Shown piece after piece: positions 1-64,000 of a DNA stretch of 64,000 nucleotides. The DNA comes from Roseibium aquae (GTDB lineage: Bacteria; Pseudomonadota; Alphaproteobacteria; Rhizobiales; Stappiaceae). Every line of letters starts with the position of its first letter. The first letter of the stretch is position 1. Below the pieces are notes generated by a model. The model ran no database searches. It had not been told where the DNA came from and saw nothing but the letters and a program-made list of their open reading frames with translations. A program made the position numbers and the translations under genes. The stretch lies in contig NZ_VXDC01000004.1 in NCBI RefSeq assembly GCF_008711285.1, positions 186,001 through 250,000 of the forward strand. The letters run 5' to 3'.

Positions 1-795
1 GACCGCCGCCAGATCCAGGAACGGATCATTGCTCTCCAGAAGCAACTCGATCAAGTCCGCCGGACACGCGACCTGCATCGGCAGAAGCGCAAGAAAATCC
101 CGCAGCCGGTCGTCGCGCTGGTCGGCTATACCAATGCCGGCAAGTCCACCTTGTTCAATCGCATGACCGAGAGCGAGGTCTTTGCGAAAGACTTGCTGTT
201 TGCAACGCTCGATCCCACGCTCAGGCGGATTCGCCTGCCACATGGGCGCGAGGTCATTCTCTCCGACACGGTGGGCTTCATCTCGGATCTCCCAACCCAT
301 CTGGTCGCCGCGTTCCGCGCAACCCTCGAAGAAGTTCTGGAAGCCGACCTGATCCTTCATGTGCGGGATATCTCACACCCCGATACGGAGGCGCAGGCTC
401 AGGATGTTCGCAAGACCCTCGATGACCTTGGGATCGATGCCCAGACCGGAGCCCCGGTGATCGAAGTCTGGAACAAGATCGACCGTCTCGATCCGGCTTA
501 CCGCCAAAAACTGTTAGCCGATGCCCGCAGTGACGGGCCCGTGGCCCTGTCAGCGGTGACTGGAGAGGGCATTGAGCAGCTGTCGGCCCGGATCGACTCC
601 TTCATTGCCCAACACGATGACGTCATGACCGTGCGGGTCCCGATTTTCGAGGGGGCGTTGCTCGCGAGGCTTTACCAAATGGGCGAGGTTTTGGAGCGAA
701 CGGATGGCGAAACCGCAGTCGATGTCGAGATTCGCGTATCGGACAAACAACGTGGTCCCTTCCGCGATGCATATGGCAGATTCGTCGTGGAGTGA
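1..795 (+). CDS. hflX: GTPase HflX, C-terminal part (start lies left of the window)
   Basis: Ribosome-associated GTPase that splits stalled 70S ribosomes and 50S subunits in stress. The reading frame is open from base 1, so only the last 264 residues are here. They begin in the basic helical linker (RRQIQERI...RQKRKK) that precedes the G domain. The P-loop GYTNAGKST is at about residues 42-50 of the fragment, followed by the switch II motif DTVGF and the NKID base-recognition motif, in the order usual for the family. The N-terminal HflX domain is outside the window. It ends 41 bp before a convergent solute-binding protein gene. Identification is secure. Confidence 0.95.
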   Translation, partial: DRRQIQERIIALQKQLDQVRRTRDLHRQKRKKIPQPVVALVGYTNAGKSTLFNRMTESEVFAKDLLFATLDPTLRRIRLPHGREVILSDTVGFISDLPTHLVAAFRATLEEVLEADLILHVRDISHPDTEAQAQDVRKTLDDLGIDAQTGAPVIEVWNKIDRLDPAYRQKLLADARSDGPVALSAVTGEGIEQLSARIDSFIAQHDDVMTVRVPIFEGALLARLYQMGEVLERTDGETAVDVEIRVSDKQRGPFRDAYGRFVVE

Positions 796-835
796 TGCCG
801 ACCTGGGGCGCCGCGCTGTGCTTGCGCGCCAGCTG

Positions 836-1585
836 TCAATCCACCCGGATCGACTTGTCGTGAGACGGACAATCAAGCACGCAGATCTCGACGAACTGCT
901 CCGGACCGGGCAGATCGATCGTCTCAAGCAGCATGTTCGCGCTTCTCGCGAGTTCCGGCTTCACCGCCAGTACCAGCGGGATCTCCATGCTCACAGTGCT
1001 TTTCAGAGCATCCGGCTCGAAGCCCAGGCGATCGAACACGTTCCTGATGACAAAAGGGTCGGTTAGCGCGACATCTATCCGCCTGGCATGAAGCAGACGC
1101 GCGAGATGCGTTTCATCAATCGCACCGCTCACAGTCGCAGAGTGTTTTTCGATCAAATCTTGAATCTGTGGCGGATAGCTGTGCGGGGTTAAAACGCCCA
1201 CTCGGGCCTGAGCAAAAACATCTTCGAAACTCCACCAGCCCTGAGCCTGTCCATCGAGGGTATTGGCCGAGAGTGTGGAGGTGGCAATCGGCTCGGATGC
1301 CTGGAAACCTACCCTAACCTCCCAGGGCCAGGCAGGGAAATAGCCCGCATAGTCCGGCGCAAGTGCCACGCGCTGCGCCCGGGTGAGGGGATAGTAGGAG
1401 ACGTCAAGCCCGATCCCCAGGTCAGCCAGACGGGACTGCAGTTCCATGACCGCCGTCCCGCCGCCAGGAAGCCCTGGCCCGCTATAGGGAGCCCATTCGG
1501 GGGCGGCGACCCGCCACGTCTTCTCGCTCGCGATCGCATCAAAAGGAAGCATCATGGCCACGACGGCCACGCCAATCCGCATCAT
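836..1585 (-). CDS. periplasmic solute-binding protein, family 3-like
   Basis: Predicted exported protein of 249 residues resembling the extracellular solute-binding proteins of polar amino-acid ABC transporters, often also found as orphan periplasmic proteins. Starting at the paired ATG codons at 1583-1585 gives a clean signal peptide (MMRIGVAVVAMMLPFDAIA, cleavage before SEK) with GGA about 7 bases upstream. A longer TTG-started form would add ten residues. The mature part has the SBP3 opening (WRVAAPEWAPYSG) and the hinge segment TDPFVIRN near the end. No permease or ATPase gene is adjacent, so the ligand is unknown and it could serve a distant transporter or a sensor. It lies downstream of mazG on the same strand. 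Confidence 0.7.
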   Translation of the reverse strand: MMRIGVAVVAMMLPFDAIASEKTWRVAAPEWAPYSGPGLPGGGTAVMELQSRLADLGIGLDVSYYPLTRAQRVALAPDYAGYFPAWPWEVRVGFQASEPIATSTLSANTLDGQAQGWWSFEDVFAQARVGVLTPHSYPPQIQDLIEKHSATVSGAIDETHLARLLHARRIDVALTDPFVIRNVFDRLGFEPDALKSTVSMEIPLVLAVKPELARSANMLLETIDLPGPEQFVEICVLDCPSHDKSIRVD

Positions 1586-1677
1586 GTTGTTTCCAATGCA
1601 ACAGGCTCCGAGCAACCGCTAATGACAGGCAGACTGACATATTTTTTGAAAAAGGTCACTACAAGTGTGGCATACTT

Positions 1678-2508
1678 TTATGCACGTTTTGATTTAGCGC
1701 GCTGCCAGGCTTCCTCCATCTCGTGAAGTGACATGGCTTCCAGTGTTTTCCCGCTTTCGGCGGCACTGTCCTCAATCGACGCAAACCGAGTTCGAAACTT
1801 CCGGTTGGTTCCACGCAAGGCTTCTTCAGGATCGATTTCAAGGTGTCGGCCCAGATTTGCGAGGGCAAATAGCGTATCGCCGAGTTCGTCGGCCAGCCGG
1901 GCCTTGTCCGGTGCGGGCGCGGCCAACTCGTGTTTGAGTTCTTCGGCCTCCTCGCAGATCTTGTCGAGCACCTGCAACGGATCGGGCCAATCAAATCCGA
2001 CCTTGGCGGCCCGCCTCTGCAGTTTCTCGGCTTCCTGAAGGGCCGGGAACGCGGTCGGCACCGTGTCCAGAAACCGGGTCGTGCCTTCTTCGGCAAGTCC
2101 GAGTGCCCGCCGGCGCGCAGCGCGCTCCTCTTTTTCGTCCGCTTTGATCCTGTCCCACATGCCTTTCGCCATGCCGGCCGAGCGCGCATCCGCGTCTCCG
2201 AAGACATGCGGGTGCCGGCGGATCATCTTGCGGGTAATTCCTTCGACAATATCGCCAAACGCAAAGTGGCCGGCTTCTTCCGCGATCCGGGCGTGGTAGA
2301 CGACCTGAAGCAGCAGGTCGCCGAGTTCCTCGCAAAGATCGGTCATGTCATCCTTTTGGATGGCGTCCGCAACCTCATAGGCTTCTTCCAACGTGTAGGG
2401 TGCGATGGTCTTGAAAGTCTGTTCGAGATCCCAGGGGCACCCGGTTTCGGGTGTCCGCAGGGCGGCCATGATTTCAAGAAGACGGGTAATTTCTCGGCTG
2501 GGTGTCAT
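1678..2508 (-). CDS. mazG: nucleoside triphosphate pyrophosphohydrolase MazG
   Basis: Cytoplasmic enzyme that hydrolyses (d)NTPs to NMP plus pyrophosphate, a house-cleaning function linked to stringent-response control. The 276 residues hold two MazG repeats. The first has the metal-binding helices EEAYEV and EELGDLLLQ, and the second has EEAEEL and DELGDTLF. The length and tandem arrangement match E. coli MazG. I chose the ATG at 2508 because it begins MTPSREITRLLEIM, in register with the family N-terminus. An upstream in-frame start would add 13 unrelated residues. A divergent ProX-like gene starts about 270 bp away. Confidence 0.93.
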   Translation of the reverse strand: MTPSREITRLLEIMAALRTPETGCPWDLEQTFKTIAPYTLEEAYEVADAIQKDDMTDLCEELGDLLLQVVYHARIAEEAGHFAFGDIVEGITRKMIRRHPHVFGDADARSAGMAKGMWDRIKADEKEERAARRRALGLAEEGTTRFLDTVPTAFPALQEAEKLQRRAAKVGFDWPDPLQVLDKICEEAEELKHELAAPAPDKARLADELGDTLFALANLGRHLEIDPEEALRGTNRKFRTRFASIEDSAAESGKTLEAMSLHEMEEAWQRAKSKRA

Positions 2509-2781
2509 CGGCGGGCCTGTGTATCGCGGTCGGGGAATGAGGGGCAAGACAGGGCTTCTGGTTAGCGGAAAACGTCCGCGAAAGCCAAGGCCGCCGCTGA
2601 CACCGGGGCGAAAAAACGTCTCTCTGGCGGTTGCGTTGTCTTTGCAATGTCACAATTCGCTTCTAGCCCTAGGGAACACCCACGGCGTCGCAGAACACGG
2701 CGCCGTTTTTCGTTATCCGTAACCTCCGGTCCGGCCAAGGCGGAGATGCCAGATCAACTCCAGAAGACAAAGGAGCCTCCC

Positions 2782-3774
2782 ATGTCCCGAAAATTCTGCC
2801 TCGCCGTTTTTGCCGGCGGCATGATCTGGTCCGGCGCAGCTGTTTCCGAAACTTGCGGCGACATAACGATTGCGGAAATGAACTGGGCCTCCGCCGGGGC
2901 GATGGCGCAGATTGACAAGATTATTCTGGAGGAAGGGTACGGCTGTTCCGTCGAATTGATTACCGGCGACACCGTGCCGACCTTCACTTCCATGGTCGAG
3001 AAGTCCGAACCCGATATTGCCCCTGAAATCTGGATCAACTCGGTTCGGGTGCCGCTGGAAAACGCCGTTCAAGAGGGAAAACTGATGATCGGCGGAAAGG
3101 TGTTGCGGGAAGGGGGCGAGCAGGGCTTCTGGATCCCGTCCAACACCGCACAAGAGCATGATCTCAAGACGGTCGATGACGTGCTTGCCAGACCGGACCT
3201 CTTTCCGGGCGCCGAAGACAAAACCAAAGGCGCCTTCTTCACGTGTCCGACCGGGTGGGACTGCGGCCCGATCAGCGAAAACCTCCTGACTGCCTGGAAG
3301 GCCGAAGACAAGGGGTTCGAAATCGTCCCAACGGGGTCGGCGGCTGGCCTGGACGGCTCCCTGGCCAGGGCCATGGAACGGGGGGAAGGCTGGTTCGGCT
3401 ACTATTGGGGCCCAACCGCTATGCTCGGCAAATATGACATGACCCGCCTCGACTTTGCCGTGCCCTACGACGATGCCGAGTGGCAGAGATGTACCTCGGA
3501 ACCCGGTTGTACGGACCCGAAGAAAAACGACTGGCTGCCGGGTGACGTCTATTCCATCGTCACGACCGGTTTTGCCGAAAAGGCCGGGGTCGGGCTGGAC
3601 TATGTCAAAGCCCGGAGCTGGGACAACGCGACCGCCAGCAAGGTGCTTGCCTGGATGGAGGAAAACCAGGCCAACACCGAAGATGGCGCCTATTATTTCC
3701 TCGAAAACTTTGAGGACGTTTGGACCGAGTGGGTTCCTGCGGAGGTTGCCGAGCGGGTAAAAGCCGCGATCTGA
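2782..3774 (+). CDS. ProX/OpuAC-family glycine betaine-type substrate-binding protein (orphan)
   Basis: Predicted periplasmic binding protein of 330 residues for quaternary amines such as glycine betaine or choline. The ATG at 2782 has an AAGGAG ribosome site 7 bases upstream and gives a signal peptide (MSRKFCLAVFAGGMIWSGAAVS). The mature protein begins ETCGDITIAEMNWASAG, typical of the OpuAC family, and contains a tryptophan- and tyrosine-rich stretch (GWFGYYWGPTAM, residues ~205-216) suited to the aromatic cage that holds quaternary amines. No permease or ATPase gene lies beside it, so partners must be elsewhere. A strong terminator follows. Confidence 0.82.
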   Translation: MSRKFCLAVFAGGMIWSGAAVSETCGDITIAEMNWASAGAMAQIDKIILEEGYGCSVELITGDTVPTFTSMVEKSEPDIAPEIWINSVRVPLENAVQEGKLMIGGKVLREGGEQGFWIPSNTAQEHDLKTVDDVLARPDLFPGAEDKTKGAFFTCPTGWDCGPISENLLTAWKAEDKGFEIVPTGSAAGLDGSLARAMERGEGWFGYYWGPTAMLGKYDMTRLDFAVPYDDAEWQRCTSEPGCTDPKKNDWLPGDVYSIVTTGFAEKAGVGLDYVKARSWDNATASKVLAWMEENQANTEDGAYYFLENFEDVWTEWVPAEVAERVKAAI

Positions 3775-3817
3775 CGCTCGCCATCCGATGCTGCTGCAGG
3801 CCAGTCCGGGGGGCTCA

Positions 3818-3845
3818 GGCCACGATCATTCGATCGTGGCCTTTT
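3818..3845 (+). terminator. Rho-independent terminator of the ProX-like gene
   Basis: A 10-bp perfect stem (GGCCACGATC / GATCGTGGCC) with a four-base ATTC loop is followed by TTTT. The convergent cupin gene ends inside it: its TGA is at 3826-3828, so one arm of the hairpin also encodes the last residues of the cupin. Confidence 0.85.
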
Positions 3846-4392
3846 CGTTTCCCGGGGGAGAGGAGAGAACGGTGGCGTTCTTCTCGTCTCCCAGCATGAC
3901 GACCGCCAGGATCCGCGCGGCGGTTTCGCCGGTATTGCGCGCCTGGTGGATCGTGTCGATGGCTTCCAACAGGCCGTCGCCGGCCTCAAAGACTTCCTTG
4001 CCGTGACCGTCATAGGTCACCGTGACCTCACCCTCCAGAACATAGGCGAACATGGGTGCCTGGTGCATGTGCCAATCGGTGGTTTGCCCAGGCGTCAAAG
4101 TGACGACATAGGCATGCAGCGAGGGGTTGACCTGCGGGAATGCCAGCGGCCCGCCGGTTACCGTCTGACCGGTTTTCAGCACATCCTGAACCGCCGGATA
4201 GGGGGTCTTGGCCGCTTCTTCCACTGCTTTTGCCGCGGCTGATCCCGGTTTGGCATCGGGGGACGCCGGGCCCGGTTTGCTGTCCGGCGTCAGCGATTTG
4301 TCCGCCGCATACCCTGGACCTGGACCGAGGGCGAGCGCCGCGAGGAAGGCGGCGGCCAGGCCGGAAACGAACACCTTTTGTTTGCAGGTCAT
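3826..4392 (-). CDS. exported cupin-domain protein
   Basis: Small secreted protein of 188 residues with a hydrophobic signal sequence (VFVSGLAAAFLAALALG, cleavage near YAA-DK), a Pro/Ser/Lys-rich linker (residues ~30-60), then a single cupin barrel. Metal-type cupin signatures are visible: WHMHQAPMFAYVLEGEVTV supplies two His and a Glu, and IDTIHQARN supplies the later His. The substrate is unknown; such proteins range from dioxygenases to sugar or quorum-signal binders. GGAG lies 7 bases upstream of the ATG. The 3' end overlaps the terminator of the convergent ProX-like gene. Confidence 0.75.
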   Translation of the reverse strand: MTCKQKVFVSGLAAAFLAALALGPGPGYAADKSLTPDSKPGPASPDAKPGSAAAKAVEEAAKTPYPAVQDVLKTGQTVTGGPLAFPQVNPSLHAYVVTLTPGQTTDWHMHQAPMFAYVLEGEVTVTYDGHGKEVFEAGDGLLEAIDTIHQARNTGETAARILAVVMLGDEKNATVLSSPPGNEKATIE

Positions 4393-4496
4393 GTCAGCTC
4401 CATCTAGATCCGAAAGTCACATCCGTGACCGTCAGGATGCGCGTAAAAGCGGTAACTTTTGGGCAAAGGTGCGCAGACCCACCGGTTTTAGTCCAG

Positions 4497-4949
4497 TCAA
4501 TCCGGTCGGTTTCCCATCACATATCGCGGTCCCCGGCCGTGCCGGGCGGCCGCGTCTCCCGCGTTGTAGAGCTGGCACGACTTCAAGGACAGGCAGCCGC
4601 AGCCGATGCAACTGTCCAACTTGTCCCGAAGAGCCATCAAACGGTCGATCTTGTCATCCAGATGGGCACGGAAACCTCTGCTGATTCTGGTCCAATCGGC
4701 TTTGGTCGGGGGTCGTCCGTCAGGCAGCTTCGCAAGCTGGTCCGAGATTTCGGCGATGGTGAAACCGAATTCCTGCGCGGCCAGAACGAAAGAAAGCCGC
4801 CGAATATCCGCTCTCAAGAACCGCCGCTGGCCGCCCGCGTTCCGGATCGGGTGGATCAACCCCTTGGTTTCATAGAACCGGATTGCGGTCACGCTCAGAC
4901 CGGTCCTGTCGGCCAGTTCGCCAATCGAGAGGATGTCCGAGGATTTCAT
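4497..4949 (-). CDS. soxR: redox-sensitive MerR-family activator SoxR
   Basis: Homodimeric [2Fe-2S] regulator that twists over-long promoters when its cluster is oxidised by redox-cycling compounds. It has 150 residues: a MerR winged helix (IGELADRTGLSVTAIRFYETKG), a dimerisation helix, then the cluster motif with Cys114, Cys117, Cys119 and Cys125 in CX2CXCX5C spacing, followed by QLYN. These features separate SoxR from other MerR proteins. GGAGG precedes the ATG by 5 bases. It is divergent from a VOC-family gene, and the shared 120-bp gap carries a SoxR box, so the neighbour is the likely direct target. No soxS is present, as is normal outside enterics. Confidence 0.95.
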   Translation of the reverse strand: MKSSDILSIGELADRTGLSVTAIRFYETKGLIHPIRNAGGQRRFLRADIRRLSFVLAAQEFGFTIAEISDQLAKLPDGRPPTKADWTRISRGFRAHLDDKIDRLMALRDKLDSCIGCGCLSLKSCQLYNAGDAAARHGRGPRYVMGNRPD

Positions 4950-4979
4950 GATTCCTCCATAGGAAACCGCACAAATACC

Positions 4980-5010
4980 TTGACCTCAAGTTAGCTTAAG
5001 GAATTATCAA
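4980..5010 (+). promoter_or_regulatory. SoxR-controlled promoter with SoxR box in a 19-bp spacer
   Basis: TTGACC at 4980-4985 and TATCAA at 5005-5010 are 19 bp apart, the over-long spacing typical of MerR/SoxR promoters. The spacer carries CCTCAAGTTAGCTTAAGG (4984-5001), an 18-bp dyad differing at two bases from the SoxR consensus as I recall it (CCTCAAGTTAACTTGAGG). It points at the VOC gene at 5070. Seen directly; the regulation is inferred from this geometry and from the adjacent soxR. Confidence 0.85.
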
Positions 5011-5069
5011 AAGTGTTCCAAGCCGGAATTGGCCGGCAAGTGGCGTGAACTTTAAAAAGGAGAGATCAA

Positions 5070-5456
5070 ATGCCCACTGCGTATCTGGAACATGTCAATT
5101 TCACCGTCGAGGACCCGGCTGCCACTGCCAAGCACCTTGAAACCTGGTTTGGCTGGAAGGTGCGTTGGAAAGGCCCGTCCAAGGACAATGGCACCACCTA
5201 TCATGTGGGCAACGCCACCAGCTACATTGCCCTTTACACCAAGGGGGACCCGGCCGGGCAGACCCAGGACAGCTATGACACCAGGGGCGCAATGAACCAC
5301 CTGGCAATCGTTGTCGACGATCTGGATCAGACGGAAGAAAAAATTCTTGCCGATGGCTTCAAGACCCACAATCACGGGGACTACGAGCCGGGCCGCCGGT
5401 TCTACTTCCACGATGACAACGGCGTCGAGTTCGAGATTGTCAGCTACGCCGACTGA
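5070..5456 (+). CDS. VOC-family (glyoxalase/bleomycin-resistance) protein, probable SoxR target
   Basis: Single-domain vicinal-oxygen-chelate protein of 128 residues. It shows the paired beta-alpha-beta-beta-beta modules: EHVNFTV opens the first, MNHLAIVVDDLD opens the second, and the closing strand is GVEFEIVSY. His8, the His of NHLAIV and the Glu of EFEIV sit where VOC proteins bind metal. AAGGAGA precedes the ATG. VOC proteins include glyoxalases, dioxygenases and antibiotic-binding resistance proteins; position alone suggests protection from redox-active toxins or their electrophilic products. A terminator follows at once, so it is monocistronic. Confidence 0.85.
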   Translation: MPTAYLEHVNFTVEDPAATAKHLETWFGWKVRWKGPSKDNGTTYHVGNATSYIALYTKGDPAGQTQDSYDTRGAMNHLAIVVDDLDQTEEKILADGFKTHNHGDYEPGRRFYFHDDNGVEFEIVSYAD

Positions 5457-5471
5457 GGAACGATCTTCTGA

Positions 5472-5505
5472 CTGTCCCGGAAAAAGTCCGGGACAGCCGC
5501 CTTTT
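5472..5505 (+). terminator. terminator of the VOC gene
   Basis: CTGTCCCGGA / TCCGGGACAG forms a 10-bp stem with loop AAAAG, followed after five bases by TTTT. It sits between the VOC gene and the convergent DNA glycosylase gene. Confidence 0.75.
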
Positions 5506-5519
5506 CAGACCCGTCGCTT

Positions 5520-6299
5520 TCAAATTGGTTGGCAGGTCGGGCAAAAAAATGCGCGCCGCATGTCGATCTCGACGCGGGTAACAGGCCCCAGACAGGCGGG
5601 GCAGGTGTCCTTTCCGAAAATGTTGGTCCGTTCCCTGTAGCGCCCGCGCCCGGGGGGCGCCGCGTCCACCGTGATGATGGCGTTGCGCTTCACCCCGGTT
5701 TCCAGCAGGTGCACGGCATCGGCCCACAGCCGGTCAAATGCCTCGCGTGTGAGATCCTTGCCCGGAAGATCCGGATGAAGCCTTTGCCGCCAGAGGATCT
5801 CGGTGCGGTAAATGTTCCCGATACCGGCGAGCACCGACTGATTCATGAGCAATTTGCCGATGCCGGACCGGCTTCTGGAGATGCGGGCAAAAGCCCGGTC
5901 CGGGTCGGCGTCCGGCCGCAGCACATCGGGACCGATCCGGCCAGTGAGGGCGGCGAGTTGCACGGGGTCCAGAATTTCGCAGGCCGCCGGGCCGTTGATG
6001 TCCACCAGGTGGGTGTCGCCCACGAGCCGCACCCGGACGGCGCCTCTCGGTTCGGGCTCGGGCAGCGGGCGCTTGCGGATGCGGCCGAACAGGCCAAGGT
6101 GAACGTGCAGGGCCTGTTCGCCCTCGAACCGATAAATCAGGTGCTTGCCGAAGGCTTCGACCTCCTCGCAGCACCGGCCGTCGAGCCAGGCGGCCCCGTC
6201 CTCGAACCGTCCCTGCGGCGAGGAGACGTTCAAGACCTTGTTCTTGAATATTTTTCGGTGATCGCGCGCGGCGCGGTGGATCGTATGGCCCTCGGGCAT
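5520..6299 (-). CDS. nei: Fpg/Nei-family DNA glycosylase (endonuclease VIII-like)
   Basis: Base-excision repair glycosylase/AP lyase of 259 residues acting on oxidised bases. It starts MPEGHTIHR: Pro2 is the Schiff-base nucleophile and Glu3 the general acid, and GHTIHR rather than GLPEVE points to the Nei branch over MutM. The H2TH region contains GIGNIYRTEILW (residues ~162-173). A C-terminal zinc finger CPAC-X16-CPTC closes the protein. All catalytic features are present. Whether it prefers pyrimidine lesions like E. coli Nei cannot be read from the sequence. It is convergent with the SoxR-linked VOC gene. Confidence 0.88.
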   Translation of the reverse strand: MPEGHTIHRAARDHRKIFKNKVLNVSSPQGRFEDGAAWLDGRCCEEVEAFGKHLIYRFEGEQALHVHLGLFGRIRKRPLPEPEPRGAVRVRLVGDTHLVDINGPAACEILDPVQLAALTGRIGPDVLRPDADPDRAFARISRSRSGIGKLLMNQSVLAGIGNIYRTEILWRQRLHPDLPGKDLTREAFDRLWADAVHLLETGVKRNAIITVDAAPPGRGRYRERTNIFGKDTCPACLGPVTRVEIDMRRAFFCPTCQPI

Positions 6300-6395
6300 A
6301 GCGGCTTTCTGTCGGGATCAACGGCCGAAACGGCCTTGGTCAGATGATCCCGACTTAGGGCAGATACGGACGATGGAAAGGACGGGCCATCTCTC

Positions 6396-7550
6396 TCAGG
6401 CCCGCCCGCCTCTGGTCGAGGGATGCCAGAAGGTGACGGCGCGCTCCAGAAGCGCGATGGCCCCATAAAACAGCGATCCTGCAAGCGCCGCCATGGCGAT
6501 TTCCGCCCAGACCATGTCGACATTCATACGGCCAACTTCCGTCGAGATCCGGAAACCCATGCCGACAATCGGCGTGCCGAAAAACTCGGCCACGATGGCG
6601 CCGATCAGAGCCAGCGTCGAGTTGATCTTCAGGGCGTTGAATATGAACGGCATGGCCATCGGCAAACGGAGCTTGAACAGCGTTTGCCAATAGCCGGCGG
6701 CGTAGGTGCGCATCAGGTCTTTCTGCATCGCATCGGCCGCAGCAAGACCGGAGACCGTGTTCACCAGCATCGGGAAGAACGTCATGATGATGACGACAGC
6801 CGCCTTGGACGGCCAGTCGAAGCCAAACCACATGACCATGATCGGCGCCACGCCGATAATCGGCAGAGCGGAGACGAGGTTGCCAATCGGCAAAAGACCG
6901 CGCCGCAGGAACGGCACCCGATCGATCGCGATCGCGATCAGGAACGCCGACCCGCAGCCCAGAGCGTATCCGATCAGGACAGCTTTGAGAAAGGTTTGCT
7001 GGAAATCGGCCCAGAGGATGGCCGTGGAGACGGTGATCCGCACCCAGATCTCGCTCGGGGCCGGAAGCAGGACTTTTGGCACGCCGAAGCCTTTGACCAG
7101 GAGTTCCCAGATCATCAGCAATGTGGCCCCGAACAGGACCGGGATCAAAAGATTGACAGCCCGCACGAGCCCCGGATTGCCTGGCTTCCAAGCCGCCATC
7201 CGGTCGACGAACAACCAGCTCGCGAGCCAGAACCCGATGACGAGCGCCCAAAACCCGAAGCGCGCGTCGCCCGCGTGGGCATGGGCCACAGGGACGAGCA
7301 AACCCGCGCAAACGCCGGTGAGGGCGCCAAAGATCAGGTCCAGAAACGGATGCGCCGGCCGGCGCGCCGCATAGGGGATCGCCAGGATCGCAAGAACACC
7401 GAACGCGGCGGCAAGGGTTGGCGTGTTCAAAATGGCAACGTCGCCCGCGATGGCCGTGCTGAACAGGGCGCCTGCGATGCACAGGATGATGCCGCTTGCC
7501 AGGGCCGCCGGAGTGCCGAAAGCCGGTCTGGTCGGTTTGCTGGCCGTCAT
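6396..7550 (-). CDS. ABC transporter permease, SsuC/TauC type (pyrimidine operon)
   Basis: Inner-membrane permease of 384 residues. The first ~170 residues are several hydrophobic helices not seen in the short partner. The C-terminal ~210 residues are a standard binding-protein-dependent permease domain with the EAA loop around DLMRTYAAGYWQTLFKLRLPMAMP. It overlaps the upstream permease gene by 4 bp and lies last in a run of genes for reductive pyrimidine degradation, so uracil, thymine, dihydropyrimidine or a ureido acid is the likely cargo by context. No solute-binding protein gene is found in the operon. Confidence 0.85.
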   Translation of the reverse strand: MTASKPTRPAFGTPAALASGIILCIAGALFSTAIAGDVAILNTPTLAAAFGVLAILAIPYAARRPAHPFLDLIFGALTGVCAGLLVPVAHAHAGDARFGFWALVIGFWLASWLFVDRMAAWKPGNPGLVRAVNLLIPVLFGATLLMIWELLVKGFGVPKVLLPAPSEIWVRITVSTAILWADFQQTFLKAVLIGYALGCGSAFLIAIAIDRVPFLRRGLLPIGNLVSALPIIGVAPIMVMWFGFDWPSKAAVVIIMTFFPMLVNTVSGLAAADAMQKDLMRTYAAGYWQTLFKLRLPMAMPFIFNALKINSTLALIGAIVAEFFGTPIVGMGFRISTEVGRMNVDMVWAEIAMAALAGSLFYGAIALLERAVTFWHPSTRGGRA

Positions 7551-8473
7551 CGCGCCATCCCCATGCGTTTAAGGGTGATTTTTTCCATGACCCCGATCAG
7601 AGCAACCAGCGATCCGGCAAGAAACGCCGCCATCAGGAGCGCTGACCAGATCTGAACGGTCTGCCCGTAGTAGGAGCCGGCCAGCAAACGGGCACCGAGG
7701 CCTGCAACGGCGCCGGTCGGCAACTCGCCGACAATTGCGCCCACGAGCGAAGCGGCCATGCCGATTTTCATGGAGGTGAACAGATACGGCACGGCATAGG
7801 GAAGGCGAAGCTTCAAAAAGGTCTGGAGACGTGTTGCCGAATAGGTGTGCATCAGGTCCATATGGATGATGTCAGGCGAGCGCAGCCCCTTCACCATGCC
7901 GACGGTGACCGGAAAGAAGGCCAGATAGGTCGAGATCATCGCCTTGGGCAGAAGCCCGGAGATGCCGACGGCGTTCAGCACCACGATGATCATCGGCGCG
8001 ATCGCAAGGATCGGAATGGTCTGGGACGTGATCACCCAAGGCATCAGGGATTTGTCCAGCACCCGGCTGTGCACGATCCCGACCGCCAGAAGAATGCCGA
8101 GCGCGGTTCCAAGCAGGAACCCGAGCAAGGTGGAGGACAGGGTGATCCCGGAGTGATAAATCAGCGACCGCTTGGACGTGATGTTTTTCTCGACCGTGGT
8201 TTCGTAGATCTCGATGAACACCTGGTGCGGGGCCGGCAGCACCGGCCGATCCTGCGCCAGCGTCGCGGCGACGAACTCGTTCATCGGCACATCCGCGCGG
8301 CCCGCCCGCTCAAACAGTTCCTGCTGGAAGGGCGCATTGAGGCCGACGGCCGCCACATACCAGATCGCGAATATGGCCAGCACGACAACAGCGACCGGAC
8401 CGGTTGTTCCCGACATCAACCCGGTGAAGGGGCTGGTGCCGCGTGGCGAAGAGGAAAGAGAAATATCAGTCAT
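7547..8473 (-). CDS. ABC transporter permease, SsuC/TauC type (pyrimidine operon)
   Basis: Second inner-membrane subunit, 308 residues. A short cytoplasmic N-terminus is followed by a helix (VAVVVLAIFAIWYVAAVGL), a periplasmic stretch with a P-rich loop (residues ~60-90), then the permease domain with EAA-type loop DLMHTYSATRLQTFLKLRLPYAVP, closely parallel to that of its partner. The two therefore probably form a heterodimer with the ATPase encoded upstream at 8547. Translational coupling to the next permease is likely because the stop and start overlap. Confidence 0.87.
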   Translation of the reverse strand: MTDISLSSSPRGTSPFTGLMSGTTGPVAVVVLAIFAIWYVAAVGLNAPFQQELFERAGRADVPMNEFVAATLAQDRPVLPAPHQVFIEIYETTVEKNITSKRSLIYHSGITLSSTLLGFLLGTALGILLAVGIVHSRVLDKSLMPWVITSQTIPILAIAPMIIVVLNAVGISGLLPKAMISTYLAFFPVTVGMVKGLRSPDIIHMDLMHTYSATRLQTFLKLRLPYAVPYLFTSMKIGMAASLVGAIVGELPTGAVAGLGARLLAGSYYGQTVQIWSALLMAAFLAGSLVALIGVMEKITLKRMGMAR

Positions 8474-8546
8474 CCAGCTGTCCTTCCCTCAATTTGGTGC
8501 CGTGTTATCCGAGCCGCTCCGCGATAACGGCGGGACATTGGAAGGT

Positions 8547-9335
8547 TCAATCGTCATAGGCGTGTCCCGCCTTCAGGCCTTCGCGGACGCGATGGGCGAT
8601 CTTGAGGAACTCCTCGCTTTCGCGCATGTCGAGGGTGCGCTCACGCGGCAAGGTGCTGTCGATCACGTCATAAACACGGCCCGGGCGCGGGCAAAGCACA
8701 ACGATCTTGGTGGACAGATAGACCGCTTCCGGGATCGAGTGGGTGACAAAGACGACCGTCTTGTTGGTCTTGGCCCAAAGCTGGTGAAGCTGGTCATTCA
8801 GGTGGTCCCGCACGATTTCGTCAAGCGCCCCGAACGGTTCATCCATCAAAAGGAGATTGGGCTCGACGGCAAGCGCCCGGGCGATGGAGGCTCTCTGCTG
8901 CATGCCGCCGGACAACTGCCAAGGATACTTCTTTTCGAACCCGGCAAGGTTGACGAGCTCGAGGTTCTTCTTGATCCGCGCGTCCTGTTCGGCCCTCGAC
9001 AAGCCCATGATCTCAAGCGGCAGGGCGACATTCTTGGCAATCGAACGCCAGGGATAAAGGGCCGCGGCTTGGAACACATAGCCATAGGCGCGGTTCAGCC
9101 GGGCCTGTTCCGGCGACACGCCATTGACCGTGATGGAACCGGCGGTCGGCCGTTCCAGATCCGCGATGACGCGCAACAGCGTTGTCTTGCCGCAGCCCGA
9201 TGGTCCAATGAAGGATACGAAATCGCCGGGCTCGATCGCCAGATCAATGTCCGACAGCGCATGAACCGGGCCGTCATTTGTCTGGAAAGTCAGCGACAGC
9301 TTGGCGATATCGATCACCGGGTCGGGATGTCTCAT
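8547..9335 (-). CDS. ABC transporter ATP-binding protein, SsuB/TauB type
   Basis: Nucleotide-binding subunit of the import system encoded with the two permeases. It has a complete Walker A (GPSGCGKTT), Q-loop, signature LSGGMQQR, Walker B (LLLMDEPFGALD) and switch His (VTHSI). The ATG at 9335 has GGAGG at 5-base spacing and gives a 262-residue protein of normal length; an alternative ATG at 9377 would add 14 residues. Nitrate/taurine-type importers of this family are widely reused for pyrimidine or thiamine-precursor uptake. A palindromic repeat element separates it from the dihydropyrimidinase gene upstream. Confidence 0.9.
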   Translation of the reverse strand: MRHPDPVIDIAKLSLTFQTNDGPVHALSDIDLAIEPGDFVSFIGPSGCGKTTLLRVIADLERPTAGSITVNGVSPEQARLNRAYGYVFQAAALYPWRSIAKNVALPLEIMGLSRAEQDARIKKNLELVNLAGFEKKYPWQLSGGMQQRASIARALAVEPNLLLMDEPFGALDEIVRDHLNDQLHQLWAKTNKTVVFVTHSIPEAVYLSTKIVVLCPRPGRVYDVIDSTLPRERTLDMRESEEFLKIAHRVREGLKAGHAYDD

Positions 9336-9481
9336 GGCGTCCTCCAGTCCGTCTTCGATTTCAGACCCGGTCAGCATGTGTGTCGTTCCTCAGGTGCTCG
9401 TGTATCCGTCTACCCATTGGGACGGAAGGTGTCTTGCAGTGTGCGCAGTCTGGGTTCTGGCCACAATCGGTCGAAGGTTTT

Positions 9482-9652
9482 CGCCCCCACCCCTAGCCCC
9501 TTCCCACAAAGGGGGAGGGGGACTTTGGCCCCAATCGAACCGAGCGAACGCCAGCCGCGCCAAGCGCCCCACACCAACCCTGGATCTTCGGAGCCCCGAA
9601 CCCGGCACGCCCAGCTCCCTCCCCCCCGTGGGGAGGGTTGGGGTGGGGGGCG
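9482..9652. repeat. palindromic GC-rich intergenic element
   Basis: Two arms, 9482-9523 and about 9612-9652, are imperfect inverted copies: the left opens CGCCCCCACCCC, and the right, read on the other strand, opens CGCCCCCCACCCC. Each arm is also a hairpin on its own (C-rich then G-rich). The ~88-bp core has no reading frame. It sits inside the pyrimidine operon between dihydropyrimidinase and the ABC ATPase. It looks like a dispersed MITE/REP-type element; copy number cannot be judged from one window. Confidence 0.65.
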
Positions 9653-9664
9653 CCCCGATTGGCC

Positions 9665-11122
9665 TCACACGCCGCTGACGGGAATCCCGGTGCGCTCCAC
9701 CTTGCGCGGTGCGGTGAGTTCCTTCCAGGTCGAAAGCGCCCTGTTGACAGCCTGGAACGGCTCGCGTTTGACGAACTGGCCGTGCCCCTGGGCGGGAACA
9801 ACCTTGCCGTCATCGACCGCGACCCGGCCGCGGGTCAGCGTGAAACGCGGCAGTCCCCTGACGTGCTTTCCTTCGAAAACATTGTAATCGATGGCCGATT
9901 CCTGTGTGGCGGCGGAGATCGTATTCTCCTTGTTCGGATCCCATACGACCAGATCCGCATCCGCGCCGACCAGAACGGCCCCCTTTTTCGGATAGACGTT
10001 GAGGATCTTGGCGATGTTGGTCGAGGTAACCGCCACGAATTCGTTCATGGTGAGCCGACCCGTGTTGACCCCATGGGTCCACAACATCGGCATCCGGTCC
10101 TCCAGGCCGCCCGTGCCGTTCGGGATCTTGGTGAAGTCGCCGACGCCCGTGCGTTTTTGGTCCGTTGTAAAGGCGCAGTGGTCGGTGGCGACGACTTGCA
10201 AGGAGCCTGAGGCGAGACCTGCCCAAAGGCTGTCCTGGTGTTTCTTGTCCCGGAACGGGGGTGACATGACCCGGCGGGCCGCATGATCCCAATCGGGGTG
10301 CTTGTATTCACTGTCATCGAGCGTGAGATGCTGGATCAGCGGTTCTCCGTAGACACGGATGCCGTTCTTGCGGGCCCTCCGGATGGCCTCATGGGCGTCT
10401 TCAGAGGACGTATGAACGACATAAAGCGGCACGCCAGCCATATCCGCGATCATGATCGCCCGGTTGGTGGCTTCGCCTTCCACTTCCGCCGGACGCGAAT
10501 AGGCATGAGCCTCCGGCCCGTTGTTGCCTTCGGCCAGGAGTTTCTGCTGGAGCGTGGCGACCACATCGCCGTTCTCCGCGTGAACCAGGGGCAGGGCACC
10601 CAGCTCTTCGCAGCGCTGGAACGAGGCAAACATCTCGTCGTCGTTCACCATCAAGGCGCCCTTGTAGGCCATGAAGTGCTTGAAAGTGTTGATGCCGCGC
10701 TCGCGGACGACCGTTTCCATCTCGTTGAAGACCTGCTCGCCCCACCAGGTGATCGCCATATGGAAGGAGTAGTCGCAATGCGCCATGGTGGACTTGTTGT
10801 CCCACATTTGCAGCGCCTCGAGCAGGGATTGTTCCGGGGCGGGCAGGGCGAAATCGACGACCATGGTCGTGCCGCCCGACAGGGCAGCCCGGGTGCCGCT
10901 GTCGAAATTGTCCGAGGAATAGGTGCCCATGAACGGCATTTCGAGGTGGGTGTGCGGATCGATGCCGCCGGGCATGACAAAACAGCCGCTGGCGTCGAGC
11001 GTGGTGTCACCGGACAGGTTTTCGCCGATCTCGATGATCCTGCCGCCCTCGATCTTGACATCGGAGGTGTAGGTCAAATCGGCGGTGACGATCGTGCCGC
11101 CCTTGATCACTGTCGTTGCCAT
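9665..11122 (-). CDS. hydA: dihydropyrimidinase (D-hydantoinase)
   Basis: Zinc amidohydrolase that opens dihydrouracil or dihydrothymine to N-carbamoyl-beta-amino acids, step two of reductive pyrimidine breakdown. Its 485 residues match the family length. The metal site is visible: His57 and His59 in GGIDPHTHLE, the carboxylated lysine candidate Lys154 in MAYKGALM, His181 in HAENGD, His237 in VVHTSS, and Asp314 in ATDHCAFT. The next enzyme's gene is directly upstream on the same strand, and RutR-type control is likely. Dihydropyrimidine dehydrogenase, needed for step one, is not in this window. Confidence 0.93.
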   Translation of the reverse strand: MATTVIKGGTIVTADLTYTSDVKIEGGRIIEIGENLSGDTTLDASGCFVMPGGIDPHTHLEMPFMGTYSSDNFDSGTRAALSGGTTMVVDFALPAPEQSLLEALQMWDNKSTMAHCDYSFHMAITWWGEQVFNEMETVVRERGINTFKHFMAYKGALMVNDDEMFASFQRCEELGALPLVHAENGDVVATLQQKLLAEGNNGPEAHAYSRPAEVEGEATNRAIMIADMAGVPLYVVHTSSEDAHEAIRRARKNGIRVYGEPLIQHLTLDDSEYKHPDWDHAARRVMSPPFRDKKHQDSLWAGLASGSLQVVATDHCAFTTDQKRTGVGDFTKIPNGTGGLEDRMPMLWTHGVNTGRLTMNEFVAVTSTNIAKILNVYPKKGAVLVGADADLVVWDPNKENTISAATQESAIDYNVFEGKHVRGLPRFTLTRGRVAVDDGKVVPAQGHGQFVKREPFQAVNRALSTWKELTAPRKVERTGIPVSGV

Positions 11123-11265
11123 TCTTGATCCCCTCGTTCTGGTTTCGGCGTTCCGCCTGTTTGATCATCTGCCCCCGGCTCAAGGCCAGCACGGCAGCAA
11201 GGTTCGGTGACACACTTCGGTTCCCGCTTGTGCCGCCCCGGACGTGATCCGGGGCCCCAACCCGC

Positions 11266-12522
11266 CTAACCCACAATCTCGGCAGTCTCGACCACCGCAT
11301 GGAACAAGACATCGGCGCCGGCCTTGGCCCAGTCCTTGGTGATTTCTTCCGCCTCGTTGTGCGACAACCCGTCGACACAGGGGCACATGACCATGGCTGT
11401 GGGTGCGACGCGGTTGATCCAGCAGGCATCGTGGCCGGCACCCGACACGATGTTTTGATGCGAGTATCCGAGCCGCTCCGCCGCGCTGCGGATCGCGCTC
11501 ACACAGGTCTCGTCGAACGTGACCGGATCGAAATGGCCCACCGGTTCGATTTCGACGGAAAGCCCGAGATCTTCCGCAATTTTCGGCGCGCAGGTTTCAA
11601 ACTCCGCTTTCATGCCGTCCAAAATCCCCTGATCTGGTGATCGGAAGTCGATAGTGAAAACGACCTTCCCCGGAATGACATTCCGGGAGTTGGGGTGAAA
11701 ATCGCAGTGGCCAATGGCGCCAACCGCCGCCGGCTGGTGTTTCATGGCGATCTCATGGACGAGTTCGGCCATCCGCGCCATGCCGAGCCCGGCGTTCCGG
11801 CGCATCGGCATCGGTGTAGAACCGGTATGGCTGTCCTTGCCGGTCAGGGTGACTTGCAGCCACCACAGGCCCTGGCCATGGGTAACCACACCGATGTCCT
11901 TGCCTTCGGCTTCCAGGATCGGCCCCTGCTCGATATGGAGCTCGAAAAAGGCGCGCATCTTGTCCTTGCGCGCGCCCACCTCCTCGTGGCCGACCCAACC
12001 GATCCGCTTCAGTTCGTCGCCAAATGTCTTGCCTTCGGCATCCTGACGCTCATAGGCCCAGTCCTGATCGTGAATTCCGGCGAACACACCGGAGGCGAGC
12101 ATGGCCGGGGCGAAACGCGTGCCTTCCTCGTTTGTCCAGTTGGTCACCACGATCGGATGCTTGGTCTTGATGCCGAGATCGTTCATGCTGCGCACGACCT
12201 CCAGACCGCCAAGCACGCCAAGGACGCCGTCATACTTGCCGCCGGTCGGCTGGGTATCGAGGTGAGAGCCGACATATACGGGCAGGGCGTCCGGGTCCGT
12301 GCCGGGCCGGGTCATGAACATATTACCCATGGTGTCGACGCCCATGGTCATGCCGGCGTCCTCGCACCACTTCTGGAACAGTTTCCGGCCTTCCCCGTCG
12401 GCATCGGTCAGGGTCTGGCGGTTGTTTCCGCCGGCCACGCCCGGACCGATCTTCGCCATCTCCATCAGGCTGTCCCATAGCCGGTCGGGATTGATGCGCA
12501 GGTTTTCGCCAGGTGCCGCCAT
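11266..12522 (-). CDS. N-carbamoyl-beta-alanine / N-carbamoyl-L-amino acid amidohydrolase
   Basis: M20-family zinc hydrolase of 418 residues that removes the carbamoyl group, releasing CO2, NH3 and beta-alanine or 3-aminoisobutyrate. Metal-binding signatures are present in order: GSHLDTQPTGGKYDG, TNEEGTRF, and ELHIEQGPILE. The ATG at 12522 has AAGGA upstream and begins MAAPGENLRINPDRLW, the family start; a more distal start would add 26 unlikely residues. It lies between the aminotransferase and dihydropyrimidinase genes, giving the pathway order 3-2-1 along the minus strand. Symbols hyuC and amaB are used for relatives, so I leave it unnamed. Confidence 0.92.
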   Translation of the reverse strand: MAAPGENLRINPDRLWDSLMEMAKIGPGVAGGNNRQTLTDADGEGRKLFQKWCEDAGMTMGVDTMGNMFMTRPGTDPDALPVYVGSHLDTQPTGGKYDGVLGVLGGLEVVRSMNDLGIKTKHPIVVTNWTNEEGTRFAPAMLASGVFAGIHDQDWAYERQDAEGKTFGDELKRIGWVGHEEVGARKDKMRAFFELHIEQGPILEAEGKDIGVVTHGQGLWWLQVTLTGKDSHTGSTPMPMRRNAGLGMARMAELVHEIAMKHQPAAVGAIGHCDFHPNSRNVIPGKVVFTIDFRSPDQGILDGMKAEFETCAPKIAEDLGLSVEIEPVGHFDPVTFDETCVSAIRSAAERLGYSHQNIVSGAGHDACWINRVAPTAMVMCPCVDGLSHNEAEEITKDWAKAGADVLFHAVVETAEIVG

Positions 12523-12596
12523 GGTCGGTACGTCCTTTGAGTCCTCTGGTTTCGGGTGGGGAAGGGGAGCCACGTCCCCTTCCCGGAGGTGCCGGG

Positions 12597-13934
12597 TCAA
12601 TGCGTGTTCATCAGCACCTTGCGCAGTTTGCCGAACAGCTCGTCGATCTGGTCCTTGGAAATGATCAACGGCGGCGACAGCGCGATGATGTCGCCAGTGG
12701 TGCGAATGAGGATCCCGTCCTCATAGGCTTTCAAGAAGGCGGAAAAGGCGCGCTTCGTCGGTTCGCCCGCGATCGGCTCGAGCTCCACCGCCCCGATCAG
12801 GCCGAGATTGCGGATGTCGATCACATGCGGACAGTCCTTCAGGGAATGAAGGCCGTCCTCCCAGTACTGGGCCAGCCCGGCGGCGCGTGTCAGGAGCCCT
12901 TCTTCCTCGTAGGTGTCAAGCGTACCAAGAGCCGCCGCGCAGGCGACCGGGTGGGCGGAATAGGTGTAGCCGTGGAACAACTCGATCACGTGTTCGGGAC
13001 CATGCATGAACGCGTCGTAAATGGTCTTGGTGCAGAACACCGCTCCCATCGGTACCACACCGCTGGTCAAGCCCTTCGCCGTGGTTACAAGATCCGGTTT
13101 GACGTCGAAATAATCGACCGCGAACGGCGTTCCCAGCCGGCCAAACCCCGTGATGACCTCATCGAAGATCAACAAGATGCCATGCTCGTCGCAGATCTGG
13201 CGTAACCGCTGCAGGTAGTGCTTGGGCGGGATGAGAACGCCGGTCGAGCCGGCGACGGGCTCGACGATCACCGCGGCGATCGTGGACGGGTCATGCAATT
13301 GCGCGATCCGGATCAGATCCTCCGCATATTCCGCACCGCTTTCCGGCATGCCCCTGGAAAACGCATTGCGGGACGGGTCGTGCGTGTGGCGCATATGGTC
13401 GACGCCGGTCAGAAGGCTGCCGAAATGCTTGCGGTTGTTGACGATCCCCCCAACGGAGATACCGCCGAACCCGACACCGTGATAGCCGCGCTCCCGGCCG
13501 ATCAGGCGCGTGCGCGTGCCCTGACCGATGGTGCGCTGGTAGGCGAGCGCGATTTTCAGCGCGGTATCGACGCTTTCCGATCCCGAACCGGTGAAGAACA
13601 CATGGTCCAGCGGGGAGGGCATCAGCGCGGACAACCGCGCCGCAAGCTCGAACGCTTTGGGATGGCCCATCTGAAACGCGGGCGCGTAATCCATCTCGGC
13701 GACCTGTTTCTGCACCGCCTCGACGATCCTCGGCCGTCCGTGCCCGGCGTTGCAGCACCACAGGCCGGCGGTTCCATCCAGCACCTGCCGCCCATCGGCC
13801 GTGGTGTAATGCATGTCCTTCGCGCCGACGAACATGCGCGGGTTCTGCTTGAATTGCCGGTTCGCCGTGAACGGCATCCAAAAGGCTTCGAGATTGTTGG
13901 TCACCGCTTGCGCGGCGGATGCCGTTGTCGACAT
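12597..13934 (-). CDS. class III aminotransferase, probable beta-alanine:pyruvate transaminase
   Basis: PLP-dependent omega-amino acid aminotransferase, 445 residues. Asp258 in LIFDEVITGFGR binds the pyridine nitrogen and Lys287 in TTAKGLTSG is the Schiff-base lysine. The N-terminal FWMPFTANRQFK is typical of the beta-alanine:pyruvate group. As the first gene of the minus-strand pyrimidine operon, it would convert beta-alanine to malonate semialdehyde. Substrate is inferred from context and N-terminal signature; other omega-amines are possible. Its upstream region carries the RutR box shared with the divergent regulator. Confidence 0.9.
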   Translation of the reverse strand: MSTTASAAQAVTNNLEAFWMPFTANRQFKQNPRMFVGAKDMHYTTADGRQVLDGTAGLWCCNAGHGRPRIVEAVQKQVAEMDYAPAFQMGHPKAFELAARLSALMPSPLDHVFFTGSGSESVDTALKIALAYQRTIGQGTRTRLIGRERGYHGVGFGGISVGGIVNNRKHFGSLLTGVDHMRHTHDPSRNAFSRGMPESGAEYAEDLIRIAQLHDPSTIAAVIVEPVAGSTGVLIPPKHYLQRLRQICDEHGILLIFDEVITGFGRLGTPFAVDYFDVKPDLVTTAKGLTSGVVPMGAVFCTKTIYDAFMHGPEHVIELFHGYTYSAHPVACAAALGTLDTYEEEGLLTRAAGLAQYWEDGLHSLKDCPHVIDIRNLGLIGAVELEPIAGEPTKRAFSAFLKAYEDGILIRTTGDIIALSPPLIISKDQIDELFGKLRKVLMNTH

Positions 13935-14394
13935 GCGTCCTCCTCACGGCGGGCCAGGGCTGCTGCCGCCGGTTGTCTTTCATTTTCTCAACCGGGAGGG
14001 GCCGGAAAACCGCGCCTTGCGGTCAACGGCGGATCACCCACCCGAGCTGTTCCCACTGTCGCACCATCGGCAGCCTTTTTTGTAGAGGCTTTTTGCGCGA
14101 GAGCCTGTTTATTCTCTGGATCGGCGCCTTTGGACGCCATGCCGGCGGGCGCCGGTCGTCTTGTTCTTGGGCTTGATCGGGCCTGCGCCTTTGAGGAATT
14201 CTTGGCAAAACCTGACCAAACGGTCAAAATGAGGTTATGAAGACTGACAATGGCGGTCAAGAACCGAATTCGGTTCGCGTGATGCTTTTGTTATCACACC
14301 CTGATTTGTTTTCGGGCATTTGCCCCGCCGTCCCGTTCCGTGTCAGGATCGGAGGGTGAAACACCTGGCGGCGCAACGCGGGAAGGGCGGGCCC
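13935..14394. other. divergent control region of the pyrimidine operon and rutR
   Basis: A 460-bp gap between the aminotransferase and regulator genes. It holds one near-consensus RutR box (14212-14227) and, at about 14249-14256, a further half-site-like GCGGTCAA. Neither strand has a convincing reading frame; possible longer starts for the regulator extend into 14320-14394. Confidence 0.6.
14212..14227. promoter_or_regulatory. RutR operator
   Basis: CTGACCAAACGGTCAA matches the E. coli RutR consensus TTGACCAnnTGGTCAA at 12 of 14 defined bases. It lies between the divergent RutR-like regulator gene and the catabolic operon. RutR releases DNA on binding uracil or thymine, so this would induce the operon. 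Site seen directly; function inferred. Confidence 0.8.
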
Positions 14395-15057
14395 TTGAAG
14401 AAAAAAACACAGATCGCGCAAGGCTCGTTGAGCCGGATCCAGGAAAAGAACCGGGCCCTGATTCTCGAGGCGGCGCTGCAGGAGTTTTCGAAAGTGGGCT
14501 ACTCGGGCGCAACAGTGGAGCGCATCGCGACCGCGGCCGGCATGTCCAAATCCAACCTGCTTTATTATTTTCCCTCCAAGGCGGCCATGTATGAATCGGT
14601 TCTTGGCCGCATCCTCGATGACTGGCTGGCGCCGCTTCGCACGCTGGATCCGCTGGGCGATCCGGCCCAGGAACTGAGGGCCTATATCGGGTCCAAGCTG
14701 ACAATCTCCGCCCGCCACCCGCAAGCCTCGCGGCTCTTCGCCAACGAGATCATGCGCGGCGCGCCCAGGCTGGGACGGGTGCTCGAAACGGATCTGAAGG
14801 CCCTCGTGGCCGACAAATGCGACGTGATCGAAAGCTGGATCAAGGCGGGAAAGATCCGGCCGGTCAATCCGGTCCATCTGATTTTCACAATCTGGGCCAC
14901 CACCCAGCACTACGCCGATTTCGCGCCGCAGGTCCGCGCGATCACCGGGACCGACCTGTCCGACCCCGATTTTTTCGCCGAGACGGAGAAGACCGTGACG
15001 GATCTGATTCTTGCCGGCCTCGGGCTGCAAATGCCGCAAGCGGCGAAGGTGGCCTGA
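14395..15057 (+). CDS. rutR: TetR-family pyrimidine regulator, RutR type
   Basis: Uracil/thymine-responsive regulator of about 220 residues. The helix-turn-helix is FSKVGYSGATVERIATAAGMSKSNLLYYFPSKAAMY, very close to RutR (NLLYYFPSK is diagnostic), and the C-terminal domain (ARHPQASRLFANEIMRGAP; FTIWATTQHYADFAPQV) is of the YcdC/RutR C-terminal type. The start is uncertain: TTG at 14395 with GGAAGGG upstream gives the usual length, while GTG at 14356 and TTG at 14320 are in frame further out. Its stop overlaps the next start (TGATG), so arfB is translationally coupled. It is divergent from the pyrimidine operon with an operator between. Confidence 0.88.
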   Translation: MKKKTQIAQGSLSRIQEKNRALILEAALQEFSKVGYSGATVERIATAAGMSKSNLLYYFPSKAAMYESVLGRILDDWLAPLRTLDPLGDPAQELRAYIGSKLTISARHPQASRLFANEIMRGAPRLGRVLETDLKALVADKCDVIESWIKAGKIRPVNPVHLIFTIWATTQHYADFAPQVRAITGTDLSDPDFFAETEKTVTDLILAGLGLQMPQAAKVA

Positions 15058-15515
15058 TGGGCCCGGAAGACACCCAAGGCGGCGGCCGGACGCGAATTGC
15101 GATCACGGACCGGTTTCATATCTCGTCCGCCGATCTGCGGGAGGACTTTATCCGGGCCTCCGGCCCGGGAGGGCAGAATGTCAACAAAGTATCGACCGCC
15201 GTTCAACTGCGCTTCGATCTGGAAAACAACGCGACGCTGCCCGCTGACGTGAAGGCCCGGGCGGCCCGTCTCGCGGGCAGCCGGCTCACGCTGGGCGGTG
15301 AAATCGTGATCCAGGCCGACCGCTTCCGCACACGGGAACGGAACCGGGAGGATGCCATCAACCGGCTGGTTGAATTGCTGGCCCGCGCCACGGACCGTCC
15401 CAAGCCGCGCAAGGCCACCCGGCCGACCCTCGGCTCGAAACGGCGCCGGCTGGACACCAAGAAAAAACGCGGGGAAACCAAGAAACTGCGGGGGAAGGGC
15501 AGTTTGAGCGACTAG
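15057..15515 (+). CDS. arfB: peptidyl-tRNA hydrolase / ribosome rescue factor ArfB (YaeJ)
   Basis: Codon-independent rescue factor that enters stalled ribosomes with an empty A site and hydrolyses peptidyl-tRNA. It has 152 residues with the GGQ motif at 38-40 (ASGPGGQNVNKVSTAVQLRF) and the long basic C-terminal tail (KPRKATRPTLGSKRRRLDTKKKRGETKKLRGKG) that occupies the mRNA channel. Both are needed for function and both are intact. The ATG overlaps the rutR stop by one base. Confidence 0.93.
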   Translation: MGPEDTQGGGRTRIAITDRFHISSADLREDFIRASGPGGQNVNKVSTAVQLRFDLENNATLPADVKARAARLAGSRLTLGGEIVIQADRFRTRERNREDAINRLVELLARATDRPKPRKATRPTLGSKRRRLDTKKKRGETKKLRGKGSLSD

Positions 15516-15707
15516 ATCCCCGCGCGTTTTTAGGCGGGTCGACCAATACGACCGCCGCGCGAAGATTAAAGAGATAACGCACCCGTCCAAGGCCTATGGA
15601 CAAGCTGCGCGCCGATCGTTTGGAATAATCAGCGGCATCTTTTCGATCACCGTGCCTGGTTATCGGCAGATGGAAAACAGGTCCGGTCGCAAGAAGCAGG
15701 GAATTGA

Positions 15708-16442
15708 ATGACCATGCCGGCAACCAGCTTCTTCAAACGGCGCATCGTGCCTGTGTTGCTCTACCTGATTGTGTTCGGTGTTACCGCCTGGGCTCTCTGG
15801 TCTTGGTTCGCGCCGACCGCCCATGTGCGCTACCGGCTGGACGTGACGCTGGAGGTGGACGGTGCGCCCGTCACCGGCAGCGTCGTGCAGGAGATGACGA
15901 TCTCCGCGTTCCCGTTTGATTTATTTCCGGATGGAGGGGGCTCGGGCCGCAACGTCCGGGGCCAGGCGCTGGCGCTGGACCTGCCCGGGCGCGGCACGCT
16001 GTTCGTGGCCATGACCCGCTACTGCACCGGAACGACCGAGTGGGGACAGTGCGAGGGCGACTATGGCTATCTCGTGGACCAGGCCTGCGGCATCAAGCGG
16101 GAACAGCCGAATTTCGCGGTCTATGTACGGCGATTCAAGCGGCTCGACGGCTCATGTCCGCTCACAGCGGACCAATTGCCTGTGATGGTCCGGTTTGACG
16201 ATGAGAACGATCAGTCTTCGGTGCACGTAGTGCGGCCAGAGCATCTGGCGGCGGCCTTTGGGGCCGGTGTCCGCTTCATCAACGCCAGCGTCACGTTCAC
16301 AGGCGCACCGCTGACAACCGGGCTCCGGACGCGTCTTCCCTGGCTCGCAAAAGACCCTCCTCCTTCTTATTCAGTGATGATCGAGGACGCGGACGGCTCG
16401 CAGCGTCCTTTTGTTCCGCAATTCTACTTTGAAAGGATTTGA
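15708..16442 (+). CDS. membrane-anchored protein of unknown function
   Basis: Not recognised. 244 residues: a basic N-terminus (TSFFKRR), one membrane helix (IVPVLLYLIVFGVTAWALWSWF, residues ~13-34), then a periplasmic domain of ~205 residues with five cysteines, four of which fall in residues ~106-150 and could form disulfides. CAGGGA precedes the ATG by about 6 bases. The next gene, a truncated lipase-like protein, starts 2 bp after this stop, so the two are one transcription unit. A paired exported-domain protein and lipase recalls effector/immunity or chaperone/lipase pairs, but nothing in the sequence proves that. Confidence 0.6.
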   Translation: MTMPATSFFKRRIVPVLLYLIVFGVTAWALWSWFAPTAHVRYRLDVTLEVDGAPVTGSVVQEMTISAFPFDLFPDGGGSGRNVRGQALALDLPGRGTLFVAMTRYCTGTTEWGQCEGDYGYLVDQACGIKREQPNFAVYVRRFKRLDGSCPLTADQLPVMVRFDDENDQSSVHVVRPEHLAAAFGAGVRFINASVTFTGAPLTTGLRTRLPWLAKDPPPSYSVMIEDADGSQRPFVPQFYFERI

Positions 16443-16444
16443 CG

Positions 16445-16786
16445 ATGGCACTCAGGCCCGAAGATTTGGACTACGCCCTTCTTTCGATGGACGACTATAA
16501 CCGCGGCGACAGTCCTTCCATGAACGTTCCAAATCCGCCGTATACAATAACCGATAGGAGCGATCCTTCAGATTCCCAAAACTACGGCTTTTCCGCCACC
16601 GCCTATCAGGTCGGCGGCACGGCCGTGATTGCCTTCCGCGGCACGGATGGGGAATTCCCAGAATTCAATTTTTTAACCGATGTCTGGAACGGCTGGGGCG
16701 TGGGAGCCGGCAGCCTGGAGGGCAAGCAGGCTGAAGGGGCCGTGAAGTGGCACCAAAGGGTCAAAGGAGTAGCGGCGGCATTTTGA
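16445..16786 (+). pseudogene. truncated class 3 lipase-like protein
   Basis: Only 113 residues. The N-terminal half resembles alpha/beta-hydrolase lipases of class 3: YQVGGTAVIAFRGTDGE is the strand-turn that carries the oxyanion-hole region, followed by DVWNGWGVGAG and a helix beginning EGAVKWHQRV. The frame then ends after VKGVAAAF, before any GxSxG nucleophile motif, and no in-frame or frameshifted continuation is visible downstream. The downstream 129 bp are AT-rich (ATATATATTAT) unlike their surroundings, consistent with a deletion junction. It could still be expressed; AAAGGA lies 10 bases before the ATG. Confidence 0.6.
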
Positions 16787-16915
16787 ATAGCGCCGGCCAT
16801 AAGAGGGCTTTCGCCCGAAGTGCAAAAACATATTTCGCATAATATATATTATGGAACTTTTATATATGGCGTGATCAGCTGCCGGGCCGGTGCCCGGGTC
16901 CATTGACCGGTCCGC

Positions 16916-17488
16916 TTACCGGCCGTCCTCGATTTCATCCCCGGTCCTTGAATCAATCACCGAGATGGCAAGCGACACCTGAAAACCGGCCCGGCACAAC
17001 GCCGCGACATCCCGGTCCCGTTTTTCCGCCCGTTGCGCGTCCGGCCGCCATGGGCCCAGACGGCGTCTGCGGGCAAAGGTTCTCGCGGCGTCTGTCTCGG
17101 TGTCCGGCGTATCGGCGATGACTGTCTCGGCCAGATCCGGATCGACGCCCTTGTTCGCCAGCGCCGCGCGGATCCTGCGCGCGGACCCGCCGCGCTGGCG
17201 CAGGCCGAATGCCTTGGACTGGGCATATTTCTCGTCGTCGACAAGACCGAGTTCAATGCATCTCGTCACCACCGCGTCCACATCCTCGCGCAAGCGTGCC
17301 GCCACGGCCCCATCCGGGCGCTCATCCGCCGGATCATGTGCTGGCCCTTGATCGGGAAGCTTTCCCTGCCGCGCCCACCGCCGGGCCTTGCGCCAAAGAA
17401 CCGAACGCAAATTCTCCACCGAGGACCCGTACCGGTTCAGATAATGAAAGCCCGCGTTCAACAGTTTTTGCCGGATCCTCGTTTCCAT
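16916..17488 (-). CDS. recX: regulatory protein RecX
   Basis: Modulator that binds and destabilises RecA filaments. The 190 residues are rich in basic helical repeats: the N-terminal YLNRYGSSVENLRSVLWRKARRW is the usual three-helix RecX repeat, then LGLVDDEKYAQSKAFGLRQRGGSARRIRAALANKGVD is the central signature. recA is not beside it, which is common in this order. The C-terminal tail after residue 170 is divergent. Confidence 0.85.
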   Translation of the reverse strand: METRIRQKLLNAGFHYLNRYGSSVENLRSVLWRKARRWARQGKLPDQGPAHDPADERPDGAVAARLREDVDAVVTRCIELGLVDDEKYAQSKAFGLRQRGGSARRIRAALANKGVDPDLAETVIADTPDTETDAARTFARRRRLGPWRPDAQRAEKRDRDVAALCRAGFQVSLAISVIDSRTGDEIEDGR

Positions 17489-17626
17489 GCCGTCTCTTCT
17501 TGTGGTTCGCGCTGTTCATCCGCTGGGCGGAGTGGTTCGCAAAGCGGGCGCCTTCGTGCGGTGCTGCGCCCGTCATTCGACCTGGACACCTCGAAGCAAA
17601 CCGTTTTCAACCCAAACCGGTGAAGG

Positions 17627-18475
17627 TCAAAGGCAAAGGCCGTGCCGCCCGGGCGCCTGTGCCAAGTCATGGCAATCTGCGCGCACCTGCATGCCATCGA
17701 AGGCTGGGGTGACATGGGGCGGAAGCCCGGTGCACAAGGTCGCGTAATCCATGTCATTGTGCATGTTGGTCAAGATGGCGCGGGCCGGCGCAAGGCGTTC
17801 AATCCAGGACAAGGCATCGTCCAGACAGAAATGGCTCGGGTGCGGCCGATGGCGCAAAGCATCGATGATGAGAGTCTGCAGCCCCTGGAAATGCGGCACG
17901 GCATCGTCTGGAATATCCGAAACGTCGGGAAGATATCCGAGGTCCCCGAACCGGAAGCCCAGAGCATTGATATCGCCGTGCTCCACTTCCACCGGCAAGG
18001 CGGGTATTTCGCCCCCCTCGCCGCTGACCGCCACCGCCTGTCCCGCGTGAAGGCCGTGAAAGTCCAAAATCGGCGGATAAGCCGAGCCGGGCGGCGAGGC
18101 AAAACAGTAGCCGAAGGCCGTGGCGGCGCGATCATAGGTTGGCCGGTCCATATAGACCGGCATCCTCTTGCGATTCCGGATCGTGAAGACCCGCAGGTCG
18201 TCGATCCCGTGCAAGTGGTCGGCATGGGAGTGGGTGTAAAGGACACCGTCGAGTTCGGAAATCTCCGCCCGCAGCATCTGTTCGCGAAGATCGGGCCCGG
18301 TGTCCACGAGGACACGGGTTTTCCCGGCCGCGGAGGCCCGCTCGACGAGAATCGAACAGCGCAAGCGCCGGTTCCGGGGCTCCCGGGGATCGCATTGCCC
18401 CCAATCGTTGCCGATCCGCGGGACCCCGCCCGATGATCCGCATCCTAAAATCGTAACGGTCAGCGCAGCGTTCAT
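17627..18475 (-). CDS. MBL-fold metallohydrolase, PhnP-like
   Basis: Metallo-beta-lactamase-fold phosphodiesterase of 282 residues. It opens with TILGCGSSGGVPRIG, the glycine-rich loop of the PhnP/RNase Z branch, and has the dinuclear metal motif HSHADH at 82-87, with Asp and His ligands later (HGDINALGF, LTNMHNDMD). PhnP relatives cleave cyclic ribose phosphates, but this gene sits next to tatD rather than phn genes, as in many Rhizobiales, so the substrate is open. Its start overlaps the tatD stop by 4 bp. Confidence 0.85.
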   Translation of the reverse strand: MNAALTVTILGCGSSGGVPRIGNDWGQCDPREPRNRRLRCSILVERASAAGKTRVLVDTGPDLREQMLRAEISELDGVLYTHSHADHLHGIDDLRVFTIRNRKRMPVYMDRPTYDRAATAFGYCFASPPGSAYPPILDFHGLHAGQAVAVSGEGGEIPALPVEVEHGDINALGFRFGDLGYLPDVSDIPDDAVPHFQGLQTLIIDALRHRPHPSHFCLDDALSWIERLAPARAILTNMHNDMDYATLCTGLPPHVTPAFDGMQVRADCHDLAQAPGRHGLCL

Positions 18476-19278
18476 GTAAGCGCCTCGGATGCCGCTAGAG
18501 CAGTCTTCGGTACCTTTTTGAAAAGACGAAAGAAATTCTCGGTTGTCTGCGCGCAGATTTGATGGAAATCGACGCCGCGCGTTTCCGCGAGAACGGCCGC
18601 GGTCATCGCCGTATAGGCCGGTTCGTTCCGCTTTCCCCGGCGCGGCTGCGGCGCGAGATAAGGCGCGTCGGTCTCAACGAGCAGGCGATCGGCAGGCAGG
18701 TCCCTTGCGATCCCGCGCAGCTCCTCGGAGCGCTTGAAGGTGAGGATTCCAGAGAACGAAACGTAAAGGCCAAGGTCGATCCCGGCCAACGCCAAACCGC
18801 GCCCGGACGAAAAACAATGAAGCAAGGCGGGAAATGCGCCATTGCGCATCTCTTCGCGCAGGATCGCCTCCATATCCTCGTCGGCGTCCCGGGCATGGAT
18901 CACCAGCGGCAATCCCGTTTCCCGGGCGACGGCGATATGGGTGCGGAGCCCGGATTTCTGGTCTTCCCGAGGCGATTTGTCATAAAAATAGTCGAGCCCC
19001 GCCTCCCCCACGGCCACGACTTTCGGATGCTCGGTCAAGGCAGCTATGTCCCGCGCCGGGATCCCGGCCTCTTCGCCCGCATTGTGCGGATGGGTTCCGA
19101 CCGAGCAAAAGACCTGCGGGTGCGCCTCGGCAACGGCAAGCACCTGCGGGAATTTCCGCACGCGGGTGCAGATGGTGACCATCAGTCCGACCCCGGCCTC
19201 CCTTGCCCGCTGAATCAGCGCTACGTGTTCCCCGTCAAAATCAGGAAAATCGAGATGGCAGTGGCTGTCGACTAACAT
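18472..19278 (-). CDS. tatD: TatD-family metal-dependent DNase
   Basis: Amidohydrolase-fold hydrolase of 268 residues with 3'-5' exonuclease activity in characterised relatives. Metal ligands are visible: His6 and His8 in DSHCHLDF, Glu in GEAGLDYFYDKSP, His in LVIHARDAD, His in LLHCFSSG, and Asp in VETDAPYL. Length and motif order are normal. It lies 15 bp downstream of holB on the same strand; metG, which often lies between these two in related genomes, is absent here. Confidence 0.92.
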   Translation of the reverse strand: MLVDSHCHLDFPDFDGEHVALIQRAREAGVGLMVTICTRVRKFPQVLAVAEAHPQVFCSVGTHPHNAGEEAGIPARDIAALTEHPKVVAVGEAGLDYFYDKSPREDQKSGLRTHIAVARETGLPLVIHARDADEDMEAILREEMRNGAFPALLHCFSSGRGLALAGIDLGLYVSFSGILTFKRSEELRGIARDLPADRLLVETDAPYLAPQPRRGKRNEPAYTAMTAAVLAETRGVDFHQICAQTTENFFRLFKKVPKTALAASEALT

Positions 19279-19293
19279 GAAACCCCGGATCGG

Positions 19294-20382
19294 TTATGCG
19301 AATTCGGAACGCCGCAAAGCTCCGGCGCCCAACACCAAATCGAGCACCACCTGCTTTCTGTCAAGGTTGAGCGCGTCGGTATCGGCCACAGTCTTCTGGA
19401 ACCGGTCCCAGAGGTGGGAAATCGCATTCATGGTGCGCTTGTCATGCGGCGCGTGCCGCGCTGTCGCGCGAAGCCAGTCGTGAAGAAACCGGCGTGTGAC
19501 GTGCTGAAAACTCTCCCAGTTGTCGGTTTGCCCCCGTGCCGCAACCAGATCCGCCAGGCCATGGAGCGCGGCCGGATCAGGACGGGACGGGGCTTCGATC
19601 AAAGGCCCAAGGCCGCGGGCGATGGTCAGACCGTCCCCGGACAACAGCAGCAGAGCGGACCGCAAACTGCCTTCGGCAAACCGTGTCGCATCCGACAGAT
19701 CGGCCGGATCGGAGATCCAGTCTCCGGCGAGCGTTTCCAATCCATGCGCCAGGTCTGGTTCCGGCAATGGAGCAAGGTCGAGGCGGCGGCACCGCGACCG
19801 GATGGTGGGAAGAATCCGTCCCGGTGTGTGCGACAAGACCAGAAACAGACAACGTTCCGGCGGTTCCTCCAGGATCTTCAAGAGCGCGTTGGCCGAGCTG
19901 GAGTTCATGTCATCGGCCGCATCCACGATACATACGCGCCAGGACTCCGCCGAAGCCGTGCTCCCGAAAAAGGCAACGGTGCGCCGCACCTCGTCGACAG
20001 GAAGCTCGGACTTGAACCGCTTGCGCTTTTCATCCCAGGGCCGGCGCAGGTGCAAAAGATTGGGATGCCCCCCGCCCGCGACCTGCCGGGCAATCCGGTG
20101 ATCGTCCGGTATCGACAGGTCCCGGGCCGCCGCGACCTCCCGGCCAAACCGGTCCGGGTGGGCCAGCATGAACCGGGCGAACCGGAAGGCCAGTGTCGCT
20201 TTCCCGATGCCCTTCGGCCCGCCCAAAAGAAGCGCGTGATGGAGCCGCTGGGAGCGGTAAGCGTCCAGCAGTTTGCGCTCCGGATCCTCATGGCCGATCA
20301 GGACTTCTTGCTCCCGGGGCAGCGCAAGGCCCGCAAGCGCATCCACCTCGGGGGTGTCGACAGGTTCAGATCGCCGTGCCAT
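19294..20382 (-). CDS. holB: DNA polymerase III subunit delta'
   Basis: Clamp-loader subunit of 362 residues. The N-terminal AAA+ domain has a P-loop-like GGPKGIGKAT (54-63) after HHALLLG, and the family signature TVAFFGSTASAESWRVCIVDAADDMNSSSANALLKILEEPPE, ending in an SRC-like motif (TIRSRCRRLDL). The delta' C-terminal collar domain follows. I chose ATG 20382 (MARRSEPVDTPEV), which overlaps the tmk stop by 17 bp; the longer open frame upstream would duplicate tmk coding sequence and is unlikely. Part of a tmk-holB-tatD-MBL run. Confidence 0.92.
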   Translation of the reverse strand: MARRSEPVDTPEVDALAGLALPREQEVLIGHEDPERKLLDAYRSQRLHHALLLGGPKGIGKATLAFRFARFMLAHPDRFGREVAAARDLSIPDDHRIARQVAGGGHPNLLHLRRPWDEKRKRFKSELPVDEVRRTVAFFGSTASAESWRVCIVDAADDMNSSSANALLKILEEPPERCLFLVLSHTPGRILPTIRSRCRRLDLAPLPEPDLAHGLETLAGDWISDPADLSDATRFAEGSLRSALLLLSGDGLTIARGLGPLIEAPSRPDPAALHGLADLVAARGQTDNWESFQHVTRRFLHDWLRATARHAPHDKRTMNAISHLWDRFQKTVADTDALNLDRKQVVLDLVLGAGALRRSEFA

Positions 20383-21088
20383 CGCCTGCTTCCGTTTCTG
20401 GCCGAGGAGTGTCAGAGGTTGGCGCGCCGGCATCCGCCAGAGGACGCAACAGATCACGGAAATGGGCATAGACCCCAACCCAGATCCGCATCTCGACATC
20501 GGAAGGGTCGCATGCGCCGTCGACGATCAGAAACCGTCCCGGTTCCTGTGCCGCCAGATCCAGAAATCGCTGCCGGCGGCGTTGATGGATCGTCAGGTCG
20601 TCCTGTTCGAAACGATCCGGGGCCTCCCCGGCCCCCGTCTCGGCGCGCCGCGAAACCCGGGACAGTCCGAGTTCGGCGGGCACGTCGATCAGGATTGTCA
20701 GATCCGGACGGCACCCATCGACGGCAACGGCCTCCAGCATGGCCAAGGCATCCGCGGACACGCCGGCCTCGCCCTGATAGACCCGCGTGGAATCAGCGAA
20801 ACGATCACACAGGACCCAGGTTCCCTCGGCCAGGGCCGGCTTGATCAGGCGGTCCACATGATCGGCCCGGGCGGCGGCGAACAAGATGGCCTCCCCCCGG
20901 GCGCCCAACCCTTTGGCGGCACCGCTCAGCAGCACGGACCGGATTTTCTCTGCGCCTTCGGAACCGCCCGGTTCCCGGGTCACCCTCACGGCCAGACCAA
21001 GGCCCTCAAGCCGTGCCTTCAGGCGCGAGATCTGGGTCGTTTTGCCGGCACCCTCGCCGCCCTCGAAAGTGATGAATTGTCCGGTCAC
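20366..21088 (-). CDS. tmk: thymidylate kinase
   Basis: dTMP kinase, essential for dTTP synthesis. The P-loop is GGEGAGKTT (10-18) after FITFEG, followed by the DR(F/Y) motif VLCDRFADST and a basic LID region (ISVSRRAETG-like, read here as LSRVSRRAETGAGE). 240 residues is slightly longer than E. coli Tmk because of a C-terminal extension (RPLADAGAPTSDTPRPETEAGDGTAI). Overlap with holB implies coupled translation. Confidence 0.93.
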   Translation of the reverse strand: MTGQFITFEGGEGAGKTTQISRLKARLEGLGLAVRVTREPGGSEGAEKIRSVLLSGAAKGLGARGEAILFAAARADHVDRLIKPALAEGTWVLCDRFADSTRVYQGEAGVSADALAMLEAVAVDGCRPDLTILIDVPAELGLSRVSRRAETGAGEAPDRFEQDDLTIHQRRRQRFLDLAAQEPGRFLIVDGACDPSDVEMRIWVGVYAHFRDLLRPLADAGAPTSDTPRPETEAGDGTAI

Positions 21089-21145
21089 GCGTGTCCCATC
21101 CGCCTTGCGGCTCCCCTGGCGGCCCGTTCGTCGCCGGCGTCCTGT

Positions 21146-22330
21146 TTAAATCCAGCCGAACAGCAACTCAACCAGTCCATCCAGCGCGCGGGTCACCAGC
21201 GTGCCCTTTTCGATGGCGGGTCCCCCGGTTTCGAGCGGGGCACGGTAGACAATCCCGGTCTCGCCGAGAACCAACAATTCCCCGGCGCGCAGGCCCGGCG
21301 TCACCGGCGCCGTCAACGGGCCGTCATAGGTGACCCGCAGCCGGTAGCCCAATGTTTCGCCGCGCGGCAAAAGCACCTCGATGGGGCCGGATGCCACCAG
21401 CGGGACTTCCCCCGCTGTTCCCCCGAAAACCCTTGCCATCGCAACAGTATCGCCCCGGTCGAACAGCGTCCGGACGCCGAAATACTCCCATGCGCCGTCG
21501 ACAAGGTCATCAAGTGCCTTCTCGCGGGCCGATTCAGATGGAAGATTGGCGACAACCGCAATGATGCGCCGGCCATCCCTTTCGATAGAGGCAACGGCGG
21601 CATAGCCATCCGTGTCCGAGCGCCCGGCGCCAAAACCGTCCAGGCCCCGGATTTCGCCGATCAAGGGGTTCCGGTTCCGTTGAAAAATGCCGTTCCAGGT
21701 AAATTCGGGAGACGAGAAAAGCGTGTACCGGTCCGGGAATGTTTCCAGAATATAGCGGGCCAGACGGGCGAGGTCCGACGCGGTGGTCTGGGCCTCCTGC
21801 GCGGCATATCCGGTCGGATTCGCGAAAAGGCTGTTCTCCAGCCCGATGTCCTCGGCGTCCTCGTTCATGCGCCGTGCAAAGGCCGCTTCATCACCATCCA
21901 GGCATTCGGCCAGAACAATCGCCGCGTCGTTGGCCTGCTGGATCAGCAGACCCTGCAAAAGGTCCGAGATGGCAATGTTTGAATTCAATTCGGCGAACAT
22001 CGTGGCGCCGCCCGCCGGCGCTCCCCCGGTCCGCCAGGCATGCACACTGACCGGGCACAGCGTCGTCTCCTGGACTGTCCCGCTTTCCAGCGCACGAAAA
22101 ACACTGGCCGCCGTCATGATCTTTGCCAGCGCACCGGGCTGAAACGGGGTGACCGGGCTCTTTGAGAAAAGAACCGTGTTGGTTTCGACCTCGCTCAAAT
22201 AGGCAATGGGGGCGCTGGATGAGAGAGTGTCCGCGTGGCCACTCCCCACGCCGCACACGATAGCCAAGCCGAGGCAAAAGGCTGAGAATCTCATCCTTTG
22301 CGCGATTGAAAGAAATAGGAACAGACTCAT
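21146..22330 (-). CDS. D-alanyl-D-alanine carboxypeptidase family protein with altered active-site motifs (probably inactive)
   Basis: Exported low-molecular-weight PBP relative, 394 residues, with a signal peptide ending near SGHA, a transpeptidase-like domain (~35-270), a PBP5 C-terminal beta domain and a hydrophobic C-terminal end (LVELLFGWI) suited to membrane attachment. All three catalytic motifs have changed. The SxxK region reads GALAK, so Ala67 replaces the nucleophilic Ser (codon at 22130-22132). SxN reads QAN, with Gln132 for Ser. KTG reads GAG in DGFGAGRSDTDGYA. The fold around each motif is well kept. It should not acylate, so a structural or regulatory role beside rlpA is more likely. 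A sequencing error cannot explain three independent sites. Confidence 0.85.
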   Translation of the reverse strand: MSLFLFLSIAQRMRFSAFCLGLAIVCGVGSGHADTLSSSAPIAYLSEVETNTVLFSKSPVTPFQPGALAKIMTAASVFRALESGTVQETTLCPVSVHAWRTGGAPAGGATMFAELNSNIAISDLLQGLLIQQANDAAIVLAECLDGDEAAFARRMNEDAEDIGLENSLFANPTGYAAQEAQTTASDLARLARYILETFPDRYTLFSSPEFTWNGIFQRNRNPLIGEIRGLDGFGAGRSDTDGYAAVASIERDGRRIIAVVANLPSESAREKALDDLVDGAWEYFGVRTLFDRGDTVAMARVFGGTAGEVPLVASGPIEVLLPRGETLGYRLRVTYDGPLTAPVTPGLRAGELLVLGETGIVYRAPLETGGPAIEKGTLVTRALDGLVELLFGWI

Positions 22331-22388
22331 TGTGCGGCCCGGATGCTCTGTTCAGCCACGCGGCACCTTCACGCGACAAATCGCGATA

Positions 22389-23459
22389 TTAGCGCTGGCC
22401 GTGAAGCTTCGTCAGTTCCGCCATCGACAATCCGCCGGTTCCAACGGCTTCGAAGGCTGCGTGAGCCGCCCCGATACGGTCGGCCGGGGAATAGGACGAC
22501 AGGGCCGAGGGATCCATCGGCGTCCCCGCTGCCGGAACGCGCAAGACACCAAGCGAATTGGCCGCCGGAGCGGATGGCTCATTGAAAGCTGCCGGCGCAA
22601 TCGGAACGCCAGTGCTGCCGGCCGACGCGAGGCGCACGGGCTGCTGGGACGCTTCGAAAGCGATCGCGGGATCGAAGGCAACCTGGTAACTGGATGCGGC
22701 CGCTGGGCCGGACGCCACAGCGGTCAAAGCCGGATAGGGCCGCGGGCTGGGAATGCCGCCGCCCAGAAGCAGTTGCGGGGGAACCTGGGCCAGTTGTGTG
22801 CCGGGCATGGTCCCACCGGGTGTAACAGCGCCGGGACCCGTATAGGAGGCCAAGAGGTATGTTTCGTCTTCGCCATCCAGGCGCGCCCGGCCGACATATT
22901 CCACCTTAACCTTGGCAAGCCCCTGCGACTTCGTATCCAACATGGTCGCCACACGCTCGGACAGGTCGATCGTGCGGTTGCCGTGGAAAGGGCCGCGATC
23001 GTTCACGCGCACGATCATCGACCGGCCATTTTCAAGATTGGTGACCCGGGCATAGGACGGCAGCGGCATCGTCGTGTGGGCCGCAGTCAGAGCGTTCCGG
23101 TCAAAAATTTCGCCATTGGCCGTCTTGCGGCCGTGGAATGTCGGCCCGTACCAAGAGGCCAGACCGACCGAGGTGTAATCAGGGTCGTGTTTCGGATGGT
23201 ACCACCGGCCGGCGATCTTGTAGGGCTTTCCAACCACATAGCGGCCACCGCCTTTTGGCACCGGCTCACCGGCCGCCACCATGCGGGGGCTTCCTTTCAC
23301 ACCGTATTTTTCGGGGCTGAATTTGGCTTTCTGTGTCGGTTCAGGAGTGGCGCTGCATCCGGCCAGAAACGCGGCAGACAACCCGATCAGGATGGGAACT
23401 TTCAAGGACAAGCCAGTTGTGACAACCGACCCGGACGATACTTTTCGGATTGCGCTCAC
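22389..23459 (-). CDS. rlpA: septal-ring lytic transglycosylase RlpA family lipoprotein
   Basis: Outer-membrane lipoprotein with a double-psi beta barrel that cleaves denuded peptidoglycan in its better-known relatives. The signal peptide is lipobox type (LIGLSAAFLAGC). The barrel is clear: GLASWYGPTFHGRKTANGEIFD, then THTTMPLPSYARVTNLENG-type sequence and VRVNDRGPF, with the catalytic-type Asp in NDRGPF. The C-terminal ~150 residues are Ala/Pro/Ser-rich and no SPOR repeat is obvious. Start: GTG at 23459 has AGGGGA at 5-base spacing; ATG 23474 and ATG 23516 are in frame upstream. It stands next to the DacA-like pseudoenzyme on the same strand. Confidence 0.88.
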   Translation of the reverse strand: MSAIRKVSSGSVVTTGLSLKVPILIGLSAAFLAGCSATPEPTQKAKFSPEKYGVKGSPRMVAAGEPVPKGGGRYVVGKPYKIAGRWYHPKHDPDYTSVGLASWYGPTFHGRKTANGEIFDRNALTAAHTTMPLPSYARVTNLENGRSMIVRVNDRGPFHGNRTIDLSERVATMLDTKSQGLAKVKVEYVGRARLDGEDETYLLASYTGPGAVTPGGTMPGTQLAQVPPQLLLGGGIPSPRPYPALTAVASGPAAASSYQVAFDPAIAFEASQQPVRLASAGSTGVPIAPAAFNEPSAPAANSLGVLRVPAAGTPMDPSALSSYSPADRIGAAHAAFEAVGTGGLSMAELTKLHGQR

Positions 23460-23754
23460 GCCGTTCCCCTGCATCCCGCCATTTGCTATTTGCGCGATAG
23501 CGGCCCCTGCTCGCACATATCACAAACGCCACCCGACCGGACCCGTCACAGGTGACACCCACCTGCGTATACCTGTCGTGACGGCAAAACTATTCCTCAA
23601 AAGCAACCTGCCCCCGCAAGGCCACCTACCGTTTCATAAACCCCAACTTTCTTACTGGAAAGTGAATCTTGACCGAATCAGCCAAAAATGCGGGCTTCCC
23701 CGTTCGAACGACGGAAACGAGACTCCCACCGCCACCTGCCAATGGAACCTGACC
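23460..23754. other. divergent intergenic region, rlpA / CIA30 gene
   Basis: About 295 bp. AT content is higher than in the flanking genes. I see no reading frame with a credible start, no RNA gene and no strong hairpin; it should contain the two divergent promoters. Confidence 0.4.
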
Positions 23755-24276
23755 ATGCCTGATGATGACTACGTTGTCGACGCGCTGGATCACCAGCACC
23801 CAACAGCATCGATCGGAACGCCATGGGAACTGGTGGAGGACGGCGTCATGGGCGGGATGTCATCCGGCACGCTCACTCGCGGGATCGTCCGGGGACGGGA
23901 ATGCTGGCGCCTTCAGGGGGAGGTCTCGCTTGAGAACAATGGCGGATTTCTCCAGACGGCTTTGGATTTGGTCCCGGGATCCGGCACTTTCGATGCATGT
24001 ACCTGGACCGGAGTGGAAATCGACGTGCTCGGAAATGGCGAGCCTTATAATTGCCACTTGCGGACCGCGGACGTTTGCCGGCCATGGCAATCCTACCGAG
24101 CGACATTTGTTGCCGATCCGGACTGGAAAACCGTCTGGCTGCCCTTCTCCGCATTCGAAGCGCACCGGATCGATGCCCCACTCGACCGGTCGCGGCTCCG
24201 CCGGCTGGGGATTGTTGCGATCGGGCGCGCCTTCACGGTGGATATCGCCGTCGCGGATATCCGGTTCCGGGCTTGA
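23755..24276 (+). CDS. CIA30-family protein
   Basis: 173 residues resembling complex I intermediate-associated protein 30 (NDUFAF1) domain proteins. Signatures are WELVEDGVMGGMSSGTL near residue 30, LQGEVSLENNGGFLQT, and the late strand VWLPFSAFEAHRID. Mitochondrial CIA30 helps assemble complex I; bacterial homologues are mostly uncharacterised and many look like small carbohydrate-binding or NADH dehydrogenase-associated proteins. The first ATG after a long open stretch (23755) gives a protein without signal peptide. A complex I accessory gene of NDUFS4 type lies 30 kb away. Confidence 0.75.
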   Translation: MPDDDYVVDALDHQHPTASIGTPWELVEDGVMGGMSSGTLTRGIVRGRECWRLQGEVSLENNGGFLQTALDLVPGSGTFDACTWTGVEIDVLGNGEPYNCHLRTADVCRPWQSYRATFVADPDWKTVWLPFSAFEAHRIDAPLDRSRLRRLGIVAIGRAFTVDIAVADIRFRA

Positions 24277-24624
24277 GCCATAGGGGCCGTCCCAAGCCGC
24301 GGCAGGCCGGGACCGCAAATCACCTGTCTTGTTTACATCTCGGCACGGTTCAGAAAAAAGTCTCACGAATTCCTAAGCGCTTTTACCACGGTCAATTCAG
24401 GCGGATCGCGAATAAACTCCGGAAAATCAACGGTGGGGGCTGCGTTTACTTACCAATTAGTTGCGGAAATCACGGGAATTTGTGATTCGAATTACACCAA
24501 TTTCCTCAAATGTGGTGCAATAGTGGCAGTACCGTGGCAATCGATCGACCGGAAACGGGCCGGATAGAGCCCCATCCCGTTCGTGATACGCGGTCCTTGG
24601 TTCACTTATGGCCTTGGGAGGCGC
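24277..24624. other. intergenic region upstream of the 202-aa exported protein
   Basis: About 350 bp without a gene. An inverted repeat AATCAC (24468-24473) / GTGATT (24482-24487) in an AT-rich stretch could be an operator, but no regulator is known. Nothing else stands out. Confidence 0.35.
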
Positions 24625-25233
24625 ATGATGTACCGGACTTTTAAAACCGCAGTGTGCGCTGCGGTTGCTGCCGGATTTGTAGCCGGAGCCGCTGCCGCAC
24701 CCATCCCGCAGGAAACGTTCAACCTGCCGGATGACGATCTTGCCGTAACTGTGGCTTCCGCGAGCCTGGCTCAAGCGGATCCTTTGGAAAGCGATCTCAC
24801 TATTTGGGTCGGCGAGGTGGAGATCGAAGGCCGCAGGACAATCTGGGTCGAATTGATCGATACCTATGGCGAGGTGATTTACAGCTCTGAAGTCAACAAC
24901 AATGAGACGCACCTGCTCCCGGATGGGCGGGCCGTCGTCGTGCATGCCATCGATCCGGCGCTGACCGTGGCAAAAACCGATGAATCCCGCCTGCTGACCG
25001 AGGGGGAGACGGTTGTGACACGGCGTGTTGTTGAGGAAAGCACGGCCGGAACATCGGTCGAATTCATTGAGGTTACGGAACACAGTCTGGGGCCAGACAC
25101 CGAGAAATCGGGGCTCTTGCGGCTTGCGGAATTCGGCGACGCGGTTTGGGCATCGCTGCTCGGTTTGGTGCATGCAGCGGCCGTCAGCGCTCAAGTCGCC
25201 TGGAACTGGATCGTCGACACGCTACACGCCTGA
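24625..25233 (+). CDS. exported protein of unknown function
   Basis: Not recognised. 202 residues with a signal sequence (MMYRTFKTAVCAAVAAGFVAGAAAA, cleavage near AAAP). The mature domain is acidic and beta-rich (LTIWVGEVEIEGRRTIWVELIDTYGEVIYSSEV) and a C-terminal helix (VWASLLGLVHAAAVSAQVAWNWIVDTL) could be amphipathic or a membrane anchor. GGGAGG precedes the ATG. A strong terminator follows, so it is separate from the FAD oxidoreductase operon downstream. Confidence 0.65.
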   Translation: MMYRTFKTAVCAAVAAGFVAGAAAAPIPQETFNLPDDDLAVTVASASLAQADPLESDLTIWVGEVEIEGRRTIWVELIDTYGEVIYSSEVNNNETHLLPDGRAVVVHAIDPALTVAKTDESRLLTEGETVVTRRVVEESTAGTSVEFIEVTEHSLGPDTEKSGLLRLAEFGDAVWASLLGLVHAAAVSAQVAWNWIVDTLHA

Positions 25234-25259
25234 CCATTGCCGTGGTTGCTACATAATCG

Positions 25260-25287
25260 CAGTCCGCTGAGCGCGGACTGATTTTTT
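25260..25287 (+). terminator. terminator of the 202-aa exported protein gene
   Basis: CAGTCCGC / GCGGACTG, an 8-bp stem with loop TGAGC, followed by A and a run of six T. Confidence 0.9.
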
Positions 25288-25319
25288 CATTAATATCAAG
25301 CATTCCGTCTGCTTTTAGC

Positions 25320-25349
25320 TGATCTGCGCTCGCGAAAATCGCGTAAGGT
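25320..25349 (+). promoter_or_regulatory. candidate ECF11 (RpoE/ChrR-type) promoter for the FAD oxidoreductase operon
   Basis: TGATCT at 25320-25325, exactly 18 bp, then TAAGGT at 25344-25349. This fits the singlet-oxygen sigma factor pattern of Rhodobacter sphaeroides (TGATCC, 18 bp, TAAG-like). The same pattern precedes the ChrR-like gene at 30565 on the other strand. Seen directly; sigma assignment is inference. Confidence 0.7.
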
Positions 25350-25426
25350 AGCGACACAGTCAAAGGTTCGCGCCTCCAGCCGGCCTACGGCTCCTGCCAT
25401 TGGGAAAACAGCACAAAGGATTGGCC

Positions 25427-26731
25427 ATGCGGATTGCCGTGATCGGCGCCGGGATTTCCGGAAACAGCGCAGCTTGGGCTCTGAGCAAGACCAACGAAGT
25501 GACACTCTACGAAAAAAGACTTCGGCCGGGCGGGCACAGCGCGACAGTCGATATCGATTATGATGGTACGCCGATCAGCGTCGACACAGGGTTCATCGTC
25601 TACAACACCCTCAACTACCCGAATTTCACGGCAATGCTCGATCACCTCGGGGTCAAGACCGAAGACAGCGACATGAGTTTTGCGTTCTCGGCCAATGGTG
25701 GACAGCTGGAATGGGGCGGCGATTCTCTCGCCTCGGTCTTCGCGCAGAAGCGGAACCTGTTTTCCCCCCGGTTCCTGATGATGCTCCGGGAAATTTTCCG
25801 CTTCAACAAACAGGCAGCGATCGATCTTGCGGCAGGCGCGCTCAAGGGGGTTTCCCTTGGCGACTATCTGACCCAAAACCGCTACTCTACAGCCTTTTCG
25901 GACCGTTACCTGCTCGCCATGGGCGGCGCGATATGGTCGACGCCCCGCGAGGAAATGAAGGACTATCCGGCCGAAAGCTTCATTTCCTTTTTTGAAAACC
26001 ATCGGTTGATCCATCCATCATCGGAGCGGCCGATCTGGCGGACAATTTCCGGGGGCAGCCGCAATTATGTCGCCAAACTGCTCGAACCAATCATGGACCG
26101 GGTGCGGCTTGGGGCGCAGGTTATCCGCATCGAGCGCAGCTCCGACCATGTGACCGTGACCGACAGTTCCGGCTCAACCGAGACCTATGATCAAGTGATC
26201 CTCGCCAGCCATACCGACCAGTCGCTCGCGATGCTGGGCGACGATGCGTCCGCCACTGAGCGGGCGCTCTTGTCAGCCATGCGGTACCGGCCCAACGATG
26301 TCTATCTTCACCGGGACGAGGCCTTGATGCCGAAACGCAATAAGGTCTGGTCTTCGTGGAATTTCATGGCAGATAGCCGGCAGGGCGACCGCGAAATAAC
26401 GGTGAGTTACTGGATGAACCGCCTGCAGAACATCGACCGTTCCAAGCCGATTTTCGTCACGCTCAATCCGGCTGAAGCGCCTCATCCGGACAAGACATTC
26501 GCGCGCTTCACCTACGATCACCCGCAATTTGACGCTGCCGCTTTGGCCGCAAAGAAGCGCCTGAGCGAGATCCAGGGCGTGAACCGCACATGGTATTGCG
26601 GCGCGTGGGCGGGACATGGCTTCCACGAAGACGGCATGGCGTCGGGGCTTGCCGTCGCAAGGGCACTTGGGGCACGCTTGCCTTGGGATGCGGATGCATC
26701 CGCTCAGCCTGTGATGGAAGCGGCCGAATGA
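25427..26731 (+). CDS. FAD-dependent oxidoreductase (amine oxidase-like, COG2907 type)
   Basis: Flavoprotein of 434 residues with an N-terminal Rossmann dinucleotide motif (IAVIGAGISGNSAAWAL, then acidic end YEKRLRPGGHSATV) and a C-terminal FAD-contact segment (WYCGAWAGHGFHEDGMASGLAVA). AAAGGA lies 6 bases before the ATG at 25427. It is first in an operon with a DUF1365 gene (ATGA overlap) and a Cfa-like methyltransferase, a trio also found in RpoE-ChrR singlet-oxygen regulons, where such genes take part in modifying membrane fatty acids (cyclopropane or furan fatty acid type products). Specific reaction not proven here. Confidence 0.85.
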   Translation: MRIAVIGAGISGNSAAWALSKTNEVTLYEKRLRPGGHSATVDIDYDGTPISVDTGFIVYNTLNYPNFTAMLDHLGVKTEDSDMSFAFSANGGQLEWGGDSLASVFAQKRNLFSPRFLMMLREIFRFNKQAAIDLAAGALKGVSLGDYLTQNRYSTAFSDRYLLAMGGAIWSTPREEMKDYPAESFISFFENHRLIHPSSERPIWRTISGGSRNYVAKLLEPIMDRVRLGAQVIRIERSSDHVTVTDSSGSTETYDQVILASHTDQSLAMLGDDASATERALLSAMRYRPNDVYLHRDEALMPKRNKVWSSWNFMADSRQGDREITVSYWMNRLQNIDRSKPIFVTLNPAEAPHPDKTFARFTYDHPQFDAAALAAKKRLSEIQGVNRTWYCGAWAGHGFHEDGMASGLAVARALGARLPWDADASAQPVMEAAE

Positions 26732-27573
26732 TCAAAAAAGGGGCGACCAGTCTGCGCGACAATGCGGCTCCGCCGGAAGCCGCGGCCGCCCTTTATTCGG
26801 GCCAGGTCATGCATCACCGCATGAAACCGAAGGTTCATCGCTTTACCTATGACGTGTTCACCTTGCTGATCGATCTGGACCGGCTTGGCGAGGCAGGTCG
26901 CGCAAGCCGCCTCTTTTCGGTCGGCCGGTGGAACATGGTTGCCTTCAATGCCCGGGACCACGGCCCGAGGGACGGCACGGACCTGCGCCAGCATGTGGAA
27001 AGTCTGCTCGATGCCCACGGCCTGCCCTCGCCCGCCCGCATCCTGCTTCTGGCATATCCGAGGATCCTCGGATACGTCTTCAATCCGCTGAGCGTGTATT
27101 ACGCCTATGACCGCAGCGGGACGCTGATCGCAATCGTCTACGAGGTCCGCAACACCTTCGGGGATTTACACACCTACGTAGCCCCGGTTGAGCCCGGCCA
27201 GATGACCGACGCCGGCTTGCGCCAGGACCAGGCCAAGGAGTTCTACGTTTCGCCCTTCATCGATATGGACCAGCACTATCATTTCCGGCTCCTGCCGCCA
27301 GGCCGGTCAGTGCGGGTCCGGATCCTCGAAACGGACAAGGACGGCCCGCTTCTGTCGGCGACGTTTTCCGGCGAATACCGCCCCTTCACAACCCGCAATC
27401 TCTTACACCTTTGCTTGCGTATACCGCTTTTAACAGTGAAGGTTATGGCTGCCATTCATTGGGAGGCTTTTAAACTTTGGCGCAAACGGCTGAAATATCA
27501 TCCGAAATCCGCATCGCGTTTGGCTGGAAAATCGGGAACGGACACATCCGGCCCGGTTGCAACCGGTCGGTGA
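26728..27573 (+). CDS. DUF1365 family protein
   Basis: 281 residues of the DUF1365 (COG3496) family, recognisable by YSGQVMHHRMKPKVHRFTYDVF at the start and YPRILGYVFNPLSVYYAYD and VYEVRNTFGD in the middle. Biochemical role unknown. The fixed linkage with an FAD oxidoreductase and a Cfa-like methyltransferase suggests a step in fatty-acyl chain modification. Start overlaps the preceding stop (ATGA). It ends 27 bp before the methyltransferase gene. Confidence 0.87.
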   Translation: MIKKGATSLRDNAAPPEAAAALYSGQVMHHRMKPKVHRFTYDVFTLLIDLDRLGEAGRASRLFSVGRWNMVAFNARDHGPRDGTDLRQHVESLLDAHGLPSPARILLLAYPRILGYVFNPLSVYYAYDRSGTLIAIVYEVRNTFGDLHTYVAPVEPGQMTDAGLRQDQAKEFYVSPFIDMDQHYHFRLLPPGRSVRVRILETDKDGPLLSATFSGEYRPFTTRNLLHLCLRIPLLTVKVMAAIHWEAFKLWRKRLKYHPKSASRLAGKSGTDTSGPVATGR

Positions 27574-27600
27574 TCAACCGTCTCGTACGAGGTTTTGGAC

Positions 27601-28830
27601 ATGACTGATCCCATCGTTCTCAACAGGGACAATGCAAAAGCGGCCTTGGCCGGGCTACCGCGCATGACACGCCTGGGCTTCAACCTGCTGCTTTCCCTGC
27701 AATACGGGTCCCTCAAGGTGAGTTTGCCCGATGGCCAGACCTTTTTGATCCGGGGCAAGGAGCCGGGCCCGGATGCGGTACTTGACATCCACGACATGAA
27801 ATTCGTCCGGATGGTGGTGCAAAGCGGCGATGTCGGTGTCGGCGAGGCCTATATGGCCGGGTACTGGTCATCCCCGGACGTCACATCCTTCCTTGAACTG
27901 TTCTGTATCAATGGCGAGGCAACACTCGAAGCCATTCAGGGCCGGCCCGTGATGCGGTTCATATTGTCCGTCCGCCACTGGCTGAACACCAACACCAAGC
28001 GGGGATCCAAGCGCAATATTTCCGCGCATTACGACCTTGGCAACGCGTTCTACCGGGAATGGCTCGATGAGAGCATGACCTACTCATCCGCACTTTATGA
28101 CGACCGGACCCAATCGCTGGAGGCGGCACAGGCGCAGAAATATGCAGCCCTTGTGCGCGAAACGGATATCAGGCCGGATCATACGGTGCTGGAAATCGGC
28201 TGTGGCTGGGGTGGCTTCGCCGAATTCGTCGGCAAGGAAGTCGGTGCGAAGGTGAAAGCCCTGACGATCTCACGGGAGCAACACGACTTCGCGCGCGAAC
28301 GCATATTCAAGGCGGGTCTGAACGACAAGGTCGAGATTTGCTTCCAGGATTACCGCGATGAACGGGGAACCTATGACCGGATCGCCTCGATCGAGATGTT
28401 CGAAGCCGTCGGTGAACGCTATTGGCCGACCTATTTCAAACAGCTGGCCACCTGTCTGAAGCCGGGCGGGCATGCCGGTCTCCAGATCATCACAATTCAG
28501 GATGAAATGTTCGAGGACTACCGCCGCGGGACGGATTTCATCCAGCGGCACATCTTCCCCGGAGGGATGCTCCCTCCCCCGAGCAAACTGGTCGACATGG
28601 GCAGAGCGCTCGGCCTGCATTTGAAGGGACAGAGGATTTTCGGTCAGGACTACGCCCGAACCCTGGCAGAATGGCGCGAACGGTTTTGGGACGCCTGGCC
28701 GCGGATCAGTCCGCTCGGGTTTGATGAACGGTTCAAGCGGCTTTGGGAGTTTTATCTCCACTATTGTGAAGCCGGCTTCCGGGCCGGCAATATTGACGTA
28801 CGTCAGCTGGTCTATGTGAAAGCAGGCTGA
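27601..28830 (+). CDS. cyclopropane-fatty-acyl-phospholipid synthase-like SAM methyltransferase
   Basis: SAM-dependent enzyme of 409 residues acting on unsaturated acyl chains of phospholipids. Family markers are NISAHYDLGNAFYREWLDESMTYSSALY, the SAM loop VLEIGCGWGGFAE, and the catalytic region EMFEAVGERYWPTYF with QRHIFPGGMLP. It could make cyclopropane rings, or methylate chains without ring closure as in furan fatty acid synthesis; the sequence does not decide. Third gene of the candidate ECF11-controlled operon, followed by a terminator. Confidence 0.9.
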   Translation: MTDPIVLNRDNAKAALAGLPRMTRLGFNLLLSLQYGSLKVSLPDGQTFLIRGKEPGPDAVLDIHDMKFVRMVVQSGDVGVGEAYMAGYWSSPDVTSFLELFCINGEATLEAIQGRPVMRFILSVRHWLNTNTKRGSKRNISAHYDLGNAFYREWLDESMTYSSALYDDRTQSLEAAQAQKYAALVRETDIRPDHTVLEIGCGWGGFAEFVGKEVGAKVKALTISREQHDFARERIFKAGLNDKVEICFQDYRDERGTYDRIASIEMFEAVGERYWPTYFKQLATCLKPGGHAGLQIITIQDEMFEDYRRGTDFIQRHIFPGGMLPPPSKLVDMGRALGLHLKGQRIFGQDYARTLAEWRERFWDAWPRISPLGFDERFKRLWEFYLHYCEAGFRAGNIDVRQLVYVKAG

Positions 28831-28844
28831 CACGCCATATGAGA

Positions 28845-28889
28845 GACCGGGCGGTTCACAACACTGCCCGGTCATCTTTGACTTTTTTG
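28845..28889 (+). terminator. terminator of the FAD oxidoreductase/DUF1365/methyltransferase operon
   Basis: GACCGGGC (28845-28852) pairs with GCCCGGTC (28866-28873), followed by ATCTTTGACTTTTTT. The T-tract begins a few bases after the stem. Confidence 0.75.
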
Positions 28890-28955
28890 GGGTTGTTGAG
28901 CTTCAAACGACCGTGATTTTCGCCAAGCACATCGGGCTTTGAGTTTGACACGCCT

Positions 28956-29028
28956 AAAGATGCGCGGCCCAACAAGAAACGATCAGCTTTGGGCGAGAGA
29001 TCGGTTCCGATAAAACGCCCGCTGATCT
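28956..29028. repeat. dispersed intergenic repeat, copy 1
   Basis: Shares an exact AAAGATGCGCGGCC with copy 2 at 61590, then a diverged block that aligns from CGATCAGCTT through TTCC-AT-AAA-GCCC to CTGATCT. Copy 1 is about 20 bp shorter between the two blocks. Both copies are intergenic. It is on neither gene's coding strand and contains no reading frame. Confidence 0.65.
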
Positions 29029-29046
29029 GGCCACCCGGTGGCCATC

Positions 29047-29856
29047 CTATTCAGCCATAGTCTTCTTCGACCAACCTGTCGCTTTGGCCATGAGCGGAAA
29101 ATAGAAGCGGTAGGGAACGAGCTTAAGCAGTTTCAACCGGCGGACAAAGGGGCGGGGAAAGGCGATCTCGAACCGCTTGGGGTCCTGCAATCCCTTGATG
29201 ATTTCTTTCACAGCCTCTTCAGGCGTCATCAGGAAGGGCATGGGAAACGGGTTCGACTTCGTTGCCGGCGTGTCGACAAAACCGGGGTTGATCACCTGGA
29301 TCCGGATTCCGGCAAGATCGAGATCGAATTTCAGGGCTTCCGCCATATTGATCAGGCCGGCTTTGGTCGCGCCGTAGGCCGCCGATGTGGGAAGGCCATT
29401 GTAGCCGGCAACCGAAGCCACGACGGCAATCTGACCCTTGCGGCGGATTTTCATCCGCTCGATCACCGGCAGCATCACATTGACCGTGCCTTTCAGGTTC
29501 ACGTCAAAAGAGGTGTGCCACTCTTCCAGTTTCCCGTTCAATCCGTCCTGCGGATAGTAGACACCCGCATTGGCAATCAGCAACGCAACCGGTCCGCAGG
29601 TTTGATCGATGGACGTTGCATGAGAGGACATCAGTTGGGCGTCGGAAACGTCTCCGGCAAATACTTGGATCGATCCCGGGAGACTGGCGGCCTCATCGGC
29701 CAAGCCCTGGAGAGCGTTCTGAGAACGGGCGGTCACCGCGACATTCCACCCGAGACGGGCGAGATCGAGGGCGAGTTGACGGCCGATGCCCGTGCTGGCG
29801 CCGGTAATCCATGCGCAACCATCACTGGGCTGCGCACAATACAATGATGAAGACAA
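29047..29856 (-). CDS. short-chain dehydrogenase/reductase
   Basis: Classical SDR of 269 residues. Cofactor loop TGASTGIG (18-25), NAG motif (IANAGVYY), catalytic Ser in VVASVAGYNG and YxxxK as YGATKAGLI, then PGFVDT. NADP preference is plausible. Substrate unknown. It is downstream of the ChrR-like gene on the same strand with 58 bp between, so it probably belongs to the same transcription unit under the candidate ECF11 promoter. The C-terminal ~40 residues (FVRRLKLLKLVPYRFYFPLMAKATGW) are hydrophobic and basic and may touch the membrane. Confidence 0.9.
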   Translation of the reverse strand: MSSSLYCAQPSDGCAWITGASTGIGRQLALDLARLGWNVAVTARSQNALQGLADEAASLPGSIQVFAGDVSDAQLMSSHATSIDQTCGPVALLIANAGVYYPQDGLNGKLEEWHTSFDVNLKGTVNVMLPVIERMKIRRKGQIAVVASVAGYNGLPTSAAYGATKAGLINMAEALKFDLDLAGIRIQVINPGFVDTPATKSNPFPMPFLMTPEEAVKEIIKGLQDPKRFEIAFPRPFVRRLKLLKLVPYRFYFPLMAKATGWSKKTMAE

Positions 29857-29914
29857 AAGAACCTCCGTTGTGGGTTACTAACTATACGCCGCACGACGGA
29901 GGTTTGGATTGATG

Positions 29915-30565
29915 TCAGTTCCGGACAAAAGGCGCGATGAACCGGCCGACAAGACCGGTCAGTTGCAAGCGCCCTTCTGTGACGGCGAAACAAATGCAGT
30001 CTTCACCGTCATCCGCGATCGGCCGGTGGTCGACACTGTCATCGGCGAAGGCAATGTCGCCGCGCACATAGTGTCCACTGAGATCGCTGAAACCGCCCTG
30101 AAGAACGAGCGTCAATTCCGTCCCGTGGTGCGTGTGAGACGGCATGGCGCGCCCGCCCTTGACCCAGATGGCGCTGACATTGCAGCCATCGATCTCGCCG
30201 AAGCGGCACTCCTTGACCCCTGGAAGCAGGGTTTTCCAAGGTAAGTCGGCGATGGGGCCCTTCGCGATCGACAGCAGGCTGGTCGGCAGATCGGAAGACA
30301 CCGCAGACCGCTCAACCTCGATCGGGTCGCCTGATGGATGCACACCCTCGAAGATTGCTTTCAGCGCGGCGTCCCGGTCCAAAAACGCGACAGGGTCGAC
30401 TTCATCAAGTCCGGTGCCGGCGAGAGCTTCCATCGACGCAACATAACTCCTGTTCCGGTCCGCCAGTTCGAGATGAGCCCCGACCAGCGCATGGGCGGGG
30501 GCAGCAAGTGTTCCGGCTGCGTATCCAGCCAGCAGCTCGTCCAGCCCGGTAATGTTCTGTTGCAT
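29915..30565 (-). CDS. ChrR-like cupin protein with degenerate anti-sigma zinc site
   Basis: 216 residues aligned end to end with ChrR, the zinc anti-sigma factor that releases RpoE (ECF11) on singlet oxygen. The cupin domain keeps its ligands (MPSHTHHGTELTL, DSVDHRPI) and the CxC of the sensor region (EDCICFAV). The N-terminal sigma-binding domain keeps YAAGTL and His31 but, compared with R. sphaeroides ChrR as I remember it, has Thr6 for His6, Ala35 for Cys35 and Asn38 for Cys38, so three of four zinc ligands are lost. No sigma factor gene is next to it. It may be a paralogue that is itself a target of the system, not its switch. Confidence 0.8.
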   Translation of the reverse strand: MQQNITGLDELLAGYAAGTLAAPAHALVGAHLELADRNRSYVASMEALAGTGLDEVDPVAFLDRDAALKAIFEGVHPSGDPIEVERSAVSSDLPTSLLSIAKGPIADLPWKTLLPGVKECRFGEIDGCNVSAIWVKGGRAMPSHTHHGTELTLVLQGGFSDLSGHYVRGDIAFADDSVDHRPIADDGEDCICFAVTEGRLQLTGLVGRFIAPFVRN

Positions 30566-30622
30566 CTCTCTACTCTTCAGGTCCGCGCGGCCTGTAAAGG
30601 TGCGCGTTCGTTGAATTTGTCC

Positions 30623-30652
30623 ACTTTACGTGACACTCAAATCCATGGATCA
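30623..30652 (-). promoter_or_regulatory. candidate ECF11 promoter for the ChrR-like/SDR unit
   Basis: On the minus strand TGATCC (30652-30647), exactly 18 bp, then TAAAGT (30628-30623), about 58 bp upstream of the ChrR-like start. This is an exact -35 match to the R. sphaeroides RpoE pattern and has the same spacing as the candidate at 25320. Confidence 0.72.
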
Positions 30653-30824
30653 TCTTGTTTCCGCTTTTTTATTCGGAAATCTGTACGAGATCTAGAACCT
30701 GGGAAGAATAGGCAAACCCAGACTTTCAATGGATTTATCCCCGAGCCCGGCCGCTTTGGCTTGATCGGCGGCGGGAGGCCGACTAGCGTCTGCCCCAACA
30801 CTTAGAAAAATCGGGAAACGTCTC

Positions 30825-31859
30825 ATGTCCGCGTATCATTCCGTCGTCGATGCCATTGGCAATACGCCCTTGATCCGCCTCACGGCGCTGTCAGAGGAAA
30901 CCGGCTGCGAAATATTGGGCAAGGCAGAATTTATGAACCCGGGCCAATCCGTCAAGGACCGCGCCGGACGCCAGATGATTCTGGAAGCGGAAGCGCGCGG
31001 CGACCTGAAACCCGGGGGATTGATTGTGGAGGGCACCGCGGGCAACACGGGTATTGGCCTTGCTCTGGTGGCCAGTGCGCGCGGCTATCGCACCGTAATC
31101 GTCATTCCGGAGACCCAGAGCCGGGAAAAAAAGGAAATGCTGAAACTGTGCGGCGCGGAACTTGTCGAAGTGCCGGTCCGGCCCTTCCGCGACCCCAACA
31201 ACTATCAGCACGTGGCCAAACGCCTCGCAGAACAACTTGCTGAAACAGAGCCGAACGGTGTGTTGTTCGCGGACCAGTGGAACAATCTGGACAACCGGAA
31301 GGCGCACTATCTCACGACTGGCCCGGAAATCCTGAAACAAACCGATGGAAAGGTCGATGCGTTCATCTGCGCAGTGGGCACGGGCGGGACACTGGCCGGC
31401 GTGTCGACTTACCTGCGGGAACAAAAGCCCGGCATCGTCATTGGATGCGCCGATCCGATGGGAGCGGCAATGGCGAACCTTTTCACGACCGGAGAGGTAA
31501 AGGCAACCGAAGGCGGATCGATCTCAGAGGGGATCGGTCTTGGCCGCAGCACGCCGATTGTGGAAGATATCAAGGTTGATCACGCCTGGTCGATCCCCGA
31601 TACCGAAGCACTGCCCATCATCTACGACCTGGCGGAGACTGAAGGGCTGCTTCTGGGCGGGTCTTCGGCGATCAACCTTGCGGGCGCACGCCGACTGGCC
31701 AAGGAAATAGGCCCCGGCCACACCATCGTGACCATCCTGTGCGACCATGGCACGCGCTACCAGTCTAAGCTCTACAATCCCGTCTTCTTGAAATCGAAGA
31801 GCCTTCCGGTCCCCGACTGGCTCGAAAAGGAAACGACATTGAAAGCCCCCTACGTGTGA
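30825..31859 (+). CDS. cysK: cysteine synthase A
   Basis: PLP enzyme that makes cysteine from O-acetylserine and sulfide. 344 residues. Lys44 in PGQSVKDRAG is the Schiff-base lysine, EGTAGNTGIGLA binds substrate carboxylate, and GTGGTLAG binds PLP phosphate. The C-terminal extension (LKSKSLPVPDWLEKET) makes it longer than E. coli CysK and resembles the CysK2-like group common in alphaproteobacteria. Downstream genes on the same strand (cls onward) follow closely but may be independent. Confidence 0.9.
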   Translation: MSAYHSVVDAIGNTPLIRLTALSEETGCEILGKAEFMNPGQSVKDRAGRQMILEAEARGDLKPGGLIVEGTAGNTGIGLALVASARGYRTVIVIPETQSREKKEMLKLCGAELVEVPVRPFRDPNNYQHVAKRLAEQLAETEPNGVLFADQWNNLDNRKAHYLTTGPEILKQTDGKVDAFICAVGTGGTLAGVSTYLREQKPGIVIGCADPMGAAMANLFTTGEVKATEGGSISEGIGLGRSTPIVEDIKVDHAWSIPDTEALPIIYDLAETEGLLLGGSSAINLAGARRLAKEIGPGHTIVTILCDHGTRYQSKLYNPVFLKSKSLPVPDWLEKETTLKAPYV

Positions 31860-31878
31860 ACCCGCGAGACAGGGGCCG

Positions 31879-33399
31879 ATGATCAACGAGGCAAAAGCTG
31901 CTGTCGACCCGACAGGTCCTGGACCGGCGCGTCAAATCGTTGCCGATGTCGCGAGAGACGCGACGATGCTGGAGGTTATTGCGAACAATCTCGGGCTCCT
32001 CGCGGGATTGTTGTTCCTTGTCTATGCCGCCGCGATTGTCTGTGCGATCCGCGAGATCATGAACAGCCGGACGGCACAGGGCTCGATTGCATGGCTCCTG
32101 TCGCTGTTTTTCATCCCCTACGTGACGGTCCCGCTTTACTTCATCTTTGGTTGGCGGGCTTTTGCCGACTACACCAAGGTTCAGGTCAGACTGGGGCGGG
32201 AGGAACGCAGGCGGCGTGCCGAAGAGTTGCGTTTGGCGGACCAGGAGGAAACTCGCGACTGGCCCGTTCTGTCGCGGATCGCCAGCATGCCGTTTCTCGC
32301 CGGACACGCTTGCGAGCTGCTGATTGACGGCGATGCCACATTCGCATCGATCGAGGCCGGGATTCGCGGCGCGAGCAAGACCATTTTCTTCCAGTTTTTC
32401 ACCGTGGCCGATGACGGTTTGGGCAACAGGATGGCCAATGCCTTGATCGAACGGGCGCAAGCCGGGGTTCAGATCTACTTCCTCTACGACGACGTCGGGA
32501 GCCGCGGTATCGGCAATGCCTATCTGAACCGGCTCAAGAGAGCGGGAATCAAGGTCAGCGGGTTCAATGAACGGCACCGCTATCTTCGCCTGCTTGGCCC
32601 GATGCGTCTGAATTATCGCAACCACCGGAAAATCGTGGTCGTCGACTACCAGCATGCATGGGTTGGGGGACACAATGTGGCAGATCAATATATCGGTCTG
32701 TCAAAGCGGTTCGGGCACTGGCGCGATACCCATGCCAAGATTTCCGGTCCGGCCGCCCTGTCCTGCGCCATCTCGTTTGTCGAGGATTGGCTGTGGGCCA
32801 ATGGCGAGGAAATCACGTTGCCGCAATCCGGTGAAATCCCGAAACCTGGCGACGAGTCCGTTCTGGTGATGCCGACTGGTCCGGCTGACGATCTCGAGGA
32901 ATGCTCGATTGCCTTCGCCGAAGCGGCCGCCCGCGCGCGGCACCGTCTCTGGATCGCCACCCCCTATTTCGTGCCTTCCGTCGACATTCAGACCGCTCTT
33001 TATGCGGCTGCCATGCGCGGGGTGGATGTCCGGATCCTGTTACCCGAAAAACCGGATCACAAGATTGTTTGGCTGGCAAGCCATGCCCACGCGGACACCA
33101 TGGTGGCGCGGGGCGTGAAGGTTTTCCGTTACAAAACAGGGTTCCTGCACCAAAAGATAACCCTCGTGGATCACGATCTTGCATCCGTCGGAACGGTGAA
33201 TTTCGACAATCGCTCCTTCCGGATCAATTTCGAGATCACACTCTGGTTCACCCACGAACGAATGATCTCCAAGGTTGCTGACATGCTCGACGCCGATTTC
33301 CGGCAGGCCCGGATCACGGGAGCACACGAATTGGAAAATCGCAGCTATGCTTTCCGGGTCCTGGCGCAAGGAGCCCAGTTGCTTTCACCGATCCTTTAG
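31879..33399 (+). CDS. cls: cardiolipin synthase
   Basis: Phospholipase D-superfamily membrane enzyme that condenses two phosphatidylglycerols to cardiolipin. 506 residues: two N-terminal membrane helices (~33-60 and ~70-92), then two HKD motifs, HRKIVVVD (249, 251, 256) and HQKITLVD (424, 426, 431), each followed by the usual glycine/asparagine segment. The protein matches bacterial Cls of the ClsA type in length. The first ~30 residues before the first helix are polar and could be optional; ATG 31879 is used as it follows cysK by 19 bp. Confidence 0.92.
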   Translation: MINEAKAAVDPTGPGPARQIVADVARDATMLEVIANNLGLLAGLLFLVYAAAIVCAIREIMNSRTAQGSIAWLLSLFFIPYVTVPLYFIFGWRAFADYTKVQVRLGREERRRRAEELRLADQEETRDWPVLSRIASMPFLAGHACELLIDGDATFASIEAGIRGASKTIFFQFFTVADDGLGNRMANALIERAQAGVQIYFLYDDVGSRGIGNAYLNRLKRAGIKVSGFNERHRYLRLLGPMRLNYRNHRKIVVVDYQHAWVGGHNVADQYIGLSKRFGHWRDTHAKISGPAALSCAISFVEDWLWANGEEITLPQSGEIPKPGDESVLVMPTGPADDLEECSIAFAEAAARARHRLWIATPYFVPSVDIQTALYAAAMRGVDVRILLPEKPDHKIVWLASHAHADTMVARGVKVFRYKTGFLHQKITLVDHDLASVGTVNFDNRSFRINFEITLWFTHERMISKVADMLDADFRQARITGAHELENRSYAFRVLAQGAQLLSPIL

Positions 33400-33435
33400 G
33401 CAACTCTGACCGGGAACCAAACCGACGGGCACCGC

Positions 33436-34083
33436 ATGGCTTTCATTCCAGACCTTCCAACACTGCTCGCGTTCACCCTGGCCGCTGTTGTCCTCATCAT
33501 CACGCCAGGACCGGACATGACGCTCTTTCTCGGCAAAACGTTGACCCAGGGGCGCAAGGCGGGTGCGGCGGCTGTGATCGGAGCGGCCTGCGGCATTGTC
33601 GTGCATTCCCTTCTGGCCGCGCTCGGAATCTCGGCTCTACTGGCCGCGTCGGAAACCGCCTTTCTTGCCCTGAAGATCGGAGGGGCCGGTTATCTGGTTT
33701 GGCTCGCCGTTCAGGCGGTCCGCAAAGGTTCGGCCTTCACTCCGGATATGCAGACCGGCAGGACCGAGTCCTTTCTCGCGGTCTGGACCAAAGGGCTTAC
33801 GATCAATCTCCTGAATCCCAAGATTGTGCTCTTCTTCGTGACCTTTCTGCCGCAATTCGTGTCGGCAACCGACCCCGCCGCGGCGCAAAAATTGTTGTTT
33901 CTCGGAGCCTACTTCATAGCCCTTGCCGTTCCTTGTTGCCTGGCTATGGTTGCGGGGGCCGCTTCGATCGCCCGGTTTCTCAGAAACTCGCCTCGGGTCT
34001 TGCGCGCCTTTGATTGGACCTTTGCCGGGATCATGGGTGCCTTCGCCCTCAAGCTGCTCGCGGCACAGTCTCTTGCGCGCTAA
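33436..34083 (+). CDS. LysE/RhtB-family amino-acid exporter
   Basis: Inner-membrane protein of 215 residues with about six helices. Family signature TPGPDMTLFLGKTLTQGRKAGAAAVIGAACGIVVH at residues ~22-55 and WTKGLTINLLNPKIVLFFVTFLPQFV near 117. Relatives export lysine, threonine, homoserine lactone or leucine; cargo is not predictable. It lies 36 bp after cls. Confidence 0.9.
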   Translation: MAFIPDLPTLLAFTLAAVVLIITPGPDMTLFLGKTLTQGRKAGAAAVIGAACGIVVHSLLAALGISALLAASETAFLALKIGGAGYLVWLAVQAVRKGSAFTPDMQTGRTESFLAVWTKGLTINLLNPKIVLFFVTFLPQFVSATDPAAAQKLLFLGAYFIALAVPCCLAMVAGAASIARFLRNSPRVLRAFDWTFAGIMGAFALKLLAAQSLAR

Positions 34084-34142
34084 CCCGTACCCGCCAGCGC
34101 TGAAAGGCGTTCATCACCCGTCCGCCAACGCAAGGTTCGCCC

Positions 34143-34862
34143 ATGCCGACGACCCCTCTGTTCCGTGAAGATGCCTACCTTCGCACCTGCGAAGCCAAGG
34201 TGGAGGCCGTGACCGACCGCGGCGGCATCGTTCTTGACCGGACCGTGTTTTATGCCGCCGGTGGCGGGCAACCCGGTGATACAGGCGAGCTGGAGCTTGA
34301 AGATGGCCGCCGGATCGCCATCGCAGCCACAGTCTATGACGATGACAAGGCCACCATCATCCACGTTCCGGCAGAAGGGCAGGAAGTGCCCGTACCGGGC
34401 GCCCGGATCACGGCGCATATCGACTGGCCGAGACGGTACCGGCTAATGCGCATGCATACAGCACTCCATCTGCTCTCCGTGGCACTTCCCTATCCGGTGA
34501 CCGGGGGTCAGATCGGCGATCCGGAGGGCCGGCTGGACTTCGACATGGGCGATGATGCCCTCGACAAGGAGGCCGTTCTTGACACCCTCAACGGGCTGGT
34601 GCGGGCCGACCATCCTGTCAGCAGCGAATGGATCACGGACGCGGAACTGGATGCCAATCCGGGCCTTGTGAAGACCATGTCGGTCGCCCCGCCGCGCGGC
34701 GCTGGAAAAGTGCGGTTGGTCCGCATTGGCCTGGACACCGATTTGCAACCTTGCGGGGGAACCCATGTCGCCTCCACTGCGGAGATCGGTCTTTTGGACT
34801 TGGGAAAATCCGAGAAAAAAGGCAAGCAGAACCGGCGGGTCCGGATCCAGCTTACCGATTGA
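34143..34862 (+). CDS. AlaX-type alanyl-tRNA editing protein
   Basis: Free-standing trans-editing hydrolase that removes Ser or Gly from misacylated tRNA-Ala. 239 residues: a short N-terminal barrel (VFYAAGGGQPGDTGEL) and the editing domain with zinc ligands HTALH (MHTALHLL) and CGGTH. No class II synthetase core is present, so this is AlaX of the longer type and not a truncated alaS. It precedes a GFA gene by 9 bp. Confidence 0.92.
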   Translation: MPTTPLFREDAYLRTCEAKVEAVTDRGGIVLDRTVFYAAGGGQPGDTGELELEDGRRIAIAATVYDDDKATIIHVPAEGQEVPVPGARITAHIDWPRRYRLMRMHTALHLLSVALPYPVTGGQIGDPEGRLDFDMGDDALDKEAVLDTLNGLVRADHPVSSEWITDAELDANPGLVKTMSVAPPRGAGKVRLVRIGLDTDLQPCGGTHVASTAEIGLLDLGKSEKKGKQNRRVRIQLTD

Positions 34863-34871
34863 GGGGCTGTC

Positions 34872-35357
34872 ATGATACTTGAAGGCAGCTGCCACTGCGG
34901 TTCGATCCACTTCTCGGTGCACAGCAACACCCCCTACCCCTATATGCGGTGTTATTGCTCGGTCTGCCGCAAGACAACCGGCGGCGGAGGCTACGCCATC
35001 AACCTGATGGCGGATGCCGCAACACTGGATGTCCACGACCCCCATCGGGTCCGGAAAATCTACCAGGCCGAGTTTGATACCGGGGTCAGCCCGGCAGAAC
35101 GCTCATTCTGCGGAACCTGCGGCAGCCATCTTTGGCTGTGGGATCCGCGCTGGCCGGACCTGATTCACCCATTGGCCTCGGCCATCGACACCCCCTTGCC
35201 CAAAACGCCGGAAACAGTGCACATCATGCTGGAAAGCAAACCGGATTGGGTCGATTTGCCGGCCGGCGATACCCATGTGCATTTCCAGGAGTATCCGGTC
35301 CTGTCCATTGAGGATTGGCACAAACAAAAGAACCTTTTCGGGAGGAATACACCATGA
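34872..35357 (+). CDS. GFA-family zinc protein
   Basis: 161 residues of the glutathione-dependent formaldehyde-activating (GFA/Gfa-like) family. Zinc-binding CHCG (SCHCGSIHF), CYCSVCRKTTGG and FCGTCGSHLW are in the expected order. Only a few members act on glutathione-formaldehyde adducts; function here is open. Its TGA overlaps the ATG of the sulfurtransferase gene (ATGA), so the two are coupled. Confidence 0.87.
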   Translation: MILEGSCHCGSIHFSVHSNTPYPYMRCYCSVCRKTTGGGGYAINLMADAATLDVHDPHRVRKIYQAEFDTGVSPAERSFCGTCGSHLWLWDPRWPDLIHPLASAIDTPLPKTPETVHIMLESKPDWVDLPAGDTHVHFQEYPVLSIEDWHKQKNLFGRNTP

Positions 35358-36208
35358 GCGCCGCTTCACCGCTTGTCTCCACGGACTGGCTCGCCGAAAG
35401 GCTCGCCTCCCCTGACCTCGTGGTCGTCGATGGATCCTGGTATCTGCCGCAAATGGGACGGGACGCGGAAGCCGAATACCTTGAGGGGCATATCCCCGGT
35501 GCTGTTCGGTTCGATATCGACGACGTGAGCGACCCCGCCTCGGGGCTGCCGCACACGCTGCCCGCGCCACATGTATTTTCCTCAAAGATGCGGAAAATGG
35601 GGATCGGAGACGGCCAGCGCATCGTCGTGTATGATGGCATCGGCCTGTTCTCCGCGCCGCGCGTATGGTGGATGTTCAAGGTGATGGGCGCCGGTGAGGT
35701 CTTCGTTCTGGATGGCGGGATCCGCAAATGGAAGGCGGAAGACCGGCCTTTGGAAGACGGCCGGATGACCGCTCGTCCTGATCGGCACTTCACGGCCAGG
35801 CTCAATCACATGGCGCTCGCCGATCTCAATGATGTCCGGAACACGATCGTCAATAGGTCCGGCCAGATTCTTGATGCCCGCCCTGCTGGCCGGTTTACAG
35901 GGGACGAAAAGGAGCCACGGGAGGGTATGCGGTCCGGGCATATGCCGGGAGCGCGAAACCTGCCCTTTTCCGAGCTGATGAACGACGACGGAACGGCCAA
36001 GGATGCGGACACGATTGGGCAACTCCTGGCCGCTGCAGGGATCGATCTGAACAAGCCGGTGACCACAACCTGCGGCTCCGGCGTCACGGCGGCCGCGCTC
36101 ACCCTCGCCCTTGAAATCGCCGGGGCAAAAAACCTGACGCTTTACGATGGATCCTGGAGCGAATGGGGCGGGCGCGACGACACCGATGTCGTGACGGGGC
36201 CGGCTTGA
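35354..36208 (+). CDS. sseA: 3-mercaptopyruvate sulfurtransferase
   Basis: Tandem-rhodanese enzyme of 284 residues transferring sulfur from 3-mercaptopyruvate to thiols or cyanide. The active loop is CGSGVTA with Cys240; the CGSGVT form is diagnostic for mercaptopyruvate over thiosulfate. The N-terminal rhodanese domain (residues ~8-135) lacks a catalytic Cys as usual. GGAGG lies just before ATG 35354. Sulfur metabolism links it loosely to cysK and metC in the same window. Confidence 0.93.
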   Translation: MSAASPLVSTDWLAERLASPDLVVVDGSWYLPQMGRDAEAEYLEGHIPGAVRFDIDDVSDPASGLPHTLPAPHVFSSKMRKMGIGDGQRIVVYDGIGLFSAPRVWWMFKVMGAGEVFVLDGGIRKWKAEDRPLEDGRMTARPDRHFTARLNHMALADLNDVRNTIVNRSGQILDARPAGRFTGDEKEPREGMRSGHMPGARNLPFSELMNDDGTAKDADTIGQLLAAAGIDLNKPVTTTCGSGVTAAALTLALEIAGAKNLTLYDGSWSEWGGRDDTDVVTGPA

Positions 36209-36212
36209 GCTT

Positions 36213-36671
36213 CTAACCGCCGGCGGTCAGGACAATCAGATCCGTCTGACCGCCATCGGTCAGCACGAGTTGCTGATTGTTTCCTTCAAGGCGATACCCT
36301 TTCACCGCGCCGACCACTTTCAGGAACGCAGCTTCAAGTTCCATGATGTCGGGTTGGCATGCCTTGCGCGTCACAGCCAGGGGCCCCAGCCGGATGCTGC
36401 CCCGTTCGTCGCGCAATGGACCGAAAAGCGTATTGCATCCGGCTGACCCGGCGATCGTGCCGGACTCCTCGAACTCGATGGACATAGGCGCATCGGGCCG
36501 GGCCGGAGTGCCGTCGAACGACTGCACGGTCCACACTCCGATCAGACCGAATGGCACGTCGCTATCCTGGGCCAGGGCGGGTGCTGTACTCCCGAGGCAC
36601 ACAGCCATCACACCGGCAACGGCCGCCCGTCTCAATCCTGTCAAGCCCTCAGGCTTCCGCTGGTGGGTCAT
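36213..36671 (-). CDS. META-domain exported protein (HslJ-like)
   Basis: 152 residues with a signal peptide (LRRAAVAGVMAVCLGSTAPALA) and one META domain: GVWTVQSFDGTPA, then GSAGCNTLFGPLRDERGSIRLGPLAVTRKACQPD with the paired Cys of the CN...MACP-like region. HslJ-type proteins are envelope stress or novobiocin-resistance associated, otherwise unknown. GGAGGAG precedes ATG 36671 by 6 bases. Convergent with sseA, with a 4-bp gap. Confidence 0.82.
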   Translation of the reverse strand: MTHQRKPEGLTGLRRAAVAGVMAVCLGSTAPALAQDSDVPFGLIGVWTVQSFDGTPARPDAPMSIEFEESGTIAGSAGCNTLFGPLRDERGSIRLGPLAVTRKACQPDIMELEAAFLKVVGAVKGYRLEGNNQQLVLTDGGQTDLIVLTAGG

Positions 36672-36786
36672 GCGCGTCTCCTCCTCAGCCATTGACCGGC
36701 GTTCCCGCCGTCCTTGACCTATTATTGGAAGCGGGAAACACCCAGCGTCAATTGGAACAAGTAACCCATCGGCAAGTTTGGTGACC

Positions 36787-36815
36787 AAAAAAACGCGGGA
36801 CCCGAAGGCCCCGCG
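36787..36815 (-). terminator. terminator of the aap amino-acid transporter operon
   Basis: On the minus strand CGCGGGGCC, TTCG tetraloop, GGTCCCGCG (one G-T pair), then seven T. It follows the ATPase gene by about 30 bp. Confidence 0.92.
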
Positions 36816-36843
36816 CGAAAAGCGATCCGGACTTGACGGCTTG

Positions 36844-37647
36844 TCAATGATGCAGGATCTGGCTGAGGAACAGTTTGGTCCGCTCATGCTGCGGATTGGT
36901 GAAGAACGGCTCCGGCTCGTTCTGTTCCACGATTTGCCCCTGATCCATGAAGATGACCCGGTTCGCGACCTTACGGGCAAAGCCCATTTCGTGGGTCACA
37001 CAGAGCATGGTCATCCCGGATTCCGCGAGGCCCACCATCACGTCGAGCACTTCCTTGATCATCTCCGGATCGAGCGCGGAAGTCGGCTCATCGAAGAGCA
37101 TGATTTTCGGGTTCATGCACAAGGACCGGGCGATCGCGACGCGCTGCTGCTGACCACCAGACAATTGCCCCGGATACTTGAGCGCCTGCTCCGGGATCTT
37201 GACGCGTTCCAGATAATGCATCGCGACCTCTTCGGCCTCCCGCTTCGGCATCTTGCGGACCCAAATCGGGGCCAGAGTGCAATTCTCGAGGATCGTCAGA
37301 TGCGGAAACAGGTTGAAGTGCTGGAAACACATGCCGACTTCTCGGCGGATCTCGTCGATCTTCTTCAGGTCGTCCGTCAGTTCGATGCCATCGACGACGA
37401 TTGACCCTTTCTGATGCTCTTCAAGCCGGTTGATGCAGCGGATCATGGTGGACTTTCCGGACCCGGACGGACCGCAAATCACGATCCGCTCCCCCCGCAT
37501 CACCTTGAGATTGATATCCCGCAGTACGTGGAAGTCCCCGTACCATTTGTTCATGTTCTTGATTTCGACCGCCACATCCGTTTCGGAGACGGTCATTTTC
37601 GACCGGTCTGGGGTGTAGTCGTCGGAAAGGACAGCGTTGTCACTCAT
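36844..37647 (-). CDS. aapP: general L-amino acid ABC transporter ATP-binding protein
   Basis: ATPase of the Aap/Bzt polar amino-acid importer. 267 residues: Walker [11 protein letters not shown]-loop ([10 protein letters not shown]), signature LSGGQQQR, Walker [13 protein letters not shown], and switch His (VTHEMGFA), all typical of the glutamate/aspartate group. ATG 37647 ([11 protein letters not shown]) is preferred over a longer open frame that runs back through the preceding permease's end. Last gene in the operon, ending near a strong terminator. Confidence 0.95.
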
Positions 37648-37729
37648 GGGTCTTAACTCCGAATTCTTGTGTCTTGTGGGGGGCGGCGCGCCAGCAGCGG
37701 GCCGCCCCTCGATCAAGGCCGTCCGACGG

Positions 37730-38884
37730 CTATCGTTTGTGTCCGGTATGCAGCTTGCGTTCCATGAAGATGGAATAGCGCGACATGCCGAAACAGAAGA
37801 CGAAGAAGATCGCGGTTGCGAACAGATACCCCGTGTAGCTCTGTGTCGGCGTGGACCAGTTCGGATCCGAGAAGGACGACTGGATCTGACCGAGAAGGTC
37901 GAACATTCCAACGATCAGAACCAGTGTGGTGTCCTTGAACAGGCCAATGAACGTGTTGACGATTCCCGGGATCACCATCTTCAGAGCCTGCGGCAGGATG
38001 ATGAGATACATCATCGGCCAGAACCGCAGTCCAAGCGCCTGTGCCCCCTCGTACTGCCCCTTCGGGATCGCCTGCAAGCCACCGCGCACGACCTCGGCCA
38101 TATAGGCGGAGGCAAACAGCGTCACCCCGATCAGCACCCGCAGAAGCTTGTCGAAGGTCACCCCATCGGGCAGGAAAAGCGGCAGCACAACCGATGCCAT
38201 GAACAGCACCGTGATGAGCGGCACCCCCCGCCAAAACTCGATGAAGATGATCGACACGAGTTTGACGATCGGCATTTGCGACCGCCGCCCAAGAGCCAAG
38301 GCGATGCCCAGGGGAAGCGAAGCCACGATCCCGGTGACCGCGATCACCAGGGTGACAAGCAGGCCGCCCCACTGGGCCGTTTGGACGATCGGCAGGATGA
38401 CGTTGTCGCCAATGACCAGGCCGGTCAGCAGGAAATAGGCGACGACCGGGAACACGACGAGAAACAGGATCGCGTTCAATCCCTTGCGCGGGAGGCTGGG
38501 AATCAAAAGCGGCACCATCGTGAAGACGAGCAGAACAAAAACGACATCGACCCGCCAGCGTTCTTCGAGCGGATAACGGCCATAGATGAACTGCGGCAGA
38601 TAGGCTTTGACATAGGCCCAGCAGGCCCCGACCGTTTGTCCCTCCTGGGTCGCCAGACAGGCCTGGCGGTCGTCGCCCGTCCAGACCGCGTCTATGAAGG
38701 CAAACTGGATGATCGGAGCAATGATCGAATAGGCCAGCCAGATGCCGATGAAGGTAAGAATGGTGTTCCCAACGGACGAAAAGAGGTTCTTGCGCATCCA
38801 GCCGATCGCCCCGGTCGTCGAGACCGGAGCCGGCAGGGTTGGCGCTTCCTCGCTGCGCACGTGGGCAAGATCAGCATTTGCCAT
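37730..38884 (-). CDS. aapM: general L-amino acid ABC transporter permease AapM
   Basis: Inner-membrane subunit, 384 residues. Longer than most His/Glu permeases, as is usual for AapM/BztC: an N-terminal helix and a periplasmic loop (residues ~60-115, with [19 protein letters not shown]), then a cluster of helices and the permease domain with EAA loop [43 protein letters not shown]. Pairs with AapQ. 12 bp from the aapQ stop. Confidence 0.93.
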
Positions 38885-38896
38885 GTCTTGATCTCC

Positions 38897-40111
38897 TTAG
38901 CGTTCCACGAGCGCCATGCGCTGGTTGTACCAGTTCATGAACATCGATGTGAGCAGACTGAGTGACAGGTAAACCATCATCCAGACAGCGATCACCTCGA
39001 TCGCCTGCCCGGTCTGGTTCAGAACCGTCCCACCGACAGACACCAGGTCCGGAAAGGCAATCGCGACGGCCAGAGACGAGTTTTTCGTCAGGTTGAGATA
39101 CTGGCTGGTCAGCGGCGGAATGATGACCCGCATCGCCTGAGGAATGATCACCAGCCGAAGTGTCGGTCCCTGGCGCAATCCCAAGGCATGCGCCGCCTCT
39201 GTTTGACCGTGGCTCACGGCCTGGATCCCTGCACGGACAATCTCGGCAATGAATGCCGAGGTGTAGATCGCCAAAGCCACCGTGAGCGCCAGGAATTCCG
39301 GGATCACGTTGATCCCCACATTCAGTTGAAATCCGCGTTGCAGCATCGGCCCTGTTTCGTTGAACACCGGATGCTCCAGGCCGATCGGCATGCCCATCAC
39401 GAAAAAGGTGATGAGTGGAAGCCCCAGGATGAGTCCGAAGCCGGTCAACAAGGAGGGGAACTGCTGACCGGTCGCTTCCTGGCGTTTCCTGGCCCACCGC
39501 GCGATGAAGACGGTTGCGGCGATTGCGGCCAACAGCGCGTAAAAAACGATGTCGGAGCCCGATTCAAAGAGGGGTTTGGGAGCGCGCAGTCCGCCGATGT
39601 TGAGATGAAATGTATCGAATAAAGACCATTTGTCGCGCTTGCCCGGGACAGCGCGAAGAACGGCGAAGTACCAGAAGAAGATCTGAAGCAGCAGGGGAAC
39701 GTTGCGCAGGATCTCCACATACCAGTATGCGATCTGGGAGATTACCCAGTTGGGAGACAGCCGCGCTATCCCAGCCACAAAGCCGAGGACGGTGGCCAAT
39801 GCGATGCCGACCACGGCCACCAGCAGCGTGTTCAAGAAGCCAGCGAACAGAGCCTGCCCGTAACTTGAGGTTTCCGCGTAAGGCACAAGGGTCTGAATGA
39901 TCCCGAAGCCTGCTGTGTTGTCCAGAAATCCGAAACCCGAGGCAATGTTTTGCCGTTCAAGGTTTACAATCGTGTTCGAGACGATGAACCAGCCTGAAAG
40001 CACGAGGAAGGCCACCAGAAGTACCTGGTAGAAAATCCCGCGGATTTTAGGATCGTTCATCAACGAAGCACGCGCCGGCGTTGCCGCCGTGTCCTGCTCC
40101 AATACTGCCAT
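38897..40111 (-). CDS. aapQ: general L-amino acid ABC transporter permease AapQ
   Basis: Inner-membrane subunit, 404 residues, partner of AapM. The permease core begins around GQALFAGFLNTLLVAVVGIALATVLGFVAGIARLS and has EAA loop EIVRAGIQAVSHGQTEAAHALGLRQGPTLRLVIIPQAMRVIIP. The periplasmic insert (~160-250) is typical of AapQ/BztB. It is separated from aapJ by 261 bp carrying a strong intercistronic hairpin. Confidence 0.93.
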   Translation of the reverse strand: MAVLEQDTAATPARASLMNDPKIRGIFYQVLLVAFLVLSGWFIVSNTIVNLERQNIASGFGFLDNTAGFGIIQTLVPYAETSSYGQALFAGFLNTLLVAVVGIALATVLGFVAGIARLSPNWVISQIAYWYVEILRNVPLLLQIFFWYFAVLRAVPGKRDKWSLFDTFHLNIGGLRAPKPLFESGSDIVFYALLAAIAATVFIARWARKRQEATGQQFPSLLTGFGLILGLPLITFFVMGMPIGLEHPVFNETGPMLQRGFQLNVGINVIPEFLALTVALAIYTSAFIAEIVRAGIQAVSHGQTEAAHALGLRQGPTLRLVIIPQAMRVIIPPLTSQYLNLTKNSSLAVAIAFPDLVSVGGTVLNQTGQAIEVIAVWMMVYLSLSLLTSMFMNWYNQRMALVER

Positions 40112-40313
40112 TAACCCTCGCCCGATTTGCGGTGCAGCCGCCGGGCCCGGCCAAGTCTGGCCGTGTCATAGCTGCAACCAAGGGCTGTTTCCTGTCTTGA
40201 TGTCCGCTTGCGCGGATCTTCCCCTGCCGGTGGAAACAGCCTGCCCTCTAGTGAGCCGCCCGCCTGTGCCGATGGTTCATCCATTCGGTCCCGGAACGGC
40301 CGATTTGTTGTTA

Positions 40314-40345
40314 GGGCTTCGGCAGTCTTCCAACTGCCGAAGCCC
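40314..40345 (-). other. intercistronic hairpin between aapJ and aapQ
   Basis: Perfect 12-bp stem GGGCTTCGGCAG / CTGCCGAAGCCC with an 8-base loop, 28 bp after the aapJ stop, without a T-tract on the minus strand. It fits an mRNA-stabilising or partial-termination element that raises binding-protein over permease expression, a common arrangement in ABC importers. Confidence 0.8.
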
Positions 40346-40372
40346 AGCATCCCGGTTGGTCTACCGACGCGC

Positions 40373-41389
40373 TTAGCGGACCGGCGGAGCGTAGAGAATG
40401 CCGCCCTTCGTCCAAAGCGCGTTTATGCCGCGCGCGATACCGAGCGGAGTATCGGGACCAACATTGGCGTCGAAGGTCTCGCCGTAGTTGCCCACGTGCT
40501 TGAGAATGCGCGCCCCGAAGTCGTTGGTCAGGCCGATGCCTTCTCCGAACGCGCCTTCAACGCCGAGCAGGCGCTTCACGGACGGGTTGTCGGAAGACAT
40601 CATTTCATCAACGTTTTCAGAGGTCACGCCGAGCTCTTCGGCGTTGATCATCGCATTGAGGGTCCACTTTGCGATGTTGAACCATTCGTCGTCACCCTGA
40701 CGCACGACCGGTCCGAGCGGCTCCTTGGAAATGATTTCCGGCAGAACCATGTGGTCGCCCGGGTTGGTCAGCTTGAGGCGCTGGGCGTACAGACCGGAAG
40801 CGTCCGTGGTGTAGACGTCGCAACGGCCGGCATCATATGCCGCGACAACTTCGTCGGCCTTTTCAAAGGCGACGATTTCGTACGGCATGTTGTTCGCGCG
40901 GAAATAGTCGGCGACGTTGAGCTCGGTGGTGGTGCCGGTGTTGGTGCACACGGAGGCGCCCGACAGTTCCAGAGCCGAGGTCACGCCAAGATCCTTGCGG
41001 ACCATGAAGCCCTGACCGTCGTAGTAGTTCACCCCGGCAAAGTTCAGGCCGAGCTGGGAGTCACGGGACATGGTCCAGGTGGTGTTCCGGGAAAGAATGT
41101 CGACTTCGCCGGACTGCAGAGCCGTGAAGCGCTCCTTGGCCGAAAGCGGCGTGAAGTTTACCGCGGACGGATCATCAAAGATCGCAGCAGCAACGGCACG
41201 GCAGTAGTCGACGTCGATACCGGTCCAGTTCCCCTGTGCGTCCGGGTTGGAAAAGCCCGGCAGGCCCTGGCTCACGCCGCACTGGACGAAGCCCTTGGCC
41301 TTGACGTCTTCAAGGGTTGTCGCCGATGCACTGGTCGCGGCGACGCCCATGGCAGCGCCAAGAACGAGCGGAAGGATTGTTTTCGACAT
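40373..41389 (-). CDS. aapJ: general L-amino acid-binding periplasmic protein AapJ
   Basis: Binding protein for a broad range of L-amino acids, 338 residues. Signal peptide MSKTILPLVLGAAMGVAATSASA; mature start TTLEDVKAKGFVQCGVSQGLPGFSNPD is nearly diagnostic of AapJ/BztA. Two cysteines pairs are placed as in the family (QCG, DYC, VCTN, GRCDV). ATG 41389 is supported by the signal peptide; the frame upstream is open but unlike protein. First gene of the aap operon, with metC divergent after a 625-bp gap. Confidence 0.95.
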   Translation of the reverse strand: MSKTILPLVLGAAMGVAATSASATTLEDVKAKGFVQCGVSQGLPGFSNPDAQGNWTGIDVDYCRAVAAAIFDDPSAVNFTPLSAKERFTALQSGEVDILSRNTTWTMSRDSQLGLNFAGVNYYDGQGFMVRKDLGVTSALELSGASVCTNTGTTTELNVADYFRANNMPYEIVAFEKADEVVAAYDAGRCDVYTTDASGLYAQRLKLTNPGDHMVLPEIISKEPLGPVVRQGDDEWFNIAKWTLNAMINAEELGVTSENVDEMMSSDNPSVKRLLGVEGAFGEGIGLTNDFGARILKHVGNYGETFDANVGPDTPLGIARGINALWTKGGILYAPPVR

Positions 41390-42014
41390 GGATATGCAGC
41401 CTTGTATTGTTACCCATACTTTTGTGTCATCGGGACGAACTGATGCCCTCCGCACCGGCACCCCCGCAAACACTTGAGCGGCAGCAACCGTAACGCGCTC
41501 GACCGGATCAAACGGTCGATTCCTCCGGGCACCCCTGCCCGTCCCAATGGACCTATACGATGGTATTTGGCGGGGCGGGTCAAGAGGTTGACGCGGCCGA
41601 ATACGGATATTTCCGTAACGCTGGTCCGATTCCGAGAAAAACCGGTTTGCACAGAAGGTGAACATGGTGATTTGCAATGCAGGCCTGCCCAAATGGTTGG
41701 CAGACACCTTTCCAAGTCATTCCAGCAGCTTGCATCAATAGCTTGAAAAGAGACGGGCGCCACTTTGGACAATCAAGGTGCAGTTCGGAAGACTGGGCGA
41801 TTGTAAACGGATGATTGGCGCTTTGTCATTCCGGCCGCCCTGATCTCCCCACCGCTTTTCATGCCCACCGGTTTGTCAGCCGTTTGGTTGATTGTTAATG
41901 CTTTTGTCTGGCACATACCAACCACCCTGCGAGGTTTGCCCCTCCCGGGCGCTCCGCCCAGCCTGTCCGTTCCCGGGTCCGCGCAAGCCCGCCCGAACGA
42001 GAAAGAAGGACAAA
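41390..42014. other. long divergent region between aapJ and metC
   Basis: 625 bp with no credible gene on either strand. It should hold promoters for the aap operon and metC. I looked for SAM-riboswitch features in front of metC and do not see a convincing one. A block near 41560-41660 is rich in short direct GGTC/GACC repeats but no named site can be supported. Confidence 0.4.
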
Positions 42015-43193
42015 ATGACGACCAAGCCGGACAAGAACATCAGAAAACCGGATACCCTTCTGGCCCATTCAGGCCGGGATCCGGCAGGCTTCCACGGTTT
42101 CGTCAATCCGCCGGTGGTGCACGCATCCACCGTCTTGTTTCCCGACATCGAAACCATGACGTCCGGCGGTCAGAAATATGTCTATGCCCGGCGGGGAACG
42201 CCCACCACCGAAGCGCTGGAGACCGCATTGACGGAGCTTGAGGGCGCGGCCGGGACCAAGCTGGCGACCTCCGGCCTTAATGCCATCGCCCTTGCCTGCC
42301 TGTCCTGTCTGAAAACCGGCGATCATCTCTTGGTGCCCGATACGATCTACGGTCCGACCCGTCATTTCGCCGATACTGTCCTGCCGAACTTCGGCATCGA
42401 AACGACTTACTACGACCCCGCCCTTGCGGATGACATCCGGGCCGAGTTCAAACCGAACACGCGGGCCATATTCACCGAGGCTCCCGGGTCTCTCACATTC
42501 GAAATGCAGGACGTGCGCGCGATCACCACGGCGGCCCGGACAATCGGCGCCACGGTTCTGATGGACAACACTTGGGCCAGCCCGCTCTATTGCCAGCCGA
42601 TCTCGCTTGGGGTGGATCTGTCCATCCAGGCCGGAACAAAATACATCGTCGGCCACTCGGACGTGATGCTGGGAACCATTTCGGCAAGCGAGCGGGCCTG
42701 GCCGGCCCTTGACCGGACCTTGTCGGCGATGGGCACCCACATCGCCCCGGACGATGTTTATCTGGCGCTGCGCGGATTGCGCACCTTGTCGGTCCGGCTG
42801 GAGCGGCACATGAAAAACACGCTTGTGGTCGTCGACTGGTTGAAAACGCGCCCGGAAGTGTCCGCCATTCGGTATCCCGCCCTTGAGAGCGATCCCGGCT
42901 ACACCCTTTGGAAACGGGATTTCAGCGGCGCAAGCGGCTTGTTCGGCTTTGATTTCATGGCAGGCACCACGGACGCGCAGTCGACGGCCTTCTTCAATGC
43001 CCTCGAATTGTTTGGCCTGGGATACTCCTGGGGCGGGTTCGAGAGCCTGGCGATCCCTGTCCGGCTGAAAGGGATCAGAACCACCACCACACCGGATCCG
43101 GCGGTGAAATCGGCCCGGATCCACATCGGCCTGGAAGACCCCGAAGATCTCATCAAGGATCTCAAGCGCGCGCTTGAGGTCGCCTTCTTGTGA
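42015..43193 (+). CDS. metC: cystathionine beta-lyase
   Basis: PLP enzyme of 392 residues that splits cystathionine to homocysteine, pyruvate and ammonia. The Cys/Met-metabolism signature is QAGTKYIVGHSDVMLG, with its Lys as Schiff base, and DNTWASPLYCQPISLGVD upstream. YxR region is YARRGTPTTEALE. AAGAAGGA precedes ATG 42015. Adjacent metC and aap genes are a recurring arrangement in Rhizobiales. Cystathionine gamma-synthase is an alternative but the TWASPL pattern favours the beta-lyase. Confidence 0.9.
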   Translation: MTTKPDKNIRKPDTLLAHSGRDPAGFHGFVNPPVVHASTVLFPDIETMTSGGQKYVYARRGTPTTEALETALTELEGAAGTKLATSGLNAIALACLSCLKTGDHLLVPDTIYGPTRHFADTVLPNFGIETTYYDPALADDIRAEFKPNTRAIFTEAPGSLTFEMQDVRAITTAARTIGATVLMDNTWASPLYCQPISLGVDLSIQAGTKYIVGHSDVMLGTISASERAWPALDRTLSAMGTHIAPDDVYLALRGLRTLSVRLERHMKNTLVVVDWLKTRPEVSAIRYPALESDPGYTLWKRDFSGASGLFGFDFMAGTTDAQSTAFFNALELFGLGYSWGGFESLAIPVRLKGIRTTTTPDPAVKSARIHIGLEDPEDLIKDLKRALEVAFL

Positions 43194-43276
43194 GCGGTGT
43201 CAAACGGACAGCGTGGGGAAGTGAGAAAGCTGCCCGGCTTCGGTACCTGATCGGTTTCGACATGTTCGAACCGGCG

Positions 43277-43591
43277 CTAAATTGTCGGGTCCTGCCGTTT
43301 TTCGCGGAAGATTAGCCACAAGTTCCGGAAATAGATCAACAGGCCAAGACCCTGCCCTGCGATAAACACAGGGTCTTGGCGTTGGATCGCGTAAACGAGC
43401 AACAGCGATCCGCCGGCCACGGAAAAGAACCAGAAGGCAACCGGGACGATCGAACGGCCAACCCGCTCAGACGCGATCCACTGGATCACGAACCGCATCA
43501 TGAACATTGCCTGGGCCACGAATCCCAGAACGATCCAGAAGCTGAATTGCTCGACGAAAACCTGGTAGAACCAGTCGATAATCGCAGTCAT
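43277..43591 (-). CDS. LAB_N small membrane protein (lipid A operon)
   Basis: 104-residue membrane protein with the lipid A biosynthesis N-terminal (LAB_N) signature: WIVLGFVAQAMFMMRFVIQWIASERVGRSIVPVAFWFFSVAGGSLLLVYAIQRQDPVFIAGQGLGLLIYFRNLWLI. About three helices. Small proteins of this kind are found beside polyprenyl-phosphate glycosyltransferases and may anchor or flip the product. Last gene of a four-gene minus-strand operon; 14 bp after the GT2 gene. Start ATG 43591. Confidence 0.88.
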   Translation of the reverse strand: MTAIIDWFYQVFVEQFSFWIVLGFVAQAMFMMRFVIQWIASERVGRSIVPVAFWFFSVAGGSLLLVYAIQRQDPVFIAGQGLGLLIYFRNLWLIFREKRQDPTI

Positions 43592-43605
43592 GGGCGTTTC
43601 ATCTT

Positions 43606-44409
43606 TCAATCCGCGGTCAGAGGCGGTGCGGGATCGGGGACCGTTTCGACGCTGAGGGCGCTGATGATGGGACGCCGTTTCCGGCGGCGGCGCAACCACC
43701 AAACCCCGGCAAGATCAACAACGCCGACAAGCGCCCTGTCAAAGATTCCGTATTTCGACGAGCCGAACCGGCGGTTCCGGTCTTCCACATCGAGATGCAC
43801 GACAGCGTACCCTTCCCGGATGACCAGCGCGGGCAGAAACCGATGCCAGCTGTCGAAATAGGGAAGCTGCAAAAAGACGTCGCGGCGCAAGACTTTCAGG
43901 CCGCATCCGCTGTCGCGGGTATTGTCCCGCAAGATCGCGCCGCGAACCTTGTTGGCAAGCTTCGAGGCATAGCGCTTGGCAGGGCTGGCCTTACGCCCCA
44001 CCCTTTGGCCAGCGGCCAGGGCCACACCCGGTCCGGCCGCATCCAAAAGATCCAGCAGCCTTGGAATATAAGCCGGGTTGTTTTCCCCATCGCCGTCGAT
44101 GGTCGCGATCACGCGTCCGCGCGAGTTAAGTAAGCCCGTGCGAACCGCGCAACTCTGGCCGCAAGAGGTCTCGTGCCGGAACGGCCGGAGCCACCGGTGG
44201 CGTTCGGCGTAAGCGATCAGCGCCTGGGGTGTTTCATCGGTCGAGCCGTCATCGACGACGATCACCTCGAAGGCGCGGGCCGAAAGCGCGTCCGATATCT
44301 CGTCCAGGAGGATCGGAAGGTTCTCCGCCTCGTTCTTTGCTGGAACCACAACGGTCACATCAAGACCTTGGGTTTCCCTGGATAGCATCTCGGCAACGCT
44401 GCTGGGCAT
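43606..44409 (-). CDS. GT2-family polyprenyl-phosphate sugar transferase
   Basis: Glycosyltransferase family 2 protein of 267 residues, dolichol-phosphate-mannose-synthase type. Signature VVVPAKNEAENLP, DDGSTDET (53-60), and the acceptor DGDGENN. A C-terminal membrane-proximal helix (VGVVDLAGVWWLRRRRKRR) is expected. It would make the lipid-linked sugar donor used by the GT39 enzyme in the same operon. Sugar identity (galacturonate, mannose, glucose) cannot be read from sequence. Confidence 0.88.
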   Translation of the reverse strand: MPSSVAEMLSRETQGLDVTVVVPAKNEAENLPILLDEISDALSARAFEVIVVDDGSTDETPQALIAYAERHRWLRPFRHETSCGQSCAVRTGLLNSRGRVIATIDGDGENNPAYIPRLLDLLDAAGPGVALAAGQRVGRKASPAKRYASKLANKVRGAILRDNTRDSGCGLKVLRRDVFLQLPYFDSWHRFLPALVIREGYAVVHLDVEDRNRRFGSSKYGIFDRALVGVVDLAGVWWLRRRRKRRPIISALSVETVPDPAPPLTAD

Positions 44410-44417
44410 TGGATTTC

Positions 44418-45350
44418 CTATTGAGCAAGACCGGTCTGGCCCGGTGTCGCGCCAGCCGGACAGCCCAAACGGATGGCACCGCGCCGTCCCATGATGACAT
44501 GCCAGACGGAGCGGGCGCAGGCCTTGGCCGACCGGGCACTGATGATCGGAACCAGATGCCCGTCCGGGGTGAAAGTGAACCCGATCCGCCGGCGGGCGAG
44601 CGCACGCGCCACGAAATAGGTGAAACTCACGCCGAGCAGGGTCCCGGCGATCACGTCACTTGGAAAATGAGCCCCGACCATGACCCGGCTGAAGGCAATC
44701 CAGAAAGCCGCAACCACAATGAGCCACCGGTAACTGGGGAATATCAACGCGAGCGCCGCCGCGAGCGCGCCAATCGTCGTTGAATGCCCGGACGGAAAAC
44801 TGGTGAAGTCACTGTCGAGCGCCATGAAATCGAAATAAACGGGGCCCAGTTCCTCGTAGAGCTTGGGCCTCGCCCGCCCGAGGGACCATTTGAACACGAT
44901 CGCCAGGATGCCGGTCGCCGCCACGGTGAAGAAGATGAACCCGGCATAGGTAAAAAGGACCCCAACCGTCATCCGCAGACGGAAAATCAGTTTTTCCGCA
45001 TCCAGCGCCAGCAGGAAGAGACAGATCAGGCCGCTCGACCACAGAATCCAGTGGGCCTTGCCAAGATCCGTGAACGCATTGAAGGTCACCCAGTACTCGC
45101 CAGGCAAGGATCGAATCCACGGATAGGCGGGAATGTCGAATGCCAGAACCGCGATTCCGACCGTCAAGATGAGCACCGCCAGAATATCCTGCGGTCTCTG
45201 GCCCGGCCGCAGGGGATCGCAATAGCTGGCTGCCCGGCCCTTACGGTGAGAGATGGTTTGCCGGACACGGCGCATGTTGGCGCGCATTCGGGACGCAACG
45301 GTCTTCGCCGTTTCCAAAAGCCCAGTCTTGGTCTGCCGGCCTTCGTTCAT
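44418..45350 (-). CDS. PAP2-family phosphatase, LpxF-like
   Basis: 310 residues. The full phosphatase motif set is present: K154 followed by six residues and RP (161-162), PSGH at 186-189, and SR (221-222) with His228 and Asp232 at correct spacing. A basic cytoplasmic N-terminus (residues 1-50) precedes about six helices. In Rhizobium LpxF removes the lipid A 4'-phosphate before a sugar is added there. The operon makes that role likely here, but undecaprenyl-pyrophosphate phosphatase activity is also possible. Overlaps the GT39 gene by 4 bp. Confidence 0.88.
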   Translation of the reverse strand: MNEGRQTKTGLLETAKTVASRMRANMRRVRQTISHRKGRAASYCDPLRPGQRPQDILAVLILTVGIAVLAFDIPAYPWIRSLPGEYWVTFNAFTDLGKAHWILWSSGLICLFLLALDAEKLIFRLRMTVGVLFTYAGFIFFTVAATGILAIVFKWSLGRARPKLYEELGPVYFDFMALDSDFTSFPSGHSTTIGALAAALALIFPSYRWLIVVAAFWIAFSRVMVGAHFPSDVIAGTLLGVSFTYFVARALARRRIGFTFTPDGHLVPIISARSAKACARSVWHVIMGRRGAIRLGCPAGATPGQTGLAQ

Positions 45351-47131
45351 TGCCCACCTTGTCTCGACGCATTGGTTGGTTGAGCGAGATAAAGACCGAT
45401 ATCGACTTGATCTCCGCCATTGATGTTGAGGCCCTGTACATTGCCAGCGGTCCTGGTTTCAAGACCGGCGGCCTCGGCAGCCTCCAAAAACGCCGCCTTT
45501 TCCCGGCTTTCTATGGCAGCAATGCGGCAGACGCCCGCGTCCAATCCCTCTTGAAGAAACTTCACCGCTTCCGCGTGATAAAGGATCCTTGTTCCGGTTC
45601 CTTGCAGGAAAATAAAACTGGGTTCGTGAAAACCGCGGATGGCGACCTGCGGGTCCGGACAGTCCGGGACCGCGTCAATGGCGGCTGCGAGACGCGGGCT
45701 TACCCAGATTGGCGTCAAGGCAGGCCCAACGAACCCCCAAAAGCCAACCATCATGAAGGCGCCGGCGGCAAGACTGGTGGCCACAGCCTTCATCGGCAAT
45801 TCGCGCAGGATCTGGGAGGAGGCGGCAAGGGCCAGCACGGCCGCGATGGCTGACAGGACGGCGCCGGGCGGCGACGGCCATACCCCGAGCACAAAGGGAC
45901 CCGCGAACGCCGCGATGGCGACCCCCACAACGGGCACCGCAAGCACGACGGCGGCGATCCGCCTCAACCCCTTTGAGCCAGCCGTTCCGGCCCCGTCGAC
46001 CAGGGCAGCGGACACCGCGAGCGCCAGCGCAGGCAGGATTGGCATGGTGTAATGGGGAAGTTTGGTCGCAACCATCTCGAACACGACCCAGGTTGGCACA
46101 AACCAGGCGGCGGCGAAAACAACGAGCGGGCTTTTCCGTTCCCGCCAGATAGCCGGGGCCGCCAACAGCGCAAAAGCTGGCAGCGGCCAGAACACCGCGA
46201 ACATGGCGGCCAGGTGGGTGAGTGGCGGCGCGCCGTGGCTTTCTTGCCCTTCCCCGATCTTTCCGATGAGATCCCGGCCGATGGCTTCGGCGAAAAACGC
46301 CCCGTCGGTTGCCAGGCCGATGGCGATGAACCAGGGGCTCGCCAAGGCGAGCATCCAGACTAATCCCAGAACCGGCGTGGCCGACTTGACCCACCGCCAG
46401 GAACGTCCGAGCAACATCAACCCGGCGACCGTGAAGCCGACCACCATCGGGCCGACTGGCCCCTTGATCAGAATGCTCGCCGCAAGCGAGGTCCACAGCA
46501 CGAAAGACAGCCCCCACAAACGGCTTTCACCGTGGGTCAGCCAAATCCGGGCCAATGCCCCCTGGGCGAGTAGAATGGTCAACAGAAGCGCGGCGTCTGT
46601 TTTGGCCAGCCGCGCCTCGACACCCAGAATGATCGCAGCCGCCAGGAAAGAGCCAACCAGCAGGGCGCCCGCCGGCCCCATGAACGCCCGAGCAAGCCAG
46701 AAGCCCGCCAGTACGGCGAGAACCGCGCTGATCAAAGACGGAAGACGATAGACCCAAAGTGGACTTTGCTCCCCGCTGCCGATGGTCTTGGCCGCGACGG
46801 CCTGAAGCCAATAAATACCGACCGGCTTCTTGTGGCGTGCCTCGTCCTGGAACCGGATGTCCACATAATCGCCAGTCTCCAGCATCTGCTTGGTCGCCTG
46901 GGTGTAGCGCGGCTCGTCCCGATCCAGTGGGGGAACCGTCCATTGGCCCGGTACGAACATCACAAGAGCCAGGACCAACAGGAACAGCAGCGCGGACAAA
47001 TCGTGTCCGAATAGCCGGATCCAAAGCGGCTTGTTAGCCGCCGCCCCGGACCGGGCAGGCTGGGTGTCGGCGGTTGCAGCGCTCGTATCCTGATCTGGGT
47101 TGGGCGTTTCGGTCGCGCTTTTTTCAGTCAT
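45347..47131 (-). CDS. GT39-family membrane glycosyltransferase (ArnT/RgtD-like)
   Basis: Polytopic transferase of 594 residues that moves a sugar from a polyprenyl phosphate to an envelope acceptor. A cytoplasmic Thr/Ala-rich N-terminus (~1-35) is followed by a helix and the first periplasmic loop with LDRDEPRY (Asp70, Asp72, Glu73), the catalytic-acidic motif of GT39/GT83 enzymes. It keeps HKKPVGIYWLQA. About 12-13 helices follow. First gene of the operon and therefore likely to set its purpose: modification of lipid A or core. Divergent from a phosphoesterase gene. Confidence 0.87.
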   Translation of the reverse strand: MTEKSATETPNPDQDTSAATADTQPARSGAAANKPLWIRLFGHDLSALLFLLVLALVMFVPGQWTVPPLDRDEPRYTQATKQMLETGDYVDIRFQDEARHKKPVGIYWLQAVAAKTIGSGEQSPLWVYRLPSLISAVLAVLAGFWLARAFMGPAGALLVGSFLAAAIILGVEARLAKTDAALLLTILLAQGALARIWLTHGESRLWGLSFVLWTSLAASILIKGPVGPMVVGFTVAGLMLLGRSWRWVKSATPVLGLVWMLALASPWFIAIGLATDGAFFAEAIGRDLIGKIGEGQESHGAPPLTHLAAMFAVFWPLPAFALLAAPAIWRERKSPLVVFAAAWFVPTWVVFEMVATKLPHYTMPILPALALAVSAALVDGAGTAGSKGLRRIAAVVLAVPVVGVAIAAFAGPFVLGVWPSPPGAVLSAIAAVLALAASSQILRELPMKAVATSLAAGAFMMVGFWGFVGPALTPIWVSPRLAAAIDAVPDCPDPQVAIRGFHEPSFIFLQGTGTRILYHAEAVKFLQEGLDAGVCRIAAIESREKAAFLEAAEAAGLETRTAGNVQGLNINGGDQVDIGLYLAQPTNASRQGGQ

Positions 47132-47287
47132 CTGATTGGATCCGGCCTAGTCATTTCGCCACCCGGCCGCCACAGGCAGGTGCGCTGCTTCTCCTACATG
47201 AGCTTGCGGAAAAGGGAAACACACTCTTGTCTGCCCGGGTGGGTCCGCTATCGTCCCGGCGCGAACATTCCGGAGACATAACGGTCC

Positions 47288-48133
47288 ATGACCCTGCTTG
47301 CCCAAATCACCGATCTTCATCTGCGGCCGCGCGGCCTCGCCTGCTACCGCGTCAGCGATACCAACATGTTCGCCGAACGCGCGGTGCATGCGCTTCTGGC
47401 TTTGCCGCAGCGCCCGGACGCCGTTATTGTGACCGGCGATCTGACCGACCGTGACGATCCGCGCGAATATGCGCTCGCCCGAACCCTTTTGGGGCGGTTG
47501 CCGATGCCGGTCTATGTCCTGCCTGGCAACCACGACAGTTCGGCGGGCATGCGGCAGTCTCTCCATGATTTTCCCGGGATCGTTGATCTCGAACCGGATC
47601 AGGGCAAAATCCACTACACGGTCGACGCCGGGGATCTCCGGATTGTCGGCCTCGACACGCATGTTCCCGGTCAACCCTACGGCGAACTCGGTTCCGCCCA
47701 GATCTCCTGGCTTGACCGGGTTCTGGGCGAAACGGAAAGACCCACGGTGATCGCCCTTCACCATCCGCCCGCCGCAACCGGGATCACCCATATGGACGAT
47801 ATCGGCTTGCGCGATACCGAAGCCTTCGCGGCCGCCGTCTCCCGCCATGCCCATGTCCAGCGCATTCTCTGCGGCCATGTTCACAGGCCGATCGTCACCA
47901 GCTTCGCAGGAACGATCATGACCCTGGCGCCAAGCACGGCGCATCAAATCGCCCTCGATTTCAGCCCTACCGCTCCGGCAATGTTCAACTTCGAGCCACC
48001 GGCCTATTTCCTTCACCAGCTTGGAGAGGGTGGAACGCTGACAACGCATCTGGCCTATATCGAGCATTTCCCTGGCCCCCATCATTTTTTCGCCGACGAT
48101 GGCGTGACCTGGCCGGGAGATGAAGGCGCATGA
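47288..48133 (+). CDS. metallophosphoesterase, CpdA-like
   Basis: Calcineurin-like phosphodiesterase of 281 residues. All five motif blocks are visible: QITDLHL, GDLTD, GNHDS, HHPPA and GHVHRP. This arrangement matches class III cyclic-nucleotide phosphodiesterases (CpdA), although many relatives have other phosphodiesters as substrates. It overlaps the CAP-domain gene by 4 bp (ATGA). Confidence 0.88.
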   Translation: MTLLAQITDLHLRPRGLACYRVSDTNMFAERAVHALLALPQRPDAVIVTGDLTDRDDPREYALARTLLGRLPMPVYVLPGNHDSSAGMRQSLHDFPGIVDLEPDQGKIHYTVDAGDLRIVGLDTHVPGQPYGELGSAQISWLDRVLGETERPTVIALHHPPAATGITHMDDIGLRDTEAFAAAVSRHAHVQRILCGHVHRPIVTSFAGTIMTLAPSTAHQIALDFSPTAPAMFNFEPPAYFLHQLGEGGTLTTHLAYIEHFPGPHHFFADDGVTWPGDEGA

Positions 48134-48681
48134 CAAACACTCGATCGATACCGGTCGTTTCCCGGCGCCTGCTGCTCGTTCTGGCAGGCATCACAGTGTT
48201 CACCTCCTGCAGCGCCCTGTCTCCAAGCGGCGACCTCACCGGCGCGGCCGAAATCACCACCGTGCCGGTCGACACCCAGGACCTCTTGCAGATGCTGAAT
48301 GCTTATCGCGCGGCGCATGCCCTGCCCCCATTGCGCATCGATGGGACGTTGAACGTTGTTTCGCTCAGCATGGCGCGGCATATCGCCGAGCGCGATAGCA
48401 TGAAAACCCGCGAGCATAGCCCTCAGGGCTTGTCCAACCGGTTGTCCGCTGCCGGATACCCGAACTATGCTGCCGCGGAAAACCTGGGCGCGGGCTATGC
48501 GAGCCTTGCGGCCGCTTTCGCCGGATGGCAGGGATCGGATGGGCACGACAAGAACCTTCTGAACCCCTATGTCACCCGGGCAGGCATCGGCAGAACCCGG
48601 CGCTCCAACGGCAAATGGCGCAATTTCTGGGTTCTCACCTTGGCCCGGCCGGAAGCTGACGGCAGACCGGTGCTCCGTTGA
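48130..48681 (+). CDS. CAP-domain (SCP/PR1) lipoprotein
   Basis: 183 residues. Probable lipoprotein signal (LLLVLAGITVFTSC) with the lipid-modified Cys at about 27; the lipobox FTSC is weak. CAP domain signatures are LLQMLNAYRAAHALPPLRID, SMARHIAERD, REHSPQGLSNRL, and AENLGAGYASL. His of the ARH and EHS segments and Glu of AENLG are the expected CAP cleft residues. Role unknown; bacterial CAP proteins include secreted nucleotide hydrolases and surface proteins. Confidence 0.87.
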   Translation: MTNTRSIPVVSRRLLLVLAGITVFTSCSALSPSGDLTGAAEITTVPVDTQDLLQMLNAYRAAHALPPLRIDGTLNVVSLSMARHIAERDSMKTREHSPQGLSNRLSAAGYPNYAAAENLGAGYASLAAAFAGWQGSDGHDKNLLNPYVTRAGIGRTRRSNGKWRNFWVLTLARPEADGRPVLR

Positions 48682-48689
48682 TAAAGGTC

Positions 48690-48718
48690 AAAAAAAATGG
48701 CGGGCAAGAGCCCGCCAT
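48690..48718 (-). terminator. terminator of the YcaO gene
   Basis: On the minus strand ATGGCGGGC, loop TCTT, GCCCGCCAT, then a run of seven further T. It lies about 125 bp past the YcaO stop and just beyond the convergent CAP-domain gene. Confidence 0.9.
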
Positions 48719-48843
48719 AAAGTGGTTTCCAGAGACCCCGAAGGGCTTTGGCAATCGCCAGTGAGACGAAAACTCAAAACTTGAGTAAAGTGCTCATGTT
48801 TTAATTACGCCCGGTTTCCAAGCCTGTCAACAGCCGCCTGTTT

Positions 48844-50259
48844 TCAAAATGGAAACGGACGGGCCTCATAGGCGGATTCGAACGCGGAACGGCGCACCGG
48901 ATCTTCATAGACGGCGCCGGGATAAAGACGCTTCTTTCCGAAGCGCGCCTCCCATGAACAAAGCTGAGGTGAGACAACCTTCGCACAGGGCACTTTGATC
49001 TCGGGATGGGTCGCATCCAGAACCCAAAGGTCGATGCCAGCATCCAGGCAAGTCTCCATGAGGGTTTCGAACGAAAAGACCTGTTCCACCGAGGCCGGGC
49101 AAGCCATCGGGACGTGATCAAGACCAAGATCTTCGACAATCGATGTGGTCCGGCCGTAGGCCACCGCCCGCGAAACGCGGGGAGTGTTCCCCCGCGCGCT
49201 ATCCCGTTGGGCCGCCCAGGTGGTCCATGCCTGGGCCTTTTCCGATTGCAGCATTTCACAGACTGCCGATCGCAAGGCCAGCGCAAAGCTCGGCGCGGCA
49301 CAAACGCCGAGCGCAGCCATGTAACCGCCGCTGTCGCAAGAGAGGGACACGGCAACCTGCGCCGAAAGATCTGTCTCAAGGCGGTAGAACCGGGTCTGAC
49401 GGGGCCGGGCTTTCAGGAAATCCGCTAAATAACTGCCCAAATATTTGGCAGAAATACCGGAATCAACCCCACTTATCCACAAGCGGTTGTGCCAGGCGCG
49501 CGCCATGGCATCGCGCTCCACCAGTTCCCATGTGGCACGCCGGACCGCTTCTTCAAAGGTGGTATAGACAGCTGCCCCGAGAGTGGAGCCGAAATCCGGC
49601 AGACCAGGTTCCCCGAGCGGATTTAGCAGCACACCAAATGCGGGCAATTGCGCTGTCCGCCCGGTCGCCAAATGGCGGACGGTGACCCGCGCTTCGGACA
49701 AGCCGTTCCAATCGATCTTGCCATCGGGCAATCGGAAGCCGGCAAAATGCGCGTTTCCCGCCCTGTGTTCCTGGGTTGGACTGAAGCCGAAAAATGGGCC
49801 GGCGGCCAGATCCTCAAGGTCGGAGCGGATCGGGAAGATCCGCGGGTCCCGGTTTTGCGGGAGACGGTACAAGCTGAGCCGTTCCGCCATTTCGCCGAGG
49901 CACGAGACCGCCGCCGAAACCTTGTCGCGCCCTTGCCCCCCCGCTGGCAACCACGCGGTTTCCATTCCCTTGGAATCGGCATTGCTGTGCGGTGCCTCGA
50001 TCAACCCGGTACAAAGATGAACCGGCTCATCATCACCCGAGATCCGTTTCAACCTCGGCCGGCGGGAGGCCAGAAGCGGAGCAAACAATGTCAAGGTCTC
50101 ATTCGAAAGCGTGAGCGCGGGCAGATAATTCTCGCCAGTCCGCCGCAGCAGGCCCACATCCAGAAGGCCGCTCAGGCACACCTGAGCTTCCGGCACTTCC
50201 CTTTGGGAAGGCACATCGAACATCTTGAAATAACCATATTGGTCCAATGCAATCGTCAT
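48844..50259 (-). CDS. YcaO-domain peptide-modifying enzyme
   Basis: 471 residues. YcaO enzymes use ATP to activate peptide backbone amides, making azolines, thioamides or amidines. The three ATP/Mg motifs are clear: SCLGEMAER (119-127; Glu123, Glu126), ATWELVERDA (Glu245, Glu248) and AVCEMLQSE (Glu335, Gln338). It ends RPFPF, like the Pro-rich tails of TOMM cyclodehydratase D subunits. Residues ~1-65 are a non-YcaO extension (GLLDVGLLRRTGENYLPALTLS) that may bind a leader peptide; this is inference. Divergent, 190 bp away, are two tandem peptides with nitrile-hydratase-like leaders. No E1-like partner or flavin dehydrogenase is nearby. ATG 50259 is supported by GGAAG upstream. Confidence 0.88.
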   Translation of the reverse strand: MTIALDQYGYFKMFDVPSQREVPEAQVCLSGLLDVGLLRRTGENYLPALTLSNETLTLFAPLLASRRPRLKRISGDDEPVHLCTGLIEAPHSNADSKGMETAWLPAGGQGRDKVSAAVSCLGEMAERLSLYRLPQNRDPRIFPIRSDLEDLAAGPFFGFSPTQEHRAGNAHFAGFRLPDGKIDWNGLSEARVTVRHLATGRTAQLPAFGVLLNPLGEPGLPDFGSTLGAAVYTTFEEAVRRATWELVERDAMARAWHNRLWISGVDSGISAKYLGSYLADFLKARPRQTRFYRLETDLSAQVAVSLSCDSGGYMAALGVCAAPSFALALRSAVCEMLQSEKAQAWTTWAAQRDSARGNTPRVSRAVAYGRTTSIVEDLGLDHVPMACPASVEQVFSFETLMETCLDAGIDLWVLDATHPEIKVPCAKVVSPQLCSWEARFGKKRLYPGAVYEDPVRRSAFESAYEARPFPF

Positions 50260-50448
50260 AGATATTACTTCCCAGACAGAAATAGCAACCTGTAATTTTA
50301 ACAATGACGAAACATACAAATACCCTTGATCATCGCCGCCAGTCAAAACATTCTCACCCTGCGTGGCAGGTAATAGACAAATTGATGCAGTAAATCAGCG
50401 TTTTTACTTGCCGCACCTCACAGATCGAAATCAACACGGAGAGCGGCC
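50260..50448. promoter_or_regulatory. divergent promoter region of the YcaO/peptide locus
   Basis: About 190 bp, clearly more AT-rich than the neighbouring coding DNA. It must drive the YcaO gene to the left and the two peptide genes to the right. No SARP-type direct repeat can be assigned with confidence. Confidence 0.45.
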
Positions 50449-50745
50449 ATGACAAGTATCCAAGACACCGAAACCATGTATCAGGTGGCGGAGAAGTTCG
50501 CGTCCATCGTCGAAAATGACCAGATGCGCGCTCAATTCGTCGGGAACCCGGCCGGGACACTCCCCGAGGCGGACCTTCCCAAAGACCTGACTGTCTATGC
50601 CGACACGGCGGACATGGTTCACCTGGTCGTGCCGGCGGCAGTCGACATGGACCGCATCGCCGCCCGGGACGAATCCTATTTCGAAGAACTAGGCAGAGCT
50701 GCCTTGGGCTTTTGTGCGTACCGCGATCTGCCAATCCCCGAGTGA
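50449..50745 (+). CDS. RiPP precursor-like peptide 1 (NHLP-type leader)
   Basis: 98 residues. The first ~60 resemble the nitrile hydratase-like leader peptide of TOMM/proteusin precursors: a helix (YQVAEKFASIVENDQMRAQFVGNPAGTL), then LPKDLTVYADTADMVHLVVP. The tail VDMDRIAARDESYFEELGRAALGFCAYRDLPIPE would be the core. It has one Cys and one Ser only. Residues 61-87 align with residues 69-95 of the next peptide (P, VD, I, RD, Y, A, G in register). Directly divergent from a YcaO gene. No Gly-Gly cleavage site is obvious. Confidence 0.72.
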   Translation: MTSIQDTETMYQVAEKFASIVENDQMRAQFVGNPAGTLPEADLPKDLTVYADTADMVHLVVPAAVDMDRIAARDESYFEELGRAALGFCAYRDLPIPE

Positions 50746-50753
50746 TCGATCAC

Positions 50754-50776
50754 GGCCGCCGGCATCGCCGGCGGCC
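50754..50776 (+). other. perfect hairpin between the two precursor genes
   Basis: GGCCGCCGGC / GCCGGCGGCC with a 3-base ATC loop, 10-bp stem, 8 bp after the first stop and about 20 bp before the next start. No T-run follows directly, so it may be an mRNA processing or stabilising element that sets the ratio of the two peptides. Confidence 0.75.
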
Positions 50777-50796
50777 CGACCAGTTTTGGAGGCCCC

Positions 50797-51093
50797 ATGG
50801 CCCGGTTCCCGTACTACCAAAACAACGTCAAGGACCTCGGACGGCTGCTCGCTCAAGCCTCAGTTGACCCGGAGTTTTATTCCATGCTCCACGCCGATCC
50901 GCAGGCGGCTCTTGCCGAAATCGGTTTGCCTGAAGAGACCGTGGCACTGATCAGCTTCAAAATCGTGAAAGCAGAGACGGACGCCCGTTCGATCACCCTC
51001 CCCTACAGGGTCGACAAAACGAAAATCAGGGGACGTGACCTCGCCTATCTTTCAGACATTTCCAAAGCCTTATCGGGCCACGGACCCAACTGA
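50797..51093 (+). CDS. RiPP precursor-like peptide 2 (NHLP-type leader)
   Basis: 98 residues, same length as the first peptide. The leader part is a textbook NHLP pattern: VDPEFYSMLHADPQAALAEIGLPEETV, then ISFKIVKAETDARSITLP. The tail VDKTKIRGRDLAYLSDISKALSGHGPN contains no Cys and few Ser/Thr, so classic thiazole formation is impossible and little is available for oxazoles. GGAGG lies just upstream of the ATG. Paired ~100-residue TOMM precursors next to YcaO are known from Burkholderia (BMA_0021/BMA_0022 family, from memory), which these may match. Confidence 0.78.
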   Translation: MARFPYYQNNVKDLGRLLAQASVDPEFYSMLHADPQAALAEIGLPEETVALISFKIVKAETDARSITLPYRVDKTKIRGRDLAYLSDISKALSGHGPN

Positions 51094-51195
51094 GCCTGTC
51101 AGCTGGGCACAGTCGGCAAATGGGCAGGTACCGCAAAGCCAATTCCCTCGTCGAATGCAGGGCCTCGACCATGCGCCTTGTGAACCCGCGTTGCC

Positions 51196-53187
51196 CTAGC
51201 CGCCGCGCACGACCGCCTCACGCACGCACAAGGCGCCCTGTTTGAAGCGCTCACGGACAAGCGGATCTTGAAAAAAGCAGATCCGTTCATCCCAGGGGTG
51301 ATGAGGTTGAAGAAAAAACTCTTTCTTCTTGAACAAGTCCTTGTTCCGCTTGCGGTACAAGTCGAGCACAGACCCGATTTGATCCCCACGGTCCAGCGCG
51401 AAAAGACAGGCGACCCGGATAACAACGCCGATCAGTGTGCTGTTTGGCGCGCGCTCGATGTAGTAAAGAGCGGTCTCGTACTCACCATTTGCAAAATATA
51501 TATTCGCAAGATACTCGTAAAAGACGCGGGGCAAACTGGATTTGATGGTTTGCGCCTTATCCGCGTAATATCTTCCCCCTTCCACATCGCCGGCAATGGA
51601 AAGACCTTCCGCGACCGACATCAGGTTCTCGGGCTCAAGAGAGCTCAAACGCCCAGCCTCTTCGAATGCCCTGCGCGCTTCCGGGTAGTGACCGGATTGC
51701 AAAAGAGCCCAGCCCATCATCCGCTGATTCATGGACTGCCAAGGGTCAAGACCAACGGCCTTTTCGGTGAGGGCAAGCACGGAAGCGACATCGACCATCT
51801 CGGCGCCCGACTTCGAAGGAAAATGCAGCCGATGTTTCATGTGGGATGAGGCCCTGGCCGCGTAAATGGGCGAAAAACTGGAGAACCGGGTTTCCAGATC
51901 ATCCAGCATCCTGGATGCCCGTTCCTCCGATTCGGGTGTGAAATCCCACATGAGCCGGGAGACTTCACACCAGGTTGAAAAAGCGCTGGGCTTTGCCAGA
52001 CTGCGGGCCGGGTCTTGAAGATGCGCCTGAATACGCCGGATGGCCTGTGCGGCGGAAACACGCACCTCCCCAGGCTTGGCCAGCATCTCATCCTCGAAAA
52101 TGTCATGGAACAGAATACGGCCGCTGACCCGGTCCTCGAACTGGAAATAGACCCGCCTTTGCTCGTCATCATATCGAACGCGCAACATGTAGGTTCCGGC
52201 CCCCGGATCATCGACCCGGGCAAGGTTGGCGGACCCGGTGTCCAGCTCGACATCCGCCTGAAACAGGTCGACCATGCGCAAAGCCGACAGGCCCGCCAAA
52301 ACTTCATCCCTGAGCGACGTGGCCGACCTGCTGCGTGAATTGCCCAGCCCCAAGGACGCAATCGAGACATGCGGCAGGACCATGGTTTCCGATACGTGCG
52401 CCCCGGTCTTGAACTGCGCCTGATCGGTGACCGGCGTCTTGGAACCGTTCAATTCTGGCAGGTTCTTTGGAATATCCTGCAACAAAGCCCGGGTTTCCGG
52501 TTCGGGTTCGGCATCCAGAAGCATTTTGAGTTCACGGGCACATGTCTTGTACTGTGCCACCGCCAACTCGCGTTGGCCGGTTTGCAGAAAGTGCCGGATG
52601 AGCACCCGGTGGGCCACTTCGGAGGAGGGGTCGATGGTGAGAAGAAACTGCGCACCAGCCTCCCTAAGACCGTCGGACCGCCGTTCCGGGTGATCGATCC
52701 GCCGCATCACATTCGCGGTGATCCAGGAGCACAACCGTTCACGATCAAGACGCAGCCAATCGCCGAAATTCGGATCTAGACTATCGAAATTACCGAGAAA
52801 CTCGCCCCGCCATAGCCGCCGCGCATCCTCAAAGTCGGCTCTGCCGCCACGCAGGACCAATGCTTCAATGGTGTCAATGTCCAGTTCGAAGGCATCAGGA
52901 TCGATCGAGACAAACTGGTTCCGCGCTTCGAAGAACGGCTTGCTGATATGCTTCTCGAGCGTCTTCACCTGCCGCAAGGCTTGCCGGAGGGACTGGGAAG
53001 CCCGTTCACGCGGAGCCTCACTCCAGAACACGTCCGTAAGCTCTTCCCGAGACACGGTATGGCTTGGGCTTCGGAGGAGATAGACCAGAAGCGCCAGAGA
53101 CTTGCGGGTTTTCAATGTCACCAGGCCACCCGGTTGGGCGAAGAGGTTAGGCAGCCCAAGGCATTGAAGATACAATTGTCTTGTCAT
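51196..53187 (-). CDS. SARP/BTAD-family transcriptional regulator with TPR-like C-terminus
   Basis: 663 residues. An N-terminal winged helix (LPNLFAQPGGLVTLKTRKSLALLVYLLRSPSHTVSREELTDVFW, then ASQSLRQALRQVK) is followed by the bacterial transcriptional activator domain (~97-235, with DDARRLWRGEFLGNFDSLDPNFGDWLRLDRERL and ALRIY-like repeats). Residues ~270-380 resemble the FlgO/TolB-N-like sensor seen in such regulators, and 430-640 are tetratricopeptide-type helices. There is no NB-ARC domain. Such regulators often control natural-product genes, so it is the probable activator of the YcaO locus, with which it is convergent to the precursors. Confidence 0.85.
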   Translation of the reverse strand: MTRQLYLQCLGLPNLFAQPGGLVTLKTRKSLALLVYLLRSPSHTVSREELTDVFWSEAPRERASQSLRQALRQVKTLEKHISKPFFEARNQFVSIDPDAFELDIDTIEALVLRGGRADFEDARRLWRGEFLGNFDSLDPNFGDWLRLDRERLCSWITANVMRRIDHPERRSDGLREAGAQFLLTIDPSSEVAHRVLIRHFLQTGQRELAVAQYKTCARELKMLLDAEPEPETRALLQDIPKNLPELNGSKTPVTDQAQFKTGAHVSETMVLPHVSIASLGLGNSRSRSATSLRDEVLAGLSALRMVDLFQADVELDTGSANLARVDDPGAGTYMLRVRYDDEQRRVYFQFEDRVSGRILFHDIFEDEMLAKPGEVRVSAAQAIRRIQAHLQDPARSLAKPSAFSTWCEVSRLMWDFTPESEERASRMLDDLETRFSSFSPIYAARASSHMKHRLHFPSKSGAEMVDVASVLALTEKAVGLDPWQSMNQRMMGWALLQSGHYPEARRAFEEAGRLSSLEPENLMSVAEGLSIAGDVEGGRYYADKAQTIKSSLPRVFYEYLANIYFANGEYETALYYIERAPNSTLIGVVIRVACLFALDRGDQIGSVLDLYRKRNKDLFKKKEFFLQPHHPWDERICFFQDPLVRERFKQGALCVREAVVRGG

Positions 53188-53390
53188 ACAGATTGCGACC
53201 CAGCTTTACTTGGATGGCCGGGCCCCGCGAAGGGTCTGATCCGATCCTGACCGGCATGTTGGTTGCACGGTTGCCCTAGAAAACCTGCTATAAGAGTATC
53301 ACGGTAATTTCACGGCTTATAGGGACTGTTTCTCCAACAAGAAGCCAAACAGCCGTTTGAGAGTAATCTGTAACACGGTGGGACCCAATA

Positions 53391-53636
53391 ATGACCAGTA
53401 CACGCGAAAAGCACACGCTCCCCTCTCTTGAGGCGGAAGATGCACAAGACAGCTTGAAGCGCATGATCTATTTCACCAAGCGGGAAGCCGAAAAGGATGG
53501 GCGTTCATTTTGCGCCTACTTCCTGGAAATGGCCCTGAACGCGCTCGAGGAAGACTCCGAAGAAATCAACGAGGCTGTGCGGTCCAAAATTGTCCGCCTG
53601 CCAATCGCTCCACAAGACAACGCCAGAAGCGCCTGA
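53391..53636 (+). CDS. small acidic protein of unknown function
   Basis: 81 residues, not recognised. The centre is an amphipathic helix (LKRMIYFTKREAEKDGRSFCAYFLEMALNALEEDSEEI) with single Cys. Divergent from the SARP regulator across a 200-bp promoter region, so it may be part of the locus. Good codon use for this genome and a plausible GGTGGGA site upstream support a real gene. It is not leader-like and lacks a signal peptide. Confidence 0.6.
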   Translation: MTSTREKHTLPSLEAEDAQDSLKRMIYFTKREAEKDGRSFCAYFLEMALNALEEDSEEINEAVRSKIVRLPIAPQDNARSA

Positions 53637-53993
53637 TTCGCCGGGCGATCGGCAACAGCCTATCGGCCTACACGGACGGCCTTGACGGACGGCCTGGGGC
53701 ACTTGTACGGAAGAGATGCATCGGCCGGGTTTGCGCACCAAGAGGCGTCCCGGCCGTTTTTCTGTGGACCCAAGCCCAAAAAACTGCCAGCCGCGCAACC
53801 AAAACGCAGCGGAAGAACTCGGTTGTCAGCACCGCAAGGGTTTGGAAAGGTTATGTCCGCCGCGCCGGTCAGACAAAACCAGATATCGACACGGGCGCTG
53901 TGTTCGGCAGAAAACAAATCACATTTCGGCGCACTTATGTTCAAGGTGCAACAGAGATAAAAGCTTCAACATTTCAATAATTTAATGAATTTT
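53637..53993. other. intergenic region before tRNA-Arg
   Basis: 357 bp. A short GC-rich direct repeat (CGGACGGCCT twice, near 53670-53695) is seen. Open frames exist on both strands but have no ribosome site or family features. The tRNA lies immediately downstream on the minus strand, so this would be its trailer. Confidence 0.4.
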
Positions 53994-54070
53994 TGGCGAC
54001 CCCGGCAGGATTCGAACCTGCGACCATTCGCTTAGAAGGCGAGTGCTCTATCCAGCTGAGCTACGGGGCC
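53994..54070 (-). tRNA. tRNA-Arg (anticodon TCT)
   Basis: Cloverleaf read on the minus strand: acceptor GGCCCCG pairs with CGGGGTC, D-arm GCTCAGCTGGATAGAGC, anticodon loop CTTCTAA with anticodon TCT, T-arm GCAGGTTCGAATCCTGC, and encoded CCA. 77 nt. Confidence 0.96.
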
Positions 54071-54271
54071 AGCTCCGGCGGAAGTTCTAGTTCAGCCAAG
54101 CGTTCGAGGCAACAGCATCTCTGCCCGAAATCTCTGGCCGGTTTCAAGCCATCCACCCCGACAGGACATATCCCGAGAGGCGGCGCTTTTCAGCCAAATC
54201 AAATCTGAGGTGTCGGGCGCTTGTTCAACTGCAGGACACGGGGTCTTTCCGGCCAATACATCGACGCTTCG

Positions 54272-54577
54272 CTAATGGGTCCAGGGCGCGCGACGGTTGA
54301 ACTTGAAGTTGTCCGCGTAAGCGGCGCCGCGCACCTTCCGGTCATTGGAGGCATCGACGCGATGGGCGATTCCGTTCCGGCGGGCATAGGCGACAGCCTC
54401 TTCCATCGTCTCAAAATAGAGCCGGATCTGCTGTTTCATGTCCGCCGAGGAGGTATATCCCATCAAAGGCTCAATGCCCCGCGCCATTTCCGGCTCATAG
54501 TCGAGCACCCAGCGCTGCGTTTTTGCCTTGCCGGACTGCATTGCCGTCTTGGCAGGTTTGTAGATACGAGCGACCAT
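54272..54577 (-). CDS. complex I accessory subunit, NDUFS4-like (ETC complex I family)
   Basis: 101 residues of the NADH dehydrogenase ubiquinone Fe-S protein 4 (18 kDa/AQDQ) family, found in alphaproteobacteria and mitochondria as a peripheral complex I subunit. MVARIYKPAKTAMQSGKAKTQRWVLDYEP opens it; the core RGIEPLMGYTSSADMKQQIRLYFETMEEAVAYARRNG is the family signature. ATG 54577 chosen over a longer open frame because the family begins here. Confidence 0.9.
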   Translation of the reverse strand: MVARIYKPAKTAMQSGKAKTQRWVLDYEPEMARGIEPLMGYTSSADMKQQIRLYFETMEEAVAYARRNGIAHRVDASNDRKVRGAAYADNFKFNRRAPWTH

Positions 54578-54845
54578 GCCGTTGTGCCTTCTGACGTTTA
54601 TCGCTGAGCGTGGTGTGTTGCGTCGGTTTTTCGATGGTTTTGCGCCCATGTCAATACGCAATGCGGGGCGTGCTGGCCCAACGCACCTCTAAGGCAACGG
54701 TTTACCACGCGGCGAAGTGCCCCCTTCCCTGTCCGCAGAGTTGAGTTAAAGTGTTGCGTATGCCACCGATTGCAGACTGGCAATCCCTGCGAAACTGTCC
54801 GGGCGGATAGGCCCAGCCTTTTGCCACCCAACGTGACCAAAGCCG

Positions 54846-55079
54846 ATGCACATGCCCTTCCCATTCGACCGAAACGCCTATCATCACGAACATGAGCGCC
54901 CGAGGAATGAACGGCTTGTGTTCTTGAGGTCGGAGGCGGAAAGGCTGCAATTGGTCGACATGTGGGAAATGATCCTGACAGCCGACTACCAGGTGAGCGA
55001 TATTGAAAAACTGGATTACGAGCGGCGCGAGGAATTTCTTGATGTGATTGAGCTTCTCGTGAAAGCATTCGACGCGTAG
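54846..55079 (+). CDS. small protein of unknown function
   Basis: 77 residues, not recognised. N-terminal His/Pro/Arg-rich segment (RNAYHHEHERPRNERL), then an acidic helical part (LVDMWEMILTADYQVSDIEKLDYERREEFLDVIELLVKAF). Stops 28 bp before the next gene on the same strand, so they may be co-transcribed. ATG 54852 is an alternative start. Confidence 0.5.
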   Translation: MHMPFPFDRNAYHHEHERPRNERLVFLRSEAERLQLVDMWEMILTADYQVSDIEKLDYERREEFLDVIELLVKAFDA

Positions 55080-55107
55080 TTATAACCGCCACCCGAGGAC
55101 CGCCGCC

Positions 55108-55608
55108 GTGCCAGTTGCCACTCAAAGGCCCGTTTTCCAGGAACTTGGAACCCAGACCATCGAAAAAGGTCTGGCCGATCCACTGTTGTCGGCTTTTTAC
55201 GAGAGCATGATGTCCAGTGCCAACCTCGTGACGGACAAGTTGCGCGAACATATGCCCTACCTGAGCCTGTGCTCGGACAAGCTTGTTGGATGCGGGCCGC
55301 CACCGATATTCTATGTGGGGCGCCGGTCGAGCCAGAGACGGTTGTTCGGCGATGAATGGGCCCAACAACTCGGGCAGGCGCTGACCACCCCGGATCCGGA
55401 TCTCGAATTTGCGTCTGCGGACGGATACCGTGCCGCGCTTGCCGGCAAGCCCTATTACGGCTACGCCCGCACCACCTTGCATTTCGAGAGCGGCCCGGTC
55501 GATATTGCTTTTGAGCGCCTGATCATGACCTTGAAACCTACGCCGAATTCGAACCGCCGGTTCTGCGCCTATTTTGGCGTTATTCAGGATCTTCAGGATC
55601 TGCGCTAA
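55108..55608 (+). CDS. PAS-like protein of unknown function
   Basis: 166 residues with a GTG start and GAGG about 9 bases upstream. Layout (YESMMSSANLVTDKLREHMPYLSLCSDKLVGCGPPPIFYVG then ASADGYRAALAGKPYYGYARTTLHFESGPVDIAFERLIMTL) suggests a PAS-type fold as in small alphaproteobacterial PAS proteins, but I see no diagnostic residue. The last 29 bp overlap the convergent acyltransferase-like gene. Confidence 0.55.
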   Translation: MPVATQRPVFQELGTQTIEKGLADPLLSAFYESMMSSANLVTDKLREHMPYLSLCSDKLVGCGPPPIFYVGRRSSQRRLFGDEWAQQLGQALTTPDPDLEFASADGYRAALAGKPYYGYARTTLHFESGPVDIAFERLIMTLKPTPNSNRRFCAYFGVIQDLQDLR

Positions 55609-56398
55609 CGATTGTCCGGGCAAGACCGATCAGATCCTGGCGTGTGGCATAGACCAACCAGTCGTCGGGACGAACATGCTCCGGCGGCGCGATCCAATGG
55701 GTGCCGCGCGGCACGAATCGCCGGTATCCCACCCGGATTCCGAATCCCTTCTCGGCGTTGCGGGCCGCCATTAATCCATAAAGGTAGTCCGGCGACCATT
55801 TCAGGAGGGAAACCAGAAACCCGAGCTGGGTCAAGGCCTCGGCCAGCCCCTTCCCTCTTGCGTCGCGCCGCAGCCAAAGATTGCCATGGTAGACGATCCG
55901 GCCCCGCATGAAGAATGCGTCATGGGCATGATCCTCCCCGAGTTGCGCTTGGTTCGATGGATCGACGAACATCCGTCTTTGCTGCTGCTGCCAGAACTCG
56001 CCCAAGCTTCGGTCCTTGAGGTTTTCCAGTTTGGCGGCCTGGACCGAAACCGGCTCGCCCGCGCGGTCCCACGCGCCGATCCAAAATGCCGAAGAACCGT
56101 GGAGATCGAAGAACCGGCTTGAAAAATCTTCCATCAGATACCGGTCTTCCGTCGCGCGGACCGTATCCTCGAAATACTCGAAATCGGTGCTTTCGCGCAT
56201 GCTCAGCCCGGAGGCACGAATACGATCATACAAGCGGGCAATGGCCGTTGCGATTTCAAGCGTCACCTCACTGTCGTGATTGACCGGGACCACAGCCTGC
56301 CTTTTCCTCCAAAGCCTTGACGCCAAAAGAATCTCACCGGACGTGCAAGATGAACGGGTTACAGCTTCAGGAAAAGCCTTTATGGACCCGGTGCACAT
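55580..56398 (-). CDS. GNAT-like acyltransferase of unknown function
   Basis: 272 residues. The middle contains WLRRDARGKGLAEALTQLGFLV, close to the RxxGxG/A acyl-CoA loop of GNAT enzymes, followed by KWSPDYLYGLMAARNAEKGFGIRVGYRRFVP, a usual final helix-strand pattern. Early part EDFSSRFFDLHGSSAFWIGAWDRAGEPVSVQAAKLENL fits a GNAT beta sheet. Acceptor unknown. Start uncertain because several in-frame codons are possible. Tail-to-tail overlap with the PAS-like gene. Confidence 0.55.
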   Translation of the reverse strand: MCTGSIKAFPEAVTRSSCTSGEILLASRLWRKRQAVVPVNHDSEVTLEIATAIARLYDRIRASGLSMRESTDFEYFEDTVRATEDRYLMEDFSSRFFDLHGSSAFWIGAWDRAGEPVSVQAAKLENLKDRSLGEFWQQQQRRMFVDPSNQAQLGEDHAHDAFFMRGRIVYHGNLWLRRDARGKGLAEALTQLGFLVSLLKWSPDYLYGLMAARNAEKGFGIRVGYRRFVPRGTHWIAPPEHVRPDDWLVYATRQDLIGLARTIVSADPEDPE

Positions 56399-56671
56399 GA
56401 AAAAAGTGACAAGGTGAATGCAATCGTAAAAAGCTCAAAAACCGAAAACAATCAAGGCGTGCAGGGGCACATCGCTAGCTTCAACGCCTGGGCCGATCAA
56501 GATCGGGCAGGAATGGCCCAAAGACCCGCGGCGGATGGACTTGAAGTGGCATTGGGCTCTCAACGGGGCCGCTTTCCTGGCCCGCGATCCAAGACCCAAT
56601 CGGTCCAGAGCCGCGATGGGCGCCGACGTGCGGGCACCGACGGCGAACGGAAGTCAATGAGAAGGAAGAAA

Positions 56672-56748
<77 letters not shown>

Positions 56749-56982
56749 ATGCCTTGATTTGCCCGGGTTTAAAGGCCCGGGCAGGCGCCGTCAAGGGAGA
56801 ACAAAGAGTGAAATTCTGGCATTTACGGACAAAGGATGACACAGGAGTACCGAAATAGTCCCGAAATCCGTTCCTGACATGTTCCAGATCAAGCGCAAAT
56901 CGTGATGCGCATTATTTTGCGCACTCGCTTGACATCGCAGCTACAATGCGTATATATATACGCATAGCGGGGAACGAGACGC

Positions 56983-57165
56983 ATGGAAACCAACAGCCGC
57001 AAGATCATCAGGAAGCTGGAGCAAGACGGCTTCGAACTTGTGAAAATCGCCGGCTCTCACCACAAATTCAAAAAGGGCAACCTGACCGTTACCGTGCCTC
57101 ACCCAAAAAAGGATCTGCCGCTCGGCACCGTGCGGAGCATCTACAAACAAGCCGGATGGCTCTAA
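56983..57165 (+). CDS. hicA: HicA-type mRNA interferase toxin
   Basis: 60-residue toxin with a double-stranded RNA-binding-like fold that cleaves mRNA independently of ribosomes. The family core is KIIRKLEQDGFELVKIAGSHHKFKKGNLTVTVPHP with the catalytic His in GSHHKF, then LPLGTVRSIYKQAG. The upstream AT-rich ATATATATAC stretch looks like a promoter. It is 14 bp before hicB, the usual toxin-first order. Confidence 0.94.
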   Translation: METNSRKIIRKLEQDGFELVKIAGSHHKFKKGNLTVTVPHPKKDLPLGTVRSIYKQAGWL

Positions 57166-57179
57166 GCGAGGACAAGACC

Positions 57180-57575
57180 ATGCGTTACTACATCGCCCTT
57201 GTGCATCAGGACGGCCAGAGCGCCTTCGGTGTTCAGTTTCCGGATGTTCCGGGCTGCTTTTCCGCCGCCGATGACATGAACGACCTGATCGCCAATGCGT
57301 CGGAAGCCCTCGCCCTTCATCTGGAAGGCGAGGGCCTGCCCGATGCCCGGCCGCTGGATGCGCTTCGGACCGATCCGGAGATTGCAGAAGAACTTGCGCG
57401 CGGCGCCTTTCTGGTCGCCGTGCCATACATCTCCCTGACAGGACGGACCGTCAAGGCAAACATCACCATGGACGCAGGATTGAAGGAAGCGGCAACCGCC
57501 GTTGCAGACGCACGCGGCCTCACCCTCTCCTCTTACCTCGCCGACCTCGCGCGGCGCGATATTGCAGGCAAGTGA
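57180..57575 (+). CDS. hicB: HicB-type antitoxin
   Basis: 131 residues. The N-terminal HicB fold (YYIALVHQDGQSAFGVQFPDVPGCFSAADDMNDLIANASEALALHLEGEG) neutralises HicA. The C-terminal ribbon-helix-helix (ITMDAGLKEAATAVADARGLTLSSYLADLARRDI) should bind the hicAB promoter for autoregulation. Complete pair, no truncation seen. Confidence 0.93.
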   Translation: MRYYIALVHQDGQSAFGVQFPDVPGCFSAADDMNDLIANASEALALHLEGEGLPDARPLDALRTDPEIAEELARGAFLVAVPYISLTGRTVKANITMDAGLKEAATAVADARGLTLSSYLADLARRDIAGK

Positions 57576-57655
57576 TGCAGGTGGGTTGGCGGATGGCCGG
57601 TTGACGCAGCGTTGGCGCGCTGCCGATCCCCCGCGTCACCGGGGAACCACGGATC

Positions 57656-57898
57656 ATGGGTGAAGACCGCAAGCTGCTGACCTGGCGCCGGACTTGGGCC
57701 GACACGCCAAATGACGGGCTCGGCATACATCCGGACTGGCCGGACCTGAAAGCCAGGGTTTATCGACAGCCGGGCGGAAGCCGGTGGCTGTGGTTCGTCA
57801 ATGAGATCGCCTTCATCGGGCGCGGGATCGAGGACAGCAATGACGCCGCGAAGTCCGCCGCAGAGGATGCGGCTGCCGCGTGGATGGAACGGCGCTAG
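57656..57898 (+). CDS. small protein of unknown function
   Basis: 80 residues, not recognised. Trp-rich middle (WRRTWADTPNDGLGIHPDWPDLKARVYRQPGGSRWLWFVNEI) and Ala-rich end (AAKSAAEDAAAAWM). Such proteins are frequent near phage or toxin-antitoxin loci. Independent of hicAB by an 80-bp gap. Confidence 0.5.
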   Translation: MGEDRKLLTWRRTWADTPNDGLGIHPDWPDLKARVYRQPGGSRWLWFVNEIAFIGRGIEDSNDAAKSAAEDAAAAWMERR

Positions 57899-58188
57899 GC
57901 GCCCCTCTAAATTTGGGTTGCAGATATCCGAACAAACTGCAACCTTTGAATTTAAAGAGAACTCACTTAAAACCTGCAGAAGCAATGGGGCTTGCAGTGC
58001 ATTCTGATCTAGACAGCTCTCTCTCTACCTCGGCGGCCTACTCGCCGCCCTTGTTGCTCTGTCGAAGTTGCTTTTGGAGATCGGTGAGCGCCTGCATAAA
58101 GTTTGGATCAGTTATAGGACACATAAATCGAAATACATCATTTTTCCAACCGCTTCTAACATCGCACGTTACGGAGGGGTTTCAACCA
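57899..58188. other. AT-rich patch between small genes
   Basis: About 290 bp with base composition well below the surrounding GC level. No credible gene; likely part of a horizontally acquired or degraded segment that continues to about 58440. Confidence 0.45.
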
Positions 58189-58344
58189 TTGAACAAAAAA
58201 AACGAACGTCAATCCATTCTTAATAGACAGATCAAAGCAGAGGTATCCCGTATTTATGTAACTATGATATGCTTCTGCTTTATCTTTACTATCATATGTT
58301 CTCGGATTTTATACTTTGCTGGGGTTTCCGACGGAATGCGCTAA
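58189..58344 (+). CDS. possible small membrane protein in the AT-rich patch
   Basis: Tentative 51-residue frame from a TTG at 58189 with GGAGG 11 bases upstream. It has a charged start (NKKNERQSILNRQIKAEVSR), one helix (IYVTMICFCFIFTIICSRILYFAGV) and a basic end. Codon use is AT-rich, unlike neighbours. Could be a remnant of a foreign gene; low confidence. Confidence 0.3.
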   Translation: MNKKNERQSILNRQIKAEVSRIYVTMICFCFIFTIICSRILYFAGVSDGMR

Positions 58345-58451
58345 AAGGGCATGCTCATCGGTCATCCAAAAACTAAAACATCAGAGAAGCGCATTTTTGA
58401 TAAGCTTTATCAGACCCGCCGCCGCAACAGACTATGCTGCCCTATACCTTA

Positions 58452-58955
58452 TCACTCCGAAACTCCGGAGCCCGCCCTGATCGATGGAGACCGGACCGCA
58501 GCCCCTTCCGCGATGCCTTTCTGGTCGGCAATTCCGGCGAGCACTTCCAGAACGTAAAGCGCGGGGCCGCGCGATGGGATAATCTCCTCGGAAAAAGGCG
58601 TCGTGGATTTGGCGATATGGCCGATCCTGCCGCCGCTCCGGATGAAGACGATGTCCAGGGACAACGGCGTGTTCTTCATCCAGAAATGCCGCTCGCCTTC
58701 ATTTTCGAACACAAAGAGCATCCCATGGTCTTCCGCCATGTCGCGGCGGAACATGAGGCCCCGCGACCTGGCCTCTGGCGTCGCAGCCACCTCCACGGTG
58801 AACTCAAGCGGCCCGTCCGCCGTTTCGACAGTCAACACCTCGGTCGGCAGGTCAAGCGGCAGCGGATCCAGCGCACGGACGGGCTGCATCCATCCATGCC
58901 CCGCCACGAGGACAAGCGCAAAAACTTGCAAGAGAACCATCCGAAAAAGCGTCAT
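58452..58955 (-). CDS. DUF192 exported protein
   Basis: 167 residues with a signal peptide (MTLFRMVLLQVFALVLVAGHGWMQPVRA) and one DUF192 domain: TVEVAATPEARSRGLMFRRDMAEDHGMLFVFENEGERHFWMKNTPLSLDIVFI, the family core. Function unknown; in Rhizobiales often next to a cold-shock protein gene, as here (cspA-like gene upstream on the same strand). Start ATG 58955. Confidence 0.9.
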   Translation of the reverse strand: MTLFRMVLLQVFALVLVAGHGWMQPVRALDPLPLDLPTEVLTVETADGPLEFTVEVAATPEARSRGLMFRRDMAEDHGMLFVFENEGERHFWMKNTPLSLDIVFIRSGGRIGHIAKSTTPFSEEIIPSRGPALYVLEVLAGIADQKGIAEGAAVRSPSIRAGSGVSE

Positions 58956-59253
58956 GGGCCAATCCTGCGTGTATGAATTGGCACACCATGCCCGCATTTT
59001 TACCATGGGTCCAGACCCCAGACCCCAGATCCAAGGGCGTCCTGTCCGTAGCCGTTCGCGGGTTAATCCCTGTCAGGTTGAGGCGGCACACTCCAGCCTG
59101 AAGGCTGGGCGGTGCCCGCACTCTCAAATCGGAAGAGCAGGTTTTCGCGGCTCGATGGATTAAGTATCAGCTTCATCTTGTCAGAAGAAGCCCGGCGGAC
59201 GCCGCCCAAGGCATTCCTCGGACACATCCTTTAAAAGCCAGCCGTTGCAGCGT

Positions 59254-59835
59254 TTAGTGGGATGCGGGGATATGGGTTCCGCTGCCGATCGGGCGGATTT
59301 CCGCAGCCATCTTGCCCTTGGGCCCGGTCCCGAAACGAACGAGCACTTCCTGACCCGGACGCAGTTCGGCAATCCCGAACCGGCGGAGCGTTTCCATATG
59401 AATGAAAATGTCTTCCGAATCTTCGCCCTGGGTCAGAAAGCCGAATCCCTTCACCCGGTTAAACCATTTGACGGTGGCCTTTTCGAACCCTGTCTCGGGC
59501 ACAACTTGCACATGCGTGCGGGAGGGCGGAAGCTGAGAGGGATGCTGAGCCGTCGATTCGTCCATCGACAGGATCCGGAAGGCCTGCAGCCCGCGGGGCC
59601 GGTCGAGCACTTCGCAAACGACACGCGCACCCTCATAGGCGGTTTGGTAACCGTCCCGCCGAAGACACGTCACATGAAGCAGGATGTCCGTTTCGCCGTT
59701 GTCGGGCACAATGAAACCATACCCTTTTCCAACATCGAACCACTTGATCGTTCCGGCGATCTCGAAGACATCAACGGCGACATCGTCCGCTGCGGTTTCG
59801 AGTGCGCGGGCATCCGTTGCGGTTTTAACCCCCAT
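59254..59835 (-). CDS. cold-shock protein with two CSD domains
   Basis: 193 residues holding two cold-shock domains: first at ~30-95 (IAGTIKWFDVGKGYGFIVPDNGETDILLHVTCL), second at ~120-185 (EKATVKWFNRVKGFGFLTQGEDSEDIFIHMETL). Each keeps KGFGF-type RNP1 (GKGYGFI, KGFGFL) and the RNP2 region. Double-CSD proteins are a mark of alphaproteobacteria. ATG 59835 used; the longer frame upstream has no family match. Confidence 0.93.
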   Translation of the reverse strand: MGVKTATDARALETAADDVAVDVFEIAGTIKWFDVGKGYGFIVPDNGETDILLHVTCLRRDGYQTAYEGARVVCEVLDRPRGLQAFRILSMDESTAQHPSQLPPSRTHVQVVPETGFEKATVKWFNRVKGFGFLTQGEDSEDIFIHMETLRRFGIAELRPGQEVLVRFGTGPKGKMAAEIRPIGSGTHIPASH

Positions 59836-59989
59836 AGCCAAATGTCCCGTGTCTGATCCGCACCAAATGTCAGCAAATGGCAAGCGACTCACCGACTGAC
59901 TGATTCCTGAAGAAAAGGATAACATCCGCACCAAAGTCGAGAAGGATCTTTCTGGCGCTAACCACAGCCCATTTTCAGCCGGTCTCAGC

Positions 59990-60757
59990 TCAAACCGGAA
60001 CACCGGCGAAGGATTCGGCGATCGGCGAACGGATGAGCATGTTCGCCAGGGGGTCGAGCGGTGTTTCTTCCCGATTGACAATCACCAGCTCCGCGCCCGC
60101 GTCGGCGGCCATGGCCGGCAAGGCCGCCGCGGGATGAACAAGCAGCGACGACCCGATCACGATAAACCGGTCACACCGCAGGCTGGCGGATGCAGCGCGG
60201 GACAGCTCGGCTTCCGGCATGGACTGCCCGAAACTGATAACCGCCGCCTTCAACAACCCGCCGCAAGCCTCGCAGCACGGACTGCGGCCGGTTTCATAGT
60301 GCGCACGCAAAGGGGCAATCGGTGCCGGCTTGCCGCAAGACAGGCATGTCGCGTAGGTGCTGTTGCCGTGGATTTCGATCAGGCGGGCCTCAGGTGTTCC
60401 GGCGCGCTCATGGAGCCCGTCGACATTCTGGGTGATGAGCAAATCAATCAGGCCTTCCCGGGCCAATCGGGCCAACGCGAGATGGGCGGCATTGGGTGTT
60501 GCGCGTTCAAAGAAGTCCAGCATTTCGAACCGCCGCTGCCAGTCTTCCAGACGGGCGTCTTCGCGCGTGAGAAAGTCCTGATATTGAACCGGCTGCCGGG
60601 TTGACCATATGCCGCCGGGAGACCGGAAGTCGGGAATGCCGGACTCCGTTGAAATGCCGGCGCCTGTCAGAACAAGGGTGCGTTCCCCGACACCGGCCTC
60701 GAAAAATGCCTTGAGAAAGGTTTGCGCCTCCCCGGAGGCTGTGATTTGTCTTGGCAT
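59990..60757 (-). CDS. Sir2-family NAD-dependent deacylase
   Basis: 255 residues: GAGIS (32-36) NAD loop, IPDFRSPGG, QNVDGLHERAG with Gln110 and Asn111, catalytic His130 in EIHGN, zinc Cys in CLSCG (138, 141) and CCEACGG. GSSLLVHPAA then VIVNREETPLD closes the fold. Class III/CobB-like specificity (deacetylase or desuccinylase) is not readable, since the YxxR desuccinylase motif is not visible. Confidence 0.9.
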   Translation of the reverse strand: MPRQITASGEAQTFLKAFFEAGVGERTLVLTGAGISTESGIPDFRSPGGIWSTRQPVQYQDFLTREDARLEDWQRRFEMLDFFERATPNAAHLALARLAREGLIDLLITQNVDGLHERAGTPEARLIEIHGNSTYATCLSCGKPAPIAPLRAHYETGRSPCCEACGGLLKAAVISFGQSMPEAELSRAASASLRCDRFIVIGSSLLVHPAAALPAMAADAGAELVIVNREETPLDPLANMLIRSPIAESFAGVPV

Positions 60758-60809
60758 CGAAATCCTTTACCGGACCTCCGGTCCGTTCATTTGAGACCAG
60801 GGACACACC

Positions 60810-61250
60810 ATGCGCTATCTTCATACAATGGTCCGCATCTCCGACGTGGACGCTTCCCTCGATTTTTATTGCAACAAACTCGGGATGAAGGAAGTCCGCC
60901 GGCACGAGAGCGAACAGGGCCGGTTCACGCTGATCTTTCTCGCTGCGCCCGAGGACGAGACGGCCGGACGAGAGAAAAAGGCCCCCCTTCTGGAGTTGAC
61001 CTATAACTGGGACCCGGAGAGTTATGACGGCGGCCGCAACTTTGGCCACCTCGCCTTCCAGGTTGACAATATCTATGAGCTTTGCGCCAGCCTTCAGGAA
61101 AACGGCGTGACGATCAACCGCCCGCCGCGCGACGGCTATATGGCCTTTATCAAATCGCCGGACGGCATTTCCATCGAGTTGCTGCAAAAGGGCGATCCCC
61201 TCGAGAAACAGGAGCCCTGGGCCTCCATGGCCAATACCGGGAGCTGGTGA
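60810..61250 (+). CDS. gloA: lactoylglutathione lyase (glyoxalase I)
   Basis: 146 residues that convert the methylglyoxal-glutathione hemithioacetal to lactoylglutathione. His5 in MRYLHTMVRI, ELTYNW, GHLAFQVDN and ISIELLQ provide the four metal ligands (His, Glu, His, Glu), and NKLGMKEVRRHE is the GSH-contact segment. The tail after QKGD is longer than in E. coli. Terminator follows. Confidence 0.92.
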   Translation: MRYLHTMVRISDVDASLDFYCNKLGMKEVRRHESEQGRFTLIFLAAPEDETAGREKKAPLLELTYNWDPESYDGGRNFGHLAFQVDNIYELCASLQENGVTINRPPRDGYMAFIKSPDGISIELLQKGDPLEKQEPWASMANTGSW

Positions 61251-61268
61251 CCAACGCAGCGTGGAAAA

Positions 61269-61298
61269 AGAGGCCGGATCCGCCCGGTCTCTTTTTTT
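61269..61298 (+). terminator. terminator of gloA
   Basis: AGAGGCCGG / CCGGTCTCT (one G-T pair) with loop ATCCGC, then a run of seven T. Confidence 0.9.
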
Positions 61299-61367
61299 AA
61301 ACAAAGCTCTTGCGGGGCAAATCAAACCCGCATATAAGCGCCCCCACGACGCAGACGCGTCGACCGC

Positions 61368-61443
61368 GCGCCCATCGTCTAGCGGTCTAGGACGCCGCCC
61401 TTTCACGGCGGAAACACGGGTTCGAGTCCCGTTGGGCGTGCCA
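61368..61443 (+). tRNA. tRNA-Glu (anticodon TTC)
   Basis: Cloverleaf: acceptor GCGCCCA pairs with TGGGCGT, D-arm GTCTAGCGGTCTAGGAC, anticodon loop CTTTCAC with anticodon TTC, T-arm ACGGGTTCGAGTCCCGT, and encoded CCA. 76 nt. CATATAAG upstream (61331-61338) is a possible -10 element. Confidence 0.96.
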
Positions 61444-61840
61444 ATTTCCCCAAGCTTCCACAAGTCGCGAAATTGGTCCGAGACCGGGTCCTCAATTCCC
61501 CGGCTCACGATTGATCGGTGTCGAGCCGCGAGCCGCGGGGCCGAAATGTCCGGGTGTTTGTGCGTATCGGACGTTTGTTTGGAGCGCGCAAAGATGCGCG
61601 GCCACTCAACAGGCGTTCAGCTTAGGAAGAGGCGATCAGCTTAGGGCGTGAAATCGATTCCAATGAAATGCCCACTGATCTCAGCGGCAAGCACGCTCCC
61701 GACGATGCAACTCCAAACCCAGAGCCGAAAGCGTTCCACAGCCTGCGGCATATAACGCGCCTTGGCGCTTTCAAAGACTGGGCCAGCGCATTCGCTTCGC
61801 CGCCGCACGTCACCTTGGCATTCGGCCTTTTGTGAAGGTG
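61444..61840. other. intergenic region with repeat copy 2
   Basis: About 400 bp after tRNA-Glu. It contains the second copy of the dispersed repeat (61590-61681). No gene seen. Tandem-like CGCGCCTTGGCGC-type palindromes near 61757-61770 are short. Confidence 0.45.
61590..61681. repeat. dispersed intergenic repeat, copy 2
   Basis: Second copy of the element at 28956-29028. It shares the exact 14-mer AAAGATGCGCGGCC and a diverged block from CGATCAGCTT to CTGATCT, with about 20 extra bases between the blocks. The copies differ at several bases, so they are old or degenerate. Confidence 0.65.
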
Positions 61841-62788
61841 TCAGGACGGTTTTTTGCTCTCATAGGCGAGAATGGCGGCCGCAAGGTCTTCGAGCGCCGC
61901 GCCAACGGATTTGAACAGCGTGATCTCCTCCTCCGACCGCCGGCCGGGATGCTTGCCTCTTGTAAGGCTGTAAAGATCCGCGGCGATATCTTCTGGTCTC
62001 AAAGCCCCGCTCTGGATGGCTTGAACGATGTCGCCACCCTCCTTGCTGCAGCCGGCGAGCGTGTCGACAAACACCGTGGATTTCCGGATCGCCGCATCGT
62101 CGCTCTCGCGCATCTCCGGCTTGAAGGCGCCAACAAGATCGACATGCGTGCCCGGCTGAACCCAGTCGCCCTTGATGAGCGGATCGGTCGACAGAGTTGC
62201 CGCAGAAATGATATCGGCGCTGCGGCATGCGGCTTCCAGGTCATCGCTGGCTGCGGCGGCAACCCCGTAAAGATCCCCGGCCTGCCGGGCGATCGCGGCA
62301 GCCTTTTCCAGCGACCGGCCCCAGATGGTCACCTTGGAAATCGGCCGGGCGGCCTTGTGGGCGCCGATCAGATTGAGCGACAGCCGCCCCGTTCCGGCGA
62401 TCACCAGATGCTCTGCGTTGCCCCGGGCAAGAAACCGCGCGGCCAGCGCTGAGGCAGCGGCGGTTCTGCGAGCCGTCAATTCACCGCCGTCAATCAGGGC
62501 AAGCGCTTGCCCGGTCTTTCCATCCGACAGGAGGTAGGACGCGGACACGGCGGGCAAGCCGCGATCCGAATTGCCGGGGACGACCGTTGCGATCTTGACC
62601 CCTGAATAGGAACCGGGAACCCAGGCAGGCATCAACAGGAGCGTCGCATCCGGCTCGCCCGGCACCTCCATGTCGTGATGGTGTCTGACCGGCATCTCGC
62701 AGCCCTGTTTGAACATCGCATCGAGCGCGTCGATCAAACCGGAAAACGGAAGTGCATCACGGGTTTGATCTTCAGACAACAAAAGCAC
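61841..62788 (-). CDS. ornithine cyclodeaminase / mu-crystallin family protein
   Basis: 315 residues. NAD-binding fold with VIAGTGRLSLNLIGAHKAARPISKVTIWGRSLEKAA and substrate-binding GVKIATVVPGNSDRGLPAVSASYLL. Relatives include ornithine cyclodeaminase, alanine dehydrogenase and ketimine reductases (proline/pipecolate pathway). The GxGxxA-like loop is GTGRLS. Position beside a liv-type importer suggests amino-acid catabolism but the substrate is open. Confidence 0.87.
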   Translation of the reverse strand: MLLLSEDQTRDALPFSGLIDALDAMFKQGCEMPVRHHHDMEVPGEPDATLLLMPAWVPGSYSGVKIATVVPGNSDRGLPAVSASYLLSDGKTGQALALIDGGELTARRTAAASALAARFLARGNAEHLVIAGTGRLSLNLIGAHKAARPISKVTIWGRSLEKAAAIARQAGDLYGVAAAASDDLEAACRSADIISAATLSTDPLIKGDWVQPGTHVDLVGAFKPEMRESDDAAIRKSTVFVDTLAGCSKEGGDIVQAIQSGALRPEDIAADLYSLTRGKHPGRRSEEEITLFKSVGAALEDLAAAILAYESKKPS

Positions 62789-62882
62789 GGCCGGATCCCC
62801 TCAATAAAAACGAAGTCTGCCCCGGCATACCGCTTTTTCGGGCGGGTTGTCATCCCGGCCGGCAACAGGCAAGACAGGATCC

Positions 62883-62918
62883 AAAAAAACGGCGCCCTCC
62901 CCACCGGAGAGGGCGCCG
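62883..62918 (-). terminator. terminator of the liv-type operon
   Basis: On the minus strand CGGCGCCCTC, 9-base loop, GAGGGCGCCG, then seven T. It follows the LivF-like gene and precedes the ornithine cyclodeaminase-like gene. Confidence 0.9.
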
Positions 62919-62947
62919 GCTACAGAAAAGCCGCCCGGACTTGCCCG

Positions 62948-63727
62948 TCAGATGGCGAGATACTCCTGGCGCAGCTCCGCATTGTCGAGCACATCCTGGG
63001 CCGTGCCGTCGAACACGACCTCGCCCATGTCGAGAATGACCGCGCGATCAGCCAGATGAAGCGCGGCGATGGCGTTTTGTTCGACGATGATGGTGGTGAT
63101 CCCAAGCTCCTTGACGCCCTCAAGGATCCGCTCGATCTCCTGCACGATAACCGGCGCCAGACCCTCATAGGGCTCGTCCAGCAGCAACAGCTTGATATCG
63201 CGGGCGAGAATCCGCGCAACGGCCAGCATTTGCTGCTCGCCGCCCGACATGGTCACGGCTTCCTGGGCACGCCGTTCGGCCAGCCGCGGGAAGTGTTCAT
63301 AGATCCGCTCGATCGACCAGCCTTTCGGCTCGGCGATCTGGGACAATTCCAGGTTTTCCTGCACCGTGAGCCCGGGAATGATCCGCCGGTCCTCGGGCAC
63401 CAGGCCGACACCGAGCTGGGCGGCCTGATAGCTCTTCATCTCGTGCAGCGGCTTGTGATCGAGCCAGATTTCACCATGTGTGAGCATGGGATCGTCCATC
63501 CGCGCGATCGTCCTCAGTGTCGAGGTTTTTCCCGCACCGTTGCGGCCCAGCAAGGCCAGGATCTCACCCTCGCGAACATCGAAGTTGACACCCTGCACGA
63601 TGTAGCTTTCGCCATAGTAGGCTTGCATTTCCCAAGCCGAGAAAAACGCGGGAGCACCGCCTTGGGCCTTGCGCGGCGGCACGCTCGGCGCGGTCTTGCC
63701 CGCAAACTGATCGTCAAGAAGGGTCAT
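62948..63727 (-). CDS. branched-chain amino acid-type ABC transporter ATP-binding protein LivF-like
   Basis: 259 residues, second ATPase of a HAAT-family importer. Walker A GRNGAGKTS, LVPEDRRIIPGLTVQENL, signature MSGGEQQML, Walker B LLLLDEPYEGLAP, and IIVEQN, all typical of LivF. The N-terminus is extended by ~25 residues (MTLLDDQFAGKTAPSVPPRKAQGG). Overlaps the LivG-like stop by 4 bp. Confidence 0.93.
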   Translation of the reverse strand: MTLLDDQFAGKTAPSVPPRKAQGGAPAFFSAWEMQAYYGESYIVQGVNFDVREGEILALLGRNGAGKTSTLRTIARMDDPMLTHGEIWLDHKPLHEMKSYQAAQLGVGLVPEDRRIIPGLTVQENLELSQIAEPKGWSIERIYEHFPRLAERRAQEAVTMSGGEQQMLAVARILARDIKLLLLDEPYEGLAPVIVQEIERILEGVKELGITTIIVEQNAIAALHLADRAVILDMGEVVFDGTAQDVLDNAELRQEYLAI

Positions 63728-64000
63728 AGATGCGCTCCCCCGAGATAGGCTTCCTGAACGCGCGGATCGCCTTTGATGTCCTCCGGCTTTCCTTCAGCGA
63801 TAATTGTTCCTTGTGCAAGGACCGTCACTTTATCGGCCAGCGAGAACACCACATGCATGTCGTGCTCGATGACAACCTTGGTGATCCCCCGGTCGCCGAT
63901 CCGTTTCAAAAGATCGATCGTTTTATTGGTATCGGCCCGTGACATTCCCGCCGTCGGCTCGTCCAGCAAAAGCAGCTTCGGGTCCTGGCTGAGGCACATG
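63724..64000 (-). CDS. LivG-like ABC ATP-binding protein, C-terminal part (continues right of the window)
   Basis: Only the last ~92 residues are here. Walker B LLLLDEPTAGMS, switch His in VIEHDMHVVFSLADKVTVLAQGTIIAEG, and the LivG-type end VQEAYLGGAHL. The start lies outside the window. First ATPase of the same importer as the LivF-like gene. Confidence 0.93.
   Translation of the reverse strand, partial: MCLSQDPKLLLLDEPTAGMSRADTNKTIDLLKRIGDRGITKVVIEHDMHVVFSLADKVTVLAQGTIIAEGKPEDIKGDPRVQEAYLGGAHL

Follow-up and report, generated by a model that had tools for sequence, protein, structure and literature searches.

The closest described layout to the locus reported here is that of the paired NHLP precursors of Burkholderia (NHLP-Burk, TIGR03795), in which, according to PMC2887384, tandem precursors carry nitrile-hydratase-like leaders and one member of each pair has a C-terminal Cys. 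In the one NHLP-Burk locus examined (L149), a kinase/cyclase/ATPase/TPR protein adjoins the precursors. A YcaO enzyme is combined with an NHLP-like precursor in the MprC/MprE system as well, where a thiazoline at one Cys behind the NHLP leader is described for MprC, together with an RRE domain and the oxidase MprD (PMC12455567). MusD, which belongs to a cyanobactin pathway, removes C-terminal sequence from its peptide via ATP-driven hydrolysis (PMC10885120), and E. coli YcaO, an enzyme with no linked precursor, thioamidates the folded protein uL16 in the absence of an RRE (PMC13063428). The YcaO of the daptides (PMC12670281) was also considered and is not close.

The present locus shares its tandem precursors with nitrile-hydratase-like (here weak) leaders with NHLP-Burk and differs from it in having a stand-alone YcaO and a BTAD regulator. 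Like MprC/MprE it joins a YcaO to an NHLP-like precursor, the thiazoline being proposed here; unlike that system it offers one Cys and no oxidase. A previous reading of the sequence alone had pointed to the Burkholderia pairs (BMA_0021/BMA_0022), and the similarity held for the layout, with the Cys of pepA near rather than at the end, but not for the sequences: TIGR03795 matched none of 49 pepA/pepB members (E up to 10, subject to the HMMER filters) and nothing in the genome itself, and a profile comparison in which NHLP-Burk was represented by just two sequences gave no significant similarity (4.0% and 0.3%). We keep membership of a defined family apart from the likeness in layout; in its working, the locus would resemble NHLP-YcaO systems, the regulator acting as sensor. 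Among the best matches in the open-licence PMC literature, no account was found of this locus, of YcaO with BTAD/SARP in Alphaproteobacteria, or of YcaO with a haem peroxidase; the locus is real, conserved and undescribed in the literature searched.

Within the window, i.e., the whole stretch of 64,000 nucleotides of Roseibium aquae DNA that was analysed, the YcaO gene (48844..50259, minus strand, 471 aa) is divergent from two genes for 98-aa peptides, pepA (50449..50745) and pepB (50797..51093), both on the plus strand and followed by a SARP-like BTAD/TPR regulator (51196..53187, minus strand, 663 aa). All genes were found at the positions previously given and in the same order. The likely YcaO start is the ATG at 50259, with GGGAAG upstream, rather than the TTG at 50346. 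A terminator-like hairpin lies 3' of YcaO (48697..48718, minus strand) as a consensus match, 3 being present in the region vs 7.5 expected in shuffles. The 4.4 Mb genome contains a single YcaO gene. The interval first proposed for the locus, 48844..53636, was correct as to layout but also takes in the small protein x81 beside the regulator (53391..53636, plus strand), which persists where the rest is gone and whose membership is doubtful.

The locus sits inside a long syntenic block of Stappiaceae. In 38 of 40 fetched loci, YcaO, pepA, pepB, the regulator and x81 follow each other in this order and are bordered by CAP with the block upstream of it (GT2, PAP2, GT), metC and the phosphodiesterase of the CAP-side block being unmatched in a few of the 38; the downstream block is also present wherever the fetched stretch reaches. 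The two that differ are L077, where the pair is orphaned, and L081, which comes from another family and is not syntenic. Nine further loci are syntenic; on the short contigs of two of these, CAP and the phosphodiesterase are the sole flanking genes. As the order recurs in 38/40 and nine more loci, it is not due to chance, and the conservation near YcaO on which the sequence-only reading had staked its proposal was found. In all 47 relatives fetched the cassette occupies one syntenic site and contains a tandem pair; this single place indicates inheritance with the chromosome.

The occurrence of the genes was then surveyed. pepB was found in 48 of 87 genomes of the family (42/45 of the genus and 6/42 of the others). 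A YcaO of this type is present in 35 of 37 genus genomes tested and the remaining two also lack pepB, so that both genes agree in 37/37 genomes searched for both (35 with both, two with neither). YcaO, pepA and pepB are jointly missing from the syntenic site in all three genus genomes without pepB: G029 and G039 have none of these genes and no regulator there, and G057 retains the regulator (YcaO absence was checked genome-wide in G029 and G039 and at the site in G057). This joint loss defines YcaO plus the two peptides as the working unit; x81, kept in all three, was discarded as a cassette member. Three genomes of other genera (G001, G004, G013) have neither cassette nor x81 at the site. A contig scan with the pepA alignment identified Roseibium/Labrenzia and Pannonibacter as named relatives carrying the locus, and the same scan with a single YcaO as query gave no match. 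Among 299 genomes drawn from the phylum, the window genome was the sole pepA match. A pepA match in Jiella (L115) looks false, as it overlaps a 990-aa open reading frame on the opposite strand.

The YcaO domain was recognised by PF02624 (E 3.2e-35), and TIGR03604 scored 73 bits, below its cut-off of 219. To reduce redundancy, the alignments were thinned to 25 of 41 sequences for pepA (A1), 24 of 40 for pepB (A2) and 29 of about 39 for YcaO (A3). E123, E126, E245, E248, R249, D250, E335, Q338 and E340 are invariant throughout A3; they belong to the acidic ATP motifs, in agreement with the earlier assignment, and F469 and P470 of the PFPF tail also described there are nearly invariant. The best profile matches were TruD (1.7e-37) and LynD (2.6e-37), followed by MusD (8.7e-26) and the archaeal MJ1094 (4.1e-8), and the MusD structure 7u58 was among the closest (2.8e-18). 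The enzyme shares the YcaO domain fold and the C-terminal end with TruD and LynD and the fold with MusD, which is longer. The first 70 residues pair with LynD positions 281 onward rather than with its N-terminal RRE, and no sign of an RRE was therefore obtained. LynD's initial 280 or so residues, which comprise the RRE and an E1-like part, have no counterpart here. In lacking an RRE the protein resembles E. coli YcaO, which acts on a folded protein; unlike that enzyme, it has linked peptides.

Partner proteins were searched for in eight genomes. No E1/docking partner is fused to YcaO, and TIGR03882 exceeded its cut-off in none of the eight, with only weak, chance-like matches; TIGR03605, for the FMN dehydrogenase/SagB that is needed just for azoles, was above cut-off in none of them either. 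As originally noted, no E1, SagB, exporter or peptidase stands beside the locus. TfuA is absent from the window genome and encoded somewhere in 4/8 cassette genomes.

pepA and pepB are, on profile alignment, paralogues (hhalign 98.8%, E 5.7e-17). The C-terminal half of pepA is the conserved one, with A51, D52, D55, H58, P62, D74, Y77, G82 and C89 invariant in the 25 sequences of A1. The Cys, whose codon lies at 50713..50715 (plus strand), is present in 41/41 sequences and is the sole Cys in 39; it stands near, not at, the end, at seven residues from it in 37/41 and nine in the window. The view that the C-termini hold too little Cys, Ser or Thr for an azoline was not supported: pepA has one invariant Cys there and pepB, among 40 sequences, no conserved one, its last residue being Asn in 30/40. 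The description of both as a pair with NHLP-like leaders received tentative support from weak nitrile-hydratase-type matches in members of either family. TIGR03793, at E up to 10, matched 14/25 pepA (below cut-off, best 2.6e-5) and 21/24 pepB sequences (best 2.8e-8), the window members being far below cut-off; the window pepB gave sub-cut-off matches to NHLP/nitrile-hydratase models and the window pepA gave none. The pepB profile matched nitrile hydratase alpha (5.8e-5) and NHLP 8tb1 (0.019). Neither peptide matched a housekeeping family above cut-off; a match of that kind is what the first interpretation had named as speaking against its assignment. The alignments (41 sequences for pepA, 40 for pepB) showed no ELSDEQLDAVAGG-type cleavage motif, and Foldseek with a pepA model returned no match at E <= 0.001.

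The genes change at different rates. Mean pairwise distances over 45 loci were 0.57 for YcaO, 0.54 for pepB, 0.48 for the regulator, 0.40 for pepA, 0.33 for x81 and 0.15-0.32 for the flanks. Over 13 pooled pairs, pN/pS was 0.24 in the N-terminal and 0.12 in the C-terminal half of pepA, and 0.21 and 0.31 in the respective halves of pepB. The suggestion that the peptides act as a pair is modified here: the two evolve in different ways.

The regulator contains a BTAD domain (2.7e-13), ending at residue 239 according to Pfam, and TPR repeats, preceded by a weak winged helix (Trans_reg_C 22.9 bits, cut-off 26.2); BTAD itself is above cut-off. It is the only BTAD gene of the window genome. The regulator match in L057 is partial and the gene may be broken. 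A hairpin in the pepA-pepB intercistronic RNA (50754..50776, plus strand) outperforms shuffled sequences in relatives, with z < -1 in 37/40 intergenic regions and z < -2 in 34 (mean -3.6; exceptions L058, L060 and L061), the hairpin sequences being different. Upstream of pepA, the dyad AGTAAA-N8-TTTACT (50389..50408) is a candidate operator; the AGTAAA..TTTACT dyad occurs in 13/41 regions, 12 of them from related species, with a shuffle mean of 0.07, and the spacing in the window is unlike that of its relatives. A sigma-70 scan gave one match vs 2.0 expected and was discarded.

Comparison of close relatives revealed the joint replacement of pepB and one part of the regulator, with greater similarity retained in pepA, YcaO and the regulator's DNA-binding/BTAD half. 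L055 and L069 are 99% identical in CAP, 100% in x81, 87% in YcaO and 90% in pepA, and pepB shares 45%. Their regulators share 99, 92 and 86% over residues 1-80, 81-160 and 161-240, and 40-64% beyond; DNA identity is 87-95% through pepA, 48-67% over pepB and the TPR part, and 83-100% after. The same pattern was observed for L066 vs L068/L071 (90, 85, 75-76%, then 39-64%). Since the BTAD domain ends at residue 239, the exchanged part is the TPR part; in the window this half (residues 241-663, boundary set by alignment to relatives) corresponds to 51199..52467 on the minus strand. Among 50 close pairs (CAP and x81 at least 90%), which are not independent, the TPR half was at least 15 points below the BTAD half in nine and the reverse was never seen; pepB was below 70% in all nine, but also in 27 of the other 41. 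The nine amount to about four groups (L055/L069; L066,L171/L068,L071; L051/L165, which crosses to L069; L045/L164).

Partial correlations were calculated with flank distance removed (47 loci plus the window, quadratic correction, permutation p floor 0.003). For pepB the value was 0.38 with the TPR half, where p reached its floor, vs 0.01 (p 0.43) with the BTAD half; the remaining values were 0.11 for pepA-pepB, 0.25 for pepA-TPR half, 0.37 for pepB-YcaO and 0.32 for YcaO-BTAD half, and the control phosphodiesterase gene (pde) gave 0.17 with pepB and -0.01 with the TPR half. The pepA-YcaO correlation was given no weight because it fell from 0.44 in an earlier set (45 loci, linear correction, different flanks) to 0.14 (p 0.056).

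In the agr and comQXP pherotypes the peptide and the sensor part change together and the output part stays. Such co-variation of a peptide and a sensor part beside a constant output part was observed here, subject to the linkage of the genes; unlike those systems, the regulator is a cytoplasmic BTAD/TPR protein, a YcaO is present, no exporter is, and signalling is our proposal. The locus looks more like an undescribed peptide-sensing circuit than like an ordinary antibiotic cluster. Our tentative reading, plausible without being probable, is a core-chromosomal circuit made from RiPP parts, in which YcaO forms a thiazoline on pepA and pepB is sensed by the TPR half. Using ATP, the YcaO would activate the amide that precedes Cys89 in the folded, NHLP-like pepA and then close the thiazoline (-18 Da), with no need of an additional E1/RRE protein. 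A thiazoline at Cys89 is likely, and our best guess, given that pepA has just one invariant Cys, that the YcaO is of the azoline type and that the genes are absent together. Since pepB and the TPR half are exchanged together, pepB, or its product, is the likely specificity peptide recognised by that half, and the DNA-binding half would keep the same target, probably controlling the shared YcaO/pepA promoter region. Modified pepA could carry pepB or act as its scaffold, or it could itself be the modified output. With no linked gene for an oxidase, peptidase or exporter, the product may have an intracellular role; alternatively, general enzymes may cut and export it. A pherotype-like version, which we advance with somewhat more reserve, would have the stand-alone YcaO mark one Cys of a constant pepA, a variable pepB serve as signal and an exchangeable TPR sensor on the BTAD regulator read it, YcaO-BTAD pairing being a general sensing architecture in the order with changing precursors.

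Ligand and receptor selected for matched alleles would give the joint replacement of pepB and the TPR half, and a single recombination tract might do so too. Linked homologous recombination in a fast-changing stretch, with the regulator serving as a usual cluster activator and pepA and pepB forming a two-peptide RiPP that is released, is favoured by the 3' ends of pepB and regulator being about 100 nt apart, by the rapid change of YcaO and by L047/L053, a less sharp case in which low identity spans the whole regulator. We nevertheless consider it rather unlikely: the boundaries recur near residue 240, the BTAD end, in separate groups (L055/L069 and L066,L171/L068,L071, and by halves L051/L165 and L045/L164), pepA, as close to pepB on its other side, does not follow, which speaks for allele matching, and exporter, peptidase and oxidase are all unlinked, against release. 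The lack of E1 and SagB could also mark the dead remnant of a full TOMM cluster, which is very improbable given the purifying selection seen where omega was computable (pepA 0.04-0.24, pepB 0.05-0.18, YcaO 0.11-0.28; the L053 YcaO and L057 regulator, short fragments by the start rule, were left out and some values could not be computed).

Three further possibilities concern the enzyme. TPR sensors of the RRNPP type read short peptides, and a YcaO acting like MusD could cut the backbone near Cys89, pepA having a short conserved tail past the Cys, and free a C-terminal peptide that the TPR half would sense. The MusD structure ranks with the closest ones, but TruD/LynD are nearer in sequence, and it is pepB, rather than pepA, whose changes go with those of the TPR half (0.38 vs 0.25), so we give this little credence. 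The thioamide or amidine put forward in the sequence-only reading retains the E. coli precedent on folded uL16 and is weakened by the absence of TfuA from the window genome and from 3/7 other cassette genomes tested, and by the proximity of this YcaO to azoline formers; its likelihood is low. It is equally improbable that pepA and pepB are not substrates and that YcaO modifies another cell protein, as in E. coli: orphan pairs do exist without a nearby YcaO, but joint absence in 3/3 and joint presence in 35/35 genomes tell against it. Returning to the thiazoline and sensing proposal, the single Cys of pepA allows a clean test of the site. If YcaO works on pepA alone, an azoline-type enzyme would be able to process a folded NHLP-like precursor with neither an RRE nor an E1 partner, which bears on substrate recognition; if the TPR half reads pepB, a RiPP-type locus would serve for sensing among kin, and its natural allele pairs could be swapped as a test.

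Finally, the association of YcaO with BTAD regulators recurs and may provide a handle for genome mining. In 16 hand-picked genomes, 15/21 BTAD matches of at least 30 bits lay within 10 kb of a YcaO gene and 15/24 listed YcaO genes had a BTAD within 10 kb; the count of 15/16 for these genomes is biased upward because the genomes were picked mostly from loci with a regulator match. Another 40 YcaO loci from the order were chosen by hand among middle- and lower-ranking matches, leaving out known ones, and 28 of them had a regulator-like match within the fetched stretch; the weak ones (21-25% identity) were checked by Pfam in one case and via the BTAD search. The small proteins of a second YcaO-BTAD type were rejected as pepA relatives (profile comparison 0.2%). 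In another genus, seven loci encode YcaO, the regulator and one peptide, and all seven precursors start with MAR like pepB and end in LGC-x-[RK]P like pepA. Such a combination would be explained if the precursor gene was duplicated and the two copies then took on separate tasks. The precursor of L081 ends in GCR.

In hand-picked samples from across the order of the window organism, BTAD regulators often adjoined YcaO genes, and this adjacency was more frequent than expected by chance from the 1-4 BTAD copies found per genome. A second type of YcaO-BTAD locus, defined on L142, L143, L144, L220, L223, L226, L230, L233, L234, L240, L241 and L242, consisted of a YcaO gene, a BTAD/TPR regulator and a small protein, with an animal haem peroxidase-like or related gene in most of the loci; Pfam returned no animal haem peroxidase for L143. 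The small protein showed the C-terminal end R-[IVL]-x-D-Y-x-x-x-C-x, and its penultimate residue was a cysteine in all 12 loci.

Variants of the pepA/pepB cassette, which encodes two NHLP-like peptides, were also found. The pepA-pepB pairs at L077:9348-10117 and L172:3758-4464 were orphans, the YcaO gene being absent from the fetched stretches, and their products may be modified in trans. Loci L134-L140, from another genus, carried a version of the cassette with a single precursor, and in at least four of these seven a protein similar to x81 adjoined the regulator. In the window, x81 is a small conserved protein (53391-53636) that matches no known family and outlives the loss of the cassette. 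The L057 regulator gave only a partial match and may be interrupted.

Among the other small genes, the ORFs at 56946-57575 of the window are, by resemblance, a candidate HicA/HicB pair. A YcaO gene was also observed near a classic NHLP-type precursor (L141:9801-10211), which contains a ELSEEELDQVSGG stretch and an end rich in Cys, Ser and Thr.
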